NCBI RefSeq assembly: GCF_018736065.1
Contig: NZ_CP076128.1
Location: 3,077,501 to 3,141,500, forward strand
DNA from: Flammeovirga kamogawensis
Lineage (GTDB): Bacteria > Bacteroidota > Bacteroidia > Cytophagales > Flammeovirgaceae
Length of the DNA stretch: 64,000 nucleotides
Direction of reading: 5' to 3'
Each line of letters opens with the position of its first letter. Positions within the stretch are counted from its first letter, which is position 1. A model generated the notes under the pieces. It searched no databases. It was not told the DNA's origin and saw only the letters and a program-made list of their open reading frames with translations. A program made the position numbers and the translations under genes. Shown piece after piece: positions 1 to 64,000 of this stretch.

Positions 1-338
<338 letters not shown>

Positions 339-554
339 AAGAGTTTTTAGATCAAATAAATGATCAATGTTTTATACCTGTCTCTACGAACTGTTTAAAA
401 GAATTAACTTTATTAGGATCCGCTTTCGCTGATCTTATAATTACTTTGCAATACATTAAAGAACGTTTAAGCCGAAGCTTAATGAACTGACAAATCAGTT
501 TTTATTACCAACAAAACCGTTGTTTCATTGATTACCTCCCTGAAGAAGCGAGTG

Positions 555-587
555 CAAAGGTAAGATATTTACATTTAAACTTCCAAA
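555..587 (-). promoter_or_regulatory. rRNA operon downstream promoter
   Basis: On the minus strand TACCTTTG (562-555) is a perfect -7 element, and TTTG at 587-584, 21 bases upstream, is a -33 element. Together with the copy at 708-738 it forms a tandem pair of the kind common in front of rRNA operons. Confidence 0.75.
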
Positions 588-707
588 TGTTTTTTCAATT
601 AATTTTAAAAAAAATATTTGAAGATTATCTTTTCAATTAGTCTATACTAATCTAAAATAAAAACCTTAACACAATACATATATAAAGCTTCTCTTTTGAA
701 GCGAGTG

Positions 708-738
708 CAAAGGTAAGAATAGAAAAATAAAGTGCAAT
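708..738 (-). promoter_or_regulatory. rRNA operon upstream promoter
   Basis: On the minus strand TACCTTTG (715-708) matches the Bacteroidota -7 element TAnnTTTG. An ATTG at 738-735, 19 bases upstream, stands where the -33 TTTG is expected. The surrounding 20 bases are repeated exactly at 546-566. Confidence 0.7.
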
Positions 739-812
739 AAAAACTATCAATAATTATATTAAACAAATTATAATAATTATGTAAGACATTATTTAACAGA
801 TAAATAAGTTCT

Positions 813-3275
813 TTATTTTGTTGAGAAAAATATCGAATTGCTAAAGATTTGCATTCCAGAATTCCAAAACCCTCTAAATACTGGTGATTCTACGAAGTAA
901 ATCACTTCTCCGTTTCCTATGTTTTCAGCTGCTATCATACTCTTACCTGGTAAGTCTTTAATAAGAGTGCCACCTATAAAGCCAGACATTAAAGGGGAGT
1001 CAGGGATGTAAGCAAGTGTATTTTTCATTTTAGGTAAAGTGATACTATTCTGTTTTAAAGAATAATAATATTCCATTCCTCCGTTAGAAATATTATTCTG
1101 CTTATCTAGTTCTACTTTAATTATTGCTCCTACTGCTTTATTAGTAAGACTAGTTCTTAACTTGCTTGTATTTTTATCTTTCGTATTAAAAATATTTTCA
1201 CCTTCTTTTAATGCATAAAGTTCTGATGCTTTATTTTCTGCAAAAATATTGATAGCATTTTCAAATAAAATAGCCTTTCCTCCTCCTTTCACATAGTTAT
1301 AGATTATATTCTTAGTTGAGTTACCATAAGTACCATCCCCAACTATAACAACATCTGACTTTTCTAGCTTAGAAACTGATAACCTGTTTGATTGAATAAT
1401 ATTTATAGGGTAACCAATTACCTGATCGAAATAAAACCAAATCCCTCCAAAATCAGTAGCATTAGTCTCTTCTCCTGCAACTACGGTAATATTTAAGGGT
1501 GAAATAAACTCGGAGCATTCTAAAAGTTGCATACTATTCTGTATTTTAACTTCAGCTTGAAACTTATCTCTTAATAAAGAAAATAAAGAAGCTTTACTAC
1601 TTGAAAGTAATGATACTTCACTTATTATAATACTCCCTTGATCAAACTGTTCTCCATTCAATGTAGTATCACTCTTTAAGTAACCAAGGTTTATATTTTC
1701 ATTCATTAATCTTGATATAAATTTAACTTGGTTTAAAGAAGACCATGGAATTACATATACTGACGTATCTGTAGCAGCATTAGTATTAGTGTTATCTAAT
1801 TTATATTTTTTAGTTACTACTGTTAGTTTTTTCGTTGTTTTTATGACATCTAAATTATAAGCATACGGTAAGGCCCATGAAGTTAGATCGTATGTTAAAG
1901 AATCGTTATATATTACTTCAGGTGAGAAAAGTACATCCAAAGCTCTTCCCATTGTTTGATTATTAGTTAATATTATATCTCCTTTATTGATAGAATATTT
2001 ATCAGTTCTTTTTGATGAATACCTATAACCTTCAACTTCAAATGAATTTATTGATTGACTAAATTCAATTTGATGTTTCTGTAATAAACGTAATAATGTA
2101 TTTACTCTTGATTTATCTTTAGCAATTCTTACAATGTATGTAACATCATTTTTATTCTTTTTGTAATCAAAATAGTTCTTATATTCTTTTAAAAGTTGAT
2201 CCTTATATCTACTTGCAGTTATTAATGTCATTAAAGTTGTTTCAAAATGCTTTTCAATTCTATCATTCAATGTTAACTCTTCAGATCTTTTTGTTCTTTT
2301 TAAAGACAAACCTGCAACACCATGTCCACCTTGTTCGAAGGTAAACCCTACTGCACCATTTAAACAAGTCCAGCTATCACCATAACTTGGATAAAGTAAA
2401 TCAAAAACCTCTTCTGTAAAATAATTCCAATTTCGCTCTTTAAATACTTTTACATATTCTTTAGATGCTATTCTTTGATATTCTCTTTGCCAATCAGTAA
2501 TTGCTGTATTGATAGGTTCCGCAGGAGGTCCAAAAAAATATGAATACTGAGGCATCATTTCATGAAAATCAACATATACCTCAGGCATCCAACTTCTATA
2601 AAATTTTGTTCTTTCTTGAGTTTCTTTTTGGGTGAGCCAAGCCCAATCTCTATTTAAATCAAAAATATAATGATTATATCTACCAGAAGGCCAATTTTCT
2701 ATATGAGTCCAATCATTAGGACTTGAGTTGATAAAATGACCTTGTTTTTGATTGTATGAAGCTACATAACGGTCTCTACCGTCAGGATTCATACATGGAT
2801 CAATTATTACTACTATGTTTTCAAAAATTTGAGAAAACTCAGTAGCATTTTTTACTGATGTTACTAATTCATATAAAACCTTTAATGCTACTTCAGAACC
2901 TGAAGCTTCATTGCCATGAACGTTGTAACCCAACCAAACAATTGGAATGTCTATTGTTGGTTCACCTGCCAAAAAACCTGCTCTCTGTAAATTTGATATT
3001 CGTATTTCTTCTAACCTCTCAATATTGTGAGGAGATGAAAAAGCAAGCGCAATTAATTCTCTTCCTTCTGAAGTTTCCCCATAATTAAATAATTGTACAC
3101 TCTTAGACTTTAAAGAGAGCTCTTTACAATAATCAATAATTTTATAATGATAAGTAAATTTAGTACCTAAGGAATAGCCTAAGAATTCAGAAGGTGATTT
3201 TATTTCTTGGCTGAAAATTGGGCTTGCTAAAAATTGAAAACAGATCAACTGAATTAAAAACAGTAGTCTAGGCAT
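813..3275 (-). CDS. Secreted M14-family zinc carboxypeptidase
   Basis: A periplasmic or secreted metallopeptidase of the M14 (carboxypeptidase A) family, 820 residues. Residues 1-23 form a signal peptide ending in FSQ. Zinc ligands are visible as HGNE (H120, E123) and a later histidine in DFHEM (H238), with the substrate-binding segment NPDGRDR (about 163-169), FDLNRDW (about 205-211) and the likely catalytic glutamate in GFTFEQGG (E314). The peptidase domain fills about the first 350 residues. The C-terminal 450 residues are typical of large Bacteroidota M14 proteins and may contain a class I glutamine amidotransferase-like fold, which is only an inference. The gene stands alone, divergent from the small secreted protein at 3515, and ends close to the rRNA promoters. 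Family assignment is firm; substrate is unknown. Confidence 0.9.
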   Translation of the reverse strand: MPRLLFLIQLICFQFLASPIFSQEIKSPSEFLGYSLGTKFTYHYKIIDYCKELSLKSKSVQLFNYGETSEGRELIALAFSSPHNIERLEEIRISNLQRAGFLAGEPTIDIPIVWLGYNVHGNEASGSEVALKVLYELVTSVKNATEFSQIFENIVVIIDPCMNPDGRDRYVASYNQKQGHFINSSPNDWTHIENWPSGRYNHYIFDLNRDWAWLTQKETQERTKFYRSWMPEVYVDFHEMMPQYSYFFGPPAEPINTAITDWQREYQRIASKEYVKVFKERNWNYFTEEVFDLLYPSYGDSWTCLNGAVGFTFEQGGHGVAGLSLKRTKRSEELTLNDRIEKHFETTLMTLITASRYKDQLLKEYKNYFDYKKNKNDVTYIVRIAKDKSRVNTLLRLLQKHQIEFSQSINSFEVEGYRYSSKRTDKYSINKGDIILTNNQTMGRALDVLFSPEVIYNDSLTYDLTSWALPYAYNLDVIKTTKKLTVVTKKYKLDNTNTNAATDTSVYVIPWSSLNQVKFISRLMNENINLGYLKSDTTLNGEQFDQGSIIISEVSLLSSSKASLFSLLRDKFQAEVKIQNSMQLLECSEFISPLNITVVAGEETNATDFGGIWFYFDQVIGYPINIIQSNRLSVSKLEKSDVVIVGDGTYGNSTKNIIYNYVKGGGKAILFENAINIFAENKASELYALKEGENIFNTKDKNTSKLRTSLTNKAVGAIIKVELDKQNNISNGGMEYYYSLKQNSITLPKMKNTLAYIPDSPLMSGFIGGTLIKDLPGKSMIAAENIGNGEVIYFVESPVFRGFWNSGMQIFSNSIFFSTK

Positions 3276-3451
3276 ATTGGTAAGTATGTAAGTCTATTTC
3301 TTTATTTAAAAATTAAACTACAAAGAATTATCTTAATCATCTATTTAATCTAAACACTTATATTAATAATAATCAGATTATGAGATAATTATATTTTTTA
3401 TTAAATAAGTAACTTTTTTACGCTTATATTTCATTAACAACTATTAATTGT

Positions 3452-3459
3452 TATATTTG
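3452..3459 (+). promoter_or_regulatory. Promoter -7 element for the small secreted protein gene
   Basis: TATATTTG fits the Bacteroidota -7 consensus TAnnTTTG and lies 55 bases before the start codon at 3515. No convincing -33 TTTG is seen. Confidence 0.4.
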
Positions 3460-3514
3460 GAATGCAATAATCCCCTATTGTACAATTAACTAAATAACAT
3501 TAACTGTATTTTTA

Positions 3515-3916
3515 ATGCGACTATTATCCTTTTTTGCAATCATCTACATAGCTACTTTATGTAATGTGTTTGCTAATGTCGACAGTAACGAACCTACTTC
3601 AAAGTCTAAAGCAGAAGAAGTAAGTAATTCGAATGTCAGGTATATTTTTCTACAAGCAGTGAAAAAAGACTGTTTAGAAGGAGATACTGAGATCCTTTCT
3701 TCGATTATCAGAGTTGATATTTCTAACTTTTCTGAGCAAAAGTTTTCTTTATTGACAAAGTTTCAAGAAATGGTTCAGGTTAAATATCCTAAGAACGTTA
3801 TTCATGTGAATTTGAATAGTATTCATGGAATTTATACCGATTTGCGAGCAGCATCTACTGCAAAAAAAGCAGTAATTGATAATGTTGGCCAATCTAGTTC
3901 GATCGTCATAAGATAA
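3515..3916 (+). CDS. Small secreted protein of unknown function
   Basis: I do not recognise this 133-residue protein. Residues 1-20 form a clear signal peptide (hydrophobic, ending FA before NVDSN), so it is probably exported to the periplasm. The mature part is charged and serine-rich, with a single cysteine in KKDCLEGD (about residue 53) and no obvious domain. The gene has its own promoter-like element at 3452 and is followed within a few bases by a strong bidirectional terminator, so it is a single-gene transcript. It may be restricted to close relatives. That it is real rests on the signal peptide, the terminator placement and the lack of any competing gene. Confidence 0.7.
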   Translation: MRLLSFFAIIYIATLCNVFANVDSNEPTSKSKAEEVSNSNVRYIFLQAVKKDCLEGDTEILSSIIRVDISNFSEQKFSLLTKFQEMVQVKYPKNVIHVNLNSIHGIYTDLRAASTAKKAVIDNVGQSSSIVIR

Positions 3917-3917
3917 C

Positions 3918-3953
3918 AAAAAAGGCGAAATCAATATTGATTTCGCCTTTTTT
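3918..3953. terminator. Bidirectional intrinsic terminator
   Basis: A perfect stem (AAAAAGGCGAAATCAAT paired with its complement) with A-run and T-run flanks. It serves the plus-strand small secreted gene and the minus-strand clpB, whose stop codons flank it. Confidence 0.9.
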
Positions 3954-3966
3954 AATTCCATCTATT

Positions 3967-6576
3967 TTATTTATTCTTAAATACTAATTGATCATTTTCA
4001 AGATCAATTAATACTATAGAATCTTTTTCAACTTTTCCACTCAAAATAGATTTTGATAGATCATTCAAAATATATCTTTGAATAACTCTTTTTAAAGGTC
4101 TAGCTCCAAACTCAGGCTCATAGCCTAAATCAGCTACTTTTTTAAGAGCTGCTGGAGTAATCTCTATTTCTATACCATTTGCACGGATACGTTTCTGTAT
4201 ATCTTTAAATTGAATTGATGCAATTTTACCCATATTCTCTCTTGTTAGAGGTTGGAACATACATATTTCATCTATTCTATTTAAAAACTCCGGACGAACT
4301 GTATTTTTTAATAAATCAAGTGCTTGAACTTTACACCCTTCTAGAATTTCTTCTTTTTCTAAAACAGTTCCAGCTTTTTCTAAATCTCCTATTTTCTCCA
4401 TCATGAAATGTGCACCCATATTTGATGTCATAATCACAATAGTATTCTTGAAATCAGCAACCCTGCCCTTATTATCAGTAAGACGTCCATCATCTAATAC
4501 TTGAAGTAAGATATTAAAAACATCAGGATGAGCTTTTTCTATTTCATCTAATAAAATAACAGAATAAGGTCTTCTTCTTACTTCTTCTGTGAGTTGCCCG
4601 CCTTCATCATAACCAACGTAGCCCGGAGGAGCTCCAATCAAGCGGCTTACAGCATGTTTTTCTTGATATTCTGACATATCAATACGAACCATAGCTTTTT
4701 CATCATCAAAAAGATAATCTGCTAATGCCTTTGCTAATTCTGTTTTACCTACACCTGTAGTTCCCAAGAATAAGAACGAACCAATTGGTCTTCTTGGATC
4801 TTGTAACCCAGCTCTACTTCTTCTTACGGCATCAGAAATAGCTACAATTGCTTCATCCTGTCCTGCAACACGATTTCCTAATTCAGTTTCAAGGTGTAGT
4901 AATTTTTCTCTTTCTCCTTGAACCATTTTAGCAACAGGGATTCCCGTCCAACGTGCTACAACTTCGGCAATATCTTCAGATGTTACTTCTTGACGAAGCA
5001 TTACATTTCCAGATTGAGATTCAATTTCTGATTCTTTTTGTAAATCTTCTAATTGCTTTTCAGCATCTACAATTTTACCATATCGAATTTCAGCAACTCT
5101 TCCGTAGTTACCTGATCTTTCTGCTTGATCAGCTTCTATTTTATATTTATCAATATCACGCTTTAACTGCTTAATTGCATCTAATGTTTGTTTCTCACGT
5201 TTCCATTCATCTTCTAGCTCATTAAGTTTTCCTGTTAAAACTCGAATTTGATCAGTTAAGATATTTTCTTTTTCTATATCTTCTTCCCTTCTTATTGCTT
5301 CTCTTTCTATTTCAAGCTGCATTACTTTTCTCTTGATCTCATCTACCTCTTCTGGCATTGAGTTCATTTGAATACGCATTCTAGCTGCTGCTTCATCCAT
5401 TAAATCAATAGCTTTATCTGGAAGAAAACGGTCTGAAATATATCTATTTGATAATTCTACTGAAGATATAATTGCGTCATCTTTGATTCTTACACCATGA
5501 TGTACCTCATATTTTTCTTTTATCCCTCTTAGAATTGAAATTGCATCATCTACAGATGGTTCTCCTACATTTACAGGTTGGAATCTTCTTTCTAATGCTT
5601 TATCTTTTTCAATATATTTTTGATACTCTTTTAATGTTGTAGCACCAATAGATCTTAACTCACCTCTAGCCAAAGCAGGTTTTAGTAAGTTTGCAGCATC
5701 CATTGCACTGTCTCCACCAGCACCAGCACCAATCAGAGTGTGAATTTCATCTATAAATAAGATTATTTTTCCTTCAGCACTTTGTACTTCCTTGATTACA
5801 GCTTTTAATCTTTCTTCAAATTCACCTTTAAATTTAGCTCCCGCTACCAAAGCACCCATATCTAAAGAAGCAATACTTATATCTTCAAGGTTTTCTGGAA
5901 TATCTCCAGATACAATTCTTTGAGCTAAACCTTCTGCAATTGCAGTTTTACCAACACCTGGTTCACCAATAAGCATTGGATTGTTTTTCGTTCTTCTTGA
6001 AAGGATTTGGAGAACTCTACGAATTTCTTCATCTCTTCCAATTACAGGATCAAGTTTACCATCTCGTGCCATTTGAGTTAAATCAACAGCATATCTTTCT
6101 AAAGATTGATATTGACCTTCTGCATTTTGATCAGTTACTTTATTTCCTTTTCGTAATTCTACTATCGCTTTTTTAAGATAATCTACTGTAAAACCTGCTT
6201 GTTTTAGCAAAGAGGCTACTTTATCATTACCATCTAAAAGTCCTAATAATATATGTTCTACAGCAACAAACTCATCACCCATATCGGTCATGAACTGTTC
6301 TGCTTTTTGTAATGTATTTGCAGAATCATTTGATAAATACGGATTTTCTCCTGAAGATTTAGGATATGTATTTACAATTGCATCTACTTGAGTATCTAAA
6401 GTCGCTTTATCAGCTTTTATTTTGTTGGTTAAAAAAGTAACCATATTATCCTCTTGTTGGATAATAGCTTTTAAAATATGACCTGTTTCAATTATTTGTT
6501 GTTGTAATCCTTTCGCTATATTCTGTGCCTTTTGAAGCACTTCTTGCGAACGGATTGTATATTTTTCAAAATTCAT
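3967..6576 (-). CDS. clpB: ATP-dependent disaggregase ClpB
   Basis: Hsp100/ClpB chaperone, 869 residues, the usual length. It forms hexamers that extract polypeptides from aggregates together with DnaK. Domains in order: Clp N-terminal repeat domain (about 1-145), first AAA+ module with Walker A GEPGVGKT (204-211) and Walker B FIDEIH, the coiled-coil M-domain (about 400-530) that separates ClpB from ClpA/ClpC, and the second AAA+ module with Walker A GTTGVGKT (605-612) and the arginine-rich C-terminal domain (FGARPLKR). No ClpP-binding loop is evident, as expected for ClpB. It is a single gene convergent with the small secreted protein. A heat-shock promoter is expected upstream but I cannot identify one with confidence. 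Confidence 0.97.
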
Positions 6577-6799
6577 GTTTTAATTATTTAATTGAAGTTA
6601 TTGAGACCAAATTAAACGTCGTATAACTAGTTAAAAACTATATTATTTAACTGATTAATATCAATAATTGATCAAAAGTAACTTTTCGGACATATTTTCA
6701 TAAATATATTCTTTTCTGAAGTGGCGAAAAGACAAAAAGTCATTAACACATTAAAAATCAATACTTTAAAGTGACTTAATGTCATATTTATGAAAATAA

Positions 6800-6807
6800 T
6801 AATTTTG
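6800..6807 (+). promoter_or_regulatory. Possible -7 promoter element for a short transcript
   Basis: TAATTTTG fits TAnnTTTG on the plus strand, 15 bases before the first ATG of the small reading-frame pair at 6822. No -33 element is evident. Confidence 0.3.
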
Positions 6808-6821
6808 TATATCATTTTACT

Positions 6822-6902
6822 ATGAATTATACATTTACTATTGTCCATTCCTTTAATTTACTTGTCTCTGTTGCAGAATCAATTACAAACTATATACTAT
6901 GA
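6822..6902 (+). CDS. Possible 26-residue leader peptide
   Basis: A short reading frame beginning MNYTFTIVHSF and ending NYIL. It follows a TAnnTTTG promoter-like element by 15 bases, and its TGA stop overlaps the ATG of the next small frame by four bases (ATGA), the arrangement seen in translationally coupled genes. In AT-rich DNA such frames also arise by chance. No function is assigned. Confidence 0.25.
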   Translation: MNYTFTIVHSFNLLVSVAESITNYIL

Positions 6903-6979
6903 TGACTTTTTTAAAATATTTCGGTTTAGCAATAATTACATTTTTCATACTGATTAAATATATCATTATTGGAAAATAA
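6899..6979 (+). CDS. Possible 26-residue hydrophobic membrane peptide
   Basis: The frame starts ATGATG, overlaps the preceding small frame by ATGA, and encodes a peptide that is almost entirely one hydrophobic segment flanked by lysines (K6, K20, K26). Such a sequence would insert as a single transmembrane helix, like the small membrane proteins and type I toxins known in other bacteria. It fills the gap between clpB and the GH15 gene, where nothing else is present. Whether it is translated is unknown; conservation in relatives would decide. Confidence 0.3.
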   Translation: MMTFLKYFGLAIITFFILIKYIIIGK

Positions 6980-6980
6980 A

Positions 6981-7015
6981 AAAGGGAAACAATTCATTAC
7001 AAACTGTTCCCCTTT
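6981..7015 (-). terminator. Intrinsic terminator of the GH15 gene
   Basis: An 11-bp stem with one mismatch (AAAGGGAAACA with TGTTCCCCTTT) is followed on the minus strand by TTTATTTT. It lies just after the GH15 stop codon. The plus direction lacks a good T-run. Confidence 0.65.
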
Positions 7016-7038
7016 GATATAATATCTGCTATTAACTT

Positions 7039-8832
7039 TTACAAAAAGTTAGGTAAATCTAATTTTTTAGAAATTCTATACGCTGCATTCATTAAGCCAA
7101 CATGACTATATGTTTGTGGAAAGTTACCCCATTGGCTTCCATCTTTAGAGTCTACATCTTCTGAAAGCAGACCAACATGGTTGGCATAACTACTTACTTT
7201 TTCAAAATAATCTATAGCTTCTTTCACTCTTCCTACACATGCAAGTGCTTCTATATACCAATAAGCACAAATTAAGAAAGTTGTTTCTGGTGCTCCAAAG
7301 TCATCTACGTGCTTATATCTATAGAATAAGCCATCTTTTGCCATTAGTTCTTTTTCCATACCAGCTAGATGTCTTCTTGCTCTTTCTGAATTTGGATCGA
7401 GGTAATTCATAGTAATTAATTGCAAACATGAAGCATCCATATCTTTTGCTCCAGCGGCTTGCATATATACACCTGTTTCCTCATCATAACATTTTTCGAT
7501 CATCTCTGCAGCTCTTTCTTTTATCTTAAGTGCTTTGTCAGCCATCTTAACATCTTCAAAATATTGAGCCATTTTATAAGCAGCAGAAGCCCCTGCCCAG
7601 TGGAATAAAAATGTGTAGCAATAATGACCAGGGCGATCTCTAAATTCCCATAAACCTGCATCTTTCTCTTCCATAGTATCTGCAATCTTCTGAAGTGTAT
7701 GTTCTACTAACTTCTTGGTATGCATTCTATACTTATTGGTAAAACGCTTATCTGCATAGAGTGGTAAAAGTGATGTCAATACTTGTCCATAAACATCGTT
7801 TTGAATATGAGTATATGCATCATTACCTATTCTTACAGGTTTATTTTCTCCTAAATACCCTTTTAATGGCATCTCAATTTCTGTAATCTCCTTTTGAGCA
7901 GTAATTGTGTAAAGAGGTTGGTACCTATCTTCTTCTTGCTTAGTAACATTCTCTATGTATTTAAAATATGCTTCTACTTCTTCAAAGTGTCCAATATTAT
8001 TAAATGCATTTAATGTGTAATAAGTATCTCTCATCCAACAATACCTATAATCCCAATTTCTAGTACTTTTATGGTATTCAGGAAGAGAAGTTGTACCCGA
8101 TGCAATAATAGCACCTGTATCTTCGTATTGATGTATTTTTAAAATTAATGAAGATCTAATTAGTTTTTCTTGGTGGAAGAAACTAATACTTGTTGATTTT
8201 ACCCAATTTCTCCAATAGCGCTTTGTTCTAGTATAAAACTGTTCTGCTGTATTTTCTATCGCGGCTTCTAGTGGAGCTCCATAAGTAAGCACCATATATA
8301 CTGCACCTCCTAAAACGAAAGAGTTTTCTTCCATTACATATGAAAGTGGAATATTGGTTGTTAATCGCATTTGCTGATCAAAACCTTCATAGCGAATATG
8401 ATTACTCCCTTGTGATTTTTGAGGAATCATTTCACCATAATTTCCTACTGGGTTACAAACTACTTTTATTGATGGAGTACCTTGTAGAGGTTCTATCTTT
8501 CTCACCATCATTAAAGGTTTATAATAACGATCATCTTGCTCAAACCTAGGTGCAAAATCAGTTACTTTAAAGTCACCATCCTCTGTGTATATTTCTGTAA
8601 CAAGAATATTTGTATTCTCAACATAATATTGATTTGTCTTCTTAATTTTTGCCGTTGGCTTTACAGAAAACTCACCTCCCTTTTCATCATCTAGTAAGTC
8701 ACCAAAAATAAAACTACTATCAAATCTTGGCCAGCATAACCATCTAATACTTGCTTTTGTATCAACATATGCCATAAATGCGCAATTACCAATCACGCCC
8801 ATATCGTACTTGTTATGAGTCTTTTTTTTCAT
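7039..8832 (-). CDS. Glycoside hydrolase family 15 protein (glucoamylase-like)
   Basis: A cytoplasmic GH15-type enzyme of 597 residues, with no signal peptide. The N-terminal beta-sandwich domain opens with MGVIGNCAFMAYVDTKASIRWLCWPRFDSS (positions about 11-40; the IGN..A..D..G..W.C.PRFD pattern of the family). The (alpha/alpha)6 catalytic barrel contains NWDYRYCWMRD, GLWEFRD with the likely general-acid glutamate, and LLSEDVD followed by GNFPQTYSHVGL with the likely general-base glutamate. GH15 members of this length act on starch-type glucans, trehalose or other alpha-glucosides; the exact substrate cannot be read from the sequence. It is a single gene with its own terminator; no trehalose or glycogen genes lie next to it. 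Confidence 0.9.
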   Translation of the reverse strand: MKKKTHNKYDMGVIGNCAFMAYVDTKASIRWLCWPRFDSSFIFGDLLDDEKGGEFSVKPTAKIKKTNQYYVENTNILVTEIYTEDGDFKVTDFAPRFEQDDRYYKPLMMVRKIEPLQGTPSIKVVCNPVGNYGEMIPQKSQGSNHIRYEGFDQQMRLTTNIPLSYVMEENSFVLGGAVYMVLTYGAPLEAAIENTAEQFYTRTKRYWRNWVKSTSISFFHQEKLIRSSLILKIHQYEDTGAIIASGTTSLPEYHKSTRNWDYRYCWMRDTYYTLNAFNNIGHFEEVEAYFKYIENVTKQEEDRYQPLYTITAQKEITEIEMPLKGYLGENKPVRIGNDAYTHIQNDVYGQVLTSLLPLYADKRFTNKYRMHTKKLVEHTLQKIADTMEEKDAGLWEFRDRPGHYCYTFLFHWAGASAAYKMAQYFEDVKMADKALKIKERAAEMIEKCYDEETGVYMQAAGAKDMDASCLQLITMNYLDPNSERARRHLAGMEKELMAKDGLFYRYKHVDDFGAPETTFLICAYWYIEALACVGRVKEAIDYFEKVSSYANHVGLLSEDVDSKDGSQWGNFPQTYSHVGLMNAAYRISKKLDLPNFL

Positions 8833-9093
8833 GTTTGAATTTTTAGTTAATTATTGTTTTATGGATGTGAGTTCGTAACAATTTACTATAAAAATAGGCA
8901 AATTAGTACAGATTAATAATTTTTAATTGAGATTATAATCAATCGACTTTTAAAAGTATTTCATAAATGATAAAAGATAAATTGTGTTTGTCTTGTCATT
9001 TTTGAATGAAATTTGCTTAATTAAACTTATACAATAGTATGGTAATGCAAAATGTAATGCTTAATCCTATTTTAATTAATAATCAAAGAAGAA

Positions 9094-9483
9094 ATGAAAA
9101 ATCTATTTTTTACATTATTACTTAGTCTAATTGCTTTTACTGTATCTGCACAAGATTCAGCTGGTCCAATTGTTACCTTTCAAGAAAGTACTTATGAGTT
9201 TGGAGATATACATCAAGGAGATGTAGTTGAACATATATTTAAATTCACAAACACTGGTGATGCTCCTCTTGTTATTACAAACGTAACAACAACTTGTGGA
9301 TGTACAGCTCCGAAATGGCCAAAGGAACCAATTGCTGTTGGAGATGAAGGTGAAATTATTGTTCGTTTTAATAGCCGTGGTAAGAGAGGTGTTCAAAATA
9401 AGCCTATCACTGTGTATTCAAATGCAAAAAATACTACTCGTATTTCTATCACAACAAATGTTTTAGTAGAGGAAAAAAACTAA
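9094..9483 (+). CDS. DUF1573 domain protein, secreted
   Basis: A 129-residue periplasmic protein with a signal peptide (residues 1-19, ending VSAQ) and one DUF1573 domain, an immunoglobulin-like (ASPM-SPD-2-Hydin type) fold common in Bacteroidota. The family hallmark TTTCGCTAPKWP is present near residue 70, with EFGDI near residue 32 and a closing N-rich strand. No enzymatic activity is known for the family, and the role is undefined. A paralogue lies at 43559-44032, with a lipobox instead of a plain signal peptide. It is followed by a long terminator hairpin. Confidence 0.88.
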   Translation: MKNLFFTLLLSLIAFTVSAQDSAGPIVTFQESTYEFGDIHQGDVVEHIFKFTNTGDAPLVITNVTTTCGCTAPKWPKEPIAVGDEGEIIVRFNSRGKRGVQNKPITVYSNAKNTTRISITTNVLVEEKN

Positions 9484-9516
9484 GTCTTATACCTTATATA
9501 CACTTTAATTTTTTTA

Positions 9517-9598
9517 CGCATTATTGACTCTTTCTTTTTAAAATATTTATCCTAAATATTCTTAAAAAGGCATCTAAAAGAGCTGATAATGCGTTTTT
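9517..9598 (+). terminator. Intrinsic terminator after the DUF1573 gene
   Basis: ACGCATTAT (9517-9525) pairs with ATAATGCGT (9586-9594), extended inward by an interrupted GACTCTTT/AAAGAG pairing, and is followed by TTTTTATTT. Confidence 0.6.
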
Positions 9599-9640
9599 AT
9601 TTACATATGTTTTTTAATCAATCTATAAACTAATACTATT

Positions 9641-10927
9641 ATGGCTATTCTATTTTACGTTATTGTATTTCTATCATTAGTGTATAGTATACTATCGATC
9701 TTCCCTAAGTTACAAGAGAATTATTCATTTTTAAAACCAAAAGTTGGTGCAGTTACTTTCTTTTCAGCTGTTGCAATTATTATTATTTCTAATGCAATAA
9801 TGTGGGCTGAACCTGGGTATCAATATTTTGTTACTTACCCTAATGGACAGAAATCTGCTATTATGAGTGAAGGTTATCATTTTACTTGGTTTGGTAAAGT
9901 GCAACCTTGGAGTAAATACATTGATATTACAACTGAAGATGTAGATGATGATGATAACTCTTCAATGAAAGCTGTACCAATTCGTTTTATTGATCAAGTT
10001 ACAGCATTAGGTTATCCTTCAGTTAGAGTACAAATGCCAAGAACTGAAGAAGCATTTATTGATGTAGCTATTAAATTTAGGTCTCAAGAAAATTTAGTAG
10101 CAATGACTTTAATTCCTACAATAAGAGAGCAACTTGTAAACACAGGTTATATGTATGCTGCACAAGACTATATTTCTGGTGATGCACAATCTTTCCGACA
10201 AACATTTGAGGAACAACTAAAAGATGGTTCTTATGAAGTTAGAAAAATTGAAATTGCCGATACATTATTTGATCAAGCAATCCAACAAGATGAAAGAGGT
10301 ATTAAGGAAATTAGAAAAAAATATCTTGTTGAAAAAGTAGCTGATGAAAATGGACGTTTTAAACGTATACCTAATGAAATTTCTGAAAATCACATTCTAA
10401 TTTCTCAAGTAGTGTTACCATCTATTGATATGGAATCTTCTTTCAAAAAACGTCTTGAATCACAAAGAGATGAGTCTGCAAATAGACAATTAGAAATTCA
10501 GAGAATTGAAACTGCAAAAGCTGCTCAATCTAGAATTTTAGCTGAAGGTGAAAGAGATAAAGCTGAAGAAAGAGTAAAAAGAGAAAAAGAACAAGTGTCT
10601 AGTTTAATTGCTATTGAAACTCAACTTAAGCAAGAAGAAACAAATAAAAAATTAGCCAAAATTAAATTCGAAACTGCTCAATTAGAAGCAAAAAGAGATA
10701 AGGTTATTGCAGAAACTATGGCCTATGCTAACAAACAACTGGTTGCTTCTGGTTTAACTCCAGAACAAAAATCTCTTTGGGAATACAGAAAAGACTCTGT
10801 TAAATGGGCAAACATTAGTAAAATAAAATTACCTGAACAATACTTCTCTGGTCAAGGTGGTAGTAAAGGTGGAGATTTATTATCTACAATAATTGCTGGG
10901 CAAATTGCTTCTTCTAAAGTGAAATAA
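9641..10927 (+). CDS. SPFH/band 7 domain membrane protein
   Basis: A 428-residue protein with two N-terminal membrane segments (about residues 3-20 and 37-54), a band 7/SPFH domain (about 58-260, starting WAEPGYQYFV) and a long charged coiled coil (about 270-380) rich in E, K, R and A. This is the layout of stomatin/prohibitin/flotillin-type scaffolds that form membrane rings or microdomains. It ends with a short glycine/serine tail. The gene is convergent with the flotillin-ATPase operon on the other strand and shares a terminator with it, so two SPFH proteins of different types lie side by side. Its function here is unknown; protease regulation and membrane organisation are the known roles of relatives. 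Confidence 0.85.
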   Translation: MAILFYVIVFLSLVYSILSIFPKLQENYSFLKPKVGAVTFFSAVAIIIISNAIMWAEPGYQYFVTYPNGQKSAIMSEGYHFTWFGKVQPWSKYIDITTEDVDDDDNSSMKAVPIRFIDQVTALGYPSVRVQMPRTEEAFIDVAIKFRSQENLVAMTLIPTIREQLVNTGYMYAAQDYISGDAQSFRQTFEEQLKDGSYEVRKIEIADTLFDQAIQQDERGIKEIRKKYLVEKVADENGRFKRIPNEISENHILISQVVLPSIDMESSFKKRLESQRDESANRQLEIQRIETAKAAQSRILAEGERDKAEERVKREKEQVSSLIAIETQLKQEETNKKLAKIKFETAQLEAKRDKVIAETMAYANKQLVASGLTPEQKSLWEYRKDSVKWANISKIKLPEQYFSGQGGSKGGDLLSTIIAGQIASSKVK

Positions 10928-10942
10928 GTATTATTTTTAATT

Positions 10943-10996
10943 AAAAAAAGCTCTAAAACTATTCATCAGATGATGTTTAAGTTTTAGAGCTTTTTT
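10943..10996. terminator. Bidirectional intrinsic terminator
   Basis: AAAAAAGCTCTAAAACT pairs with AGTTTTAGAGCTTTTTT around a 19-base loop. It serves both the plus-strand SPFH gene and the minus-strand giant ATPase gene. Confidence 0.9.
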
Positions 10997-11004
10997 AACC
11001 TTAA

Positions 11005-14000
11005 TTACTTCACAACGTAAATCATTTCTTTTTTAAGTGATTTAATAGCTCCAGAAATATCAGATAAATGAGTCAACATTTTTTCACCTTTCTGATCTCC
11101 TAGAACTTTTAAATTATTTTTCTTCCTAAAAGTCTGTTTGATTTCTTCCCATCGATTAAACTCCTCCTCTGTTAAAATTTCTAACGATTCTTTAAATTTT
11201 AAGAGGTTTTCTTCGGCAGCACTAGTCAATGTTTGCGATTCATTTTCGTAATGAGAAATAACAAGATCCTTTAATTCAGTATCATTCATTATTGGAGATA
11301 CCTTTTCTGCTAATTTATTCATATTACGATATGAACCTTGCAATTTAAATGGAGGTTCAATTCTATAATCATCATCTTGAGCAGCTGAGGAAACATAATT
11401 CTGATTTACTTTTAGAATTACATCTTGTACATAAAGTAATTGTTTAAATACTTTTATACTTTCTTCCTTTTCATCTGTAGATAAATTTACTTCTAACTCT
11501 AATGTTGAAAGACTATCATTTTTTATAGATGAAATAAGTTGATACAGGTCTTTTTTAGGATAGTTAGTCCATTGAGATATAAATTGATTTGACGTAAGAC
11601 AGTTTTCGATATAGCTTAATTCAAATGCTGTTTGAGTACTTCCTATCACTTCACCCAAATTATAAGTATCAGCTCTATTTGCTAACATATCAGGAATTTG
11701 AAACTTATCACCTGATTCTGTATATGGATTTCCTGCCATAATAACACAAAACCTTTTACCTCTCAAATCATATGTTTTGGTATCACCATTATATACACCT
11801 TCTATTTTACGTTGACCATCGCACAAAGAAATAAATTTTTGTAAAAATTCTGGATTACAATGTTGGATGTCATCTAAATAAAGCATTACATTATTACCCA
11901 TTTCTAAAGCTAAACCTAGTTTTTCTAATTCTTCTCTTGCAGTTGCATTAGGAGCTTCTTCTGGATCTAAAGACAATACTTGATGTCCAATTGATGGTCC
12001 ATTTATTTTCATAAAAATAAGCCCTAGTCTATTGGCTACATACTCCATTAATGTTGTTTTACCATACCCTGGAGGAGATATTAATAGCAACAAACCCATT
12101 AAATCTGTTCTCTTTTTCTTTCCTGAAGCTCCAATTTGTTTAGAAAGGTTTTCTCCAATTAATGGTAAATAGACATCATTAATCAATCTGTTTCTTACAA
12201 AAGATGATAATACTTTAGGTTCGAAAGATGTTAATTTAATATCTTTTTTAAATTCGGATAACACTTTTCCTCTTTGTTCAATATATGTATTAAACAAAGG
12301 AAGGTCTTTTCTAAGATGTTTTTTAATACGTTTAGAGAAGTCATGATAATTTAAAACATACTCTCCATTATTAATTAATGTATGATCTCCTAATAAGCCA
12401 GTTATAGATTCAGTATGGTTTATTGATACTACTTGTCTTTCTGCATTAAAAGTATCTACTAAAAGTAAACTTGCTTCTAAGGTATATTGGGTATATTTAG
12501 CAACTTCCCCTTTAAATGCTGTTGATTTAAATAGTGTTTCCCATCCAATATCTAAAAATGTAATCAGTTGATCCCAGTCTTTAGATAATCTTTGAATATT
12601 ATTTTTAAATGGTTCAACAAGATTTTTAGAAATCAATAACCTATTGAATTCCTCTTTTAAATAGTCTGCTTCTGCACTTACACTAAAATTAGACTCTGAA
12701 ATTAAATCAATTAAGCAAAGTGCTATATCTGTTGCATTAATATCATCTTGAATATTTAATTTTTCAAGAACAATATTACTATATGGGATTATATATTTTA
12801 ATATTGATGATGGGTCAACTTTTTCTAAAAAAGCTTGTTTAAATAGCGAAAAGCCTGTAGACCACTGATTTATTCTTTCTTTTTCTTCTTTAGGTAATTC
12901 TTTTAACCAAACCAATTGAGCTAACGCTCTTGTTTTAGTATCGTAACATAAAGTTTTTAAAGATAAATTTAATGCAGAATATGCTTGAATAATTTTTACA
13001 GCATCAACATCATGTACTCCTTTTAAATACCCTTCATTTAATGCTTTACTCATATATTCTAACACCTCTTTATCTAATTGTTCTTTTGATAAAGATTGAA
13101 TAATTGATGTATTGCCTCCATATTTTTGATTTACAAAAACATAAGCCAAATATTCTGCTCTATAAACAGATGAAGACTCTGAAGGAATTGACATTGTCCA
13201 CACATCTTGTGTACTCTCTAACGCTGTATTTTGTACTTCTGTAAAAAAATCTGTTCCTGTTAAATGGTAAAACAGATTCCCTTTCCTTTCTACAATAGTT
13301 GCATTTAATTCTTGTTGACTTACAGCGAAAGAATGTTTACCAAACCTAATAAATCCAGGACCATCAACATTTAATTCTGATCGGTCTCGTAATTGTCTTA
13401 CAGCTTCTTTCTGTGCATTTTTTAATGCTCCTAAAACTTCTTCCGCTTTAGAAGTCTCTCCTATTTCAGATAATTTAGTTGATGTATCTCTTAATTTTTC
13501 AATTAATAAATCCGTTGAGAAGTAAGCTATCAATTGATCTTCCTTTTCAATCTTTTTTGCTTTTGATAAAATTGATTGAATCATTCTATCAGCAGAATTT
13601 CGTAAACGTATTGATTTACGATTACGTACCTCTTCTAATTGAATTTTCTTATTTTCAAATGCACTCGCAACTTCTTCTCTTTTTATTTCTAATTGCTCAG
13701 CAAAAGAATCATGTTCAGAGAATTTACCTTCTAACTCTTCTATTTGAGCAGATAATTTACTTAGGTACTCTTCACATTCTTCTGGGCTATTTGCTATATC
13801 TAAAAAACTAGATACTGATTGTTCCAATAATCTAAATTGAGCTGTAAATTCTGCATTTGCTTCAGCTTTAGATAATTGTGTCTTTTTCTCTTTAGATTGG
13901 GCTTTTACACTATTTAACGACGAAAACAGATTAGAAATTCTATTTATTATTTCTGCAGTTTGCGTTGGGTCTTTGATATTTAAATTAGAAACTGTTTCAA

Positions 14001-15873
14001 TAAGTAATTCTAACTCCTTACCTATTGTTGCTAACTCTTCTATTGCTTCATCAATATCTACAGTTTTATCTATAGTTTCTAATGCCTTTCTTATTTCACC
14101 AATTTTAGAAACAAATGCATTTAAAGCATCTTCTCCTAAAAGAAAACGTGTACAGCGTTCTCCTAATTTTTGTGTCTGCTCTTTTAATTTAACTTCCCAC
14201 TCTTCTAGTGGTTCAATAGAAATATATCTAACCTCTTTTAAGCCTACAGCTTTTCCTCTTAAGGCTCTTAAAGTTGCAAGAGCCTTTACAAAACCTGTTA
14301 TATCTTTATAGGTTTCCCTATCTGTTTCTCTAGTTATCTTAATACACTCTGTATTAAATGCAGTTTCTTCTTCTTCTGCATTTTTACGTTGTCTATTTAC
14401 TTTTTCATACTCTTCTATTGCAGCACCAGCAGTATTTTGAATCGATAATAAAGGAGTAGATAATTTACCTACATCTTCTCGTTCTAGCCAAGTGTAAATA
14501 TCTAAAGTACTTGTAGTCTCATGAAGAATATCAGAATATAAACCAAGGTAGCTATCTGGCTTATTACAAAGTACATGTATACTCTTCATCTGTGCCATTG
14601 CCTTTACAACTTCTTTATTCCCAACATTTATTAAAAAATGTTCTTTTGTACTTTGTATTTGAACAGCATCTGGATCTACAAATGGAGATTGAAGAATTTG
14701 TAATGTATGTGTTTTTCTTGGTTCATTATCAGATTTAAAATAAACCAATTCTCCATTCTTAAATAATGAATACCCATTACATTTTAAAGGAGGCTGAACT
14801 GTTTGTTCAATAACATTATAAGATAATAATACATACTCTCCTGTGTCTCTTTGATAGAATACGAAGAGGTAGTCTTCTCCATTTGGGGCTACTATCTTTT
14901 TCTTAAATACCCAATCATGCTCAATTTTTTCAAATATCTTGTACTCACCATTTTGTAGATAATAACCATTTGAAAAAATGACACCTTGTTCCTCAGGTAA
15001 AAGGATACAAGCATTTGATATAGCATTAACCCGTAATGCTGTTTTAAGTTTATCGTTATAAATAAAATAACGCCATACTTTCTCTCTATACGGAAGTACT
15101 TTCAATAAAATTAAATTACCTAAGTCAGCAAAATGAATATCTCCATCTTCTAATCTTTGATCTTTTTCATCTACCTCTTCAGCTAAAATACCTTCACCTT
15201 CAGAAGTATTATCTTCAATTTTAATTGTTAGATCTCCCCCTACAGTTTCTACAAATACCTTATCATTTATAGAAACATGAGGATGTAATCCCTCTCTAAA
15301 ATCTTCTCTCTTTGTTTTAACCCATTCAAATTCATGTTGAGAAGGAAACTTAACTTCATGTTCACTCCTGGCATCTACATATTTAAGAGATTCATTCTCT
15401 ACACTCCACTTAAATGCCTTGATATCTCCAACACGATCGCTTATTTGAAACAGCATAAACAAGCTATTCCCAATTTTAAAAAATTGAGTAAACTTTGTGT
15501 CTTTATTGTATTGATAGAGCTCTCTAAAATCTTTTATAAATTGTTTATCATTTATAAGATTTAATGGTTCCGCATGGAAAGAATGAGATTCGTCCTTATA
15601 AGAATAAATGCTAAATACATCTGATAAAGTCATCTCAGTTCTTAAACCAAGTTGAACGTTATAACCAAAAATAAATGTATTACCAATAGGAATCATATCC
15701 CTTGCTGTACAATTATTTTCTGTCATCAATCTATCTGATGCTATTAATCCAATCTCAATTGAACCAAATAAATCTTTCCTTAGTGTATTTAATGCATCTA
15801 AAGAGTTTTGGAGTTCACTGCTGCTTTCTTGTAGTCTTTTTTGAAGAAGTTCGTATGTTCCGTTTTCAAGCAT
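11005..15873 (-). CDS. Giant AAA+ ATPase of the 'DNA repair ATPase' (DUF3686) type
   Basis: A 1622-residue protein and the last gene of a three-gene operon. The N-terminal 450 residues look like a beta-rich sensor domain (recurring short strands such as FIFGYNVQLG and DYLFVFYQRD). A coiled-coil region spans about 480-860. A helical region leads to a single AAA+ module with Walker A SPPGYGKTT (about 1265-1273), Walker B MLYLDDIQ (about 1328-1335) and a sensor segment MAGNPYTESGD (about 1378-1388). This matches proteins commonly named 'DNA repair ATPase', although to my knowledge the repair role is not experimentally established. No nuclease domain is visible. It is encoded with a flotillin and a YqiJ-like protein, which suggests a membrane-scaffold-linked remodelling ATPase. 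A hairpin at 15896-15933 separates it from the flotillin gene and may lower its expression. Confidence 0.8.
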   Translation of the reverse strand: MLENGTYELLQKRLQESSSELQNSLDALNTLRKDLFGSIEIGLIASDRLMTENNCTARDMIPIGNTFIFGYNVQLGLRTEMTLSDVFSIYSYKDESHSFHAEPLNLINDKQFIKDFRELYQYNKDTKFTQFFKIGNSLFMLFQISDRVGDIKAFKWSVENESLKYVDARSEHEVKFPSQHEFEWVKTKREDFREGLHPHVSINDKVFVETVGGDLTIKIEDNTSEGEGILAEEVDEKDQRLEDGDIHFADLGNLILLKVLPYREKVWRYFIYNDKLKTALRVNAISNACILLPEEQGVIFSNGYYLQNGEYKIFEKIEHDWVFKKKIVAPNGEDYLFVFYQRDTGEYVLLSYNVIEQTVQPPLKCNGYSLFKNGELVYFKSDNEPRKTHTLQILQSPFVDPDAVQIQSTKEHFLINVGNKEVVKAMAQMKSIHVLCNKPDSYLGLYSDILHETTSTLDIYTWLEREDVGKLSTPLLSIQNTAGAAIEEYEKVNRQRKNAEEEETAFNTECIKITRETDRETYKDITGFVKALATLRALRGKAVGLKEVRYISIEPLEEWEVKLKEQTQKLGERCTRFLLGEDALNAFVSKIGEIRKALETIDKTVDIDEAIEELATIGKELELLIETVSNLNIKDPTQTAEIINRISNLFSSLNSVKAQSKEKKTQLSKAEANAEFTAQFRLLEQSVSSFLDIANSPEECEEYLSKLSAQIEELEGKFSEHDSFAEQLEIKREEVASAFENKKIQLEEVRNRKSIRLRNSADRMIQSILSKAKKIEKEDQLIAYFSTDLLIEKLRDTSTKLSEIGETSKAEEVLGALKNAQKEAVRQLRDRSELNVDGPGFIRFGKHSFAVSQQELNATIVERKGNLFYHLTGTDFFTEVQNTALESTQDVWTMSIPSESSSVYRAEYLAYVFVNQKYGGNTSIIQSLSKEQLDKEVLEYMSKALNEGYLKGVHDVDAVKIIQAYSALNLSLKTLCYDTKTRALAQLVWLKELPKEEKERINQWSTGFSLFKQAFLEKVDPSSILKYIIPYSNIVLEKLNIQDDINATDIALCLIDLISESNFSVSAEADYLKEEFNRLLISKNLVEPFKNNIQRLSKDWDQLITFLDIGWETLFKSTAFKGEVAKYTQYTLEASLLLVDTFNAERQVVSINHTESITGLLGDHTLINNGEYVLNYHDFSKRIKKHLRKDLPLFNTYIEQRGKVLSEFKKDIKLTSFEPKVLSSFVRNRLINDVYLPLIGENLSKQIGASGKKKRTDLMGLLLLISPPGYGKTTLMEYVANRLGLIFMKINGPSIGHQVLSLDPEEAPNATAREELEKLGLALEMGNNVMLYLDDIQHCNPEFLQKFISLCDGQRKIEGVYNGDTKTYDLRGKRFCVIMAGNPYTESGDKFQIPDMLANRADTYNLGEVIGSTQTAFELSYIENCLTSNQFISQWTNYPKKDLYQLISSIKNDSLSTLELEVNLSTDEKEESIKVFKQLLYVQDVILKVNQNYVSSAAQDDDYRIEPPFKLQGSYRNMNKLAEKVSPIMNDTELKDLVISHYENESQTLTSAAEENLLKFKESLEILTEEEFNRWEEIKQTFRKKNNLKVLGDQKGEKMLTHLSDISGAIKSLKKEMIYVVK

Positions 15874-15895
15874 GAGGGTTGGAATTTTAGGAGAA

Positions 15896-15933
15896 AAATA
15901 GAGTTACCTCTTTTGGGTAAAAGAAGTAACTCT
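15896..15933 (-). terminator. Intercistronic hairpin, possible attenuator
   Basis: AGAGTTAC (15900-15907) pairs with GTAACTCT (15926-15933), extended by an imperfect CTCTTTT/AAAAGAA helix around GGGT. On the minus strand it is followed by TATTTTTC. It lies between the flotillin stop and the ATPase start, where it could terminate part of the transcripts. Confidence 0.5.
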
Positions 15934-15948
15934 AAAGAAAGTAATTAT

Positions 15949-18081
15949 TTAGTTTAATAGTGTTCCTGCTGCAACATTTGCAATACCAGATTTCTCTGCA
16001 GTTAATAAAGCACTATCTAACCAAGTTTTAGATTGATCATCTTGTGCCATTACCTTCATTTTACTTAATAATCCAGCAACACTAAGATTTTTGATATCTT
16101 CTGTAGAGATACCAAATTGATCTATATAACCTCTTACTTTACCAATAATATTTTTTCCGTCAGAATCATCTAATAAATTTTCTTTTACTTCTGTAGCCAC
16201 AGAACTCGTTTCAAAGAAAGAATCAACGGCATCGCCCATAGATATTGACTTAATAATTCTATCATATACTTGAGTTTCTCCACCTACAATACGAATATCA
16301 CTACTCTTCACAGCTTCAGCCATAACTGTAGCTTGGGCTTTAGTTAACTCTTGTTGCATTTCGAATTTAGCCAATGATAAATCTTTCTCTTGATTTAATT
16401 GAAGTTTAAACTTCTCTAACTCTAAAATTGCACCATCCATATGTTGTGCCGCTTTAGCTTCCGCTTCAATTCTCTGTGCTTCTATAAGTGCTTTTTGTTC
16501 TAATACTTTTGCTTCTGCTAAACCTTCTAATTCAATTGATTTAGATTTCTGCTCCATACCTTCTGCTTCAGCAATCATTTTCTTACGCAATACTTCTGCT
16601 TCAGCTTCACCTAATTGTCTATTTGCAGTAGCTTGAGCTTCGGAAGTTGTTGCAATAAACTGAGCTTCTGCTAATGCTTCTTTTTCTTTTGCTAAAGATT
16701 TAGCTTCAGATACCTGAGCTTCTGCAAACCCTTCTGTTGCTTGTTCTTTTACTTTTGCTTCTGCTAAAGTTTTAATTGCAGCTGCTTTCTGATTAGAAGT
16801 TTCAAAATCTGCTGCTGCTTCAATTTTCTTTTGCTCTGCTTGTAATTTAGAAGCTTCTTTTGCTGCTTCAGCTGCTTTTAATTCAGCCATTAAGCTTTCT
16901 TCTGCTTTTTGTTCTGCCAAAGTAATTGCTACTTTTTTCACACGCTGAGCTTCAGAAAATGCTTGTGTATCTTTGATTCTTTCTTCCTCTTCTACTACAG
17001 ATTTCTGAACTGCAATACGTTCTTTTATTACATCTTGAATATCCCTTTTTTGTTCTTCTAGAGATTTCTCTTTTGCAATAACGGCTAACTCTACAATCTT
17101 ATCTTTTTCAGTTTGGGCTAACTTCTGTTCTCTATCAATTTTTTCATTTTCTAACGCTTCAGTCTTCTCTATATTTTTACTAGCTACTAATATTTCTCGT
17201 TCTTTATTTTTTTCTTGAATTTCAAGTTCTTCATCAACATGAAGTTTCGCTTTTTCTGCTTTTAACCTTTCTTCCTGAACAACCGTTTCCGTTACAGATT
17301 CCTCTCTTGCACGAAGAGTTTCAATTTCTCTTTTCTGTCTTTCTTCAGCTTCGGCTTTTTGTTTATCTAGAATAAGAACAGCTTCAATCTTTTCAACATC
17401 TTGTTTTTTGATCTTTTTTTCTTCATCATTTTTAATAAGGTTAGCCTGAATTTTTTGATTTGCTGTTAAATCAATAATCTTCTTAATGCCTTCCGCATCT
17501 AAAATATTATCTGGATCTAAATACTCAATTTTAGTTTGCTCCAAATAATCTATTGCACAATCATCTAAAACATACCCATTTAAATCTGTTCCGATAATAT
17601 CAATAACTTCTTGTTTCATTTTTTCACGAGAAGTGTACAATTCAATAAAATCAAAACGTTTACCAATTGTTTTTAATGCTTCAGAGAACTTAGCTTCAAA
17701 AAGCGAGAATAATAATTCTGTATCTGATGCTCTTTCACAGCCAACTGTTTGTGCAACTGTTGCAATATCTTCTTCTTGGTTATTTACACGAATAAAGAAT
17801 ACCACTCGAATATCTGCACGTAGATTATCTTGACATATCAGTCCCTGTTTCCCCTCTCTACTGATTTCGATACTTTTTAAAGAAACATCCATTCTTTCTG
17901 CCTTATGGATAATAGGAATTACAAGGCCACCTTGAGTGATAACTCTTAGACCTCCCATACCTGTTCTTACTAAGGCTTTACCTTGAGGTACTTTTTTGTA
18001 AAAACTAATAATTGAACCTAATGTTCCAAAAATAAGAACTGCGACAATGCCCATCACTGCCAGTAACATTTGTGAATCCAT
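15949..18081 (-). CDS. Flotillin family protein (YqiK-like)
   Basis: A 710-residue flotillin. Residues 5-27 form one membrane anchor, followed by a band 7/SPFH domain (about 30-200, with KVPQGKALVRTGMGG and the segment RADIRVVFFIRV) and a very long alanine/glutamate/lysine-rich coiled coil (about 210-590), then a C-terminal flotillin domain (about 600-710). It is longer than E. coli YqiK (about 550 residues), mainly through the coiled coil. Flotillins form oligomeric membrane scaffolds. The preceding gene encodes a YqiJ-like partner, as in the E. coli yqiJ-yqiK pair, and the next encodes a giant AAA+ ATPase. The spacings of 41 and 75 bases support one operon. Confidence 0.9.
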   Translation of the reverse strand: MDSQMLLAVMGIVAVLIFGTLGSIISFYKKVPQGKALVRTGMGGLRVITQGGLVIPIIHKAERMDVSLKSIEISREGKQGLICQDNLRADIRVVFFIRVNNQEEDIATVAQTVGCERASDTELLFSLFEAKFSEALKTIGKRFDFIELYTSREKMKQEVIDIIGTDLNGYVLDDCAIDYLEQTKIEYLDPDNILDAEGIKKIIDLTANQKIQANLIKNDEEKKIKKQDVEKIEAVLILDKQKAEAEERQKREIETLRAREESVTETVVQEERLKAEKAKLHVDEELEIQEKNKEREILVASKNIEKTEALENEKIDREQKLAQTEKDKIVELAVIAKEKSLEEQKRDIQDVIKERIAVQKSVVEEEERIKDTQAFSEAQRVKKVAITLAEQKAEESLMAELKAAEAAKEASKLQAEQKKIEAAADFETSNQKAAAIKTLAEAKVKEQATEGFAEAQVSEAKSLAKEKEALAEAQFIATTSEAQATANRQLGEAEAEVLRKKMIAEAEGMEQKSKSIELEGLAEAKVLEQKALIEAQRIEAEAKAAQHMDGAILELEKFKLQLNQEKDLSLAKFEMQQELTKAQATVMAEAVKSSDIRIVGGETQVYDRIIKSISMGDAVDSFFETSSVATEVKENLLDDSDGKNIIGKVRGYIDQFGISTEDIKNLSVAGLLSKMKVMAQDDQSKTWLDSALLTAEKSGIANVAAGTLLN

Positions 18082-18122
18082 GAAATAATAGTCTAGTTAA
18101 TTAAAAATTAAGAAATTAAGTT

Positions 18123-18752
18123 TTATTCGGATATTGGTTGAACCAAATAACATTTTTCAGAATTATCGTATTCCAAAATTAACGCTTCTTCTCCTTTAGA
18201 GATATTCTCGTTATTTGAAGATTTTATATAAATTTTTTGCTCAGCTTTTCCTACTCTTACAGAAGCCTGACCTTTTCTATTATGGCTTGTAGCTAAAATA
18301 ACTTTACTTACTTTCCCGATTATAGTTCTATCCTCTTCCTCATTTAATTTTTTAAATAAAATTGAAAAAGGATAAGCAAAAAATCGAGTTAAGAATATTG
18401 ATAAAAATAAAATTGGTAAAAATGCTACTACAGCATATATAACTGATTCATTTCCTAAATAATGATTTCCTAAAACAGAAAACACCCACATCAAAGTAGA
18501 CAATACAGTAATTATAATCATTATCGGAACAGTGCCTAGGTATAGGAATTGTGCAGAAGATGCCCAAACTGATGAACTAAAACTGACATCATCAATATCT
18601 AAATCGACATCTACATCACCTTCAAATTGTAAATCAATAAAGTCTGGAGTTATAAAACCTACAAATACATTTAACCAGTATAGTAAGCATAAAAAAAGAA
18701 GAAAAGTATACGGTAAGTTGATTAGTTTCAGAGAGTCTTCCAGTAATTCCAT
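18123..18752 (-). CDS. YqiJ-like OB-fold membrane protein
   Basis: A 209-residue inner-membrane protein with about three hydrophobic segments (about 12-35, 67-93 and 100-125), an acidic loop of alternating aspartate and valine (FEGDVDVDLDIDDVSF, about residues 43-58), and a cytoplasmic C-terminal OB-type beta-barrel (about 143-205, starting RTIIGKVSKVI). This matches E. coli YqiJ and is related in layout to NfeD proteins, which accompany stomatins and flotillins. It heads the operon and lies 41 bases before the flotillin gene, which supports a partnership. The acidic aspartate repeat might bind cations; that is only a guess. Confidence 0.82.
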   Translation of the reverse strand: MELLEDSLKLINLPYTFLLFLCLLYWLNVFVGFITPDFIDLQFEGDVDVDLDIDDVSFSSSVWASSAQFLYLGTVPIMIIITVLSTLMWVFSVLGNHYLGNESVIYAVVAFLPILFLSIFLTRFFAYPFSILFKKLNEEEDRTIIGKVSKVILATSHNRKGQASVRVGKAEQKIYIKSSNNENISKGEEALILEYDNSEKCYLVQPISE

Positions 18753-18845
18753 TTTAGTTTTTTTAAGAGTAAACTAATATATGAATATTACACATCATAA
18801 TTTAAATAATGCGAATATTTAAGATTATTAACGGGTTTAAATACT

Positions 18846-18879
18846 AAATGGTTGATGAGTTTTACCCTATCAACCATTT
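18846..18879 (-). terminator. Possible terminator after the TPR protein gene
   Basis: AAATGGTTGAT pairs perfectly with ATCAACCATTT (11 bp) about 20 bases downstream of the TPR stop codon. The T-run on the minus strand is weak (AGTATTTAAA). Confidence 0.45.
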
Positions 18880-18899
18880 GTTTAACATTTTATAATTTT

Positions 18900-19391
18900 T
18901 TATTGCTCACCAAATTTATCATTTAAAAAATTATATGCATCTTCTGCTTCTTTTTTATTAAATGATGCTAATGCATCTGCTAGCTCTTTTCCTTTTGGGT
19001 ATCCTCCAAACATTGCAGGAGCATTGCCGTAATATCTCAATAAACCCCAATATGCTGGAACGTGTTGATTATCTAATTCTATAGCTTTCTCAAAAGCTTC
19101 TTTTGATTTTGGAGCAATCTGGATCAACTTAAACATATTAGCTCCTTTTGCCTGCTGACCTAAACTAGCACCATAATAGTAATAGTAATCAGCATTATTT
19201 GGAAACTCATTCTTTAACGTTTCGAATATTTCTTCAGCTTCTTCATTTTTCCATTGTTTTAAAAAGCTTAATCCTAAAAGTTCTTTTGCTTTAGGGTCTT
19301 TTTCTAAAAATGGTTGAAGTACCTCTCCTAATTGATCAAATTGATCTTGATCTAATAATTTTTCTACTCGTTCTATTATTTCCTTTTCCAT
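18900..19391 (-). CDS. Tetratricopeptide-like protein
   Basis: A 163-residue soluble protein that reads as a set of helical repeats: pairs such as DQFDQLGEVLQPFLEKDPKAKELLGLSFLKQWKN (about residues 15-48; the alternating pattern of TPR helices) and 'KEAFEKAIELDNQHVPAYWGLLRYY' near 90-115. It has no signal peptide, so it is cytoplasmic. Its ATG overlaps the TAA of tadA by one base (TAATG), so the two are translationally coupled. A role in protein-protein interaction is expected; nothing links it directly to tRNA editing except the coupling. Confidence 0.75.
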   Translation of the reverse strand: MEKEIIERVEKLLDQDQFDQLGEVLQPFLEKDPKAKELLGLSFLKQWKNEEAEEIFETLKNEFPNNADYYYYYGASLGQQAKGANMFKLIQIAPKSKEAFEKAIELDNQHVPAYWGLLRYYGNAPAMFGGYPKGKELADALASFNKKEAEDAYNFLNDKFGEQ

Positions 19392-19855
19392 TATTTTTTT
19401 CTTTTCTCTCTTAATCGTTTAAAGAAGCTCATTAATAAATTATGACATTCTTCCTCAAGGATTCCTGTTATATATTTTGACTTTGGGTGTGCTAATTTAT
19501 TTGAATAAGCTCTAAACCCCCTTTTATCATCTGGTGCTCCATAAACTATTTGACCTAGCTGTGCCCAAAAAATTGCACCAGCACACATTGCACAAGGCTC
19601 TAATGTTACATATAAAGTACAATCTGATAGATGTCTTGATCCTAAATAATTTGTAGCTGCAGTAATTGCAAGCATTTCTGCATGTGCAGTGGGATCATTT
19701 AGTTTTTCTGTTTGGTTATATCCTTTACCTATTATCTTACCATTTGCTACTACTAATGCTCCTACTGGTATTTCATCTTCTTCAAATGCTTTTTGAGCTT
19801 CTGCTAGAGCTAATTGCATAAATTTAAAATGTTCTTTAGAAATTTTATCAGACAT
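19391..19855 (-). CDS. tadA: tRNA-specific adenosine deaminase TadA
   Basis: Zinc-dependent deaminase that converts adenosine to inosine at the wobble position (A34) of tRNA-Arg(ACG). I chose the start at MSDKISKEHF (154 residues); a frame extending to 19885 adds ten residues without family support. The zinc site is clear: H58 and catalytic E60 in TAHAEM, C88 and C91 in LEPCAMCAGA. The N-terminal ALAEAQKAFEEDEIPVGALVV segment is typical of the family. The gene is followed, with a one-base overlap, by a TPR protein. Confidence 0.95.
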   Translation of the reverse strand: MSDKISKEHFKFMQLALAEAQKAFEEDEIPVGALVVANGKIIGKGYNQTEKLNDPTAHAEMLAITAATNYLGSRHLSDCTLYVTLEPCAMCAGAIFWAQLGQIVYGAPDDKRGFRAYSNKLAHPKSKYITGILEEECHNLLMSFFKRLREKRKK

Positions 19856-19885
19856 AAATTGTACTATTCTAATATTTGTAAACAT

Positions 19886-20185
19886 TATGACTAAGTAGTC
19901 ATTTTTATGAATAATTAAATTAAATCAATATTTTATTGACTTTTAAGAAGTCAAAACACCTTGTTAATAGCCTATTTAGACGAATAGCATCTTTTTTTCG
20001 ATGAACACACTATATAGTTAGATGAAGCAATTTTTAATTTCTTAATAAATTCAAATATTTACAAACAAGGAATTTATGATAAAGTACTTCATTATTTCCT
20101 AAGAGTGTAATTTGTACATTTTTACAAATTAATTATTGAACTGTATAATAAAGTACTTTGAATTAACGTTTTAAATACGCGAAGC
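19886..20185. other. Divergent intergenic region between tadA and a sigma factor gene
   Basis: A 300-base AT-rich region that must contain promoters for tadA (leftward) and the sigma factor (rightward). I see no exact TAnnTTTG element and no gene. The closest is TACTTTG at about 20154-20160, one base short in the spacer. Confidence 0.4.
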
Positions 20186-20809
20186 ATGAAACAATATATA
20201 CTATCTGACCAAGAATTAATATCTCAATACCTTAACGGTAGCGAAATTGCTTTTGAACAACTATTGAATAAATACAAAAACAAGCTATTTACAAGTATTC
20301 TACTTATTGTAAAAGACGAATATGTAGCTGAAGATTTATTGCAAGATACATTTATTAAAGCAATAAAAATGATCAGAGCAGGTAAGTATAATGAGGAAGG
20401 TAAATTTATGCCTTGGATTTCTCGCATAGCACATAATATGGCTATTGATTACTTCCGTAAACAAAAGCGTTACCCTACTATAGTCATGGAAGATGGTAGT
20501 AGTGTTTTTGATACTTTAGAATTCTCTGAACATTCTTTTGAGGATAAGAAAATTCAAAAAGAAACTCAAGATAACGTAAGAAATTTGGTAGATCGTTTAC
20601 CAGATACTCAAAGGGAAGTATTAGTGATGCGTCATTATATGCAAATGAGTTTCCAAGAAATTGCTGATTCTACTGGTGTTAGTATTAATACTGCATTGGG
20701 TAGAATGCGTTACGCCCTCATCAATCTTCGCAAAATGATGGAGCAACAAAGCGAAAATTCTACTAATGCAGTTAGACAAAAAACATCCACACAAAGAATC
20801 TCTTCTTAA
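20186..20809 (+). CDS. ECF-type RNA polymerase sigma factor
   Basis: A 207-residue group 4 sigma factor. Region 2 spans about residues 22-95, including EDLLQDTFIKAIKMI (core binding) and FMPWISRIAHNMAIDYFRKQKR (-10 recognition). Region 4 spans about 130-185 with the helix-turn-helix MSFQEIADSTGVSINTALGR. The C-terminal 20 residues are polar and overlap the following small gene by 44 bases. The neighbouring small protein may control it, as regulators often lie directly downstream of ECF sigma genes. The inducing signal is unknown. Confidence 0.93.
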   Translation: MKQYILSDQELISQYLNGSEIAFEQLLNKYKNKLFTSILLIVKDEYVAEDLLQDTFIKAIKMIRAGKYNEEGKFMPWISRIAHNMAIDYFRKQKRYPTIVMEDGSSVFDTLEFSEHSFEDKKIQKETQDNVRNLVDRLPDTQREVLVMRHYMQMSFQEIADSTGVSINTALGRMRYALINLRKMMEQQSENSTNAVRQKTSTQRISS

Positions 20810-21020
20810 TAAGGTAATTCTTCAATTATATAACGAAGAGTCTTTATCACTTGATGATAAAAAAATTATCTCAACAGATGCTACGTGTAAAAAATTCCTA
20901 AAAGATGGGACTACTACAAAAAATGCTTTAGATAAAATTGAAAAAGAACCTAGTATTAGGTCTATTAAAAATATATTGGAATTCGCTAAAAAGGCGATTG
21001 ACAACGACGAGTCTAATTGA
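20766..21020 (+). CDS. Small protein overlapping the sigma factor gene, possible regulator
   Basis: An 84-residue cytoplasmic protein without membrane segment or recognisable domain. It is rich in K, D and S, and predicted helical (LLNKVILQLYNEESLSLDDKK near the start, IKNILEFAKKAI near the end). It starts at an ATG inside the sigma factor gene, 44 bases before that gene's stop, which indicates translational coupling. The position suggests an anti-sigma or co-regulator, but no zinc-binding HxxxCxxC motif or transmembrane helix supports this. A strong terminator follows, so the pair is a complete operon. Confidence 0.65.
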   Translation: MQLDKKHPHKESLLNKVILQLYNEESLSLDDKKIISTDATCKKFLKDGTTTKNALDKIEKEPSIRSIKNILEFAKKAIDNDESN

Positions 21021-21040
21021 TTTTAATAAATTAAACTCTT

Positions 21041-21076
21041 AAAAAAAGGCTATCATTTTGATAGCCTTTTCTTTTT
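21041..21076 (+). terminator. Intrinsic terminator of the sigma factor operon
   Basis: AAAAGGCTATCA pairs with TGATAGCCTTTT around a short loop and is followed by CTTTTTC. It lies just outside the left end of the insertion sequence, so the operon is intact. Confidence 0.85.
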
Positions 21077-21086
21077 CTTAAAAGAA

Positions 21087-21111
21087 TGTCTCGTCCTGAA
21101 TTAGTGTTACA
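21087..21111 (+). repeat. Left terminal inverted repeat of the IS3 element
   Basis: The 25 bases match the reverse complement of 22445-22469 at about 18 positions; the mismatches are concentrated in the middle. Confidence 0.85.
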
Positions 21112-21125
21112 CAAAACGTAACATT

Positions 21126-21554
21126 ATGAATGAAGATCAAGAATATCAGTACACTAAACGTACACAAAAAGATTACAGCTACTCTTTTAAATTACAAGTT
21201 GTAGATGAAGTGGAACGAGGGGAAATAGGTATAACGGCAGCAAGACTTAAATATGGAATACAAGGTCATGGTACCATCCGTACTTGGATAAGAAAGTATG
21301 GTAATTTAGATTGGGATAATAAATCTGATTTAAAAATGGGAAAGACACCAGAACAAAAATTATTGGAGCTAGAACAAAAGGTTCTATTATTAGAGAAGCA
21401 AAAAGCTTCTTTAGAAAAACAACTCTACGTAACAGATAAAAAAGCAATTTTCTTTGATATGATGATCGATATTGCTGAGGATGAGTTTAATATTCCTATT
21501 AGAAAAAAGTCTTTACCCAAGCAGTTGACCAATTCAAAAAAGAAGAAAAAATAG
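21126..21554 (+). CDS. IS3-family transposase OrfA
   Basis: A 142-residue DNA-binding subunit. The first 60 residues form the IS3/helix-turn-helix domain (YSFKLQVVDEVERGEIGITAARLKYGI, then GTIRTWIRKYG). Residues 75-105 form a leucine-zipper-like coiled coil (KLLELEQKVLLLEKQKASLEKQL), typical of OrfA multimerisation. The gene ends in a lysine-rich tail that contains the slippery heptamer A AAA AAG at 21536-21542, in the correct phase for -1 frameshifting into orfB. OrfA alone usually represses transposition; the OrfAB fusion is the transposase. Confidence 0.92.
   Translation: MNEDQEYQYTKRTQKDYSYSFKLQVVDEVERGEIGITAARLKYGIQGHGTIRTWIRKYGNLDWDNKSDLKMGKTPEQKLLELEQKVLLLEKQKASLEKQLYVTDKKAIFFDMMIDIAEDEFNIPIRKKSLPKQLTNSKKKKK
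21536..21542 (+). promoter_or_regulatory. Programmed -1 ribosomal frameshift site
   Basis: A AAA AAG lies with zero-frame codons AAA (21537-21539) and AAG (21540-21542). A -1 slip continues through GAA GAA AAA ATA GGA directly into the orfB frame, which has no stop before its own start. Confidence 0.8.
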
Positions 21555-21574
21555 GAGTCAAACCGACTTGTGAA

Positions 21575-22432
21575 TTGCTTGGGTTAAATCGACAAATTTA
21601 TTATCGTTCGAAAAGAAAAGTAAAAAAGAATAATAGTATTGCATCTAAAGTAGTAGACTTAGTGAAAAGAATTCGTTTGAAACAAACTAAAATAGGGACA
21701 AGGAAATTATATCAATTACTTCTTCCTGAATTGCAATTACTAAATGTAGGTAGAGATAAGCTTTTTGATATCATGAGGGCTAATCGACTCGATATCAAGC
21801 CTAAAAAACAATATCATGTCACTACAAATTCTCATCACAGGTTTAAAAAGCATAAAAACCTTATTGAGCATTTGGAAATAAATAGACCTGAACAAGTATT
21901 AGTTTCTGATATAACTTACATAGGTGAGCGAAGTAACCCAATGTATCTATCCTTAGTAACAGATGCCTATTCTAAGAAAATAATGGGGTTAAATGTATCA
22001 GATAGTTTGAATGCAAATGGAGCTATTGCAGCATTAAAAGAAGCACTGAAAAATAGAAACTATGTTGATTTACCAATGATACACCATTCAGATAGAGGAT
22101 TACAATATTGTAGTCACGAGTATCAACGACATCTTCAGGAAAATAAAGTATTGTGCTCGATGACGGAATCTTACGATCCTTATCAAAATGCGGTAGCAGA
22201 AAGAATAAACGGAATTCTTAAGCAAGAATTTATTTTAGGAATAAAAATTAATGATCTCGATTTAATGAATAAATTTATTAGAGAATCTGTATATATTTAC
22301 AATAATGAAAGGCCTCATTGGAGTAATTATATGAAGACACCTGTTGAGATGCATCAGCAAAGTGAAATAAAAATGAGAACTTATAAAAGTAAAAATAGCA
22401 CCGAGTCTACACTCGATGCTATCAATATATAA
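21575..22432 (+). CDS. IS3-family transposase OrfB (DDE integrase domain)
   Basis: Catalytic part of the IS3 transposase, 285 residues from a TTG at 21575, but normally made as an OrfAB fusion through the frameshift at 21536. An HTH_21-like segment lies near residues 20-80. The rve integrase core has the catalytic triad D112 (LVSDITYI), D173 (HHSDRGLQY) and E209 (AVAERINGILKQEF), giving the DD(35)E spacing. The C-terminal YNNERPHWSNYMKTP motif is characteristic of the family. No stop or frameshift interrupts it, so it is probably functional. Confidence 0.93.
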   Translation: MLGLNRQIYYRSKRKVKKNNSIASKVVDLVKRIRLKQTKIGTRKLYQLLLPELQLLNVGRDKLFDIMRANRLDIKPKKQYHVTTNSHHRFKKHKNLIEHLEINRPEQVLVSDITYIGERSNPMYLSLVTDAYSKKIMGLNVSDSLNANGAIAALKEALKNRNYVDLPMIHHSDRGLQYCSHEYQRHLQENKVLCSMTESYDPYQNAVAERINGILKQEFILGIKINDLDLMNKFIRESVYIYNNERPHWSNYMKTPVEMHQQSEIKMRTYKSKNSTESTLDAINI

Positions 22433-22444
22433 TAGGTCTAAATC

Positions 22445-22469
22445 TGTAACGCTATGGACGGACTAGACA
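22445..22469 (-). repeat. Right terminal inverted repeat of the IS3 element
   Basis: Read on the minus strand it begins TGTCTAGTCC and ends GTTACA, mirroring the left end. The GAA target duplication follows at 22470-22472. Confidence 0.85.
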
Positions 22470-22476
22470 GAACCTT

Positions 22477-23586
22477 CTAAATAATATTATATTTTAAACC
22501 CATACTTACAGCGTATGCTTTAGGTGTTAAAGATATATCTTCATTTGTACTCTGATCTGTTAAAGACATTCCATAAGATGTTCCTAGCTTTACAGAATAT
22601 TTTTCTGATAACTTATAATTTAGTTCCGCTCCTACTTGAGCGGTTAAGGAAACAGTAGATAGATCACTTCCATTTATTAAAGTATCATTTGTTGTTTTAT
22701 GCTGAAGTAAAACATTTGTGACTGCTGCTGCATGTACACCTAAAGACCACTTTTCTTTTTCAAAAGCATATCCAACTTTTACAGGTATAGATAATACTTT
22801 TTGAGCTATTTCTCCTGAATTATCATTATGATTTACAGTATAAAGTAGATCTGTGAACTTTACTCCTAGAGCTAAAAACTGTCCTTTATTAAATTTTACT
22901 CCACCTTCAATACCTATAACTGGTGCAATTGCAGTATTCGATATTAATTGATCATTTACTTTTAGATTTGGATCAATTGACTGCATTTCTATATTTACAC
23001 CAATATAGTTTTGCTTCTTTCTTTTATTTCCTGATACTGTCCCTGCCGAAATCAAATTCTGATTATAACTTGAATTTAAAGCTAAATCATTTTGTATATC
23101 AGTTTTTTCTCTTTCAATTCTACCTAATTCGTGGTAAACATATTCTGATGTTTCTTCATCATTATCAATTACTTTTTTAGTCTCAGTTACTATCTTTCTA
23201 GAAGGTATATCATTCATTTTATCTGTAAAATCAATTTTTGATATATTTTCTACAATCGATATTTTTTTAGAAGGTACACCTTCTAAAATATTTACTGGTA
23301 ATACTGATGCTGTTTCAATTTTTTTATCATTAGTAATAACTTTAATACCTGCAAAAGATTCCTCTCTAGGCATATCATATTTTACTAAAAAACTTGTCAG
23401 TAAACCAACTGTAATCATTGCAGCAACAGAACGAAGAAAAGTATGATAGCTTTTCTTTTTATTAAAACCATCAATTTCTTCTTCTATTGAATCCCATAAG
23501 TCTGCAGGTGGAGCAACACTTTCATTTTGAAATGCATCTTTCCACACTTTTTCAAAATCTCCGTAATTATCCTCTTTCTTTTGCAT
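22477..23586 (-). CDS. Anti-sigma-like membrane protein with outer-membrane beta-barrel domain
   Basis: A 369-residue protein from MQKKEDNYGD; a start 30 bases upstream (379 residues) is possible. The cytoplasmic N-terminus carries PPADLWDSIEEEID, a motif common in Bacteroidota sigma-linked proteins. One transmembrane segment (about residues 50-67, AAMITVGLLTSFLV) follows, then a low-complexity linker, then a C-terminal region of alternating beta strands (about 190-369, ending SMGLKYNII) resembling an outer-membrane porin-like barrel. It overlaps the sigma factor gene, so it probably holds that sigma factor in check at the inner membrane. A single helix plus a barrel would span both membranes. 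The IS3 insertion lies four bases past the TAG stop, so its own terminator has been separated from it. Confidence 0.8.
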   Translation of the reverse strand: MQKKEDNYGDFEKVWKDAFQNESVAPPADLWDSIEEEIDGFNKKKSYHTFLRSVAAMITVGLLTSFLVKYDMPREESFAGIKVITNDKKIETASVLPVNILEGVPSKKISIVENISKIDFTDKMNDIPSRKIVTETKKVIDNDEETSEYVYHELGRIEREKTDIQNDLALNSSYNQNLISAGTVSGNKRKKQNYIGVNIEMQSIDPNLKVNDQLISNTAIAPVIGIEGGVKFNKGQFLALGVKFTDLLYTVNHNDNSGEIAQKVLSIPVKVGYAFEKEKWSLGVHAAAVTNVLLQHKTTNDTLINGSDLSTVSLTAQVGAELNYKLSEKYSVKLGTSYGMSLTDQSTNEDISLTPKAYAVSMGLKYNII

Positions 23587-24127
23587 AACAATATCTTTCA
23601 ATTTCAGATTCTTCAATCATTGCCTTAAGTAATTTTCTTGCTCTCGAAAATTGAGATTTAGAAGTACCTTCTGTAACACCCGTCATTTCTGCAATTTCTT
23701 TATGCTTATAACCTTCAATAGCATATAAGTTAAAGATTACCCGACAACCATCAGGTAAACGCTGTAGAAGATTTAATAACTCTTGAAAGCTATAATCGTT
23801 TAACGCCATTGCTTCTTCTTTCAGGTCATACATATCGTTTACATCCATCATAGGATATAAGTATAATTTAGACCTCTGAAAGTTAATTGCAGTATTCACT
23901 ACAATTCTTCTCATCCAATGTTTTAAAGATGATTCATTTCTAAAAGTTCCAATTTTTTTAAAAATCTTAATAAACGATTCTTGTACAATGTCTCTTGCAT
24001 CTTCTTCTGTTCTGGAATATCTACAAGCTACAGACATTAGCGCACTACTGTATTGTTCGTAGAGTCTTCTCTGGATTCGTTTATCGCCGTTTTTACAGCC
24101 TTCGATTAAATCTTCGTCTTGAAACAT
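23567..24127 (-). CDS. ECF-type RNA polymerase sigma factor
   Basis: A 186-residue group 4 sigma factor with region 2 at about residues 20-90 (EEDARDIVQESFIKIFKKI and LKHWMRRIVVNTAINFQRS) and region 4 at about 120-170 (LLQRLPDGCRVIFNLYAIEGYKHKEIAEMTGVTEGTSKSQFSRAR in outline). It belongs to the Bacteroidota type in which the next gene encodes a membrane anti-sigma protein; that gene overlaps its 3' end. It heads the operon, and the 312 bases upstream should hold the promoter. Confidence 0.93.
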   Translation of the reverse strand: MFQDEDLIEGCKNGDKRIQRRLYEQYSSALMSVACRYSRTEEDARDIVQESFIKIFKKIGTFRNESSLKHWMRRIVVNTAINFQRSKLYLYPMMDVNDMYDLKEEAMALNDYSFQELLNLLQRLPDGCRVIFNLYAIEGYKHKEIAEMTGVTEGTSKSQFSRARKLLKAMIEESEIERYCYAKERG

Positions 24128-24439
24128 GATGGATTTAAGTTACGTTTTATCCTTTACAGGATTAAAAAAATCAATATTTCAGTTTCTACATTAAAATAAA
24201 GAGACTTCTTTATTATTTAATTTGACACTACTCTTGCAGAACTGATTTACCTTAAGTCAACTATGTACTATATAGACACATAGTTTATGAAAATTGAATA
24301 GAGTTATATTGATCTAATGTAGATAAACGTTCTTAAATACTGATTATTAGCTCTTTATATTTTTGATTATTTCACAGTGAGTATTAATAGTTACTAAAGA
24401 AAATTGCAAAATATCTTAAAAACCAACCTTTTTGTTAAA
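24128..24439. other. Intergenic region upstream of the sigma factor operon
   Basis: 312 AT-rich bases between the sigma factor start and the stop codon of the barrel protein gene. I see no gene, RNA or clear terminator; promoter elements for the sigma factor are expected but not evident. Confidence 0.4.
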
Positions 24440-26200
24440 CTAAAATTTACCAATAAATCCAAAATGTATTTTAGCTAAATCCATGTTAAGAGCAATTTCA
24501 TCTGTTCGACCAAGGGCATATGCTATAGAAAAGTCACCAGAACGGGTTTCTATATTTACTCCTGCCCCTATACCAAGCGGTAAATCAACTACATCCCCAT
24601 CTCCAGTAATTGCAATATCTGCAAACAAGAAAATGAATGATGTTCCACCAATATTTATTCTAGGTTCTGCAGTAAAAATAGCGTATCGGTCTACATAAAG
24701 TTCTCCTTCGTTAAAACCTCTTAAACTTCTAAATCCACCTATTCTATATAATTCGTTTTTATAAAAATGATCTCCTATCATTTGGGCAGCATCTATTTTT
24801 AGATAACCATCTAACCACTTTGTCATTCCAAAATAATATTCTGCATCAAATTGCCATTTTATAACTGCAGAGTTAGGTTGTATTCCTTCATAAATATCTT
24901 GATCAAAGGATGGGTTATAGATTATAGTTCGTTGTCCTCCACTAAATGTTCCTTTCCAACGAATACCCCTTCTTGGAGCTAAAGGATCATCTAAATTTTG
25001 CCATTTATACCCTACAGAATATGTTGTAGTTTTTGTATCATTTAAAGTGTCTGCTTCTTGTTCAGATATTTCTCTAAGTAAACGACTAGATTCCCAATTT
25101 GCACCTAATTTAATTTCTCCTCTTATTGATACTTTTCTACTAAAATCAATTCCATTATTTACCATTAAAAATGTAGAATCCTGCTTTTGTAAATTTATTG
25201 AATAGCCAAAATCAAATCTAGATCTAAATATTCTGGGGTGCTCATATCTAGCATTAAACCATTGCGAATCATTATCCGGCTTTTTCCAATCTATATAAAA
25301 TTTTTTTCCTGTTCCAAATGGGTTTCTTAAATCTAAAAGTACTTGTCCTGTTAGTAGTAATCCTCCTTCTTCATCAGAATTAGGAGCAAAACCTAACATA
25401 CCATCTGCTCTACTTGCCTTACGTTTTTCAATTGGCATTTCTACCATTGCTTTACCATATTCAAATACTACTTTTGGCGATTTTTTTAGTTTTAAATAAG
25501 GTGTTTCCTTTAAAATTACTTCAGCTCTATCAACATTTCTTTGTCTAAAAACTTCACCTTTTTTTAAACCTAAATATGCTTCAAAAAATTTTTTATGTAC
25601 ACCTAATGGTGCAGTTTTTTTTACAATCAACGTATCAAAAACTACAGGGTCTCCTAAGTTTACTTTAAGTACTCCTTGTAATTTATTATTGTTATTAAAG
25701 GATATCGAATCAATCCAAGTAGAAGCAAAAGGGTAACCTCTATCTTCATAATATCTAATTATCTGATCTTTTGCTTTTGATAATTCCGTAGTTCGAACTT
25801 CTTTATTAACTCCATTTCCTTTCCAATACCTTCCCTTTAATACTTGCATATTTACTGCTTTAGTATCAACAGTCATTACCTCAAGTTTTGGCCCGATAAA
25901 TACTACATATTTATAACTACTCTCTTTTTTAAGGATTGTGTCAACAGATGTAAGTAAGTAGCCAAATTCTGAAAGTTGGGTCACTTTATTTTTAGCGGCT
26001 AGTTTTAATTCTAAAGAATCTTTAAATGAATTAGGTTGAAATTGTTTACGAATAGAATGATGAATATTATCGTCTACCAATTCCCATTCTAAAGTATATG
26101 TTTCTTGGCCAAATAAATTGCCTGTAAAAAGTAAAAGTAGAGTAGTTATTACCACTACTCTACTCTTTTTATTTTCTATATGATTAAATTTTTTATTCAA
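24440..26200 (-). CDS. BamA/TamA-family outer-membrane protein
   Basis: A 586-residue Omp85-superfamily protein. A signal peptide covers about residues 1-31 (RVVVITTLLLLFTGNLFGQ). POTRA-like segments follow to about residue 240 (RYYEDRGYPFASTWIDSI and RAEVILKETPYLKL), then a 16-strand-type surface antigen barrel with the lid-loop motif region RIGGFRSLRGFNEGE (about 485-500) and a terminal strand ending in phenylalanine (IHFGFIGKF). Such proteins insert or translocate other proteins at the outer membrane. It is shorter than BamA, closer to TamA or a patatin-less barrel. Its start overlaps the 3' end of the alpha-2-macroglobulin gene by eight bases, so the two are coupled. Confidence 0.88.
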   Translation of the reverse strand: MNKKFNHIENKKSRVVVITTLLLLFTGNLFGQETYTLEWELVDDNIHHSIRKQFQPNSFKDSLELKLAAKNKVTQLSEFGYLLTSVDTILKKESSYKYVVFIGPKLEVMTVDTKAVNMQVLKGRYWKGNGVNKEVRTTELSKAKDQIIRYYEDRGYPFASTWIDSISFNNNNKLQGVLKVNLGDPVVFDTLIVKKTAPLGVHKKFFEAYLGLKKGEVFRQRNVDRAEVILKETPYLKLKKSPKVVFEYGKAMVEMPIEKRKASRADGMLGFAPNSDEEGGLLLTGQVLLDLRNPFGTGKKFYIDWKKPDNDSQWFNARYEHPRIFRSRFDFGYSINLQKQDSTFLMVNNGIDFSRKVSIRGEIKLGANWESSRLLREISEQEADTLNDTKTTTYSVGYKWQNLDDPLAPRRGIRWKGTFSGGQRTIIYNPSFDQDIYEGIQPNSAVIKWQFDAEYYFGMTKWLDGYLKIDAAQMIGDHFYKNELYRIGGFRSLRGFNEGELYVDRYAIFTAEPRINIGGTSFIFLFADIAITGDGDVVDLPLGIGAGVNIETRSGDFSIAYALGRTDEIALNMDLAKIHFGFIGKF

Positions 26201-29200
26201 CTACTATTGTTCTTGCTCCATTATAAGAATGATAAGCTCCGTTATACATTGCATCAGCACTAACAGGACCTACTTTAAATGTTCCTTTACTTACAGCTCT
26301 CACTACATAAAAATATGTTTTTACCTTTTTATTTGCTGTTGTAAAGAAGTGTACACGGTCGTCTCTAAAATCTACATGCTGAGGAATACTTGCTTTAGAT
26401 TTAGTCCAACCCATGCCTGGTACATCTCCTAATCTTGGATTTTCGATTTCAAAACCTGCTGGTAACATGTCTGTTACTACAACATTTTCTATATTCCTTC
26501 CATCAGATTGTAAAGTAATACCTACTATAATTAAATCATTTTGCTTAAATGAAGATGTAGATAAAGCTTTTCCGTCTCTATCATAATATGTTCTTCTAAC
26601 TTTTAACTTTTTATCTTCTTCAGGGTATCTTCCTGATGCGTTTAAACCTTCAATCTCCCAAAAATAATAAAGTTGCCCATTTCCGGTTACTTTAATAACT
26701 ATTTCTCTCCCTAGAACTTCTTTAGTAAGTGAAAGGTCATCATTATCAAATTCAGCTACTGTATTTCCATCTGCTAAAATAACTGCTTTTACATTCTGAG
26801 CAGATGCTTTCTGTGCTAATTTACCTAAAGCTAATAAGCCAAAAGCTCTTTCTTGAGTTGACATCCACTCTTTACTTTTCATAGACTCTGTCAACTCTTT
26901 TGATAACACTCCAATTTGAGCATTCTTAGGGTCAGTACTTAATAATACATTTAAAGCCAATGCTTGGTCTCTTATAAATGATGAAAAACTACCACCAAAT
27001 TCTGACTCAGACTTACTTACTCCAAAAGATTTTGGTAATAATAGGCGATAACTTTTTTGGTCTCCAACTCTTAAATAAGAAGCTGCTAAAACATACTTTG
27101 AATCTTTTGGTACTAAAGAACTATTTTTCTTATAATAATTCATTGTAGGTATATCTGCCTTACCCGCTTCTGCTAAGATATACAAAGCATAAAATGTAGT
27201 TTTATCTGCATAAGTTCTAGAAGTTCTTTCGTTTCTACTATTGTAATAAGTATATGTTACTTTATTCTTTTTCTTTACATTTTGTAGAAGATAATCTAAT
27301 AACTTATTTACTACTTTTTGATCTACTTCATACCCTTTATTTTTTGCTTCTAATAAAAAGTGTGCTGCATAAGCAGATCCATAATAACTTACATATGATC
27401 CTCCTTGCCAATAAGACAAACCTCCATTATACATCTGCATACTTTGAAGTTTTCTTATTGCTTCATTAATATAGAAATCAGACTTATTAGAATGAATACC
27501 TTTATTTAATGTATTGGCTAAATCTCCTAAATATAACTGAGGAAATACTGCCGATGTAGTTTGTTCAACACACCCATAAGGATATCTAATTAGATAGTTC
27601 AGGCTTTTCGCAAATTGCATCATTGGTGATTTACTCAACCATAGTTTTCCTTTAATTGAAGATTTAATATAATCTTCTTTTAAATCTATAGATTTAGACT
27701 GATTAGCTTGAATTACATTTTCACCACTTGATTTTAGTAAAGATGTAGAAGGACGTACATTAATATTCGTTTCAGAAATAAAATCTTCATTTAATGCATG
27801 TGCAATTACTGTTACTTTACCTGTACCAATTGTATTATCTGCTTTTAAAGTAAAGTTGATTATTTTCTCAGAATTAGCTGGTATTTTTACCGTTTCTAGT
27901 TGAGTATTTTCTACAGACAGTGCCCCTTCAATTGCTAAAGATGTTTTTACATCAACAGACTTATCTGTTGTGTTTGCTAACATAATACTTGCCTCATTTT
28001 TATCTTTAGGGCTTAAAAAGCGAGGTAAAGAAGTACTTATAACTAAAGGATCTTTAACTTTCATCTTCGTTTCTGCAGTACCAAAAGCATTACCTTTTAT
28101 TGCTACAGCCATTACTCTCAACTCACCAGAAAACTCAGGAATATCAACTGTAAACTTCACTTTTCCATCATCATCAGTTTTTAATGTTCCGCTCCAATAG
28201 GCTACAAGATTTACTCTATTATTAATCATAGGATTAGCTCTTGCTCCTAAATTAGCCATATCAGAACCAAAGCTATTGGCTTGCTGTTTAAACTGCATCA
28301 TCTTAGGGTAAATGTTGTAAGTTTCAACATTCAGTGCTCTATTCTGGTAAAAGAAATTAAACGGATTAGGTGTTATATAATTCTTTATCTGTAATATTCC
28401 TTCATCAACAACAGCTACTGTAACTTCAATATCTTCTTCTCCATTACCAGATGTAACTTCTATAGTTTGAGATTTTCTAGAACGACTATTTGTAGGTGCA
28501 TCTATTCTCAGGTCTATTTTTCTTTTTGGTGATGTTACTTTTAATGGTACAAAGCCATGTGCCACAGTTAAAGGTAAAGCATTGTCTTTCGCTCCTTTAA
28601 TTAAAGTTGCTGTAATAAATATGTTTGGTAGATGCTCATCTTCTATTGGAATTTCTATAGATGCTGACTTATTATCAGTATTTATAATTTGATATGATAC
28701 TACTTCATCCTGCTCAATAGTAACAAGCATTTTTCCTTTAAAAGGTGTTTTGAATAAGACTTTTGCTTTGTCTCCAATATTATAAACTGTTTTTTCTGGC
28801 TCAATGGTAACTCTACCTTCTTTATCAACTTCAAATGCTGAATTAGTGGTCTCACCCCATCCATAAGCGTAATAGCGTTTATTTACATAATTACTTGCTC
28901 CAGGTAATTTTATTTGAACTTCATATTCGCCAGAAATTTCAGGAATAAATGAGAAGTATGCCTTTTCGCCAGATATATTTATATTTTTAGTAGAAACAGG
29001 AATAGCTTTTTTTCTTGATACATATCTATAACGTCCATTGTATGTACTTTCCATTACAGACTGCCACTCATAACGTATAAGTTTAACAATAACTTTAGCG
29101 TTATTAGCTACTTTCATATTTTTATTCACAGCTATAATTGGCAGTTTAACCTTACTTTTTGTTTTCACATACCAATCATCGTTCTTAATACCAATAAAAT

Positions 29201-31559
29201 ATTGCTGTGTTGGAATTTCTATTTTGGTTAATCTTCTAACAGGTCTTCCAGATTCATCAAAAACTGTGGTATAAATTTTAGCTTCAAGTAAACCACTATT
29301 TTCATATTTATCATCTATAGAAAATTCTTCTTTAAATAAGCCTTCTACATCTGTTTTTCCTTGTCTTAAATGATCTAAATAAGATAAATCAACTCTACCA
29401 TTTAATGTAAAATTATACTCTTTGTAATCTTTTGGAAGAATTGCTTTTCTACTAAGTGATAAATCAACTTCATAATTTCTATCTGCTGCAGGGGGACCAA
29501 AAAGGTTTACAGCTTTACCATTTAATGAAAATTTATCGTTATTACTTATTTGTTTTTTAGATGTTTCTACTGCAACCTTAATACGATCTGGCATAAAGTC
29601 TTCTACAGATATTTTATGAGATGCTAAAACAATATCATTTGCTGTACTAACCTCTATTCTATAAGCACCTGTTACACCAGCATCCATCAGTTTTACACTC
29701 CCTTCATAAGTCCCTTGATCATTTAAAGTAGCTCTTCTTGATATTAATTCATTACCATCTGGTAAGAATACCTTAACTTTTATTGGTTGATTTGGGGCAG
29801 GGTTCCAGTTATAATCTCTTGTTATTGTTTTAAAATAAACTGTTTCTCCAGGTCTATATAAGTTACGATCACCATAAATATAGGTCATCATACCAGTACT
29901 ATTTAATCGTAAACCACCTACATTAAATCTAGCTGTACTTATTCGTGTTTGATCGTAGTTTATATAATTGAAGTCTGAACCGTTTTTAGCATATACCATC
30001 TTTATATCAAACCCCTTCGCATTTTTTGCTAAATCATCAAATTTCGCAACACCATCACTACCTGTTTTTTGAGTATAAACTTCTTGATTATTTCTACTTA
30101 CTAAAGTTACCTCTACTCCTGATAAAGCAGACGCATCAGCGATTGAATTAGCATAAACTAAAGCACTATTTTTCCCTTCTTTAACTATTAAACCAATGTC
30201 TGATATACTTAAAAGTTTATGTACCGCTAAATATCTTTTTTCAGAGCTTCTTAATTCAATTACATATACTCCCTCAAACTTATTTTCATCTAAAAAATCT
30301 AGTGATAATACTTGATTAATACCAACTGTTTCTAAATCTCTAACAGAAACTTTTGATCTAGAAAATACTTCATCTCCTAATTTATAATATTGAGGACCGT
30401 AATAATAATAATCACTTTCTTGGTAGTTGCTGTTATTATCAAAAAACGATAATAAATTGTTTTTATAGATCTTAAATATTTTGATATCTATCTCTGGTAC
30501 ATTGACTATTCTTAAGTCAACTTCTTTTTTGCCTTTATTTGAAAGATAAATTGACTTTTTGTCTACAAAAGAAATACTCGGAGTCAATTCACCAAAAACA
30601 ACATTTTCTTTGTATTCTTTCTCTAAAGGAGTTCTAAAAACACCTTTTAATTTAGCTGAAATTGTAACATTATAATCCTGACCAGATCTAAAACCTCCAA
30701 CTAGTTGAATTCCATTTTCCTTTTCCTCAACTTCAAAAGATACCTTAGGTGATACTTTAATTAATGATTTAATATTTTTCTCTCTATAAATACCTTGATT
30801 TGTATTGATCAGTATAACATTACTTCCTCCTACTACTTTTGCTTCTATAGATGTAATATCAAATTTTTGTTTCTTAGGTACTATTAGTTCTGATGTATAA
30901 GAAGGCATCGTTATACTACCATTCTTTGTGTTAAGACCTTTATTTATAGATAATTTAATTGAAGTATCTTTTTCACTATTATAATCTAAAAGAGTATAAA
31001 CTACTTTATGATTTATACTATTACTATTCTTTTCAAACTTTAATGCTTGAATACCATTTGTAACTTTTAAAAGTTTTGAAAGTTCATCACTATCAACAGG
31101 GTAATTAAACTCGATACTAATATGAGGAACGGGCTTATTATGATTACCTAACGCCCAACTCACTTGCTTATTTACCACTTTTAATACAGGAGTTGTAAAA
31201 GAATAAATAAGCTCATCCGATGATAAAACAATCCCTTCTTTACTTAATTCATTACTTGATAACTGCAGCACATATTTTGTAGATGGTTTAAAACCTATTT
31301 CTGGAGAGAATACTAATGTGTTTTTAGCAGACCATCTAAACTTTCCTTTAACTTCCGGTTTTATTGTAATGTAAGGTGTATTTACCCATTCATCTGTTTT
31401 TATTTCTCTAGTCTCATTACTAAATGTAAAAGATAAATTTTGCTGTACTTCTACCTCATCTGTAAAGTTTTTATAAATAACTTTAGAGGATTGCTCTGAT
31501 GAACAACCGAAAAATAGAACGAGTAAAAAAAGTTGTTGGCATTGTGTTAGGAACCTCAT
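26193..31559 (-). CDS. Bacterial alpha-2-macroglobulin lipoprotein
   Basis: A 1788-residue periplasmic protease-trapping protein. Residues 1-18 and C19 form a lipoprotein signal (LLVLFFGCSSE), so it is membrane-anchored. Multiple macroglobulin beta domains follow, with the bait region and A2M domain (AYWSGTLKTDDDGKVKFTVDIPEFSGELRVMAVA in outline, about residues 1115-1160). The thioester-containing helical domain has the intact motif YGCVEQ (C about 1330, Q about 1333), able to form the reactive thioester, and ends in a receptor-binding-like domain. In enterobacteria the homologue YfhM is paired with PbpC; here the partner is a BamA-type barrel and no penicillin-binding protein is adjacent. 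It is expected to block foreign proteases that breach the outer membrane. Confidence 0.92.
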   Translation of the reverse strand: MRFLTQCQQLFLLVLFFGCSSEQSSKVIYKNFTDEVEVQQNLSFTFSNETREIKTDEWVNTPYITIKPEVKGKFRWSAKNTLVFSPEIGFKPSTKYVLQLSSNELSKEGIVLSSDELIYSFTTPVLKVVNKQVSWALGNHNKPVPHISIEFNYPVDSDELSKLLKVTNGIQALKFEKNSNSINHKVVYTLLDYNSEKDTSIKLSINKGLNTKNGSITMPSYTSELIVPKKQKFDITSIEAKVVGGSNVILINTNQGIYREKNIKSLIKVSPKVSFEVEEKENGIQLVGGFRSGQDYNVTISAKLKGVFRTPLEKEYKENVVFGELTPSISFVDKKSIYLSNKGKKEVDLRIVNVPEIDIKIFKIYKNNLLSFFDNNSNYQESDYYYYGPQYYKLGDEVFSRSKVSVRDLETVGINQVLSLDFLDENKFEGVYVIELRSSEKRYLAVHKLLSISDIGLIVKEGKNSALVYANSIADASALSGVEVTLVSRNNQEVYTQKTGSDGVAKFDDLAKNAKGFDIKMVYAKNGSDFNYINYDQTRISTARFNVGGLRLNSTGMMTYIYGDRNLYRPGETVYFKTITRDYNWNPAPNQPIKVKVFLPDGNELISRRATLNDQGTYEGSVKLMDAGVTGAYRIEVSTANDIVLASHKISVEDFMPDRIKVAVETSKKQISNNDKFSLNGKAVNLFGPPAADRNYEVDLSLSRKAILPKDYKEYNFTLNGRVDLSYLDHLRQGKTDVEGLFKEEFSIDDKYENSGLLEAKIYTTVFDESGRPVRRLTKIEIPTQQYFIGIKNDDWYVKTKSKVKLPIIAVNKNMKVANNAKVIVKLIRYEWQSVMESTYNGRYRYVSRKKAIPVSTKNINISGEKAYFSFIPEISGEYEVQIKLPGASNYVNKRYYAYGWGETTNSAFEVDKEGRVTIEPEKTVYNIGDKAKVLFKTPFKGKMLVTIEQDEVVSYQIINTDNKSASIEIPIEDEHLPNIFITATLIKGAKDNALPLTVAHGFVPLKVTSPKRKIDLRIDAPTNSRSRKSQTIEVTSGNGEEDIEVTVAVVDEGILQIKNYITPNPFNFFYQNRALNVETYNIYPKMMQFKQQANSFGSDMANLGARANPMINNRVNLVAYWSGTLKTDDDGKVKFTVDIPEFSGELRVMAVAIKGNAFGTAETKMKVKDPLVISTSLPRFLSPKDKNEASIMLANTTDKSVDVKTSLAIEGALSVENTQLETVKIPANSEKIINFTLKADNTIGTGKVTVIAHALNEDFISETNINVRPSTSLLKSSGENVIQANQSKSIDLKEDYIKSSIKGKLWLSKSPMMQFAKSLNYLIRYPYGCVEQTTSAVFPQLYLGDLANTLNKGIHSNKSDFYINEAIRKLQSMQMYNGGLSYWQGGSYVSYYGSAYAAHFLLEAKNKGYEVDQKVVNKLLDYLLQNVKKKNKVTYTYYNSRNERTSRTYADKTTFYALYILAEAGKADIPTMNYYKKNSSLVPKDSKYVLAASYLRVGDQKSYRLLLPKSFGVSKSESEFGGSFSSFIRDQALALNVLLSTDPKNAQIGVLSKELTESMKSKEWMSTQERAFGLLALGKLAQKASAQNVKAVILADGNTVAEFDNDDLSLTKEVLGREIVIKVTGNGQLYYFWEIEGLNASGRYPEEDKKLKVRRTYYDRDGKALSTSSFKQNDLIIVGITLQSDGRNIENVVVTDMLPAGFEIENPRLGDVPGMGWTKSKASIPQHVDFRDDRVHFFTTANKKVKTYFYVVRAVSKGTFKVGPVSADAMYNGAYHSYNGARTIVVE

Positions 31560-31609
31560 TTTGCTTATTGGTGTCTTAGTTTAGATTTTGATTAATCAAA
31601 AATAATTAA

Positions 31610-31640
31610 AAAAAGCCATATCAAATTGATATGGCTTATA
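31610..31640 (-). terminator. Intrinsic terminator of the gldN gene
   Basis: AAGCCATATCAA pairs with TTGATATGGCTT around a single-base loop, with an A-run on the left that reads as a T-run on the minus strand. It separates gldN from the alpha-2-macroglobulin gene. Confidence 0.85.
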
Positions 31641-31657
31641 GTATTTTGTTGTTCTTT

Positions 31658-32506
31658 TTAGTATTCCCAAAGAAGTGCTTCATACTCCATTAGTTTATAA
31701 ACAGCTTCTTGAGATTGATACAAAGATCGTTTGTCATTTCCATACATCATAATGATTGAATTATCTTGAGGGTTTTCAAACTTTATTAATCTGCCGTCAT
31801 ACAATTCTAGAGCAAAAGCATCACCTAAGTTTCTATGCTGAGCAGGGTTATAACTGTTATACCATATTGCAGATGGATCATCTATTAATTTACCATCTTC
31901 TCCTTTTAAGTGAAATACCATTTCATTTAATTCTCTAAATGAGAAAGAACCTAATACAATATCAATTCCTTTTGGATTTTCTGAAGCAGGAATAATTAAA
32001 TTTACTGCTACTAAATCTGAATACATCTTAGATCTTCTTTTATCAAAGATTCTATCCACTTTTAATTCTATTGCCCATAAACGATCTGCAGAATATTCAT
32101 CACCTGGTTTTTGTCCAGAATCATTTGCAGATTTATTACCATTTAAATCACCCCAAGCGGCATCGTCGTCGTCATAATCAGTATCCGATATTGTTTGAGG
32201 AATAATTAAACGACTAAGGAATTCTTGTTTTGATATTCTTGTTTCTAAAGTATCACTAGCAAATGGAACAATTTTATCATTTTTTACAGCATCAATAATC
32301 ACTTTTGTGATCTCATGATTTTTAGAGAAAAATCCATAATTAGCTTTTGTCTGAAGATTTACTCTAAACCACAAAGATTTTTTCCACATTACCTCATATT
32401 TCTGAATATCCATCATAGAGTGTGGGTTTGTCATTGTATCAGGTGCTTGAGCAAGTACCGATATACTTATAAATAATAAGCAAATCAATAATTTATATGT
32501 TTTCAT
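31658..32506 (-). CDS. gldN: Gliding motility/type IX secretion protein GldN
   Basis: A GldN/PorN family protein of 282 residues from MKTYKLLICL; a start four codons upstream is possible. Residues 1-19 form a signal peptide (ending VLAQ). The family core is recognisable: KYEVMWKKSLWFRVNLQTK, RLWAIELKVDRIFDKRRSKM and AVYKLMEYEALLWEY. In characterised species GldN/PorN forms, with GldK/PorK, the periplasmic ring of the type IX secretion system associated with the outer membrane. Usually gldK, gldL, gldM and gldN form one operon. Here the gene stands alone between two terminators, so it may be a paralogue or part of a dispersed system. Confidence 0.9.
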   Translation of the reverse strand: MKTYKLLICLLFISISVLAQAPDTMTNPHSMMDIQKYEVMWKKSLWFRVNLQTKANYGFFSKNHEITKVIIDAVKNDKIVPFASDTLETRISKQEFLSRLIIPQTISDTDYDDDDAAWGDLNGNKSANDSGQKPGDEYSADRLWAIELKVDRIFDKRRSKMYSDLVAVNLIIPASENPKGIDIVLGSFSFRELNEMVFHLKGEDGKLIDDPSAIWYNSYNPAQHRNLGDAFALELYDGRLIKFENPQDNSIIMMYGNDKRSLYQSQEAVYKLMEYEALLWEY

Positions 32507-32675
32507 TATTTGTTGCATAATGGAATAATATCAAGGATTATTTATTTTCAGTTACTACATCACTTAAAAATATCATGCCATATTCTTAAAGTTCTTATGT
32601 TAGCAGTACATACAAATATCGAGAATATTAAAAATCATTTAGCTATTAATGTAAGTTTTATAGTACCTAAGTAAT

Positions 32676-32716
32676 AAAAAAAGCACCTTAAAGAATAAAC
32701 TTTAAGGTGCTTTAAA
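32676..32716 (-). terminator. Intrinsic terminator of the DUF349/RGG gene
   Basis: AAAGCACCTTAAAG pairs with CTTTAAGGTGCTTT (14 bp, no mismatch) and the minus strand continues into TTTTATTAC. Confidence 0.88.
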
Positions 32717-32732
32717 TATTTAATAATGTGAA

Positions 32733-34619
32733 TTACATTGCTAACAATTTATCCTCTAATTTCTTAAGGATACGTTGTTTTGTTTTCAACTTATTCACAT
32801 AGTTGTTACGTTCTTGGTATAAAGCGTAATTCTCCGTGTTTTGTTCCGTAGTAGACGAAGACAAAATTGAAGAATATTTGGCATTAAACTCAAATAACTC
32901 TTGTTCATCTTTACGAATAGATTCTCTTAAGATGTCAAGTTTGATTTTCAATTGCTCAAAATCAGATAAGCTATATAAATCTGGCTCCTCATTTTTTGCT
33001 GTACGCTCTAAGAAGTGACTCTCAAAGATTTCGTTACAAACAATACGGAAACGTAAATTCATTTCTTTATCTTCTTGAGAAGGCTCTTTACCTAAAGATT
33101 TCCATCCATTTTGCAATTGCTTAATATTTGCAATGTTAAAAGGAGCACCATCTGTTAAGTATCTTTCTGCAGTCTCTAGTAAATCTTTTTTAGATTCTTG
33201 AGGAGCTCCAGCTGAACCACCCATATCTCTTGTACTATAAGCAGGACGATCACTACCATAACTTTCACGTTGTTGGTAACTTCCGCGTTGTTGGTAACTA
33301 CCACGTTCTCCACCACTACTACGTTGTTGGTATCCACCGCGATCTCCACCACTTTGCTGACCGTAGCCACCACGTTGTTGGTAACCACCACGTTCTCCAC
33401 CACTACTACGTTGTTGGTATCCGCCGCGATCTCCACCGCTTTGTTGACCATAACCACCGCGTTGTTGGTATCCGCCGCGATCTCCACCGCCTTGTTGACC
33501 ATAACCGCCGCGTTGTTGGTATCCGCCGCGATCTCCACCGCCTTGTTGGCCGTAACCGCCGCGTTGTTGGTAACCACCGCGATCTCCACCGCCTTGTTGG
33601 CCGTAACCGCCGCGTTGTTGGTATCCGCCGCGATCTCCACCGCCTTGTTGACCGTAACCGCCGCGTTGTTGGTATCCGCCGCGATCTCCACCGCCTTGTT
33701 GACCATAACCGCCGCGTTGTTGACCATAACCACCACCACGTTGTTGGTAACCGCCACCTTGTTGACCGTATCCACCACGTTGTTGACCATAACCACCACG
33801 ATCTCCACCGCGTTGTTGACCGTATCCTCCACCTAATGAGTTGAAGAATTTAGCAGTTTCACGTTTGAAATCGTTACCCAAGAATCCCATTTTCTTTTTA
33901 GGAACTTGACCAACATTTCGCCATTCTTGCTGTATATCTTTAACAGCTTGAACGTGATCATCTCCTCCACCTTGACGATTAATTCGTCTTACTTTAATAA
34001 GTAAAGCTTCGTACTGATCAATATATTGTTCATGAAGTTCATTTTGCTCTCTAAAGAATTCTGTTCTTGCTTGATAGAATTCATCCATGTAAGCATTAAA
34101 CTTCTCAGAAAGTTCTTCTTCTTCTTCTTTGATTGCAGAACCGGTTTTAATCCAGTTCATTTTAATTTCTTTGAAACGTAGAGATGCTTCTTTCCAATCT
34201 TGGCTACCTTTCCAATCTTCTGCTTCTTTTAATAAAGCTTGCTTAATTTCAAGGTTCTTATCTCTATTGATAGCAATGTACTCGTTGATTTCATCCTCTA
34301 ATACATTGATAATTTCGTATAGTTTAGTAAAATCGCCTAAACCATTAAATGAAGCTAGATAAGTTCTCATGTGAATGAGCTTCATTAGGAAAGAACCTTT
34401 ATTCTCTGCAGTATGAACAGCATCTTGTACAGCCAATACTTTGTCTGTAACCATTGTGAATCTGTCTACAAAATATTGTAAACTTTCTTCGTCGCTTTCT
34501 CTTACTACACCGATTTCTCTGTCTTTAAAATCGTAATACCCTCGTAGAAATACTTTACCATCTTGTACATATCCGTACTCTGTAATGTTCTTGTGCTCGA
34601 TAATTTGGGAATCTGACAT
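32733..34619 (-). CDS. DUF349-like helical protein interrupted by an RGG/YGQQ low-complexity repeat
   Basis: A 628-residue cytoplasmic protein. The N-terminal 260 residues are helical and contain DUF349-type segments, for example WKEASLRFKEIKMNWIKTGS (about 142-161) and DIQQEWRNVGQVPKKK (about 228-243). Residues about 262-465 are a glycine, glutamine, arginine and tyrosine repeat whose main unit is YGQQGGGDRGGYQQRGG (17 residues, five exact copies, two with serine variants and several partial ones). The C-terminal 150 residues return to helical DUF349-like sequence (LQNGWKSLGKEPSQEDKE), so the repeat is inserted between structured parts. RGG and YGQ repeats in eukaryotic FUS and hnRNP proteins bind RNA and phase-separate; a similar role here is an inference. 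It is a single gene with its own terminator. Confidence 0.82.
   Translation of the reverse strand: MSDSQIIEHKNITEYGYVQDGKVFLRGYYDFKDREIGVVRESDEESLQYFVDRFTMVTDKVLAVQDAVHTAENKGSFLMKLIHMRTYLASFNGLGDFTKLYEIINVLEDEINEYIAINRDKNLEIKQALLKEAEDWKGSQDWKEASLRFKEIKMNWIKTGSAIKEEEEELSEKFNAYMDEFYQARTEFFREQNELHEQYIDQYEALLIKVRRINRQGGGDDHVQAVKDIQQEWRNVGQVPKKKMGFLGNDFKRETAKFFNSLGGGYGQQRGGDRGGYGQQRGGYGQQGGGYQQRGGGYGQQRGGYGQQGGGDRGGYQQRGGYGQQGGGDRGGYQQRGGYGQQGGGDRGGYQQRGGYGQQGGGDRGGYQQRGGYGQQGGGDRGGYQQRGGYGQQSGGDRGGYQQRSSGGERGGYQQRGGYGQQSGGDRGGYQQRSSGGERGSYQQRGSYQQRESYGSDRPAYSTRDMGGSAGAPQESKKDLLETAERYLTDGAPFNIANIKQLQNGWKSLGKEPSQEDKEMNLRFRIVCNEIFESHFLERTAKNEEPDLYSLSDFEQLKIKLDILRESIRKDEQELFEFNAKYSSILSSSTTEQNTENYALYQERNNYVNKLKTKQRILKKLEDKLLAM
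33270..33838 (-). repeat. 51-bp tandem repeat array encoding YGQQ/RGG units
   Basis: About seven consecutive 51-bp units are seen between about 33300 and 33700, with shorter irregular units on both sides. Unit copies differ by few bases. The array is much richer in G and C than the surrounding DNA. It is in frame with the gene, and units could be gained or lost without a frameshift. Confidence 0.92.
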
Positions 34620-35080
34620 CGCTATTCGCCTGTTTGGTTTTTAAATGATAATAAAAGTTGTTGATTAAACTTTATAAATAAATTGGTGAAGATATATCCT
34701 TTAATGTTATGCCACCGACATACATTAAAATTGTAAATTATGATCAAAGTTATAATTCTGAAATGATCAATAGTCTTCGATAGTCTCTTACAAACCTAAT
34801 TTTGATAATAAATTCTAATTAATATTTTAATATGTAATCCAATAACTAATTCAATAAATTCAAAGTAATTGAAAGTCAAAAATGAGTGTTAAAAATCAAG
34901 TGATTTATCGCACATTCATTAACGTTCATTTTAATAACTGATTATATATCATGCAATTTGCCACCTTACTTTATTAATTGCAAATTTTTATCAGATATAT
35001 ATCATAATTTGTACATGTATAACTAACTTTCATCTACATTTACGATTTATTGTAGAAATAAGTTCAAAGTATTAATAAAT
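34620..35080. other. Divergent intergenic region between the DUF349/RGG gene and ettA
   Basis: 461 AT-rich bases with no reading frame or RNA that I can support. It should contain promoters in both directions; no exact TAnnTTTG element was found close to either start. Confidence 0.4.
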
Positions 35081-36769
35081 ATGAGTAATAATAATGAAAC
35101 TGTCATCTTCTCGATGGCTGGTGTTACAAAGGTATATCCTCCTAATAAACAGGTATTAAAAAATATATATCTTTCTTTTTTCTATGGTGCCAAAATTGGT
35201 GTTCTAGGTCTAAATGGATCCGGTAAATCTTCTTTACTTCGTATTATTGCTGGAGTAGATAAAGAGTATAGAGGTGAAGTTGTTTTCTCTCAAGGATATA
35301 GCATTGGTTATTTAGAGCAAGAACCGCTTTTAGATCCAGAAAAAACCGTTAAACAAGTTGTACAAGAAGGTGCTCAGGAAACTGTAGATTTACTTCAAGA
35401 GTTTGAAGAAATAAATTTAAAATTTGCAGAACCGGAAATATTAGATGATCCGGATGCAATGAATAAACTCATAGAACGTCAAGGAGAGGTTCAAGAGAAA
35501 TTAGATAACCTTGACGCTTGGGAATTAGACAGTAAACTTGACCGCGCAATGGATGCTCTTCGTTGTCCTCCAGAAGATCAAAAAATTAGTGTATTATCTG
35601 GTGGTGAAAAACGTAGAGTTGCATTATGTAGACTTCTTCTTCAAGCCCCAGATGTACTCTTATTAGATGAGCCTACCAACCACTTAGATGCTGAATCTGT
35701 ATATTGGTTAGAGCAACATTTACAACAATATAAAGGTACTGTAATTGCAGTAACTCACGATCGTTATTTCTTAGATAACGTTGCTGGATGGATTCTTGAA
35801 TTAGATCGTGGAGAAGGTATTCCTTGGAAAGGTAATTACTCTTCATGGTTAGATCAAAAACAAAAACGTCTAGCAAAAGAAGATAAACAAGAAACTAAAC
35901 GTCAGAAGACACTTGAAAGAGAATTAGAATGGATTAAAATGACTCCCAAAGGACGTCATGCTAAACAAAAAGCTCGTTTAAGTTCTTACGAATCTCTATT
36001 GAATGAAGATACTAAAGAGAAAGAAGCTCAATTAGAAATCTTTATTCCTGCAGGCCCTCGTTTAGGATCAAAAGTAATTGAAGCTAAAGGTGTTTCTATG
36101 GCTTTTGATGATAAAGTTCTTTACGAAGATCTTAATTTCACTTTACCTCAAGGTGGTATTGTTGGTATTGTTGGACCAAACGGTGTTGGTAAAACAACCC
36201 TATTCAAATTAATTACAGGACAGTTAAAACCATTGTCTGGTACTTTTGATGTTGGAGAAACTGTAGAGATTGGCTATATCGATCAAGAACATAATGATAT
36301 TGATAAAACCAAAACAGTATGGGAAACAATTTCTGGAGGTAATGAATTAATGGAAATTGATGGACGTCAAGTTAATTCTAGAGCTTATGTTTCTAAGTTT
36401 AACTTTGCAGGTAATGATCAAAATAAAAAAGTAGGTGATTTATCTGGAGGTATGCGTAACAGAGTACAATTAGCCATGACCCTTAAAAAAGGTGCTAACT
36501 TATTATTACTTGATGAGCCTACCAACGATTTAGACGTAAATACAATGCGTTCTCTAGAAGAAGCATTAGAAAATTTTGCGGGTTGTGCAGTAATTATTTC
36601 TCACGACCGTTGGTTCTTAGATAGATTAGCAACTCACTTATTAGTATTTGAAGGTGAATCTAGTGTAAGATACTTTGAAGGTAACTTCTCTGAATATGAA
36701 GCAAAAAGAAGGGAAGAAGTTGGAGATACGACACCAAAAAGATTGAAATATAAAAAATTGACAAAATAA
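35081..36769 (+). CDS. ettA: Energy-dependent translational throttle protein EttA (ABC-F)
   Basis: An ABC-F ATPase of 562 residues that binds the ribosomal E site and gates translation according to ATP level. Two ABC domains are present: Walker A GLNGSGKSS with signature LSGGEKRRVALCR, and Walker A GPNGVGKTT with signature LSGGMRNRVQLAM. The arm insertion of EttA is present in the first domain (about residues 95-140) and the interdomain linker contains KQKRLAKEDKQETKRQKTLERELEW (outline, about 265-290). Both Walker B motifs read LLLDEPTN. The length and the N-terminal start VIFSMAGVTKVYPP fit the family closely. It is followed by a terminator. Confidence 0.95.
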   Translation: MSNNNETVIFSMAGVTKVYPPNKQVLKNIYLSFFYGAKIGVLGLNGSGKSSLLRIIAGVDKEYRGEVVFSQGYSIGYLEQEPLLDPEKTVKQVVQEGAQETVDLLQEFEEINLKFAEPEILDDPDAMNKLIERQGEVQEKLDNLDAWELDSKLDRAMDALRCPPEDQKISVLSGGEKRRVALCRLLLQAPDVLLLDEPTNHLDAESVYWLEQHLQQYKGTVIAVTHDRYFLDNVAGWILELDRGEGIPWKGNYSSWLDQKQKRLAKEDKQETKRQKTLERELEWIKMTPKGRHAKQKARLSSYESLLNEDTKEKEAQLEIFIPAGPRLGSKVIEAKGVSMAFDDKVLYEDLNFTLPQGGIVGIVGPNGVGKTTLFKLITGQLKPLSGTFDVGETVEIGYIDQEHNDIDKTKTVWETISGGNELMEIDGRQVNSRAYVSKFNFAGNDQNKKVGDLSGGMRNRVQLAMTLKKGANLLLLDEPTNDLDVNTMRSLEEALENFAGCAVIISHDRWFLDRLATHLLVFEGESSVRYFEGNFSEYEAKRREEVGDTTPKRLKYKKLTK

Positions 36770-36789
36770 TTTTTTATTAAACAACTCTA

Positions 36790-36837
36790 AAAAGATGCTT
36801 CTTTTACTGTTTATTAGTAGAAGAAGCATTTTTTTTC
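36790..36837 (+). terminator. Intrinsic terminator of ettA
   Basis: ATGCTTCTT (36795-36803) pairs with AAGAAGCAT (36821-36829), followed by a run of T. Confidence 0.85.
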
Positions 36838-36851
36838 AACTGAAAAGACGT

Positions 36852-36859
36852 TATTTTTG
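36852..36859 (+). promoter_or_regulatory. Possible mutL promoter -7 element
   Basis: TATTTTTG fits TAnnTTTG, about 90 bases before the mutL start. No clear -33 partner is seen. Confidence 0.35.
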
Positions 36860-36950
36860 TAATTCCGGTAAGATTAATTTTTATTGGATATTCACAATAA
36901 AAAAGATTAAGGTGCTATCTTTAAAAAGTAGCATTTTATAAAAAGAAAGT

Positions 36951-38948
36951 ATGCAAGACGTAATTCGTTTATTACCTGAGTCATTAGCCAATCAAATTGC
37001 TGCAGGTGAAGTGGTACAGCGCCCCGCTTCCGTAGTAAAAGAGCTAGTAGAAAACGCTATCGATGCAGGTAGTGACTCTATTGTTTTGAAGGTAAAAGAC
37101 GCTGGTAAAACTCTTATTCAAGTAATTGATAATGGAATTGGTATGTCAGAAACTGACGTACGAATGAGTTTTGAACGTCATGCTACATCTAAGATTCTTT
37201 CTTCTGATGATCTTTTTAATATCAATACATTTGGTTTTAGAGGTGAGGCGCTTGCTTCTATTGCCGCTGTAGCACAGGTTGTTGTGAAAACAAAAAAGGA
37301 AGATGATGAAATTGGTACTACTATAGAAATTGAAGGTTCTGAAATTAAAAAACAAGAACCTATCAGTACCCCTAAAGGAACTAGTTTTTCTGTGAAAAAT
37401 TTATTCTTTAATGTTCCTGCAAGAAGAAAATTTCTAAAATCTAACCCTGTAGAATTAAAGCATATAATAGATGAATTTCAGCGTGTAGCTTTAGCTCACC
37501 CAGAAATTTCTATGTTGATGATTTCTGATGATAAAGAAATCTATAATCTAAGAGCTGGTAATATTGCAAAACGCATTGTTTCTATGTTCGGAAAGTCTTA
37601 TCAAGAACAACTTTACCCTTGTCAAGAAGATCTTGATGTAATTAAGGTAAGAGGTTATATTGGTAAGCCAGAAAATGCAAAGAAAACTCGTGGTGAACAA
37701 TTCTTCTTTGTTAATGGACGGTACATTAAACACTCTGCTTTAAACCATGCGATAATGACGGCTTATGATTCAATATTGCCAGAAAGTCATTTTCCATTCT
37801 ATCTTCTTTATATAGAAATAGATCCTAGTGATGTAGATGTGAATGTTCACCCAACCAAAACAGAAGTTAAGTTTGCAGATGAAAGAACAACTTATGCAAT
37901 TGTTAGCGCTGCTGTAAAGCAAGCTTTAGCAAGTTATGGAGTTGCCCCTTCTATTGATTTTGGGATAGATGTAAACTTTGCAAAAGATAGAAAAGAAAGT
38001 ATTCTAGGAAGTAATAAAATGATACCTCCTTTAGAAAATGATCTTACTTCTAATATTCCAGATTTACCTGCACCATCATCAAATGATTTTTCTTCTGCAT
38101 CAAATTCACTAGATAATTTTTCTGTCAATGTTCCTTTTGATCAGAGTTCTGAAAACGATGATTTTGTAAAGGTTTCATCACGCTTAAACACTTGGAATCA
38201 ACCTTCTAGTGATATGCCTGATTTTACACCTTGGAATCCTATTGAAATGGATGATAACCAATCATCAAATAATTTTTCAAATTCAGATTCTACAGAACAA
38301 TCACTTACTTATAGTAGTAGGGCTAATGATCTTGATAATTCAACAGAAAAAGATACCACTTTAGAAGGCTTCCCTTCTGATAATGTTATTCCAATCCAAC
38401 TACATAATAAATACATTATGTATCAGGTTAAATCTGGCGTAATGTGGATGGATCAAGAAGCTGCTCACGAGCGTATTCTATATGAAAAATTTCTTTCTCA
38501 GATAGAAAATACATCTGGTGTTTCTCAGCAATTATTATTTCCAAAAACAGTTCAACTGAACCCCTCAGATTTTGCTTTATTTTCTGATTTTGCTACAGAA
38601 ATCGCTGCATTAGGTTTCAATTTCAAAGTAGAAAATGATAACACTATTTTAATTAACGGAGTACCTGCAATTATCCAAGGTGGTGATGAACAAGAAATTC
38701 TAGAAGAATTATTTGAACAAATAAAGCATAACCAAGAACAGTTACGTTTATCTTCTAATGAAAATATTGCCCGTGCATTAGCAAAAAGAGCTAGTATTAA
38801 AAGTGGTCAATTATTAGAACTTCAAGAGATGAAATCCATGATTGAACAACTATTCTCTTGTTCTTCTCCAAATTATACACCTGATGGTAAAAAAACAGTA
38901 GTATTAATGGATACTGCTCAAATTGAAGGAATGTTTAATATCCGTTAG
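36951..38948 (+). CDS. mutL: DNA mismatch repair protein MutL
   Basis: A 665-residue MutL. The GHKL ATPase domain has VVKELVENAIDAGS, DNGIGM and FGFRGEALASI; the transducer domain continues to about residue 335 (VDVNVHPTKTEVKF). A serine/asparagine-rich disordered linker (about 345-475) leads to the C-terminal dimerisation domain. There the endonuclease metal-binding motif, normally DQHA-x2-E-x4-E, reads DQEAAHERILYE (residues 501-512): the histidine is replaced by glutamate while both later glutamates remain. The final cysteine motif reads CSSPNYTPDG rather than CPHGRP. The ATPase is intact; nicking activity is uncertain. No mutS or mutH is nearby. Confidence 0.95.
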   Translation: MQDVIRLLPESLANQIAAGEVVQRPASVVKELVENAIDAGSDSIVLKVKDAGKTLIQVIDNGIGMSETDVRMSFERHATSKILSSDDLFNINTFGFRGEALASIAAVAQVVVKTKKEDDEIGTTIEIEGSEIKKQEPISTPKGTSFSVKNLFFNVPARRKFLKSNPVELKHIIDEFQRVALAHPEISMLMISDDKEIYNLRAGNIAKRIVSMFGKSYQEQLYPCQEDLDVIKVRGYIGKPENAKKTRGEQFFFVNGRYIKHSALNHAIMTAYDSILPESHFPFYLLYIEIDPSDVDVNVHPTKTEVKFADERTTYAIVSAAVKQALASYGVAPSIDFGIDVNFAKDRKESILGSNKMIPPLENDLTSNIPDLPAPSSNDFSSASNSLDNFSVNVPFDQSSENDDFVKVSSRLNTWNQPSSDMPDFTPWNPIEMDDNQSSNNFSNSDSTEQSLTYSSRANDLDNSTEKDTTLEGFPSDNVIPIQLHNKYIMYQVKSGVMWMDQEAAHERILYEKFLSQIENTSGVSQQLLFPKTVQLNPSDFALFSDFATEIAALGFNFKVENDNTILINGVPAIIQGGDEQEILEELFEQIKHNQEQLRLSSNENIARALAKRASIKSGQLLELQEMKSMIEQLFSCSSPNYTPDGKKTVVLMDTAQIEGMFNIR

Positions 38949-38951
38949 TTC

Positions 38952-39182
38952 CTAAATTTGATCTATTGCCGATGCTAAATCCCTATCTTTTTGAGTTACG
39001 GTATTTCCTGCATCATGTGTTGTTAAACAAATTTCTACTTTATTCCATACATTAGACCAATTAGGATGATGTTGATGAGCTTCTGCTAAGAACGCTACCC
39101 TTGTCATAAAAGCAAAAGCTTCTATAAAATCTTTAAATGTAAAAGTTTTTTGAAGTTGATTATTCTCCTCTTTCCAATTCAT
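38952..39182 (-). CDS. 4a-hydroxytetrahydrobiopterin dehydratase
   Basis: Pterin-4a-carbinolamine dehydratase of 76 residues, which regenerates quinonoid dihydropterin after aromatic amino acid hydroxylation. The signature is plain: EAHQHHPNWSNVWNKVEICL with the catalytic histidines (about 38-40), then TTHD and a C-terminal KDRDLA. It is somewhat shorter than typical (about 95-100 residues), missing an N-terminal helix; a longer start is not open. Its stop codon lies four bases from that of mutL in a convergent arrangement, and no phenylalanine hydroxylase gene is in the window. Confidence 0.9.
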   Translation of the reverse strand: MNWKEENNQLQKTFTFKDFIEAFAFMTRVAFLAEAHQHHPNWSNVWNKVEICLTTHDAGNTVTQKDRDLASAIDQI

Positions 39183-39510
39183 AGCAAGTTATTTTAAAGT
39201 AAAATGATTAAACTTTTAATCATGGCTAATATAATGATACTAATTCCTACATTTTTAAAATGTAGATAATTGTTCTTTAAAATTATTAATTATACAAAAA
39301 AATAGAAACTAGCCTCTGTAAAATATAAGCTCCAAATGCTAATAAAAAATTAGTCTTTTCTTAAAAAATTAAACTAAGTATTATTGGTATTAATAGTAAA
39401 CAACATCATCAAAATAGGTGTTGTAACCCTGGATATTAACGATTTACCCTCTTTTAAAAGTTTTCATTTATAATGCAATAATACTTTTTGAAATAAAATT
39501 TATCAAAAAA
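39183..39510. other. Intergenic region upstream of the pterin dehydratase gene
   Basis: 328 AT-rich bases holding the leftward promoter of the dehydratase gene and, at the right, the purH terminator. A short palindrome CTACATTTTTAAAATGTAG lies near 39250. I see no gene or RNA. Confidence 0.4.
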
Positions 39511-39538
39511 AAACCGACACCCTAAGGCATCGGTTTAT
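39511..39538 (-). terminator. Intrinsic terminator of purH
   Basis: AAACCGA pairs with TCGGTTT, with a further partial CACC/GGC pairing inside. The minus strand continues into a run of eight or more T. Confidence 0.75.
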
Positions 39539-39562
39539 TTAAGCTAAAGCTTATTTATATTT

Positions 39563-41104
39563 TTAGTGCTTGAAATGACGAACACCTGTCATTACCATTG
39601 AAACACCATTTTCATTACAATAATCAACAGAAAGTTGGTCTTTAATAGAACCACCTGGTTGAACTACTGATTTTATTCCTTCTTTATCTGCAATCTCAAC
39701 ACAATCAGGGAATGGGAAAAATGCATCAGATGCCATTACTGCTTCTGATAGATCAAATCCAAAACTTTTTGCTTTTAAAATTGCTTGGTTTAAAGCATCA
39801 ACTCTTGAAGTTTGTCCTACTCCACTTGCAAACAATTGACCATCTTTTGCTAATACAATAGCATTTGATTTAGTGTGTTTACAAATTTTGTTAGCAAATA
39901 AAAGTGCTGCAGTTTGAGCATCTGAAGGAGATTTTTCAGTAACAACTTTTAAATCTTCCCAAGTCTCAGTAGTTAGGTCTTTATCTTGGGCTAATACGCC
40001 ATTTAATAAAGATTTATACTGAACCTTACCCAACTTCACCTCTTTTCTATTTAAGATGATACGATTTTTCTTACCTTTCAATAATTCTAATGCTTCAGCA
40101 TTAAAACCAGGAGCAATTACAACCTCACAGAATAATTTATGAATTTCTTCAGCTGCTGCTAAATCAATTTCTTTATTACTGATCAATACACCACCAAAAG
40201 CAGATACAGGGTCACAAGCTAATGCTTTAACATATGCCTCTTTAATATCACTTCCTAAAGCTACACCGCAAGCATTAGTATGCTTAAGGATTGCAAAGGC
40301 AGCTCCTTCTTCTGCAGGAAACTCATCAATTAATGCTACAGCAGCATCTACATCTACTAAATTATTATAAGAAAGTTCTTTACCATTTAACTGGTCAAAC
40401 ATTTCAGATAAATCTCCATAGAATGTACCTTCTTGATGAGGGTTTTCTCCATAACGTAAAGTCTTAGCTGTACGTTCTGATACTTTCAAACTAGGAATAG
40501 CTTCTTCCTCTTCTGCTACTACACTATTGAAGTAGTCAAAGATTTTAGAATCATAGTGAGAAGAAATATCAAATGCTTTTGCAGCAAAACGCATACGATC
40601 TTTAAGATCTGTTGCTCCATTCTTTTCAGAAAGAATAGTTGCAACTTCATCATATTGTTCTCTAGATGATACAATTAAAGTATCTTTATAATTCTTTGCT
40701 GCTGCACGAATTAAAGAAATACCTCCAATATCAACTTTTTCAACAATTGCTTGATGTGCAGCATCTTGAGCTACAGTTTCCTCGAAAGGATATAAGTCAA
40801 CGATAACAAGGTCAATATTAGGAATATCAAATTCCTCAATTTGAGCTTGGTCAGTTTCGTTGTCTCCTCTGTTTAGGATACCTCCAAAAATTTTAGGATG
40901 TAAAGTTTTAACACGTCCTCCAAGGATAGAAGGGTACGAAGTTAAGTCTTCAACAGCCGTTACTTCGGCTCCTAGTTCTTCTATAAAACTTTGCGTACCA
41001 CCTGTTGAGTAGATAGTGACACCTTGTTCTTGCAGTAGTTTTACAATTGGCGCTAGATTGTCTTTGTAAAAAACCGAAATGAGTGCTGACTCGACCTTTT
41101 TCAT
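39563..41104 (-). CDS. purH: Bifunctional AICAR formyltransferase/IMP cyclohydrolase PurH
   Basis: Catalyses the last two steps of de novo purine synthesis, 513 residues. The N-terminal MGS-like cyclohydrolase domain (about 1-195) has STGGT, TLHPKIFGGIL and LYPFEETVA; the C-terminal transformylase domain has LRYGENPHQEG, KHTNACGVA, SAFGGVL, SNAIVLAKDG and the closing MTGVRHFKH. All family landmarks are intact. It is a single gene with its own terminator. Confidence 0.97.
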   Translation of the reverse strand: MKKVESALISVFYKDNLAPIVKLLQEQGVTIYSTGGTQSFIEELGAEVTAVEDLTSYPSILGGRVKTLHPKIFGGILNRGDNETDQAQIEEFDIPNIDLVIVDLYPFEETVAQDAAHQAIVEKVDIGGISLIRAAAKNYKDTLIVSSREQYDEVATILSEKNGATDLKDRMRFAAKAFDISSHYDSKIFDYFNSVVAEEEEAIPSLKVSERTAKTLRYGENPHQEGTFYGDLSEMFDQLNGKELSYNNLVDVDAAVALIDEFPAEEGAAFAILKHTNACGVALGSDIKEAYVKALACDPVSAFGGVLISNKEIDLAAAEEIHKLFCEVVIAPGFNAEALELLKGKKNRIILNRKEVKLGKVQYKSLLNGVLAQDKDLTTETWEDLKVVTEKSPSDAQTAALLFANKICKHTKSNAIVLAKDGQLFASGVGQTSRVDALNQAILKAKSFGFDLSEAVMASDAFFPFPDCVEIADKEGIKSVVQPGGSIKDQLSVDYCNENGVSMVMTGVRHFKH

Positions 41105-41177
41105 AGTTGATAATCTTTGTTTTAGTGATTATAGCGCGAAACTAATCAATTCAAGTCTAAAAAAAATCTACTTGTAC

Positions 41178-41221
41178 AAAAAAGACTGAAAATTACAGTA
41201 AATTACCTATAATTTTCAGCC
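41178..41221 (-). terminator. Intrinsic terminator of the ybbR-coaE operon
   Basis: On the minus strand GCTGAAAATTA pairs with TAATTTTCAGT (one G-T pair) and is followed by CTTTTTTG. Confidence 0.75.
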
Positions 41222-41250
41222 TATTATTAAAAATTCATCAATACTTAACG

Positions 41251-41853
41251 TTATTTTACTAAAATTTCATAGTTACTAAAAGATCGATGAAGGTCTATAA
41301 TTTCAGGGATTAATAATGATGAGTCATCATTTTGTAATTTAATATCTGCAAGACTAAATAACTTTTCTTCTTCTTGCTGTTTATTAATTATATCTTCAAT
41401 TTGATTTTTTGGTCGATGATCTCTTTCTAAAACACGTTGTACTCTTTTTTCTATGGGAGCATCAACTACTATTACTTTATCAAGTTTTTTATAATTACCA
41501 TTTGTAAACATCAATGCTGCTTCTTTAACAACGTAAGGATGTTTTTGTAATTCAATTCTAACCCAATCATTGTAATGATCTGCTACTCTTGGATGAACGA
41601 TGCTGTTCATTATTTCTAATTTTTTCTTGTCAGAAAATATTTGGCGAGCTAAAAAAGGTCTATTCAGCATTCCGTTTTTAAGATATGCATCTTTACCAAA
41701 CACTGAGATAATTTCTTTGATAATTTTTGGGTCTTCTCGCATTAACATTTTGGCCTGTGTATCTGCATTATAGATTGGAGCTCCTAATACTTTAAAAATT
41801 CTACAGATATAACTTTTGCCAGCACCTATTCCACCAGTAATTCCTACTTGCAT
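41251..41853 (-). CDS. coaE: Dephospho-CoA kinase CoaE
   Basis: Last enzyme of coenzyme A synthesis, 200 residues, the normal length. The P-loop GITGGIGAGKS opens the protein (residues 4-14). The CoA-domain segment IYNADTQAKMLM (about 32-43), the lid arginine region RVQRVLERD (about 148-156) and the motif VKEAALMF are present. It follows the YbbR gene with a 6-base gap and is probably cotranscribed. This pairing with ybbR is frequent in Bacteroidota. Confidence 0.96.
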   Translation of the reverse strand: MQVGITGGIGAGKSYICRIFKVLGAPIYNADTQAKMLMREDPKIIKEIISVFGKDAYLKNGMLNRPFLARQIFSDKKKLEIMNSIVHPRVADHYNDWVRIELQKHPYVVKEAALMFTNGNYKKLDKVIVVDAPIEKRVQRVLERDHRPKNQIEDIINKQQEEEKLFSLADIKLQNDDSSLLIPEIIDLHRSFSNYEILVK

Positions 41854-41859
41854 GGCTTA

Positions 41860-42897
41860 TTATTTAATTTTTTGTACTCTTAAGTACTTTGGTGATAATA
41901 AAATATTCTCGTAATTATCGTTATCTAAAAACACTTTTGGTGTTACCGTTGAATCTGCCCAATTAATATCCTTGTAGTCAACAACTACAGGTATTAAATC
42001 TATACTTTTAATAAGATCCTCTCTTATTATATAACTAATATACACATCATCAGGTACTAATGAAAATTTTTCTTCTGTATCTTCCTCTGGGAAATTAACT
42101 TTTAACAGTTTCGCTTTTTCTGTAGAAGAAATAAAATAAAATACATTAAAAGATATTTTCACTTCATCATATTGAGAAACTATTAACCTTTTATCATTAT
42201 TACCTGGGATCTCTATTGGTATATATTCATTTAGATTCTCTGCAATTGGTTGGGCATCTTCTGACGCTAATAATAGATTATCGGGGAACTTAGCTAACTC
42301 TGTACTAGGCCCTCTAAATATTACACTATCAGGTTTAATATTAATTTTTCCAACTCTTCGATATCCATTTTGAAAATGAAAAGAAGTAGTATCTATTTGA
42401 ACTGCTAATTTTTTATTTGTAAGCGTATCGTAATCGAATGCTAGTGTATCTTCTAATATGTAATTTACCTTTAAGCCTTTCAGTACTTGCGATAACTCTT
42501 TTAATAATACTTTACCAGCAAGGTATTTTACTGAAACAGGGTCTTCTAGGTTAATATTAAGTTTACTATTTCCTATTCTTAAAGACTTACTTAAAAGTGT
42601 CCAACCATTTCCTGTTGCATTTACGCTAACATATTTTGGAGGTTCTTGTAAGGCTACTACATTTTCTTCATTTACTTTTACATTAACAGGAATTTCTATT
42701 GTAGATGTATGGTCTTCGTTTAGAGAATGAAAAACCCAAAAAATAAATGCCGTCATGAAACACACAATCATAGCACTCCAATCCCATGTTTTTATATCTT
42801 GTAAGAATGTACTATTCTCTACAAAATTATTTAATTTTTCTTCTACCCATTTTATGAGTTTCGGAAAGTCTGGAATATGGTATTTTCTATTAGGCAT
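41860..42897 (-). CDS. YbbR-like domain protein
   Basis: A 345-residue membrane-anchored protein. A cytoplasmic N-terminus of about 45 residues precedes one transmembrane segment (about 45-62, AMIVCFMTAFIFWVFHSL), followed by YbbR-type beta domains in the periplasm (for example STIEIPVNVKVNEENV near 68-83, and PDSVIFRGPSTELAKFP near 185-201). In Firmicutes the YbbR protein CdaR regulates the cyclic-di-AMP synthase CdaA; here no cdaA gene is adjacent in the window, so that link is not shown. It is cotranscribed with coaE. Confidence 0.85.
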   Translation of the reverse strand: MPNRKYHIPDFPKLIKWVEEKLNNFVENSTFLQDIKTWDWSAMIVCFMTAFIFWVFHSLNEDHTSTIEIPVNVKVNEENVVALQEPPKYVSVNATGNGWTLLSKSLRIGNSKLNINLEDPVSVKYLAGKVLLKELSQVLKGLKVNYILEDTLAFDYDTLTNKKLAVQIDTTSFHFQNGYRRVGKINIKPDSVIFRGPSTELAKFPDNLLLASEDAQPIAENLNEYIPIEIPGNNDKRLIVSQYDEVKISFNVFYFISSTEKAKLLKVNFPEEDTEEKFSLVPDDVYISYIIREDLIKSIDLIPVVVDYKDINWADSTVTPKVFLDNDNYENILLSPKYLRVQKIK

Positions 42898-42949
42898 ATC
42901 TATTTTTAACCTATTAAATAATGCTATAATTTATTATTAGAAAACTAAA

Positions 42950-42984
42950 AAACCGTAACATAAATATATATTATGCTACGGTTT
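42950..42984 (-). terminator. Intrinsic terminator of yajC
   Basis: AACCGTA (42951-42957) and its neighbours pair with TACGGTT (42977-42983) with a small bulge. The minus strand continues into TTTTTTAGTTTTC. Confidence 0.7.
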
Positions 42985-43070
42985 ACAAGATAGTAAGGTT
43001 TATCCCGAATAATTATCAAACACTAAAAATATTTTCAAAATTATTCATCACCTTAATATTAAAATGGAGA

Positions 43071-43412
43071 TTAGTCCTTTTTATCTTTTTTAGGTCCAAA
43101 AACAATATTTGTATTTTCAGCAGAGATAGATGATTTCTCAAAAGTTACTTTTACTCCTCTATCAATTTCTAAAACTACTGTAGTATTATTTACTTCGTAC
43201 ACTTTACCGTGTAAACCACTAACTGTTACTACCATTTGTCCTTTTTTTACAGCATCAGAAAATTTTTGTTGATCTTTTTGCTTCTTCTGTTGTGGACGAA
43301 TCATGAAGAAATAAAATACTGCAACCATACCTACGATAAATACTAGGTTCATAATTTGTGCAGAATCTCCTCCACCTGGAAGTTGAAGTAAAATGTTATT
43401 CAAAACGTTCAT
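43071..43412 (-). CDS. yajC: Preprotein translocase accessory subunit YajC
   Basis: A 113-residue protein with one transmembrane segment (about residues 18-40, IMNLVFIVGMVAVFYFFMIRPQ) ending in the family hallmark FFMIRPQQKKQK, followed by a small SH3-like domain (KKGQMVVTVSGLHGKVYEV). YajC associates with SecDF at the translocon. It is a single gene, with a promoter-like element just upstream and a terminator downstream. Confidence 0.95.
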   Translation of the reverse strand: MNVLNNILLQLPGGGDSAQIMNLVFIVGMVAVFYFFMIRPQQKKQKDQQKFSDAVKKGQMVVTVSGLHGKVYEVNNTTVVLEIDRGVKVTFEKSSISAENTNIVFGPKKDKKD

Positions 43413-43484
43413 TTTATTGTTAATTAAATTTTTAAAATTCTTTTATAATTAAGGTCCTTAGGTAACCTTTCTTACATTTTGCTA

Positions 43485-43492
43485 CAAAAATA
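43485..43492 (-). promoter_or_regulatory. Possible yajC promoter -7 element
   Basis: Read on the minus strand the sequence is TATTTTTG, matching TAnnTTTG, about 75 bases before the yajC start and just past the preceding terminator. Confidence 0.45.
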
Positions 43493-43494
43493 CA

Positions 43495-43530
43495 AACCTC
43501 TACTAGGGAACTACCCTAATAGAGGTTTTT
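43495..43530 (-). terminator. Intrinsic terminator of the DUF1573 lipoprotein gene
   Basis: AACCTCTACTAGGG pairs with CCCTAATAGAGGTT (one mismatch) around a five-base loop. A T-run follows on the plus strand, while the minus strand gives TTTGTATTTTTG, so it may act in both directions. Confidence 0.75.
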
Positions 43531-43558
43531 TTTTGTGAAAGATCCAAAAGAAAGTAAA

Positions 43559-44032
43559 TTACATTGTTCCTTTCTCTGCTTTAGGATTCACTTTAGCTCT
43601 AATTGTTACTACATCCATACCATCTTCTACATTGGCTTGAATTGTAACTCTTTTAACTTGAGTACCTTTTTTGTGTGCACTATTAAATGTAACATTCAAT
43701 TTAGCAGACTCACCTGGTGCTAATGGCTTTCTATCCCAATCAGGAGCAGTACAACCACATGTTGTTCTTACATTAGTAATAGTTAGAGGTACCTCACCTT
43801 GGTTTGTATAATTAAATACATGCGTTACCTTATCACCTTCTGTGATTTCACCAAAATCAAATTCTTTTTCCTCGAACTTAAATTTAGCTAAAGGACCTGT
43901 ACTTGCTTTAGTAGTAGAAGCTGTTGATACAGCCGAAGATTTCTCTGTTGAAGAAGATTTTTTCTCTTCACCACAAGAAATTAACATTGTAGCCATAACT
44001 ACAAGTATTGATAATGATTTAATTAATTTCAT
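43559..44032 (-). CDS. DUF1573 domain lipoprotein
   Basis: A 157-residue protein with a lipoprotein signal (MATMLISCGEE, cysteine at residue 20), a serine/threonine-rich linker of about 25 residues, and one DUF1573 immunoglobulin-like domain (about 50-157) with FDFGEI, FNYTNQGEVPLTITNV and TTCGCTAPDWD. It is paralogous to the soluble protein at 9094-9483. The lipid anchor should place it at the inner face of the outer membrane. Its role is unknown. It is a single gene with its own terminator. Confidence 0.9.
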   Translation of the reverse strand: MKLIKSLSILVVMATMLISCGEEKKSSSTEKSSAVSTASTTKASTGPLAKFKFEEKEFDFGEITEGDKVTHVFNYTNQGEVPLTITNVRTTCGCTAPDWDRKPLAPGESAKLNVTFNSAHKKGTQVKRVTIQANVEDGMDVVTIRAKVNPKAEKGTM

Positions 44033-44100
44033 TTGAGTAATCTATTAAGATGTTTGATTATTATTTGTCAATTTAATTACAATAATAATCACTTTAAACT

Positions 44101-44137
44101 AAAAAAGGCAAAGAAGTAAGATCTTCCTTGCCTTTTA
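44101..44137 (-). terminator. Intrinsic terminator of the nusB-ytxH operon
   Basis: AAAAGGCAA pairs with TTGCCTTTT, extended by an imperfect GAAG/CTTC pairing, with a T-run on the minus strand. Confidence 0.75.
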
Positions 44138-44160
44138 ATGAAATCTAAAAAAAGATTTTA

Positions 44161-44484
44161 TTAATCTTCTTCTCCTTCATCCATTGCTGGAGTTGCAATA
44201 CGCTCTTTTAAAGCATCTACTTCTCCCATTAATTCTTCTGCATGCTTAATAGCATCATCTATTACACGCTGTCCTTCAGACTTAGCGGCAGTTACAGCTA
44301 CTTTTCTTTCTTCTAATAAATCCTCAACAAGATCTTCTAAATCTTCTCTGTATTTATCTAACTTAAATGTTAAACGCTCTCTAGTATTTTTGCCTTTATC
44401 TGGTGCAAATAAAACACCTAATAAAGCACCTGCAGCCGCTCCTGCAACAAAACCTAAAAATGAATTTCCTCCGTTCTTTGCCAT
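44161..44484 (-). CDS. YtxH domain-containing protein
   Basis: A 107-residue protein of the YtxH/GvpP-like type: a glycine/alanine-rich N-terminal helix (FLGFVAGAAAGALLGVLFAPDKG, about residues 9-31) that could span the membrane, then an amphipathic charged helix with repeated 11-residue-like periodicity. YtxH proteins are general-stress associated in Bacillus; no function is known here. It lies 20 bases downstream of nusB and is probably cotranscribed. Confidence 0.88.
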   Translation of the reverse strand: MAKNGGNSFLGFVAGAAAGALLGVLFAPDKGKNTRERLTFKLDKYREDLEDLVEDLLEERKVAVTAAKSEGQRVIDDAIKHAEELMGEVDALKERIATPAMDEGEED

Positions 44485-44504
44485 GTTAAAGTCAATATGT
44501 TTAA

Positions 44505-45689
44505 TTATTTGTTATCCAGTAGACCTTTTCCACTTTTCTTGATTTTTCCTTCCGATTGTAATTCTTCAGAAATTGAATCTAACATACCATTAATAAACTG
44601 CCAACTTTTTGGTGTACTATATTGCTTAGAGATCTCAATAAACTCGTTGATTGTAACTTTTACAGGTATATTTCTGAAATTTAACATTTCAGCTAATGCC
44701 ATATTAATTAGTATACTATCAACTTTTGCAATTCGATCTATAGCCCATTTTTTAGACTTATTGGCGATAATTTCTTTAAAGTTTTCTTCTTGGCTAAGTG
44801 TTAAGCTGAAAAGCTCTTCAAAAAACTCTTTATCTTCTTCCCAATTTTTAGAGATAGATAGAATTTCTGTGCCTTCATCCTCAGAGATATTTTTCACTGT
44901 CTTTAACACCATACTTCTTAGTATACGTTTGTTTTCAGACCAGTTTAAATCTTCTGCTTCAAAAGACGACTCAATTACCTCATTTTTAAAGATGAAGTCT
45001 CTTACTATTAAACGTAAAACTTCTTGTTGAGTTTCAAAAGTTGAAGAGTCTTTTGTAAGTTCCTCAATAGCAGTAATTAAATCTTCATCACGCTTTAAGA
45101 CTCTTAACCATTCTAAAACTTTTTCATCATCCTCAATTCTTCTTAATTTATGTTTCGACAATAATTCTGTCAAAACATCATCTTCTCTTAGAATTGTGAA
45201 TGCTTTATTATTATAGAACCAATCAACAAATTTTTGATCAAGTTCAATATTTCTTGCATTTTTCTCTACTTTTCTTTCCAGTTCTTTTTTAGATAACTCA
45301 GAGATATCTATTAAGTATGAAAGAATTTTAAGGTATTTAGTAAATAATTGTTCCGTTTCAATGACCATCTTTTTCTTGAAGTCATTTTCATCCTTAATTA
45401 CTAATTGTTCGTAGTGATTCTTAGCCTTAGATGCTATTTTTAGCAATTTCACATCTAACTCCTCAGTAGAAGCCTCAATGTCTTCATTAAGATAATTTGT
45501 AAAGTACTCTATTACTTTAGCTTGTTCTTCATCAATTCTTGCTTTTTCCTCTTGTCCAAATTCTAAGAATTCTTCTCTGAATTCAGCCTTAATTGTATCT
45601 AAAGTCAATTCTTTATTTGATGCTTTACTTTGCTTGAAAGCATAGACGCTTTGCATTATTTTAATGCGTAATAATCTTCTATTGAGCAT
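44505..45689 (-). CDS. nusB: Transcription antitermination factor NusB (long Bacteroidota form)
   Basis: A 394-residue protein, much longer than E. coli NusB (139 residues). The canonical NusB fold is recognised at the C-terminus (about 300-380: WAIDRIAKVDSILINMALAEM, VKVTINEFIEISKQYSTPKSWQFINGML). The N-terminus starts MLNRRLLRIKIMQSVYAF, a familiar NusB opening, and between them lies a charged helical insertion. Bacteroidota commonly have this long version. NusB with NusE binds boxA RNA in rRNA antitermination. It is cotranscribed with the YtxH gene. Confidence 0.9.
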   Translation of the reverse strand: MLNRRLLRIKIMQSVYAFKQSKASNKELTLDTIKAEFREEFLEFGQEEKARIDEEQAKVIEYFTNYLNEDIEASTEELDVKLLKIASKAKNHYEQLVIKDENDFKKKMVIETEQLFTKYLKILSYLIDISELSKKELERKVEKNARNIELDQKFVDWFYNNKAFTILREDDVLTELLSKHKLRRIEDDEKVLEWLRVLKRDEDLITAIEELTKDSSTFETQQEVLRLIVRDFIFKNEVIESSFEAEDLNWSENKRILRSMVLKTVKNISEDEGTEILSISKNWEEDKEFFEELFSLTLSQEENFKEIIANKSKKWAIDRIAKVDSILINMALAEMLNFRNIPVKVTINEFIEISKQYSTPKSWQFINGMLDSISEELQSEGKIKKSGKGLLDNK

Positions 45690-46000
45690 GGATCTATTTT
45701 ATCTAAAAACTAAGAATTATTTACAACTACTTGACGAAAACAAACAAATGAAAGTTCATGTCAATTAATTTTATTAAGAGTTTGAATAGAACGTGAAATG
45801 AAGGTGATTCAATAAAAAGGTAGGATTAACTTCAAAAACAGTATTCAAACATACTCTAAGTTACAATCTATTATGATATCTAACACATAATCAGTATTGT
45901 ATTGCATAGCTTAAAGATGAGATGTTTGTTTTAACAGGCTAGATAAACAAAACGTAACTTCCCCTTTAACTGCTTTTTTGTGATATTTAAGAAAAAGAAA
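45690..46000. other. Intergenic region between nusB and the initiator tRNA
   Basis: 311 bases without a supportable gene or RNA. It should contain the leftward promoter of nusB. Confidence 0.4.
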
Positions 46001-46029
46001 AAGGCTAATCTAAAATTAGACTAGCCTTA
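46001..46029 (-). terminator. Intrinsic terminator of the tRNA gene
   Basis: AAGGCTA..TCTAA pairs with TTAGA.TAGCCTT around AAA, directly after the tRNA 3' end; the minus strand continues into TTTTTCTTTTTC. Confidence 0.8.
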
Positions 46030-46031
46030 CT

Positions 46032-46107
<76 letters not shown>

Positions 46108-46128
46108 CTGTTTTTCTTAAATGCTGTG

Positions 46129-46160
46129 CAAAAGTAGGTCTTTTATATTCACTAACCAAA
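46129..46160 (-). promoter_or_regulatory. Promoter of the initiator tRNA gene
   Basis: On the minus strand TTTG (46160-46157) and TACTTTTG (46136-46129) are 20 bases apart and match both Bacteroidota promoter elements exactly, 21 bases before the tRNA. Confidence 0.8.
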
Positions 46161-46197
46161 TATAAAGAGTTTATTTATCAATAATAAGCGTTAATAT

Positions 46198-46896
46198 TTA
46201 TACTACAATACCAATAGTTAATATACTTAGGTGTTTAATTTCACTATCTAATAACACATAACCAGCTGATTCTAAAGTAGAACCTGTTGTCAGTACATCA
46301 TCAACTAATAGCACATGTTTATTTGAAAAAACTTTCTTTTCTTTTACATCAAAAACGTCTTTTAGGTTAATAGCACGTTCAATTCTAGATTTTTTTGTTT
46401 GTGTATTCGTATATCTCTTTCTAATCAAATTGTCTTTTTCATATGGTATATTCCACTTTTCACTTAATGCTGAACAAAATGTATCTACTTGATTGTATCC
46501 TCTTTCTTTCATTTTTTTAGTATGAAGTGGAATAGGAACGATATAGTCAATATCATTTATAGTTGAATTATATAAGTCACCAAAATGATTAACAATCCAA
46601 GTTCCAATAATTTCCTGATTCTTATATTTAAGATGATGAATTAAACTTCTTGTAACACCAGAACTTTCATAATAAAAGAAAGCAAACCCATATTTTAAAT
46701 TTATCTTATGATCAAACAAATGAGTGATTATATTATGCTGAGAGTTTACCCAACAACCATCAAAAACAGGAAGTTTTGTATGGCAATGGAAACATAATAC
46801 TTCTTCTCCCTCATTAAGCATTTTATTACAATGAAAACATAAGTCGGGAAATAGACTAAAAAATATGGTATTGAGTAGTTTTATAAGCTTTTGCAT
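46198..46896 (-). CDS. ComF family phosphoribosyltransferase-like protein
   Basis: A 232-residue ComF/GntX-type protein. The N-terminal zinc ribbon shows two CxxC pairs (CFHCNKML, CFHCHTKL, about residues 21-40), and the C-terminal half is a phosphoribosyltransferase fold with the PRPP loop VLLVDDVLTTGSTLES (about 195-210). ComF proteins take part in natural transformation in some species; in others the role is unclear. It is a single gene downstream of which the tRNA promoter begins. Confidence 0.93.
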   Translation of the reverse strand: MQKLIKLLNTIFFSLFPDLCFHCNKMLNEGEEVLCFHCHTKLPVFDGCWVNSQHNIITHLFDHKINLKYGFAFFYYESSGVTRSLIHHLKYKNQEIIGTWIVNHFGDLYNSTINDIDYIVPIPLHTKKMKERGYNQVDTFCSALSEKWNIPYEKDNLIRKRYTNTQTKKSRIERAINLKDVFDVKEKKVFSNKHVLLVDDVLTTGSTLESAGYVLLDSEIKHLSILTIGIVV

Positions 46897-47001
46897 AGTT
46901 TTTTTGTATGAATCGTATCGTTAACTTGAGTAAGTTACGAGATCAAATAAATTATTCAATAATTATAAAGCTATAATACAATAGCTTAAAAAAGATATAT
47001 A

Positions 47002-47364
47002 GTGGAAAACGAAGAATTAGAGCAATTAAAAATAGAATGGACACAGTTAATTTCTGCCCTTACAGAAGCATTAGGTAAAACTCCAGCAGATTTAAATAGT
47101 ATTCTGTTTTTAATTGGTATTCAAGAATTAGGAAAAGGCCCTATTCATTTTTCTAAAGAAGAAAAGCAAGATTTAATTCATATTGCAACATGTAAGATAC
47201 TCAGTTATTCTAATTATTATGAATTAGAAGGACTTGATAAAGAAGGTTGGCCTCATTGGAAATTAATAAAAAAAATACCTTCAATGGATTTACTTGCTCA
47301 AGAACAACTAATGAGATGGCATGTTGTTCAGTATTTTAAACACGAATCTGATTTATTAGACTAA
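47002..47364 (+). CDS. Conserved hypothetical protein upstream of xth
   Basis: A 120-residue soluble protein starting at GTG. I do not recognise a named domain. It is helical and acidic, with tryptophan-containing motifs (EGWPHWKLIKKIPSMD, about 82-97) and a closing EQLMRWHVVQYF. It ends one base before the xth start codon, so the two are translationally linked. That position suggests a role near DNA repair or nucleotide metabolism, but this rests on context only. Confidence 0.8.
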   Translation: MENEELEQLKIEWTQLISALTEALGKTPADLNSILFLIGIQELGKGPIHFSKEEKQDLIHIATCKILSYSNYYELEGLDKEGWPHWKLIKKIPSMDLLAQEQLMRWHVVQYFKHESDLLD

Positions 47365-47365
47365 T

Positions 47366-48133
47366 ATGAAAGTAATATCATACAATGTTAATGGCATACG
47401 TGCTGCTATAAAAAAAGACTTACTAGAATGGGTTAAAGGTATTAACCCTGATGTTATTTGTCTTCAGGAAGTTAAAGCAAACGAAGAACAAGTTGATCTT
47501 GAAGGATTCAAGGCATTAGGATACAAATATGTTTATTGGCACTCTGCACAAAAAAAAGGTTACAGTGGGGTTGCAATTTTCTCTAAAGTAGAGGCAAAAT
47601 CTACTAAAATAGGCATGGGAATTGATGTATATGATGCTGAAGGTCGAACTATACTGTGTGAGTTCAAAGATTTTACCTTAGTAAATACTTACTTTCCTTC
47701 TGGGACATCTGGTGAAGAGAGACAAAAATTTAAATATAATTTCTTAGATGATTATTTTAAATACATCTCAAACCTAAAAACTGAATACAGTAATCTAGTT
47801 ATTTGTGGCGATTTTAATATTTGTCATAAGGCTATAGATATACACAACCCTGAGCGCAATAAAAACACTTCTGGTTTTCAGCCTGCTGAAAGAGAATGGG
47901 TTACTAAATTTATTACTGAAGGTGGTTTTGTAGATGCATTTAGAAAATTTGATGAAAGCCCAGGGAAATATAGCTGGTGGACATACCGTGCAGGAGCTAG
48001 AGGTAAAAACTTAGGATGGAGAATTGATTATTTTATGGTACAAGATACTTTTGCAGATCGTCTTACAAACTCGCTTCTGCATAATGACGCTTACCATTCA
48101 GATCACTGCCCTGTCGAAATTGACTTTAAATAA
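47366..48133 (+). CDS. xth: Exodeoxyribonuclease III
   Basis: A Mg-dependent AP endonuclease/3'-5' exonuclease of the Xth family, 255 residues, near the usual length. The EEP fold motifs are intact: ISYNVNGIRAA (N7), CLQEVKA with the metal-binding glutamate (about residue 34), GDFNICH (about 152-158), the AP-site loop WWTYRAGARGKNLGWRIDYF (about 202-221), and the terminal SDHCPVEID with the catalytic histidine. It functions in base excision repair. It is cotranscribed with the upstream 120-residue protein. Confidence 0.96.
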   Translation: MKVISYNVNGIRAAIKKDLLEWVKGINPDVICLQEVKANEEQVDLEGFKALGYKYVYWHSAQKKGYSGVAIFSKVEAKSTKIGMGIDVYDAEGRTILCEFKDFTLVNTYFPSGTSGEERQKFKYNFLDDYFKYISNLKTEYSNLVICGDFNICHKAIDIHNPERNKNTSGFQPAEREWVTKFITEGGFVDAFRKFDESPGKYSWWTYRAGARGKNLGWRIDYFMVQDTFADRLTNSLLHNDAYHSDHCPVEIDFK

Positions 48134-48285
48134 TTTTTTAAGAAATAATTCTATGAATTATTCATATTAACTAATTATTTTAAATATTTTTAGACTCACA
48201 TACTGTATTCTTCTTCAAATGATTAGAGTACGAATCTAGCTACAACAATTTATGTAGCTGTAATACAATAGAAAATTCATTGCAG

Positions 48286-50049
48286 ATGAGAAAGCTGATA
48301 GCTATTACATTCTCTTTTTTAATCCTAGCTGTATTTATGGGATGTGGTCCAACAAACCCTACCGAAAAAGATGCAGAAAATAAACTAACACCCACAAGTG
48401 GTGATAAATTTTACGGAGGAGTATTTAGGGTAAACGAATCGGAATATATCAAGAACTTATACCCACTAAGCATTATTGATATTTACTCTTATAGAATTGC
48501 TTCTCAGATTTATGAAGGATTATTCAAATTTGATCAAAAGACTTTACAAGTTGTCCCTAGTTTAGTAGACAGCTATGCAAAATCTGATGATCAACTAGTT
48601 TATACTTTTAAACTAAAAGATAATGTTTATTTCCATGACGATAAATGTTTTGAAAATGGCAAAGGAAGAAAGCTATCTGCACAAGATGTAGTTTACAACT
48701 TTAACCTTATCTGTACATACAATAGAAATAATCAGTATGCACATTTATTTACTGACATTGTAAAAGGTGCTGCTGAATATTATGATGCTACAAAAGAAAA
48801 TCTATCATTTGTTAGAACTCCTGAAGGTTTAGAAGGTGTAGCTGGTTTTAAAGTAATTGATGCTTTAACATTAGAAATAACTTTATTAAAGCCTAATTCT
48901 ATGTTTTTGTATAACCTTGCTAGGCCTGGTGCTTTTATCTTCCCAAGAGAAGCAGTAGAAAATTATGGCGAAGATATGAGAACAAAATGTGTTGGTACTG
49001 GTCCTTTCCAAATTGCTAGTGTTGACGAAGATATTTCTATCAATTTATCTAAAAATGAAAATTATCATGGTGTAGATGAATTTGGTAATAAACTACCTTT
49101 CTTAAAAGCTATATCAGTTTCTTTTATTAAAGATAAAAAGATTGAATTCTTAGAATTTAAAAAAGGTGAACTGGATATGATGTACAGAATTCCTACAGAA
49201 GATATTATTGATGTTCTTACAGAATCAGATGAGACTAACGAGAACTTCAAATATCATTTACAAAGAATTCCAGAAATGTCTACTCAGTTCCTTGCAATGA
49301 ATAACCAAGGGAAGATCTTTAAAGATATCAATATCCGTAAAGCTTTTAGTTTTGCTATCGACAGACAAAGAATATTAGAATATATTTTAAATGGTGAAGG
49401 GTATATGGAAGGATACCATGGTATAACACCTCCAGTATTTAAAAATTATGATATTGAGCAAATCACAGGTTATAAAATGAATATTGATTCTGCAAAGTAT
49501 TATTTAGCTAAAGCCGGATACCCTGATGGTAAAGGATTCCCTAAAGTTACTTTAGACCTTAATACTGAAGGAGAACAATATAGTAATGTAGCACTTGAAG
49601 TTAAAAAACAACTTAAAGATAAACTTAATGTAAATGTCGAATTAAAAATCTCTCCATTTGCTCAAATTGCAGAAAAAAGTATAATGGGTAGATATGATTT
49701 TTTACGTTTAGCGTGGATTGCTGATTACCCAAGTCCTGAAAATTATTTATGGGCTTACTATGGTAAAACACTTCCTGAAAATCCTGAAGAAAAATCTTGG
49801 CCAAACTTAATTCGTTATTCAAACCCTAAGTTTGATGTTGAATATGAAAAGGCTTTAGCTTCTGTAGATCAGAACCAAGCAATGGTACATTTTATGAACG
49901 CAGAAAAGATTTTAATGGCTGATGCACCATTTATAGTACTATGGTATGACGAAGGATATCGTCTAATTCAGAGATATGTAGAGGATTTCCCTAATAATCC
50001 TATGCAATATCGTGATTTCAGTACCGTTTATTTTGATAAAACTCATTAA
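48286..50049 (+). CDS. ABC transporter peptide-binding lipoprotein
   Basis: A family 5 solute-binding protein (OppA/DppA type), 587 residues from the ATG at 48286; an in-frame TTG six bases earlier is unlikely. The lipobox is VFMGCGP (cysteine at residue 20). The family landmarks are present: QIYEGLFKFD (about 75-84), LEITLLKPNSMFLYNLAR, GTGPFQIAS, IRKAFSFAIDRQRILEYIL and the closing DAPFIVLWYDEGYRLIQRYVEDF. No permease or ATPase genes lie next to it, so its transporter is encoded elsewhere, or it acts alone. Substrate is likely oligopeptides. Confidence 0.92.
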   Translation: MRKLIAITFSFLILAVFMGCGPTNPTEKDAENKLTPTSGDKFYGGVFRVNESEYIKNLYPLSIIDIYSYRIASQIYEGLFKFDQKTLQVVPSLVDSYAKSDDQLVYTFKLKDNVYFHDDKCFENGKGRKLSAQDVVYNFNLICTYNRNNQYAHLFTDIVKGAAEYYDATKENLSFVRTPEGLEGVAGFKVIDALTLEITLLKPNSMFLYNLARPGAFIFPREAVENYGEDMRTKCVGTGPFQIASVDEDISINLSKNENYHGVDEFGNKLPFLKAISVSFIKDKKIEFLEFKKGELDMMYRIPTEDIIDVLTESDETNENFKYHLQRIPEMSTQFLAMNNQGKIFKDINIRKAFSFAIDRQRILEYILNGEGYMEGYHGITPPVFKNYDIEQITGYKMNIDSAKYYLAKAGYPDGKGFPKVTLDLNTEGEQYSNVALEVKKQLKDKLNVNVELKISPFAQIAEKSIMGRYDFLRLAWIADYPSPENYLWAYYGKTLPENPEEKSWPNLIRYSNPKFDVEYEKALASVDQNQAMVHFMNAEKILMADAPFIVLWYDEGYRLIQRYVEDFPNNPMQYRDFSTVYFDKTH

Positions 50050-50076
50050 TATTAATTATATTACTATATGATAAAT

Positions 50077-50114
50077 AAAACTGATTCTTACTTTAGAATC
50101 AGTTTTATTTTTTA
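50077..50114 (+). terminator. Intrinsic terminator of the peptide-binding protein gene
   Basis: AAAACTGATTCT pairs with AGAATCAGTTTT around a six-base loop, then ATTTTTT. Confidence 0.9.
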
Positions 50115-50174
50115 ATAGGGAATTTTTCATTCTTCTATCCTAAATTATTAACTCATAATATTATTACAAACCTT

Positions 50175-53100
50175 ATGTTTGAAAGCAAAATAAAAGCCTA
50201 TAAACAAAAACTATATAGAAACGCTGCTATAAAAGGAGCCATTCTTACACTAGCTGCTGTATTAGGTCTATTTTTGCTTTTTAGTGTTTTAGAGTACCTA
50301 AATAATTTTGGCACAACAACAAGAGCAATTCTATTTTTTGCTTACATCATGTCTTTCTCTTACATATTCTTTTTATGGGTGATTAAACCACTTGCAAAAA
50401 TGAATGGTATAAGTAAACAAATTAGTGATGAGCAAGCTGCTATTGAAATTGGCAATCATTTTCCAGAAATCTCTGATAAGCTTATCAATTCAATTCAACT
50501 TCAATCAGAAGCAAAAAGTAATAGCCTTATAAAAGCCACTTTAGAACAAAGAGGACATCAATTTTCTCCTATTAACTTTACTACAGCAATATCTTATAAA
50601 GAAAATTTAAGGTATTGGTATAGGTATCTCCTACCTGCATTAGTAGTATTATTTGCTATCTTATTTGTTAGACCACAAATTATTGTAGAGAGTACTCCTA
50701 AAATTATTCAGTTCGACAAAGAATTTTTACCAATAGCACCTTTTACATTTAATCTATTAACCTCAAACCTAGAACCCTTCCAAGGAGATGACTTTGAGTT
50801 AAAAGTAGCGTTAAATGGAGATGTATTGCCATCTGATGTATATATAGAAACAGACAAAGGCTCTTTAATCAAATTACAAAAATCTAATCCTGGATATTCT
50901 TTTGTTCATACATTCAAAAAAATACAACATGGCGTTAAGTTTAGGTTTAAAGCAGCAGGGTATTACTCTAAAGAATTTAAAATAAATACATTAACTCGAC
51001 CTAATTTATCTAAGTTTAGTGTACAAGTTACCTACCCTCGATATACAAATAAACCGAACGAGACTTTAGAAAATACAGGTAATTTACTTGTTCCAGAGGG
51101 TTCTAACATTACTTGGCTATTTGATACCAAAACAACAGATTCTATTCAATTATATTTTAAAGAAGTAGCACTTAAAGCTGATGCTGAAACTCTAGAGAAC
51201 AACGTATTTAAGTACGCATATAAAACAAATGAATCTACATCTTATAGTGTTACCTTATCGAATATCTATGGTACTAATAAGGATAGTATTTCTTATTTCT
51301 TAAACGTAATAAAAGATAAGTACCCAAGTATAAGTATGAGGCAATATCAAGATACTGTAATGTTCGACTATCTAGTATTTGGAGGTAATATTGGAGATGA
51401 TTACGGAATCACTAGATTACGCACACGCTATAGAATAAAAAAGAAAGAAGATACTAAACCTCCTACTACATTTAATAAAATCGATATTCCTTTTAATAGA
51501 AAGGCAATTGATCAAAGTTTCTATTACAAATTAGAGACAAATCAGTTTAATCTTAAAGAAGGTGATAAATTAGAATATTTTGTTGAGGTATATGATAATG
51601 ATGGCGTAAATGGTAATAAGAGAAGTAAAACTCCTATGTATACTTTTATGTTACCAACATCTGCAGAAATAGAAAAAGATCTAGAAGAAAGTAAAAAAGA
51701 AACTGAAAATAAATTAGAAGAAACTCTTGCAAAAGCAGATGAGTTAAATAAAAATCTAAAAAAGTTAGAGGAGAAACTAAAAGGTAAAAGACAATTAACT
51801 TGGCAGGATAAAAAAGATATTCAAAAACTAATTGAAGAGCGAAAAGCATTACAGCAAGAATTAGAAAATCTTCAACAACAAAGTCAAGAATTAAAAGATA
51901 AGCAGAGTAAGTTTTCAGAACAAGATAAAAGTGTAGCTCAAAAAGCTGAACAGCTTCAAAAAATAATTGAAAATATTAATGACGAAGAAACTCAAAAACT
52001 TTATGATGAGTTACAAAAGTTGATGGAGCAAAATTATATTAATCAGCCTCTTCAAGAAAACTTAAAAAATATTGAGAAAAAACAGAAGAACCTTAAAAAT
52101 GAGTTAGAAAGAACTATCAAACTTTTTAAGAAACTTCAGATAGAACAAAAAGCAAAAGAAGTATCTAGTAAGTTAGAAGACCTTTCTCAGAAGCAACAAG
52201 AAGTTGCAAAGGAAACTGATGAACTACAAAAGAAGCAAGAACAAGAAGCTGAAGACCCCTCTAAAAAGGCTGAAAATGATAAGGTAAAAGAAGACCTTGT
52301 TAAAAAGCAGGAAGAACTGAATGAAAAGTTCGAAAAAATAAAACAAGAGATGGAGGAACTTCGTAAAATGGATAAGAAGGAACAAACTAATCAAGATTTT
52401 GAGCAGTTTACTCCAAGCGAAAGATCAATTCAAAAAGAACAACAAAATGCTTCAGAACAATTAAAACAAGATAAAAAGAAAGACGCTCATCAATCACAAA
52501 AGAAAGCGGCCAATAAAATGCAACAAATGGCAAAGCAAATGCAACAGAGTATGCAATCTGCAGAAATGGAACAAATAAGCGAAGACCACGATGCATTGAG
52601 ACAAATAATGGAAAATCTTCTAAAACTATCCTTCGATCAGGAAGATCTTATGGAATCCTTTAAAAAGGTGAGAAGAATTGACCCAAAATTTGTTGAATTG
52701 TCGCAAACACAACTTAAATTGAGAGATGATGCTAAATACATAGAAGATAGCTTAGTTGCACTCTCTAAAAGAGTATTCCAAATAGAGTCGTTCGTTACAA
52801 GAGAAGTAACTGATATGAACAAATATATGGATGAAAGCTTAAATGCAATCAAGAGACGTGTACCTGAAGTGGCAGCAAGTAAACAACAGTTTACAATGAC
52901 CTCAATAAATAACCTTACGTTATTATTGAGTGATATATTAGATAATATGCAGCAGCAAATGAGCCAAAGTATGGCTGGCCAACAGATGAATCAGAAACAA
53001 TCTTCTTCATCCCCTAGCCCTAGTCAGATGCAACAGCAATTAAACCAACAGATGGAAAACTTGAAAAAGAGTGGTAAATCTGGAAAGGAATTATCTAAAG

Positions 53101-53558
53101 AACTTGCTAAATTAGCAGCACAACAGGAAATGATTCGAAATGCTTTAAAACAAAGTATGGGTTCAGGACCTGAACAAATGCAAGGACAGAAAAAAGATGG
53201 CCAAGATGGAGAAGGAATAAAAGAGGGAGGAAATGGCTATGGAAAGATCCTTAAAGAAATGGAAAAAACGGAAGATGATTTAGTTAATAAAGAACTTACC
53301 GATAAATTAATAAAAAGACAAAAAGAAATTTTAACCAGAATGCTTGAGTCTGAAAAGGCTAAGAAAGAAAAAGGGAAAGATGAAGAGAGGAAAGCTGAAA
53401 CTGCTAAAAAGCAAAGACAGATACCTCCTCCGGATAGTTTTGATGAATATCTAAAACAGAAGGAAACTCAAATAGAATTGTTACGAACAATTCCTACCTC
53501 TTTAAATACTTATTACAAGCAGGAAGTGAATAAATACTTTGAAAAGATAAAGGATTGA
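50175..53558 (+). CDS. DUF4175 family membrane protein with long coiled coil
   Basis: A 1127-residue protein. Two membrane segments lie near residues 20-42 and 51-70, and a third near 150-167, the DUF4175 arrangement. A beta-rich region, probably periplasmic, spans about 170-500 (for example RPNLSKFSVQVTYPRYTNKPNE in outline, near 275-297). From about 500 to 770 there is a highly charged coiled coil rich in K, E and Q, followed by a methionine/glutamine-rich low-complexity region (about 895-1010). The C-terminus contains KELTDKLIKRQKEILTRMLES and ends with a conserved DSFDEYLKQKE. The function is unknown. It heads an operon with an anti-sigma-type ATPase (1 base downstream) and ybeY. Confidence 0.85.
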   Translation: MFESKIKAYKQKLYRNAAIKGAILTLAAVLGLFLLFSVLEYLNNFGTTTRAILFFAYIMSFSYIFFLWVIKPLAKMNGISKQISDEQAAIEIGNHFPEISDKLINSIQLQSEAKSNSLIKATLEQRGHQFSPINFTTAISYKENLRYWYRYLLPALVVLFAILFVRPQIIVESTPKIIQFDKEFLPIAPFTFNLLTSNLEPFQGDDFELKVALNGDVLPSDVYIETDKGSLIKLQKSNPGYSFVHTFKKIQHGVKFRFKAAGYYSKEFKINTLTRPNLSKFSVQVTYPRYTNKPNETLENTGNLLVPEGSNITWLFDTKTTDSIQLYFKEVALKADAETLENNVFKYAYKTNESTSYSVTLSNIYGTNKDSISYFLNVIKDKYPSISMRQYQDTVMFDYLVFGGNIGDDYGITRLRTRYRIKKKEDTKPPTTFNKIDIPFNRKAIDQSFYYKLETNQFNLKEGDKLEYFVEVYDNDGVNGNKRSKTPMYTFMLPTSAEIEKDLEESKKETENKLEETLAKADELNKNLKKLEEKLKGKRQLTWQDKKDIQKLIEERKALQQELENLQQQSQELKDKQSKFSEQDKSVAQKAEQLQKIIENINDEETQKLYDELQKLMEQNYINQPLQENLKNIEKKQKNLKNELERTIKLFKKLQIEQKAKEVSSKLEDLSQKQQEVAKETDELQKKQEQEAEDPSKKAENDKVKEDLVKKQEELNEKFEKIKQEMEELRKMDKKEQTNQDFEQFTPSERSIQKEQQNASEQLKQDKKKDAHQSQKKAANKMQQMAKQMQQSMQSAEMEQISEDHDALRQIMENLLKLSFDQEDLMESFKKVRRIDPKFVELSQTQLKLRDDAKYIEDSLVALSKRVFQIESFVTREVTDMNKYMDESLNAIKRRVPEVAASKQQFTMTSINNLTLLLSDILDNMQQQMSQSMAGQQMNQKQSSSSPSPSQMQQQLNQQMENLKKSGKSGKELSKELAKLAAQQEMIRNALKQSMGSGPEQMQGQKKDGQDGEGIKEGGNGYGKILKEMEKTEDDLVNKELTDKLIKRQKEILTRMLESEKAKKEKGKDEERKAETAKKQRQIPPPDSFDEYLKQKETQIELLRTIPTSLNTYYKQEVNKYFEKIKD

Positions 53559-53559
53559 A

Positions 53560-53976
53560 ATGCCTACAAGCACAATGAATAAACCATTCAAATTAAAGAT
53601 ACCTTCGCTAATAGAAAATGTTCGTATTGCGGAGAGTTTTATTGATCAAGCTCGAGAAGAGTTTAATTTCAATGATGACATTTATGGCAATATCATGATT
53701 GCTGTTACAGAATCTGTAAACAATGCTATTATCCATGGAAATAAAAACGACAAGGATAAGAACGTTCATTTAGAGTTAAAAGTATCAGACAAGGATATCG
53801 CTTTTACAATAGAAGATGAAGGAAAAGGTTTTGACTATGAAGGTCTACCCGATCCTACTGCTCCTGAAAATATTGATAAGCCAGGTGGAAGAGGAATATT
53901 TCTTATGAAACATCTTGCCGATGAAGTAACTTTCTCTAACGAAGGAAGAGCAATTACACTTACTTTCTATATTTAA
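53560..53976 (+). CDS. Histidine-kinase-like ATPase (RsbW-type)
   Basis: A 138-residue single-domain GHKL ATPase like the anti-sigma kinase RsbW/SpoIIAB. The N box is VTESVNNAIIHGNKND (about 49-64), the G1 box DEGKGFD (about 87-93) and the G2 box GGRGIFLMKHL (about 110-120). No histidine phosphorylation domain is present. It starts one base after the DUF4175 stop and ends three bases before ybeY, so the three are one operon. Partner-switching is the usual role of such proteins; no STAS-domain antagonist or sigma-B gene is in the window. Confidence 0.9.
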   Translation: MPTSTMNKPFKLKIPSLIENVRIAESFIDQAREEFNFNDDIYGNIMIAVTESVNNAIIHGNKNDKDKNVHLELKVSDKDIAFTIEDEGKGFDYEGLPDPTAPENIDKPGGRGIFLMKHLADEVTFSNEGRAITLTFYI

Positions 53977-53979
53977 TTA

Positions 53980-54420
53980 ATGGAAAGAGAAATTACTTTT
54001 TTTACAGAAGACATTTCTTTTGATGTTCCAAACGAACAACTCTTAAAAGAATGGATTCAATCTGTTATCGAAAAATTTGATTTCAAATTAATTGGTGTCA
54101 ATTATATATTATGTTCTGATGAATATCTACATAAAATAAATGTAGAATATTTAGATCATGATACATATACTGATATCATTACTTTTGATAATTCTGAATA
54201 TGAAAATGAAATAGAGTCAGATATTTTTGTAAGTATTGATAGAATTAGAGAAAATTCTAAAGCTATTGGTACTAATGAAATAGATGAATTTCATAGAGTA
54301 TTAATTCATGGTATTTTACACCTTCTTGGTTTTAAAGATAAATCTAATGAAGATGCTAAAAAGATGAGAAATTTAGAAGATGAACAATTAGCTTTTAGAA
54401 ATGATTCTTTAAAAGCTTAA
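53980..54420 (+). CDS. ybeY: Endoribonuclease YbeY (rRNA maturation factor)
   Basis: A 146-residue zinc-dependent RNase involved in 16S rRNA 3' maturation and ribosome quality control. The family motif HGILHLLGFKD (residues 110-120) supplies H110 and H114; the third zinc ligand, a histidine in E. coli (HGxLHLxGYDH), is replaced here by D120, as I recall for other Bacteroidota. NVEYLDHDTYTDIITF (about 54-69) matches the other conserved block. It is the third gene of an operon and ends near a terminator that overlaps parS-like sites. Confidence 0.95.
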   Translation: MEREITFFTEDISFDVPNEQLLKEWIQSVIEKFDFKLIGVNYILCSDEYLHKINVEYLDHDTYTDIITFDNSEYENEIESDIFVSIDRIRENSKAIGTNEIDEFHRVLIHGILHLLGFKDKSNEDAKKMRNLEDEQLAFRNDSLKA

Positions 54421-54446
54421 TTACTAATCTAAGTACCATCTCTTAT

Positions 54447-54462
54447 TGTTCCACGTAAAACA
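54447..54462 (+). other. parS-like site 1
   Basis: TGTTCCACGTAAAACA matches the parS consensus TGTTnCACGTGnAACA at all defined bases except one (G to A at position 11). It is also the left arm of a terminator stem. Confidence 0.5.
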
Positions 54463-54501
54463 TTTTCAATTTAATTGAGTGTTTCACGTGGAACTTTTTT
54501 T
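54448..54501 (+). terminator. Intrinsic terminator of the DUF4175-ybeY operon
   Basis: GTTCCACGTAAAACA pairs with TGTTTCACGTGGAAC (14 of 15) around a 17-base loop and is followed by TTTTTTT. The two arms coincide with parS-like sites 1 and 2. Confidence 0.75.
54480..54495 (+). other. parS-like site 2
   Basis: TGTTTCACGTGGAACT matches TGTTnCACGTGnAACA at every defined position but the last. Confidence 0.6.
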
Positions 54502-54542
54502 ATTATATGAAAACATTAAGTCTTTGATAATTTTTGATTTAT

Positions 54543-54550
54543 TATCTTTG
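54543..54550 (+). promoter_or_regulatory. mnmG promoter -7 element
   Basis: TATCTTTG matches TAnnTTTG; a TTTG lies 16 bases upstream at 54523-54526. Transcription would start near 54557, leaving an 85-base leader that contains parS-like site 3. Confidence 0.6.
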
Positions 54551-54608
54551 CAAATAATTACAGTTGACTTTAATCACTGTAAATCAGAAATCTGAAGAAA
54601 TTTACTTA

Positions 54609-54624
54609 CGTTCCACGTGGAACG
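54609..54624 (+). other. parS-like site 3 (perfect 16-bp palindrome)
   Basis: CGTTCCACGTGGAACG is fully self-complementary, and its central 14 bases match the parS consensus exactly. It lies in the leader of mnmG and has no part in the terminator. Confidence 0.65.
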
Positions 54625-54641
54625 AAAAAATAAAAAATAGA

Positions 54642-56516
54642 ATGTATCCATCTTATGACGTTATAGTAATTGGAGGAGGACATGCAGGCTGTGAAGCTGC
54701 TCATGCTGCCGCTACACTAGGATCTAGTGTTCTACTAATTACAATGAATATGCAAACTATAGCTCAAATGAGTTGTAACCCTGCAATGGGTGGTGTTGCC
54801 AAAGGACAGATCGTTAGAGAAATTGATGCTCTTGGTGGTATGTCAGGTATTGTGACTGATAAATCTATGATTCAATTTAGAATGTTGAATAGATCAAAAG
54901 GTCCTGCAATGTGGAGTCCAAGAGCACAAAGTGATCGAATGGTTTTCGCACAAGAATGGAGAGATACTTTAGAAGCAAATCTAAATGTAGATATATGGCA
55001 AGAAATGGCAACTGAAATTGTTATGGAAGGCGATAAAATTACTGGTGTAAAAACAAGTTTAGGCGTAGTTTTTAATACTAAATCTGTTGTTTTAACTAAT
55101 GGTACTTTCTTAAATGGACTTATTCATATTGGTGAAAAACAATTTGGAGGAGGACGTAGTGGTGAACATGCTGCTAAAGGATTAACTGAACAATTAGTAG
55201 GTTTAGGCTTTGAAGCAGGAAGAATGAAAACAGGAACTCCTCCAAGAGTAGATGGTCGTTCTTTAAATTGGGAAAAAATGCAAGAGCAAGCTGGAGATGA
55301 AAATCCAGAAAAATTCTCTTATTCAGATACTACTACCACTCTTACAAAACAAAGAAGCTGTTTCATTACTTATACTAGTAATGCAGTTCATGATGTTTTA
55401 AAAACTGGCTTTGATAGATCTCCAATGTTTAATGGAAGAATTCAAGGTTTAGGTCCTAGATATTGTCCTTCAATAGAAGATAAAATTAATCGTTTTGCAG
55501 AAAGAGATAGACATCAAATTTTTGTAGAACCTGAAGGTTGGAATACATGTGAAATGTATATCAATGGATTTTCAACATCATTACCTGAAGACGTACAATA
55601 CAAAGCACTTCGTAAAATTGAAGGTTTTGAAAACGCAAAAATGTTCCGTCCGGGTTATGCAATTGAATATGATTTCTTCCCTCCTACGCAATTAAAATCT
55701 ACCCTAGAAACTAAGCTTGTAGAAAACCTTTATTTTGCCGGACAGATAAACGGAACAACAGGTTATGAGGAAGCTGCATCTCAAGGCTTAATGGCAGGGA
55801 TTAATGCACATAATAAAATAAAGGAAAAAGAAGCATTTATCTTAAAAAGATCTGAAGCATATATTGGAGTTCTGATCGATGACCTTATCAATAAAGGTAC
55901 AGATGAACCTTACAGAATGTTTACTTCTAGAGCCGAATATAGAATTCTTTTAAGACAAGATAATGCAGATATAAGGTTAACTCAATTAGGCTACGATTTA
56001 GGACTTGCTTCTCAAGATAGATTTAATGCTGTTGAGAAAAAGAAAAAAGAAATTGATAATGTTGTAGAAACATTAAAAGAGACAAGTATTAAAGTTAACC
56101 ATGCAAACCCTCTTTTAAATGAAAGAGAACTGCAACCACTATCTCAAGGTATTAAAGCCAATCAATTTATAAAGCGCCCTCACGTAGATATTAATTTAAC
56201 TATGGAAGCTAACCCATCGCTTAAAGAAGCATTTAATGGGTATGGTGAAAAGGCACTAGAAGAAGCTGAAATTCTTTTAAAATATGAAAACTATATTGAG
56301 AAAGAACAAAAGCTTGCAGAGAAGTTAACTACACTAGAAAGTTATAAAATACCAGAAGGTTTTGACTTTAAATCAATCACTGCTTTATCGTCTGAATCAA
56401 GAGAAAAAATGACAAAAGTAGCTCCTTTAACTTTAGGACAAGCCTCTAGAATAAGTGGTGTTACACCTGCAGATGTTACAATATTGATGGTCTATTTAGA
56501 TAAGCAAAAAGTCTAA
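54642..56516 (+). CDS. mnmG: tRNA uridine-5-carboxymethylaminomethyl modification enzyme MnmG (GidA)
   Basis: FAD-dependent enzyme that, with MnmE, modifies U34 of certain tRNAs. I start it at MYPSYDVIVIGGGHAGCEAA (624 residues, family length about 625-630); a frame upstream adds 26 residues that span parS-like site 3 and do not look like the family. The FAD motif GGGHAGCEAA, MNMQTIAQMSCNPAMGG, GRMKTGTPPRVDGRS and the C-terminal helical domain (SREKMTKVAPLTLGQASRISGVTPADV in outline) are all present. In many bacteria this gene lies next to parAB and the chromosome origin. Confidence 0.97.
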   Translation: MYPSYDVIVIGGGHAGCEAAHAAATLGSSVLLITMNMQTIAQMSCNPAMGGVAKGQIVREIDALGGMSGIVTDKSMIQFRMLNRSKGPAMWSPRAQSDRMVFAQEWRDTLEANLNVDIWQEMATEIVMEGDKITGVKTSLGVVFNTKSVVLTNGTFLNGLIHIGEKQFGGGRSGEHAAKGLTEQLVGLGFEAGRMKTGTPPRVDGRSLNWEKMQEQAGDENPEKFSYSDTTTTLTKQRSCFITYTSNAVHDVLKTGFDRSPMFNGRIQGLGPRYCPSIEDKINRFAERDRHQIFVEPEGWNTCEMYINGFSTSLPEDVQYKALRKIEGFENAKMFRPGYAIEYDFFPPTQLKSTLETKLVENLYFAGQINGTTGYEEAASQGLMAGINAHNKIKEKEAFILKRSEAYIGVLIDDLINKGTDEPYRMFTSRAEYRILLRQDNADIRLTQLGYDLGLASQDRFNAVEKKKKEIDNVVETLKETSIKVNHANPLLNERELQPLSQGIKANQFIKRPHVDINLTMEANPSLKEAFNGYGEKALEEAEILLKYENYIEKEQKLAEKLTTLESYKIPEGFDFKSITALSSESREKMTKVAPLTLGQASRISGVTPADVTILMVYLDKQKV

Positions 56517-56542
56517 ATAATAAATTAATATCATATTTATTT

Positions 56543-56580
56543 AAAAAGGCATATTTCATTTAAGAGATATGCCTTATTTT
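56543..56580 (+). terminator. Intrinsic terminator of mnmG
   Basis: AAGGCATAT (56546-56554) pairs with ATATGCCTT (56567-56575), then ATTTT. Confidence 0.8.
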
Positions 56581-56603
56581 GTATCAGAATAATTTATGCT
56601 GAT

Positions 56604-56611
56604 TACCTTTG
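56604..56611 (+). promoter_or_regulatory. Promoter of the Ig-like lipoprotein gene
   Basis: TACCTTTG is a perfect -7 element; TTTG at 56578-56581, 22 bases upstream, may serve as -33. Transcription would start near 56618. Confidence 0.65.
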
Positions 56612-56659
56612 ATTAAAAGATAAAACAGTAGTTACCACTCAGTACAAATAAAAGTACAC

Positions 56660-58414
56660 ATGAACTTATTTTTAAGAATCATTATCTCAATCTATATACT
56701 ATTTACAGTATATGCTTGTGCAGTTGTCTCCTCTCCTACAGGTGGTCCAAAAGATGAGATTCCTCCTAGGTTTGGAGCAAGTGATCCGTATAATGGACAA
56801 ACAAACGTTGATACAACCAAGTTAAAAGTAACACTTTACTTCGATGAATATATTCAAGAAGAAAAGCTTAAGCAGAACTTAATTATTACTCCATATAAGA
56901 AAACGTTTAGATATAAATCTAAGTTTGCTAGAAATAAAGTAATCATAAATATCTTAGATACTTTAGAACAAAACACTACTTACTTTTTTGATTTCGGAAA
57001 ATCTGTTGTAGATGTTACAGAGAAAAACCCTGCTAAAAATGTTCGTTTTTCTTTTAGTACTGGAGATTATTTAGACTCCTTAGAAGTGACTGGTCAAGTA
57101 AGAGATTTACTTACAAATGAGCCAATCGAAGGAGCAATAATAGCATTGTATGATCCTTATGATTCTCTTGATGTAAATACAGATCCTCCCGTTTATTTTT
57201 CTAGAACTGTAAAAGATGGTTTATTTATTCTAGAAAGATTTAAGCCAGGATACTATAATGTGTATTCTGTTGAAGATGCAAATGATGATTATAAATTTAC
57301 TTTAAGAGAAGAGAAAGTTGGCTTCTTTTCAGACTCTCTCCTACTCGATCAAAATATTGATGGTGTTCAACTGTTTGTTAGAGATTATGATTTAGTTGAT
57401 CTTGCTTTTAAAAATGTAAAAGCAGAAAGTACTGATCTACTTGTAAAGTTCAACAAGTTTGTTGTAGAATATGGAATTGATTTCCCAACTAAAAATACTT
57501 ATACAGATAGTATTTTTAGTATGGCTGAAAAAGGAGAAATTAAACTTATCTATACTGGTGAAAGAGACATGGAAGACTCTCTTCAAATTACTGGATATGC
57601 TATAGATTCTATAGAACAAAAAATTGAATTCGATACACTTATTATGTTCCCTAGTAAAAGTGAAGTTTTAGCTGAAGAAGAAAAACAAACTAAGAAAAAA
57701 GGTGGTGGACTTTTAGGCGGTGCAATTAATACAATCGGATCTGCATTAGGTGCTGAAGAAGAAGAAGAAGAAATTGTTAGAATTAAATTTGATAAAATTC
57801 TTCCAAAAGATAATGACCTTATTCCAGAAGAAACTTATGATGTTACTTTGAAGTTTCCGTTACCAATGAAAGAAATGAATATTGATAGTATGTACTACGT
57901 CTATAGTGAAGACACTACAAGATTAGACAGTATTCTTATTGATAGAGAAATGACTTTCAATTTTAATAAAACAGAATTAACTATTCCAGGTTTTGAAGTT
58001 GATTCTGCCTTCAGTCTTATTTTTAATGAGAACGCTTTTGTTTCAGTAAAAGAAGATTCTACAAATGCAAAGACAGTTAGCTTTACAATTAAGCAACTAG
58101 ATAAATACGGAATTGTAGAAGGAGAAGTAAAAGGAAGTCACGATAGTTTTATTGTCCAGTTAATAGACTCCAAAGCAGAAGTTGTTCAAGAAGTAAAAAA
58201 TGAACGCCTTTTTTCTTTCCATTATGTAAAACCAGGAACTTATCAACTTAGAGTATTAATTGATGAAAATGGAGATGGAGAATGGTTCCCTGGAGATTTT
58301 AAAACTAGAATACCTCCAGAACCAACGGCATTCTTCCCTAAGAAAATAAAAGTAGAAGCGAACTGGGAAATCAGAAGAGAAGAAACAATAATCAATACAG
58401 ATAAGAAGAGATAA
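56660..58414 (+). CDS. Ig-like (SbsA-type) domain lipoprotein
   Basis: A 584-residue lipoprotein with the lipobox TVYACAV (cysteine at residue 20). The mature N-terminus carries SSPTGGPKDEIPP, a signature of a widespread Bacteroidota lipoprotein family, followed by a Big_5/SbsA Ig-like domain (about 33-135, ending FSFSTGDY), a carboxypeptidase-regulatory-like domain (about 140-200) and further beta domains, with a polylysine/polyglutamate linker (about 335-375). Function unknown; it is probably attached to the outer membrane. It is the last gene before the DnaA-box region and has its own terminator. Confidence 0.88.
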   Translation: MNLFLRIIISIYILFTVYACAVVSSPTGGPKDEIPPRFGASDPYNGQTNVDTTKLKVTLYFDEYIQEEKLKQNLIITPYKKTFRYKSKFARNKVIINILDTLEQNTTYFFDFGKSVVDVTEKNPAKNVRFSFSTGDYLDSLEVTGQVRDLLTNEPIEGAIIALYDPYDSLDVNTDPPVYFSRTVKDGLFILERFKPGYYNVYSVEDANDDYKFTLREEKVGFFSDSLLLDQNIDGVQLFVRDYDLVDLAFKNVKAESTDLLVKFNKFVVEYGIDFPTKNTYTDSIFSMAEKGEIKLIYTGERDMEDSLQITGYAIDSIEQKIEFDTLIMFPSKSEVLAEEEKQTKKKGGGLLGGAINTIGSALGAEEEEEEIVRIKFDKILPKDNDLIPEETYDVTLKFPLPMKEMNIDSMYYVYSEDTTRLDSILIDREMTFNFNKTELTIPGFEVDSAFSLIFNENAFVSVKEDSTNAKTVSFTIKQLDKYGIVEGEVKGSHDSFIVQLIDSKAEVVQEVKNERLFSFHYVKPGTYQLRVLIDENGDGEWFPGDFKTRIPPEPTAFFPKKIKVEANWEIRREETIINTDKKR

Positions 58415-58436
58415 TGAATCAAATTTTTTAAATAGA

Positions 58437-58467
58437 TGAGTCAGTATGAAAATACTGACTTATTTTT
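58437..58467 (+). terminator. Intrinsic terminator before the DnaA-box region
   Basis: GTCAGTAT pairs with ATACTGAC around a four-base loop, then TTATTTTTT. Confidence 0.8.
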
Positions 58468-59621
58468 TGCTCTATTTTTTAATATGAGTTTAGATGTTGT
58501 GTTTATAAGTAATGGAAAATGTATAATTATTCATCAATTGTACACAATAGCGCTTTATAAATTAGTACTTATTCATATATGATTGTGAATAACATTTAAT
58601 TGATTAAAAATCCAGCATTTACATCTAATTATAAAATATGATTAATAACTAAAAATGCTGTTTATGCTCCATATAGGCTTGTTTTTAACATTTCAATGTA
58701 CTTATGGCTTTACGTAGTGTTATGGGCTATATTTCTTTAATTTTAATAGTTATAAACAATACTACTAACACACACTATAAAATTTTGTGGATAAAAGAGG
58801 TACTTATCAACAGACTTATCCACAAATTGACTATAAAGAGTAATATTCACTTAGATATACACATAAAATAAGAATAAATTGGCTGTTAATAACCATCTTA
58901 ACTAACTGATTATCTATTAATTATAGATCAAAATTAATTAAGATATACACATATAAACAAATACCCTATTCACATGCTGTGCGCAAATCAATTGTAAAAT
59001 CAAGAAATTGAAAGGGTCTTCACGATTACAAAAGTATAGAGCTACACAAAAAATTATCACTCTATAAATGAAAAAAGAAGGTGTTGAAAACTTTTAAAAA
59101 ATCGGTAATAATTTTGGCGCTAAATGGTCTATAATTAATCAAAGTGTGTAACTTAATAGAGAAAGTAAAAGTTATTCACTAAAATTATATCAAACGGATA
59201 AATTTTTGTACAATTATTAGATATCAACGTTAGTTATTCACATAATTCACACATATAATAGCTAAAATTGTGATTAGTTGATAAAATGTTGAAAAGGTGT
59301 GGATATTATCAACAGTAATTCACAATTAGTACTTATTCACGCTATTCACATAGGTGTTAATAAGTGGATGTGGGTAAAAAGGGCGCTTGCGCACAGTAAA
59401 ACTAACGGAATAACTTTAATCAACTTATACATAATCATACTGTTGAAAAGCGCCATAAAACACTGTTTTTAGGTATGTTATGCAGTGAATAGTTATTAGA
59501 TCAATTTGTTTGTAAGTAGTAAAAAGCTGTTAGTAAGCCGAGTTATCAACTTATAAACACCCCTAATAACAATAAAAGGAATTTTAAATTTTTATTTTTT
59601 TATTATCTATTAGAAAGTGAA
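58468..59621. other. oriC: Putative chromosomal replication origin (DnaA-box cluster)
   Basis: A 1.15 kb stretch without genes. It contains four perfect DnaA boxes (TTATnCACA): 58584-58592 (-), 58786-58794 (-), 58816-58824 (+), 59234-59242 (+). At least nine more boxes differ at one base: 58569-58577, 58966-58974, 59172-59180, 59243-59251, 59298-59306, 59316-59324, 59333-59341, 59342-59350 and 59425-59433. They are densest at 59172-59433. Very AT-rich segments, such as 59060-59130, could serve as the unwinding element. The region is bounded by a terminator on the left and lies 4 kb from mnmG with parS-like sites, as expected near an origin. No GC-skew analysis was possible. Confidence 0.7.
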
Positions 59622-61469
59622 ATGTTGAAAACCGTACTTAGACAAAATTCGAGATTGCTTATTCTCTCTCTTTTCTTTTTGGTAGGTATCCCTGTTCAAA
59701 AAAGTATTGGACAAAATAAAACAGAAGAGAAACTAAATCTGGCTCAGGAATATTATAAAACAGAAGAGTTTGATAAAGCACTAGAGTTATATCGTGATTT
59801 ATCAAAGAATAAAAATCTTATACCAAACATCCATGAAAACTATCTGAACATTCTTTTAAATAAAGAAGAATATAAAGAAGCTGATAAATATTTAAAGAAG
59901 GTTGTGAAGAGTAATCCACAAAACGCTATTTACAATGTTGATTACACAAGAGTAAAACTTTTAGAAAAAGATACAGCTGCTGCAGATAAATCTATTGATA
60001 CGTTTATTCATCAAGTTGCTAACAATACCACCAAATTACGCTACTGTGCTTTGTACTGTATAGATCTTAGATTATTTGCATATGCTGAGAAATGTTACAG
60101 AACTGGTGAGAAAAATAGTGATGAAATATTTTATTATGAATTGGCAGACCTTTACGCTAACTGGGGTAAATATGATTTGATGATAGATGAGTACATGAAA
60201 CTTCTTTTAATCAAACCAGACCAATTAGAGTATGTGCAGATGGCACTTCAAGACAGACTGCTAACAGAAGAAGACTTTGATCTTTTAGAACCTAAGCTCC
60301 TCACGCTTGTTCAGAAGAACTCTAGCATGACTGTGTTTAATGAGATGATCGTTTGGTACTACTTACAGCAGAAGAAGTTTTACGGGGCATTTGTGCAAGC
60401 TAGAGCGTTAGATAAGAGATTAAGATTAGAAGGTTATAAGATTTTAGAGATTGGGCGTTTAGCAAAAAATAATGCTGATTATAAAAATGCATCTAAAATA
60501 TTCCAATACTTGGTAGATAGATACAAAGAATATGCTGTGTATCCAGTTGCAAGAAAATATCTAATAGAAACAAAAGAATCTATTGTAAAAAGTACCTACC
60601 CTATTGATAAAGATCAAATTCATTCACTTGTCAACGATTATCAACAAATTATTGATGAAATGGGGATAACTGATCAAACTGGAGAGGCTTTAAGAAACAT
60701 GGCATTACTACAAGCTTTCTATTTAGATGAAAAGGACGAGGCAATTGTAGAATTAAAAGAACTTATCAACAATCGATCTATTCCGAAGAGTTTAATTTCT
60801 CAAGCAAAACTAGATTTAGGCGATATCTATCTTTTAAAAAACGATCCATGGGAAGCTTCATTACTTTATTCACAAGTATCTAAAGCGAATAAAGAAATGA
60901 AAATAGGACACATAGCTAAATTAAAAAATGCGAAGATCTATTACTATACAGGTGATTTTAAATTAGCTCAGTCACAATTAGATGTTTTAAAGCTTGCTAC
61001 ATCTAGAACGATTAGTAATGATGCAATTGCTTTATCTATGTTGATAAGTGATAATTTAAACTTGGATACTACATCTTTTGCAATGGAAGCGTATGCTGAA
61101 GTTGATTTGTTGATATTTCAAGGAAAATACATAGAAGCATTAGAAAGTTATGAACAAATGTTAGTAGACTTTAAAGGACATAGTCTTACAGATGAAATTC
61201 TTTGGGAAAAAGCACATTTGTTGATAAAATTGGGGAAATATGAAGAAGCATTAGAACCTTTGAAAGAAATTCTCGAGTTTTACGGTGAAGATATTCTGGC
61301 GGATGATGCAAACTATTTGATAGGAACAATCTATCAGGATAATCTGAATGATAAAACTGAGGCAATGGAATACTTTAAAAATCACCTCATAGATTTTAAA
61401 GGTTCAAGTTATGAAGTTGATGCTCGAAAGAGATTTAGACAACTTAGAGGCGATAATGTGAATAAATAA
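59622..61469 (+). CDS. Secreted tetratricopeptide repeat protein
   Basis: A 615-residue periplasmic protein. Residues 1-31 are a signal peptide (LLILSLFFLVGIPVQ, ending SIGQ). The rest is a long array of TPR-like helix pairs, with typical consensus segments near 33-62 (AQEYYKTEEFDKALELYRDL), 330-370 and 500-590 (LEEALEPLKEILEFYGEDILADDANYLIGTIY in outline). Such proteins act as scaffolds in the envelope, but no partner is suggested here. It lies between the two DnaA-box groups. A perfect DnaA-box match (61457-61465) falls inside its 3' end, possibly by chance. Confidence 0.88.
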   Translation: MLKTVLRQNSRLLILSLFFLVGIPVQKSIGQNKTEEKLNLAQEYYKTEEFDKALELYRDLSKNKNLIPNIHENYLNILLNKEEYKEADKYLKKVVKSNPQNAIYNVDYTRVKLLEKDTAAADKSIDTFIHQVANNTTKLRYCALYCIDLRLFAYAEKCYRTGEKNSDEIFYYELADLYANWGKYDLMIDEYMKLLLIKPDQLEYVQMALQDRLLTEEDFDLLEPKLLTLVQKNSSMTVFNEMIVWYYLQQKKFYGAFVQARALDKRLRLEGYKILEIGRLAKNNADYKNASKIFQYLVDRYKEYAVYPVARKYLIETKESIVKSTYPIDKDQIHSLVNDYQQIIDEMGITDQTGEALRNMALLQAFYLDEKDEAIVELKELINNRSIPKSLISQAKLDLGDIYLLKNDPWEASLLYSQVSKANKEMKIGHIAKLKNAKIYYYTGDFKLAQSQLDVLKLATSRTISNDAIALSMLISDNLNLDTTSFAMEAYAEVDLLIFQGKYIEALESYEQMLVDFKGHSLTDEILWEKAHLLIKLGKYEEALEPLKEILEFYGEDILADDANYLIGTIYQDNLNDKTEAMEYFKNHLIDFKGSSYEVDARKRFRQLRGDNVNK

Positions 61470-61602
61470 TAGAAAATAGCTTTTTATTAAAATGTTATCC
61501 CCATAAATGTTTAAAAGTTTTTAAAAATAAGACATTTCAGAATGTTATTAACTTATAAACATCCTATTCACTAATAAATCAAGAAGTTATACTTAAAATA
61601 TT

Positions 61603-61653
61603 AAAAGTTATCAACAGTTAATCAGTTTAATTGTTGATAACTTTTCTTTTTTT
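61603..61653 (+). terminator. Intrinsic terminator of the TPR gene
   Basis: AAAAGTTATCAACA pairs perfectly with TGTTGATAACTTTT around a 15-base loop, then CTTTTTTT. Confidence 0.88.
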
Positions 61654-61720
61654 ACCTAATAATCAACCTATCAATGGTTAGTAAATTGATTTTATTTTAG
61701 ATTTTTAGAAATTTGTCAAC

Positions 61721-61758
61721 AAAAAAGGCTGAATACAATTGAGTATTCAGCCTTTTTT
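61721..61758. terminator. Bidirectional intrinsic terminator
   Basis: AAAAAGGCTGAATAC pairs with GTATTCAGCCTTTTT around a short loop; A-run and T-run on both sides. It is the terminator of the minus-strand methyltransferase gene and a second barrier for the TPR transcript. Confidence 0.9.
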
Positions 61759-61774
61759 GTGCATAAAATATGGA

Positions 61775-62548
61775 TTATTGCTTCTGGACAACAAAAATCA
61801 TCCTATCAGATTTCTCTCTATCGAATAAATTCAAGTTATAATCCCCAAAAGTGTTGATAACTTTGAGATTTACGCTTTCAAATAGCTTTAAAAAGTCTTT
61901 ATTCTTTAAAGCTTCTACTCTTTCTGTGAATAAATAGTCTTTTCCATCTGCTGAAAATGCAATTTCTTTCATTACATGTCGATTTTTTAAATACTTATGC
62001 ACATTAAAATCCATTTCAGGTCGTTTAATCACTAATTTTTCAGGTAAACTATTTATAACCTTATAAGTATTGAAATAGTCTAAAACAAAATAGCCATTAT
62101 GTTTTAAGCTGTTGGCTATCATTTTTAAAGCTAAAAGATCTTCTTCTTCAGTTTCAAAATAACCAAAACTAGTAAATAGATTTAATATAAAAGTAAACTC
62201 TTCCTTTTTGTAGAGCTCTCTCATATCATGTGTTGAAAACTTTAGCTTTTCGTTCTCAAATTGCTTAGCATGTTGAATACTTTCTGTTGAAAGGTCTATT
62301 CCCTCTACATTAAAGCCAAGTTTATTCAGAAAAATTGCATGTCGACCTTTTCCGCACGCTAAATCTAAAACTTTATCAACATTGGATATATTTAAATGAT
62401 TCGAAAGCTTTTTTACAAAAGTTTCAGCCTCTTTAAAGTCTCTGTTCTGGTATAAGATGTGATAATATGGTGTATTGAACCACTGATCGAACCATTCTTC
62501 ACCCTTTTGCATTTTATTCACTACTTTTTGTTTATCTATAATGAACAA
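61775..62548 (-). CDS. Class I SAM-dependent methyltransferase
   Basis: A 257-residue cytoplasmic methyltransferase. The SAM-binding motif I VLDLACGKGRHAIFL (about 62-76), motif II-like VEGIDLS (about 82-88) and the post-motif GYFVLDYF (about 152-159) are present. The N-terminus EEWFDQWFNTPYYHILYQNRD is common in a Bacteroidota subfamily. The substrate is unknown. It is the only minus-strand gene on the right side of the putative origin and lies between the two DnaA-box groups. Confidence 0.9.
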   Translation of the reverse strand: MFIIDKQKVVNKMQKGEEWFDQWFNTPYYHILYQNRDFKEAETFVKKLSNHLNISNVDKVLDLACGKGRHAIFLNKLGFNVEGIDLSTESIQHAKQFENEKLKFSTHDMRELYKKEEFTFILNLFTSFGYFETEEEDLLALKMIANSLKHNGYFVLDYFNTYKVINSLPEKLVIKRPEMDFNVHKYLKNRHVMKEIAFSADGKDYLFTERVEALKNKDFLKLFESVNLKVINTFGDYNLNLFDREKSDRMIFVVQKQ

Positions 62549-62862
62549 CCATTAACTTTGTGGTTGGTTTGAATAAATGTAAGTGCAAAGTATACTTTTC
62601 ATTTATATACATCAAAACTATTTTCAATACTGTGCATAAGTTTCTGAAAATTGATGAATTTTTTTATGATTTATCGATTTTCAAAAAGTTATCAACATTT
62701 TTAGGTTTATTATGTGAATAACTTTGATTTAGATGAAGTAAATCATCTGTTATTCAGTGTAAAAGGGTTGTGAATAACCACTTCAAATTGATTAACTTTG
62801 CAGCGACTTATCGTCAGTATATAAGAGTAATATAGGCCAATAAGAAATTTTGAGACAAATTC
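62549..62862. other. Second DnaA-box group upstream of metG
   Basis: In this 314-base gap three perfect DnaA boxes occur, all on the minus strand: 62631-62639 (TGTGCATAA), 62713-62721 and 62769-62777 (both TGTGAATAA). The last touches the upstream part of the metG promoter. The region may be a second part of the origin or a DnaA-controlled promoter region. Confidence 0.55.
62793..62800 (+). promoter_or_regulatory. metG promoter -7 element
   Basis: TAACTTTG matches TAnnTTTG, 62 bases before the metG start, with GTTG at 62767-62770 as a possible -33 element that overlaps a DnaA box. Confidence 0.6.
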
Positions 62863-64000
62863 ATGTCAAAGCATTATAATAGATATACAGTAACTGCGGC
62901 ATTGCCGTATGCAAATGGTCCTTTACATATCGGACATATTGCAGGTGCGTATTTACCAGCAGATATTTACGTTAGATCATTACGTCAGAAAGGAAAAGAT
63001 GTAGCATTTATTTGTGGAAGTGATGAGCACGGTGCTGCAATCACTATTCGTGCACAAAAAGATGGTATCACTCCTCAAGATATTATTGATAAGTACAATA
63101 AGAATATCAGAGAGACTTTTGAGAATTTTGGTATTTCTTTTGATTTATTCCACAGAACTTCTGCGCCTATTCATCATGAAACAGCACAAGATTTCTTTAA
63201 GGTTTTAAATGATAAAGGACAATTTGAATTAAAAGAGTCTTCTCAATATTATGATGAAGAAGCAAAACAATTCTTAGCGGATAGATACATTACAGGTACT
63301 TGCCCTAAATGTGGAAACGAAGGTGCTTATGGAGATCAGTGTGAGAAATGTGGTTCAGCGTTAAGTCCAACAGATTTAATTGATCCTAAATCTCAAATTA
63401 CTGGTGCTACTCCTACTTTAAAAACTACTCGCCACTGGTATTTACCAATGAACAAACACGAAGATTGGCTTCGTGAGTGGATTGTAGATGGTAAGTTAGA
63501 TGGTAGACAACACCATAATCCTAGTGAATGGAAAAATTCTGTTTTAGGACAATGTAAATCTTGGTTAGATCAAGGGTTACAACCTAGAGCTATGACTAGG
63601 GACCTAGACTGGGGAGTGAAAGTTCCAGTTGAAGGTGCAGATGGCAAAGTTTTATATGTTTGGTTAGATGCTCCAATTGGCTATATTTCAGCTACAAAAG
63701 ATTGGGCAGCTAAAGAAGGTAAAAACTGGGAAGATTATTGGAAAAAAGCTGATACTAAGCTAGTTCACTTTATTGGAAAAGACAATATTGTTTTCCACTG
63801 TTTAATATTCCCTATTTTATTAAAGGCACATGGCGAAGGGTATATCTTACCAGATAACGTTCCTGCAAATGAGTTTTTAAATTTAGAAGGTGCTAAGTTA
63901 TCAACATCTCGTAATTGGGCTGTTTGGTTACACGAGTATTTAGAAGAGCTTCCTGGTAGAGAAGATGAATTACGTTATGTATTAACATCAATAGCTCCAG
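62863..64000 (+). CDS. metG: Methionyl-tRNA synthetase, N-terminal part (runs off the right edge)
   Basis: Class I aminoacyl-tRNA synthetase charging tRNA-Met; the first 379 codons are present and the frame is still open at the window end (full length in the family is about 680). The HIGH motif is H22-IGH25 in [20 protein letters not shown] follows, then a zinc knuckle with C147, C150, C160 and C163. The KMSKS loop reads K345-LSTS, as I recall for Bacteroidota MetRS. The start is supported by the promoter at 62793 and by the familiar N-terminus [14 protein letters not shown]. Confidence 0.97.

Follow-up and report, generated by a model that had tools for sequence, protein, structure and literature searches.

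The window under study is a stretch of 64,000 nt of the Flammeovirga kamogawensis genome (GCF_018736065.1), corresponding to positions 3077501–3141500 of contig C1 (NZ_CP076128.1), which at 4.67 Mb is the largest of four contigs (the others having 1.61, 0.64 and 0.05 Mb); coordinates are those of the window, unless preceded by C1 or C2. At its left edge a piece of 16S rRNA gene lies on the minus strand, so that the rRNA operon is transcribed away from the region of interest, as the initial annotation had it. Further to the right the genes follow in the order ybeY (PF02130), mnmG, a gene for an Ig-like/DUF2141 protein, a gap, a gene for a TPR-repeat protein, one for a methyltransferase-domain protein and a gene which, from its first residues, we take to be metG. 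The mnmG (gidA) gene, a frequent neighbour of bacterial origins, was found by its PF01134 match in the plus-strand ORF 54564–56516, with a probable start at ATG 54642 as judged by eye from the translation. The gap lies between the upstream gene, whose stop is at 58414, and the TPR gene, which starts at 59622; it is 74% A+T, and the ORF list contains no ORF of at least 70 aa between 58415 and 59621. The TPR gene (59622–61469, plus strand), which adjoins a box cluster in much of the order, and the methyltransferase-domain gene (61775–62548, minus strand, assigned by domain search) both carry extra DnaA boxes, as inferred from the box scan.

The gene-free gap (58415–59621) carries a dense DnaA-box array, with 4 perfect and 20 one-mismatch boxes, and on the basis of box scanning, shuffles and conservation it is the candidate core of a chromosomal replication origin, oriC. 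The perfect boxes TTATNCACA are at 58584 and 58786 on the minus strand and at 58816 and 59234 on the plus strand. The initial annotation had counted these four correctly; its figure of at least nine one-mismatch boxes was an undercount, and the eight perfect boxes it gave for 58.5–62.8 kb become 12 in our scan. Dinucleotide shuffles of 58468–59621 contain on average 0.14 perfect and 3.0 one-mismatch boxes, and none of 1000 reaches either of the observed counts; over the whole field (58415–62870), 12 perfect and 39 one-mismatch boxes are found against shuffle means of 0.36 and 8.2. Over the genome as a whole the perfect box shows hardly any enrichment, with 382 occurrences in 6.97 Mb as compared to 347 for the reversed control pattern. 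As own-genome background we used 40 stretches from all four contigs (800 kb, with a 2.5-kb overlap between two of them; 15,120 windows of 1150 bp), in which the maxima per 1150-bp window are 3 perfect boxes and 11 at up to one mismatch, the gap having 4 and 24. In the rest of the window (counted in 1150-bp windows whose start is to the left of 56.5 kb) these maxima are 1 and 7, the latter at 47801. An equal box density elsewhere, which by the initial annotation would have spoken against an origin if seen in other intergenic regions, was not encountered in these 800 kb.

Several boxes are kept in position among the nine aligned Flammeovirga genomes; the relatives of this genus that are known by name are F. 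aprica, F. pacifica and strains SJP92, OC4 and EKP202. The box at 58584 is perfect in 9/9, and a head-to-tail pair on the plus strand at 59234–59251 (TTATTCACA, TAATTCACA) is a perfect pair in most relatives: the first box is perfect in eight of the nine and the second in seven, both having at most one mismatch in all nine. The sequence TTATCAACA at 58804 differs from the consensus by one mismatch, is shared unchanged by all nine genomes and may be a genuine box variant of the Flammeovirga lineage. It recurs at 59306, at 61.6–61.9 kb around the right-hand box field described below, and in a distant cluster at 3.213 Mb of C1. Between 59162 and 59560, 9 of 12 boxes are on the plus strand and lead into a pair of tandem boxes at the right edge of the gap.

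It is at this edge, outside the densest box stretch, that we place the likely strand-opening site, narrowed from sequence features to 59543–59621. The putative element starts with overlapping tandem boxes on the plus strand, identified by alignment and rule (TTATCAACT and TTATAAACA, with 2 and 1 mismatches, 59543–59559), followed by a CCC spacer and a DnaA-trio-like repeat, CTA ATA ACA ATA, with one of four triplets off (59560–59574, plus strand, identified by rule and profile), and by an AT-rich tract (59575–59621), a putative unwinding element on account of its composition and stability, so that the layout reads TTATCAAC-TTATAAACA-CCC-CTAATAACAATAA-AT-rich. The segment 59560–59621, directly beside the boxes, is 82% A+T. 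The AT-rich tract is among the least stable 1% of the 60-bp spots of the window, yet it is not the least stable, and neither in the gap nor in the window is position 59563 the weakest spot; stability as sole pointer to the opening site was rejected, as other spots are weaker. The definition of the basal unwinding system comprises a box, a spacer of at most 16 bp and at least three consecutive NAN trios. The spacer is here 3 bp, and at 59563–59574 two consecutive trios are followed by one that is off (ACA). All four trios fit in the Flammeovirga genomes G006, G009 and G003, and likewise in G016, G001 and G017; due to the single ACA, three consecutive trios are present in some relatives and not strictly in the window. 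A loose trio finder (a box plus four or more NTN) was dropped, as it does not discriminate in AT-rich DNA, and for this reason a stricter opening-element rule was made. This rule, composed post hoc after viewing the sequences of the relatives, matches the window exactly once, at 59551. With a gapped profile, for which 15 family sequences served as the training set, the window element scores 33.5 and the runner-up in the own-genome stretches 13.1.

Alignment of the gap shows that the box array and the opening element are kept in all nine Flammeovirga genomes, and that the 110 bp directly preceding the TPR gene are among the best-conserved parts, as is the stretch 59.31–59.41 kb. Other genera have the same layout in different letters, G016 for example having ATATCCACA-CTACTACTATTACTA. 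Of 17 family regions upstream of the TPR gene, 13 have a forward-strand match to the post hoc rule (9/9 Flammeovirga, plus G016, G011, G001 and G017); there are also two reverse-strand matches in the family loci (G005, G001) and one match in 509,332 strand-bases of flanking sequence. It fails in G002 and G013, both of which look similar by eye, and in G014 and G015. The G014 genome is without a box cluster at the family locus, and its parS pair is on another contig with neither mnmG nor a box cluster in the 20 kb surrounding it.

The analysis was extended to the order by running the same profile on 20 genomes from 11 other families, chosen by us among the 69 of 79 searched order genomes which have a match to the TPR protein. 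A box cluster precedes the TPR gene in 12 of these 20, with 6 to 27 boxes in 0.9–1.25 kb; the remaining eight have 0 to 2 boxes and no convincing element at the TPR gene. In G081, 25 perfect DnaA boxes occur within 900 bp before this gene, which is exceptionally dense. In all 12 cluster genomes the best profile match is on the plus strand, 88–295 bp before the TPR match. Of 1000 shuffles, none scores as high in G081, G082, G032 and G025, two do in G021 and five in G069 and G062; the matches in the other five (G031, G034, G026, G068, G070) are weak, 20 to 51 shuffles scoring as high. A weak match at −166 (149 of 1000 shuffles) is also found in G088, which has only one box there, so that position alone is no proof. 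The stricter rule has forward matches in only two of the 20 genomes (G069, G062) and reverse matches in three (G081, G070, G025).

The initial annotation had also placed parS-like sites near the candidate origin, and three such palindromes, at up to three mismatches from TGTTCCACGTGGAACA, are present at 54447, 54480 and 54609 in the ybeY–mnmG interval (54447–54624), about 5 kb from the putative origin. Genome-wide, six sites are within two mismatches of this consensus as compared to two for the reversed control; four of the six are on C1, three of them at 3.132 Mb and one at 3.213 Mb. Another consensus, GTTTCACGTGAAAC, has 10 sites at up to two mismatches versus 25 for its reversed control, and as such single sites are no better than the control, the weight rests on the parS cluster and its conservation. 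Indeed, a parS-like site is present at the start of mnmG in all 15 fetched family loci that include this gene. The genome has one ParB_N match, on C1, and thereby combines parS-like sites near the putative origin with a gene for ParB.

The site at 3.213 Mb, which is the closest parS match of the genome, is itself surrounded by a second box cluster, mostly of TTATCAACA (C1:3212.7–3214.6 kb, 76 kb from oriC). This arrangement also occurs in the near relative G006 and is absent at the other cobC-like loci inspected; it is perhaps a satellite parS with DnaA titration.

GC skew was sampled along C1, with distant samples of 20 kb in addition to a contiguous 480 kb. Negative values prevail between about 0.8 and 3.12 Mb, and positive ones from about 3.2 Mb past the contig end to 0.7 Mb, six distant samples being discordant (0.3, 0.5, 1.1, 1.5, 2.0 and 3.6 Mb). 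The antipode of position 59551 is at 803 kb, and the cumulative skew sampled over 0.70–0.86 Mb peaks at about 0.76–0.79 Mb, so that the skew change has its opposite about half-way round the replicon. Within the contiguous 480 kb the minimum is broad, with −5080 near 3.13 Mb and a deeper value of −5298 near 3.17 Mb; when the steps are made finer, the left minimum falls at about 46 kb of the window, some 13 kb left of the cluster, in a region with no more than 7 boxes in any 1150-bp window. The skew minimum alone therefore fails to pick the box cluster, which has local minima about 13 kb to its left and 33 kb to its right, and the cumulative-skew check proposed earlier agrees with an origin here at the scale of the replicon, as sampled, without pinpointing the cluster. 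To the right of oriC, a run of minus-strand genes (C1:3.148–3.169 Mb) encodes LamG proteins (2983 and 1048 aa) that carry Por-secretion-tail domains, and small proteins with Phage-collar domains; it disturbs the local skew and makes the second minimum. In Flammeovirga G010, a flip located between 5.02 and 0.30 Mb agrees with 9/9 samples, the locus being inside at 0.105 Mb, and in G013, from another genus, 9 of 11 samples fit a flip at 7.12–7.35 Mb with the locus inside at 7.22 Mb, the exceptions being at 1.0 and 5.8 Mb.

The box field extends from the gap to the right only, through the two protein-coding genes as far as metG (to 62.8 kb). This right-hand field (59622–62870), comprising the TPR gene, a small gap, the methyltransferase gene and a further gap before metG, contains eight additional perfect boxes; the part from 61470 to 62870 has 6 perfect and 11 one-mismatch boxes, above all 1000 shuffles. 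We have counted boxes at up to one mismatch by zone in 11 genomes (nine Flammeovirga, G016 and G017): per kb there are 0.3–1.5 to the left of the gap, 8.1–21.1 in the gap, 1.6–6.7 in the TPR gene, 5.2–9.1 in the methyltransferase gene, 0.9–25.6 in the two small gaps and 0.9–2.3 from metG on (in G017 counted from the end of the methyltransferase gene). Synonymous-codon shuffles (200 per gene) were made for nine of the 11 genomes, excluding G008 and G009. In eight of nine genomes no more than 10 of 200 shuffles reach the box count of the TPR gene (90 of 200 in G010), and in 9/9 no more than 17 of 200 reach that of the methyltransferase gene; for control genes (mnmG, the Ig-like gene, metG and DUF4175; 27 tests) it is 31 of 200 or more in every case. 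These counts suggest selection for boxes within the two coding genes, a reading that stops short of proof as the relatives are not independent and the values for single genes are modest.

The genome has one dnaA family match, at C1:2134557, 1.0 Mb from the box cluster, so the earlier statement that dnaA is outside the window holds and the cluster has no dnaA neighbour. The C-terminal domain of DnaA aligns with domain IV of the E. coli protein (1j1v) and keeps the FGGRDH stretch, which fits the use of the standard box. The protein has 673 aa, is encoded on the minus strand and has a Q/N-rich linker, about 200 residues long, that joins the N-terminal part to the ATPase part. On the other replicon, C2, the skew changes sign near 1.08–1.10 Mb, where genes for a Rep_3 initiator and a ParA-like protein are found, as well as a parS-like site. 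The Rep_3 region is without a box cluster, no 1150-bp window containing more than 5 boxes, from which it follows that the DnaA-box origin belongs to the main chromosome. The parS-like site of C2 (1082335), near the skew change, is of the chromosomal type and lies 4.6–5.9 kb from the Rep_3 gene (1086954–1088150), a pairing also seen in G006, G003, G005 and G010 (5/5 looked at, own genome included). As the single ParB_N match is on C1, one ParB may serve both replicons.

Considering box density, skew change, adjacency to mnmG and parS and conservation in relatives, all of which support the initial proposal, we are highly confident that the gap is oriC of the 4.67-Mb main chromosome. An arrangement in which replication starts in the right-hand field (61.4–62.9 kb, before metG), the left cluster being accessory, would account for the fact that 8 of the 12 perfect boxes lie to the right of 59.6 kb and that the counts there exceed all shuffles; nevertheless, it is very unlikely, as the only match to the opening-element rule is in the gap, as G005 and G010 have only 0–2 boxes in the small gaps but keep the left array, and as it is upstream of the TPR gene that the cluster is found in 12 of 20 order genomes. 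A chance origin of the boxes, or their derivation from an AT-rich composition, is suggested by the 74% A+T of the gap and has a negligible probability, since neither dinucleotide shuffles nor 800 kb of own genome reproduce the box density and the boxes are kept in position across nine genomes.

Scarcely credible, too, is an origin elsewhere on C1. The cumulative skew is slightly lower near 3.17 Mb; however, the minus-strand run at 3.148–3.169 Mb, whose two largest genes encode the LamG/secretion-tail proteins, can shift the skew locally and has at most 5 boxes (up to one mismatch) per 1150 bp. The cluster at 3.213 Mb reaches 11 boxes per 1150 bp around the closest parS match, but among 20 inspected loci of its neighbour gene it is found only in G006, whereas the oriC locus is family-wide. 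Both positions were rejected, the former for its local gene-strand skew and lack of a box cluster, the latter as common to G006 only. We attribute the same slight probability to a DnaA-titration or regulatory site (datA-like) instead of an origin: a long, spread-out box field that continues within genes is what such a site might look like, and yet the skew change, parS and opening element coincide at this cluster, and nothing denser occurs in the sampled 800 kb, which are part of the genome.

With the gap taken as oriC, DnaA supplied from a gene 1 Mb away would bind the dense left array (58.58–59.56 kb), and its filament would grow from the tandem boxes at 59543–59559 onto one strand of the trinucleotide repeat (59563–59574) and open the AT-rich tract up to 59621. 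The helicase would be loaded at the opened tract and two forks would leave, while ParB bound to the parS cluster by mnmG would mark the new origins for segregation. The sparser right field (59.6–62.8 kb) probably tunes initiation: the origin could be split, with this field as its second half, or the field could be a local DnaA reservoir.

In B. subtilis oriC adjoins dnaA, and its origin is, as in Helicobacter pylori, split (bipartite). Such origins, with two box arrays separated by coding sequence, resemble the arrangement described here, with the difference that in F. kamogawensis boxes also occur inside the separating genes, and that these are not dnaA. The putative opening element resembles the basal unwinding system of B. 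subtilis, for which predictions exist in 1755 of 2070 species (PMC8287927): tandem boxes, a short C-rich spacer, a trinucleotide repeat and an AT-rich tract are common to both, whereas the repeat of the window is interrupted once and the origin is apart from dnaA. Bacteroidota origins have been located by a parS cluster and GC skew, for example in Bacteroides caecimuris (PMC10197239), which likewise has its parS cluster near the skew flip; that organism is from another class, and box or opening-element anatomy is absent from the passages of that paper drawn on here. According to these passages, from a study including Bacteroidota, the origin is not always tied to dnaA, and a neighbouring dnaA is for this reason not required in the phylum; there is thus precedent for origins which lie apart from dnaA and are recognizable by parS and skew. 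In two-chromosome Flammeovirga, dnaA and dnaN are reported only on chromosome I, and homologues of ParA, ParB and RepA on chromosome II (Feng 2021, PMC8653839, in the parts drawn on here), unlike F. kamogawensis with its one ParB_N match on C1. The term 'oriC' does not occur in the main text of that study, and a literature search in titles and abstracts found no description of a Flammeovirga oriC; an automatic prediction in origin databases may exist.

The origin is thus placed for a multi-replicon genus, with a likely opening site down to about 80 bp. Its wide tie to one TPR gene is a less ordinary feature: the neighbour-gene rule, by which the origin lies directly before this gene, fitted 12 of 20 chosen genomes from other families of the order, and together with the placement of the origin it could aid the building of replicating vectors and the orientation of draft genomes. 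What is odd in an otherwise ordinary origin is that its box field continues inside two coding genes. We tentatively consider, as a possibility somewhat short of even, that in Flammeovirga and two neighbouring genera a box array of about 3 kb, on one side only, is written into the TPR and methyltransferase genes and kept there by synonymous-codon selection, which would give these genes a second role as DNA to which the initiator binds. If functional, this would be an initiator-binding array that shapes codon choice.
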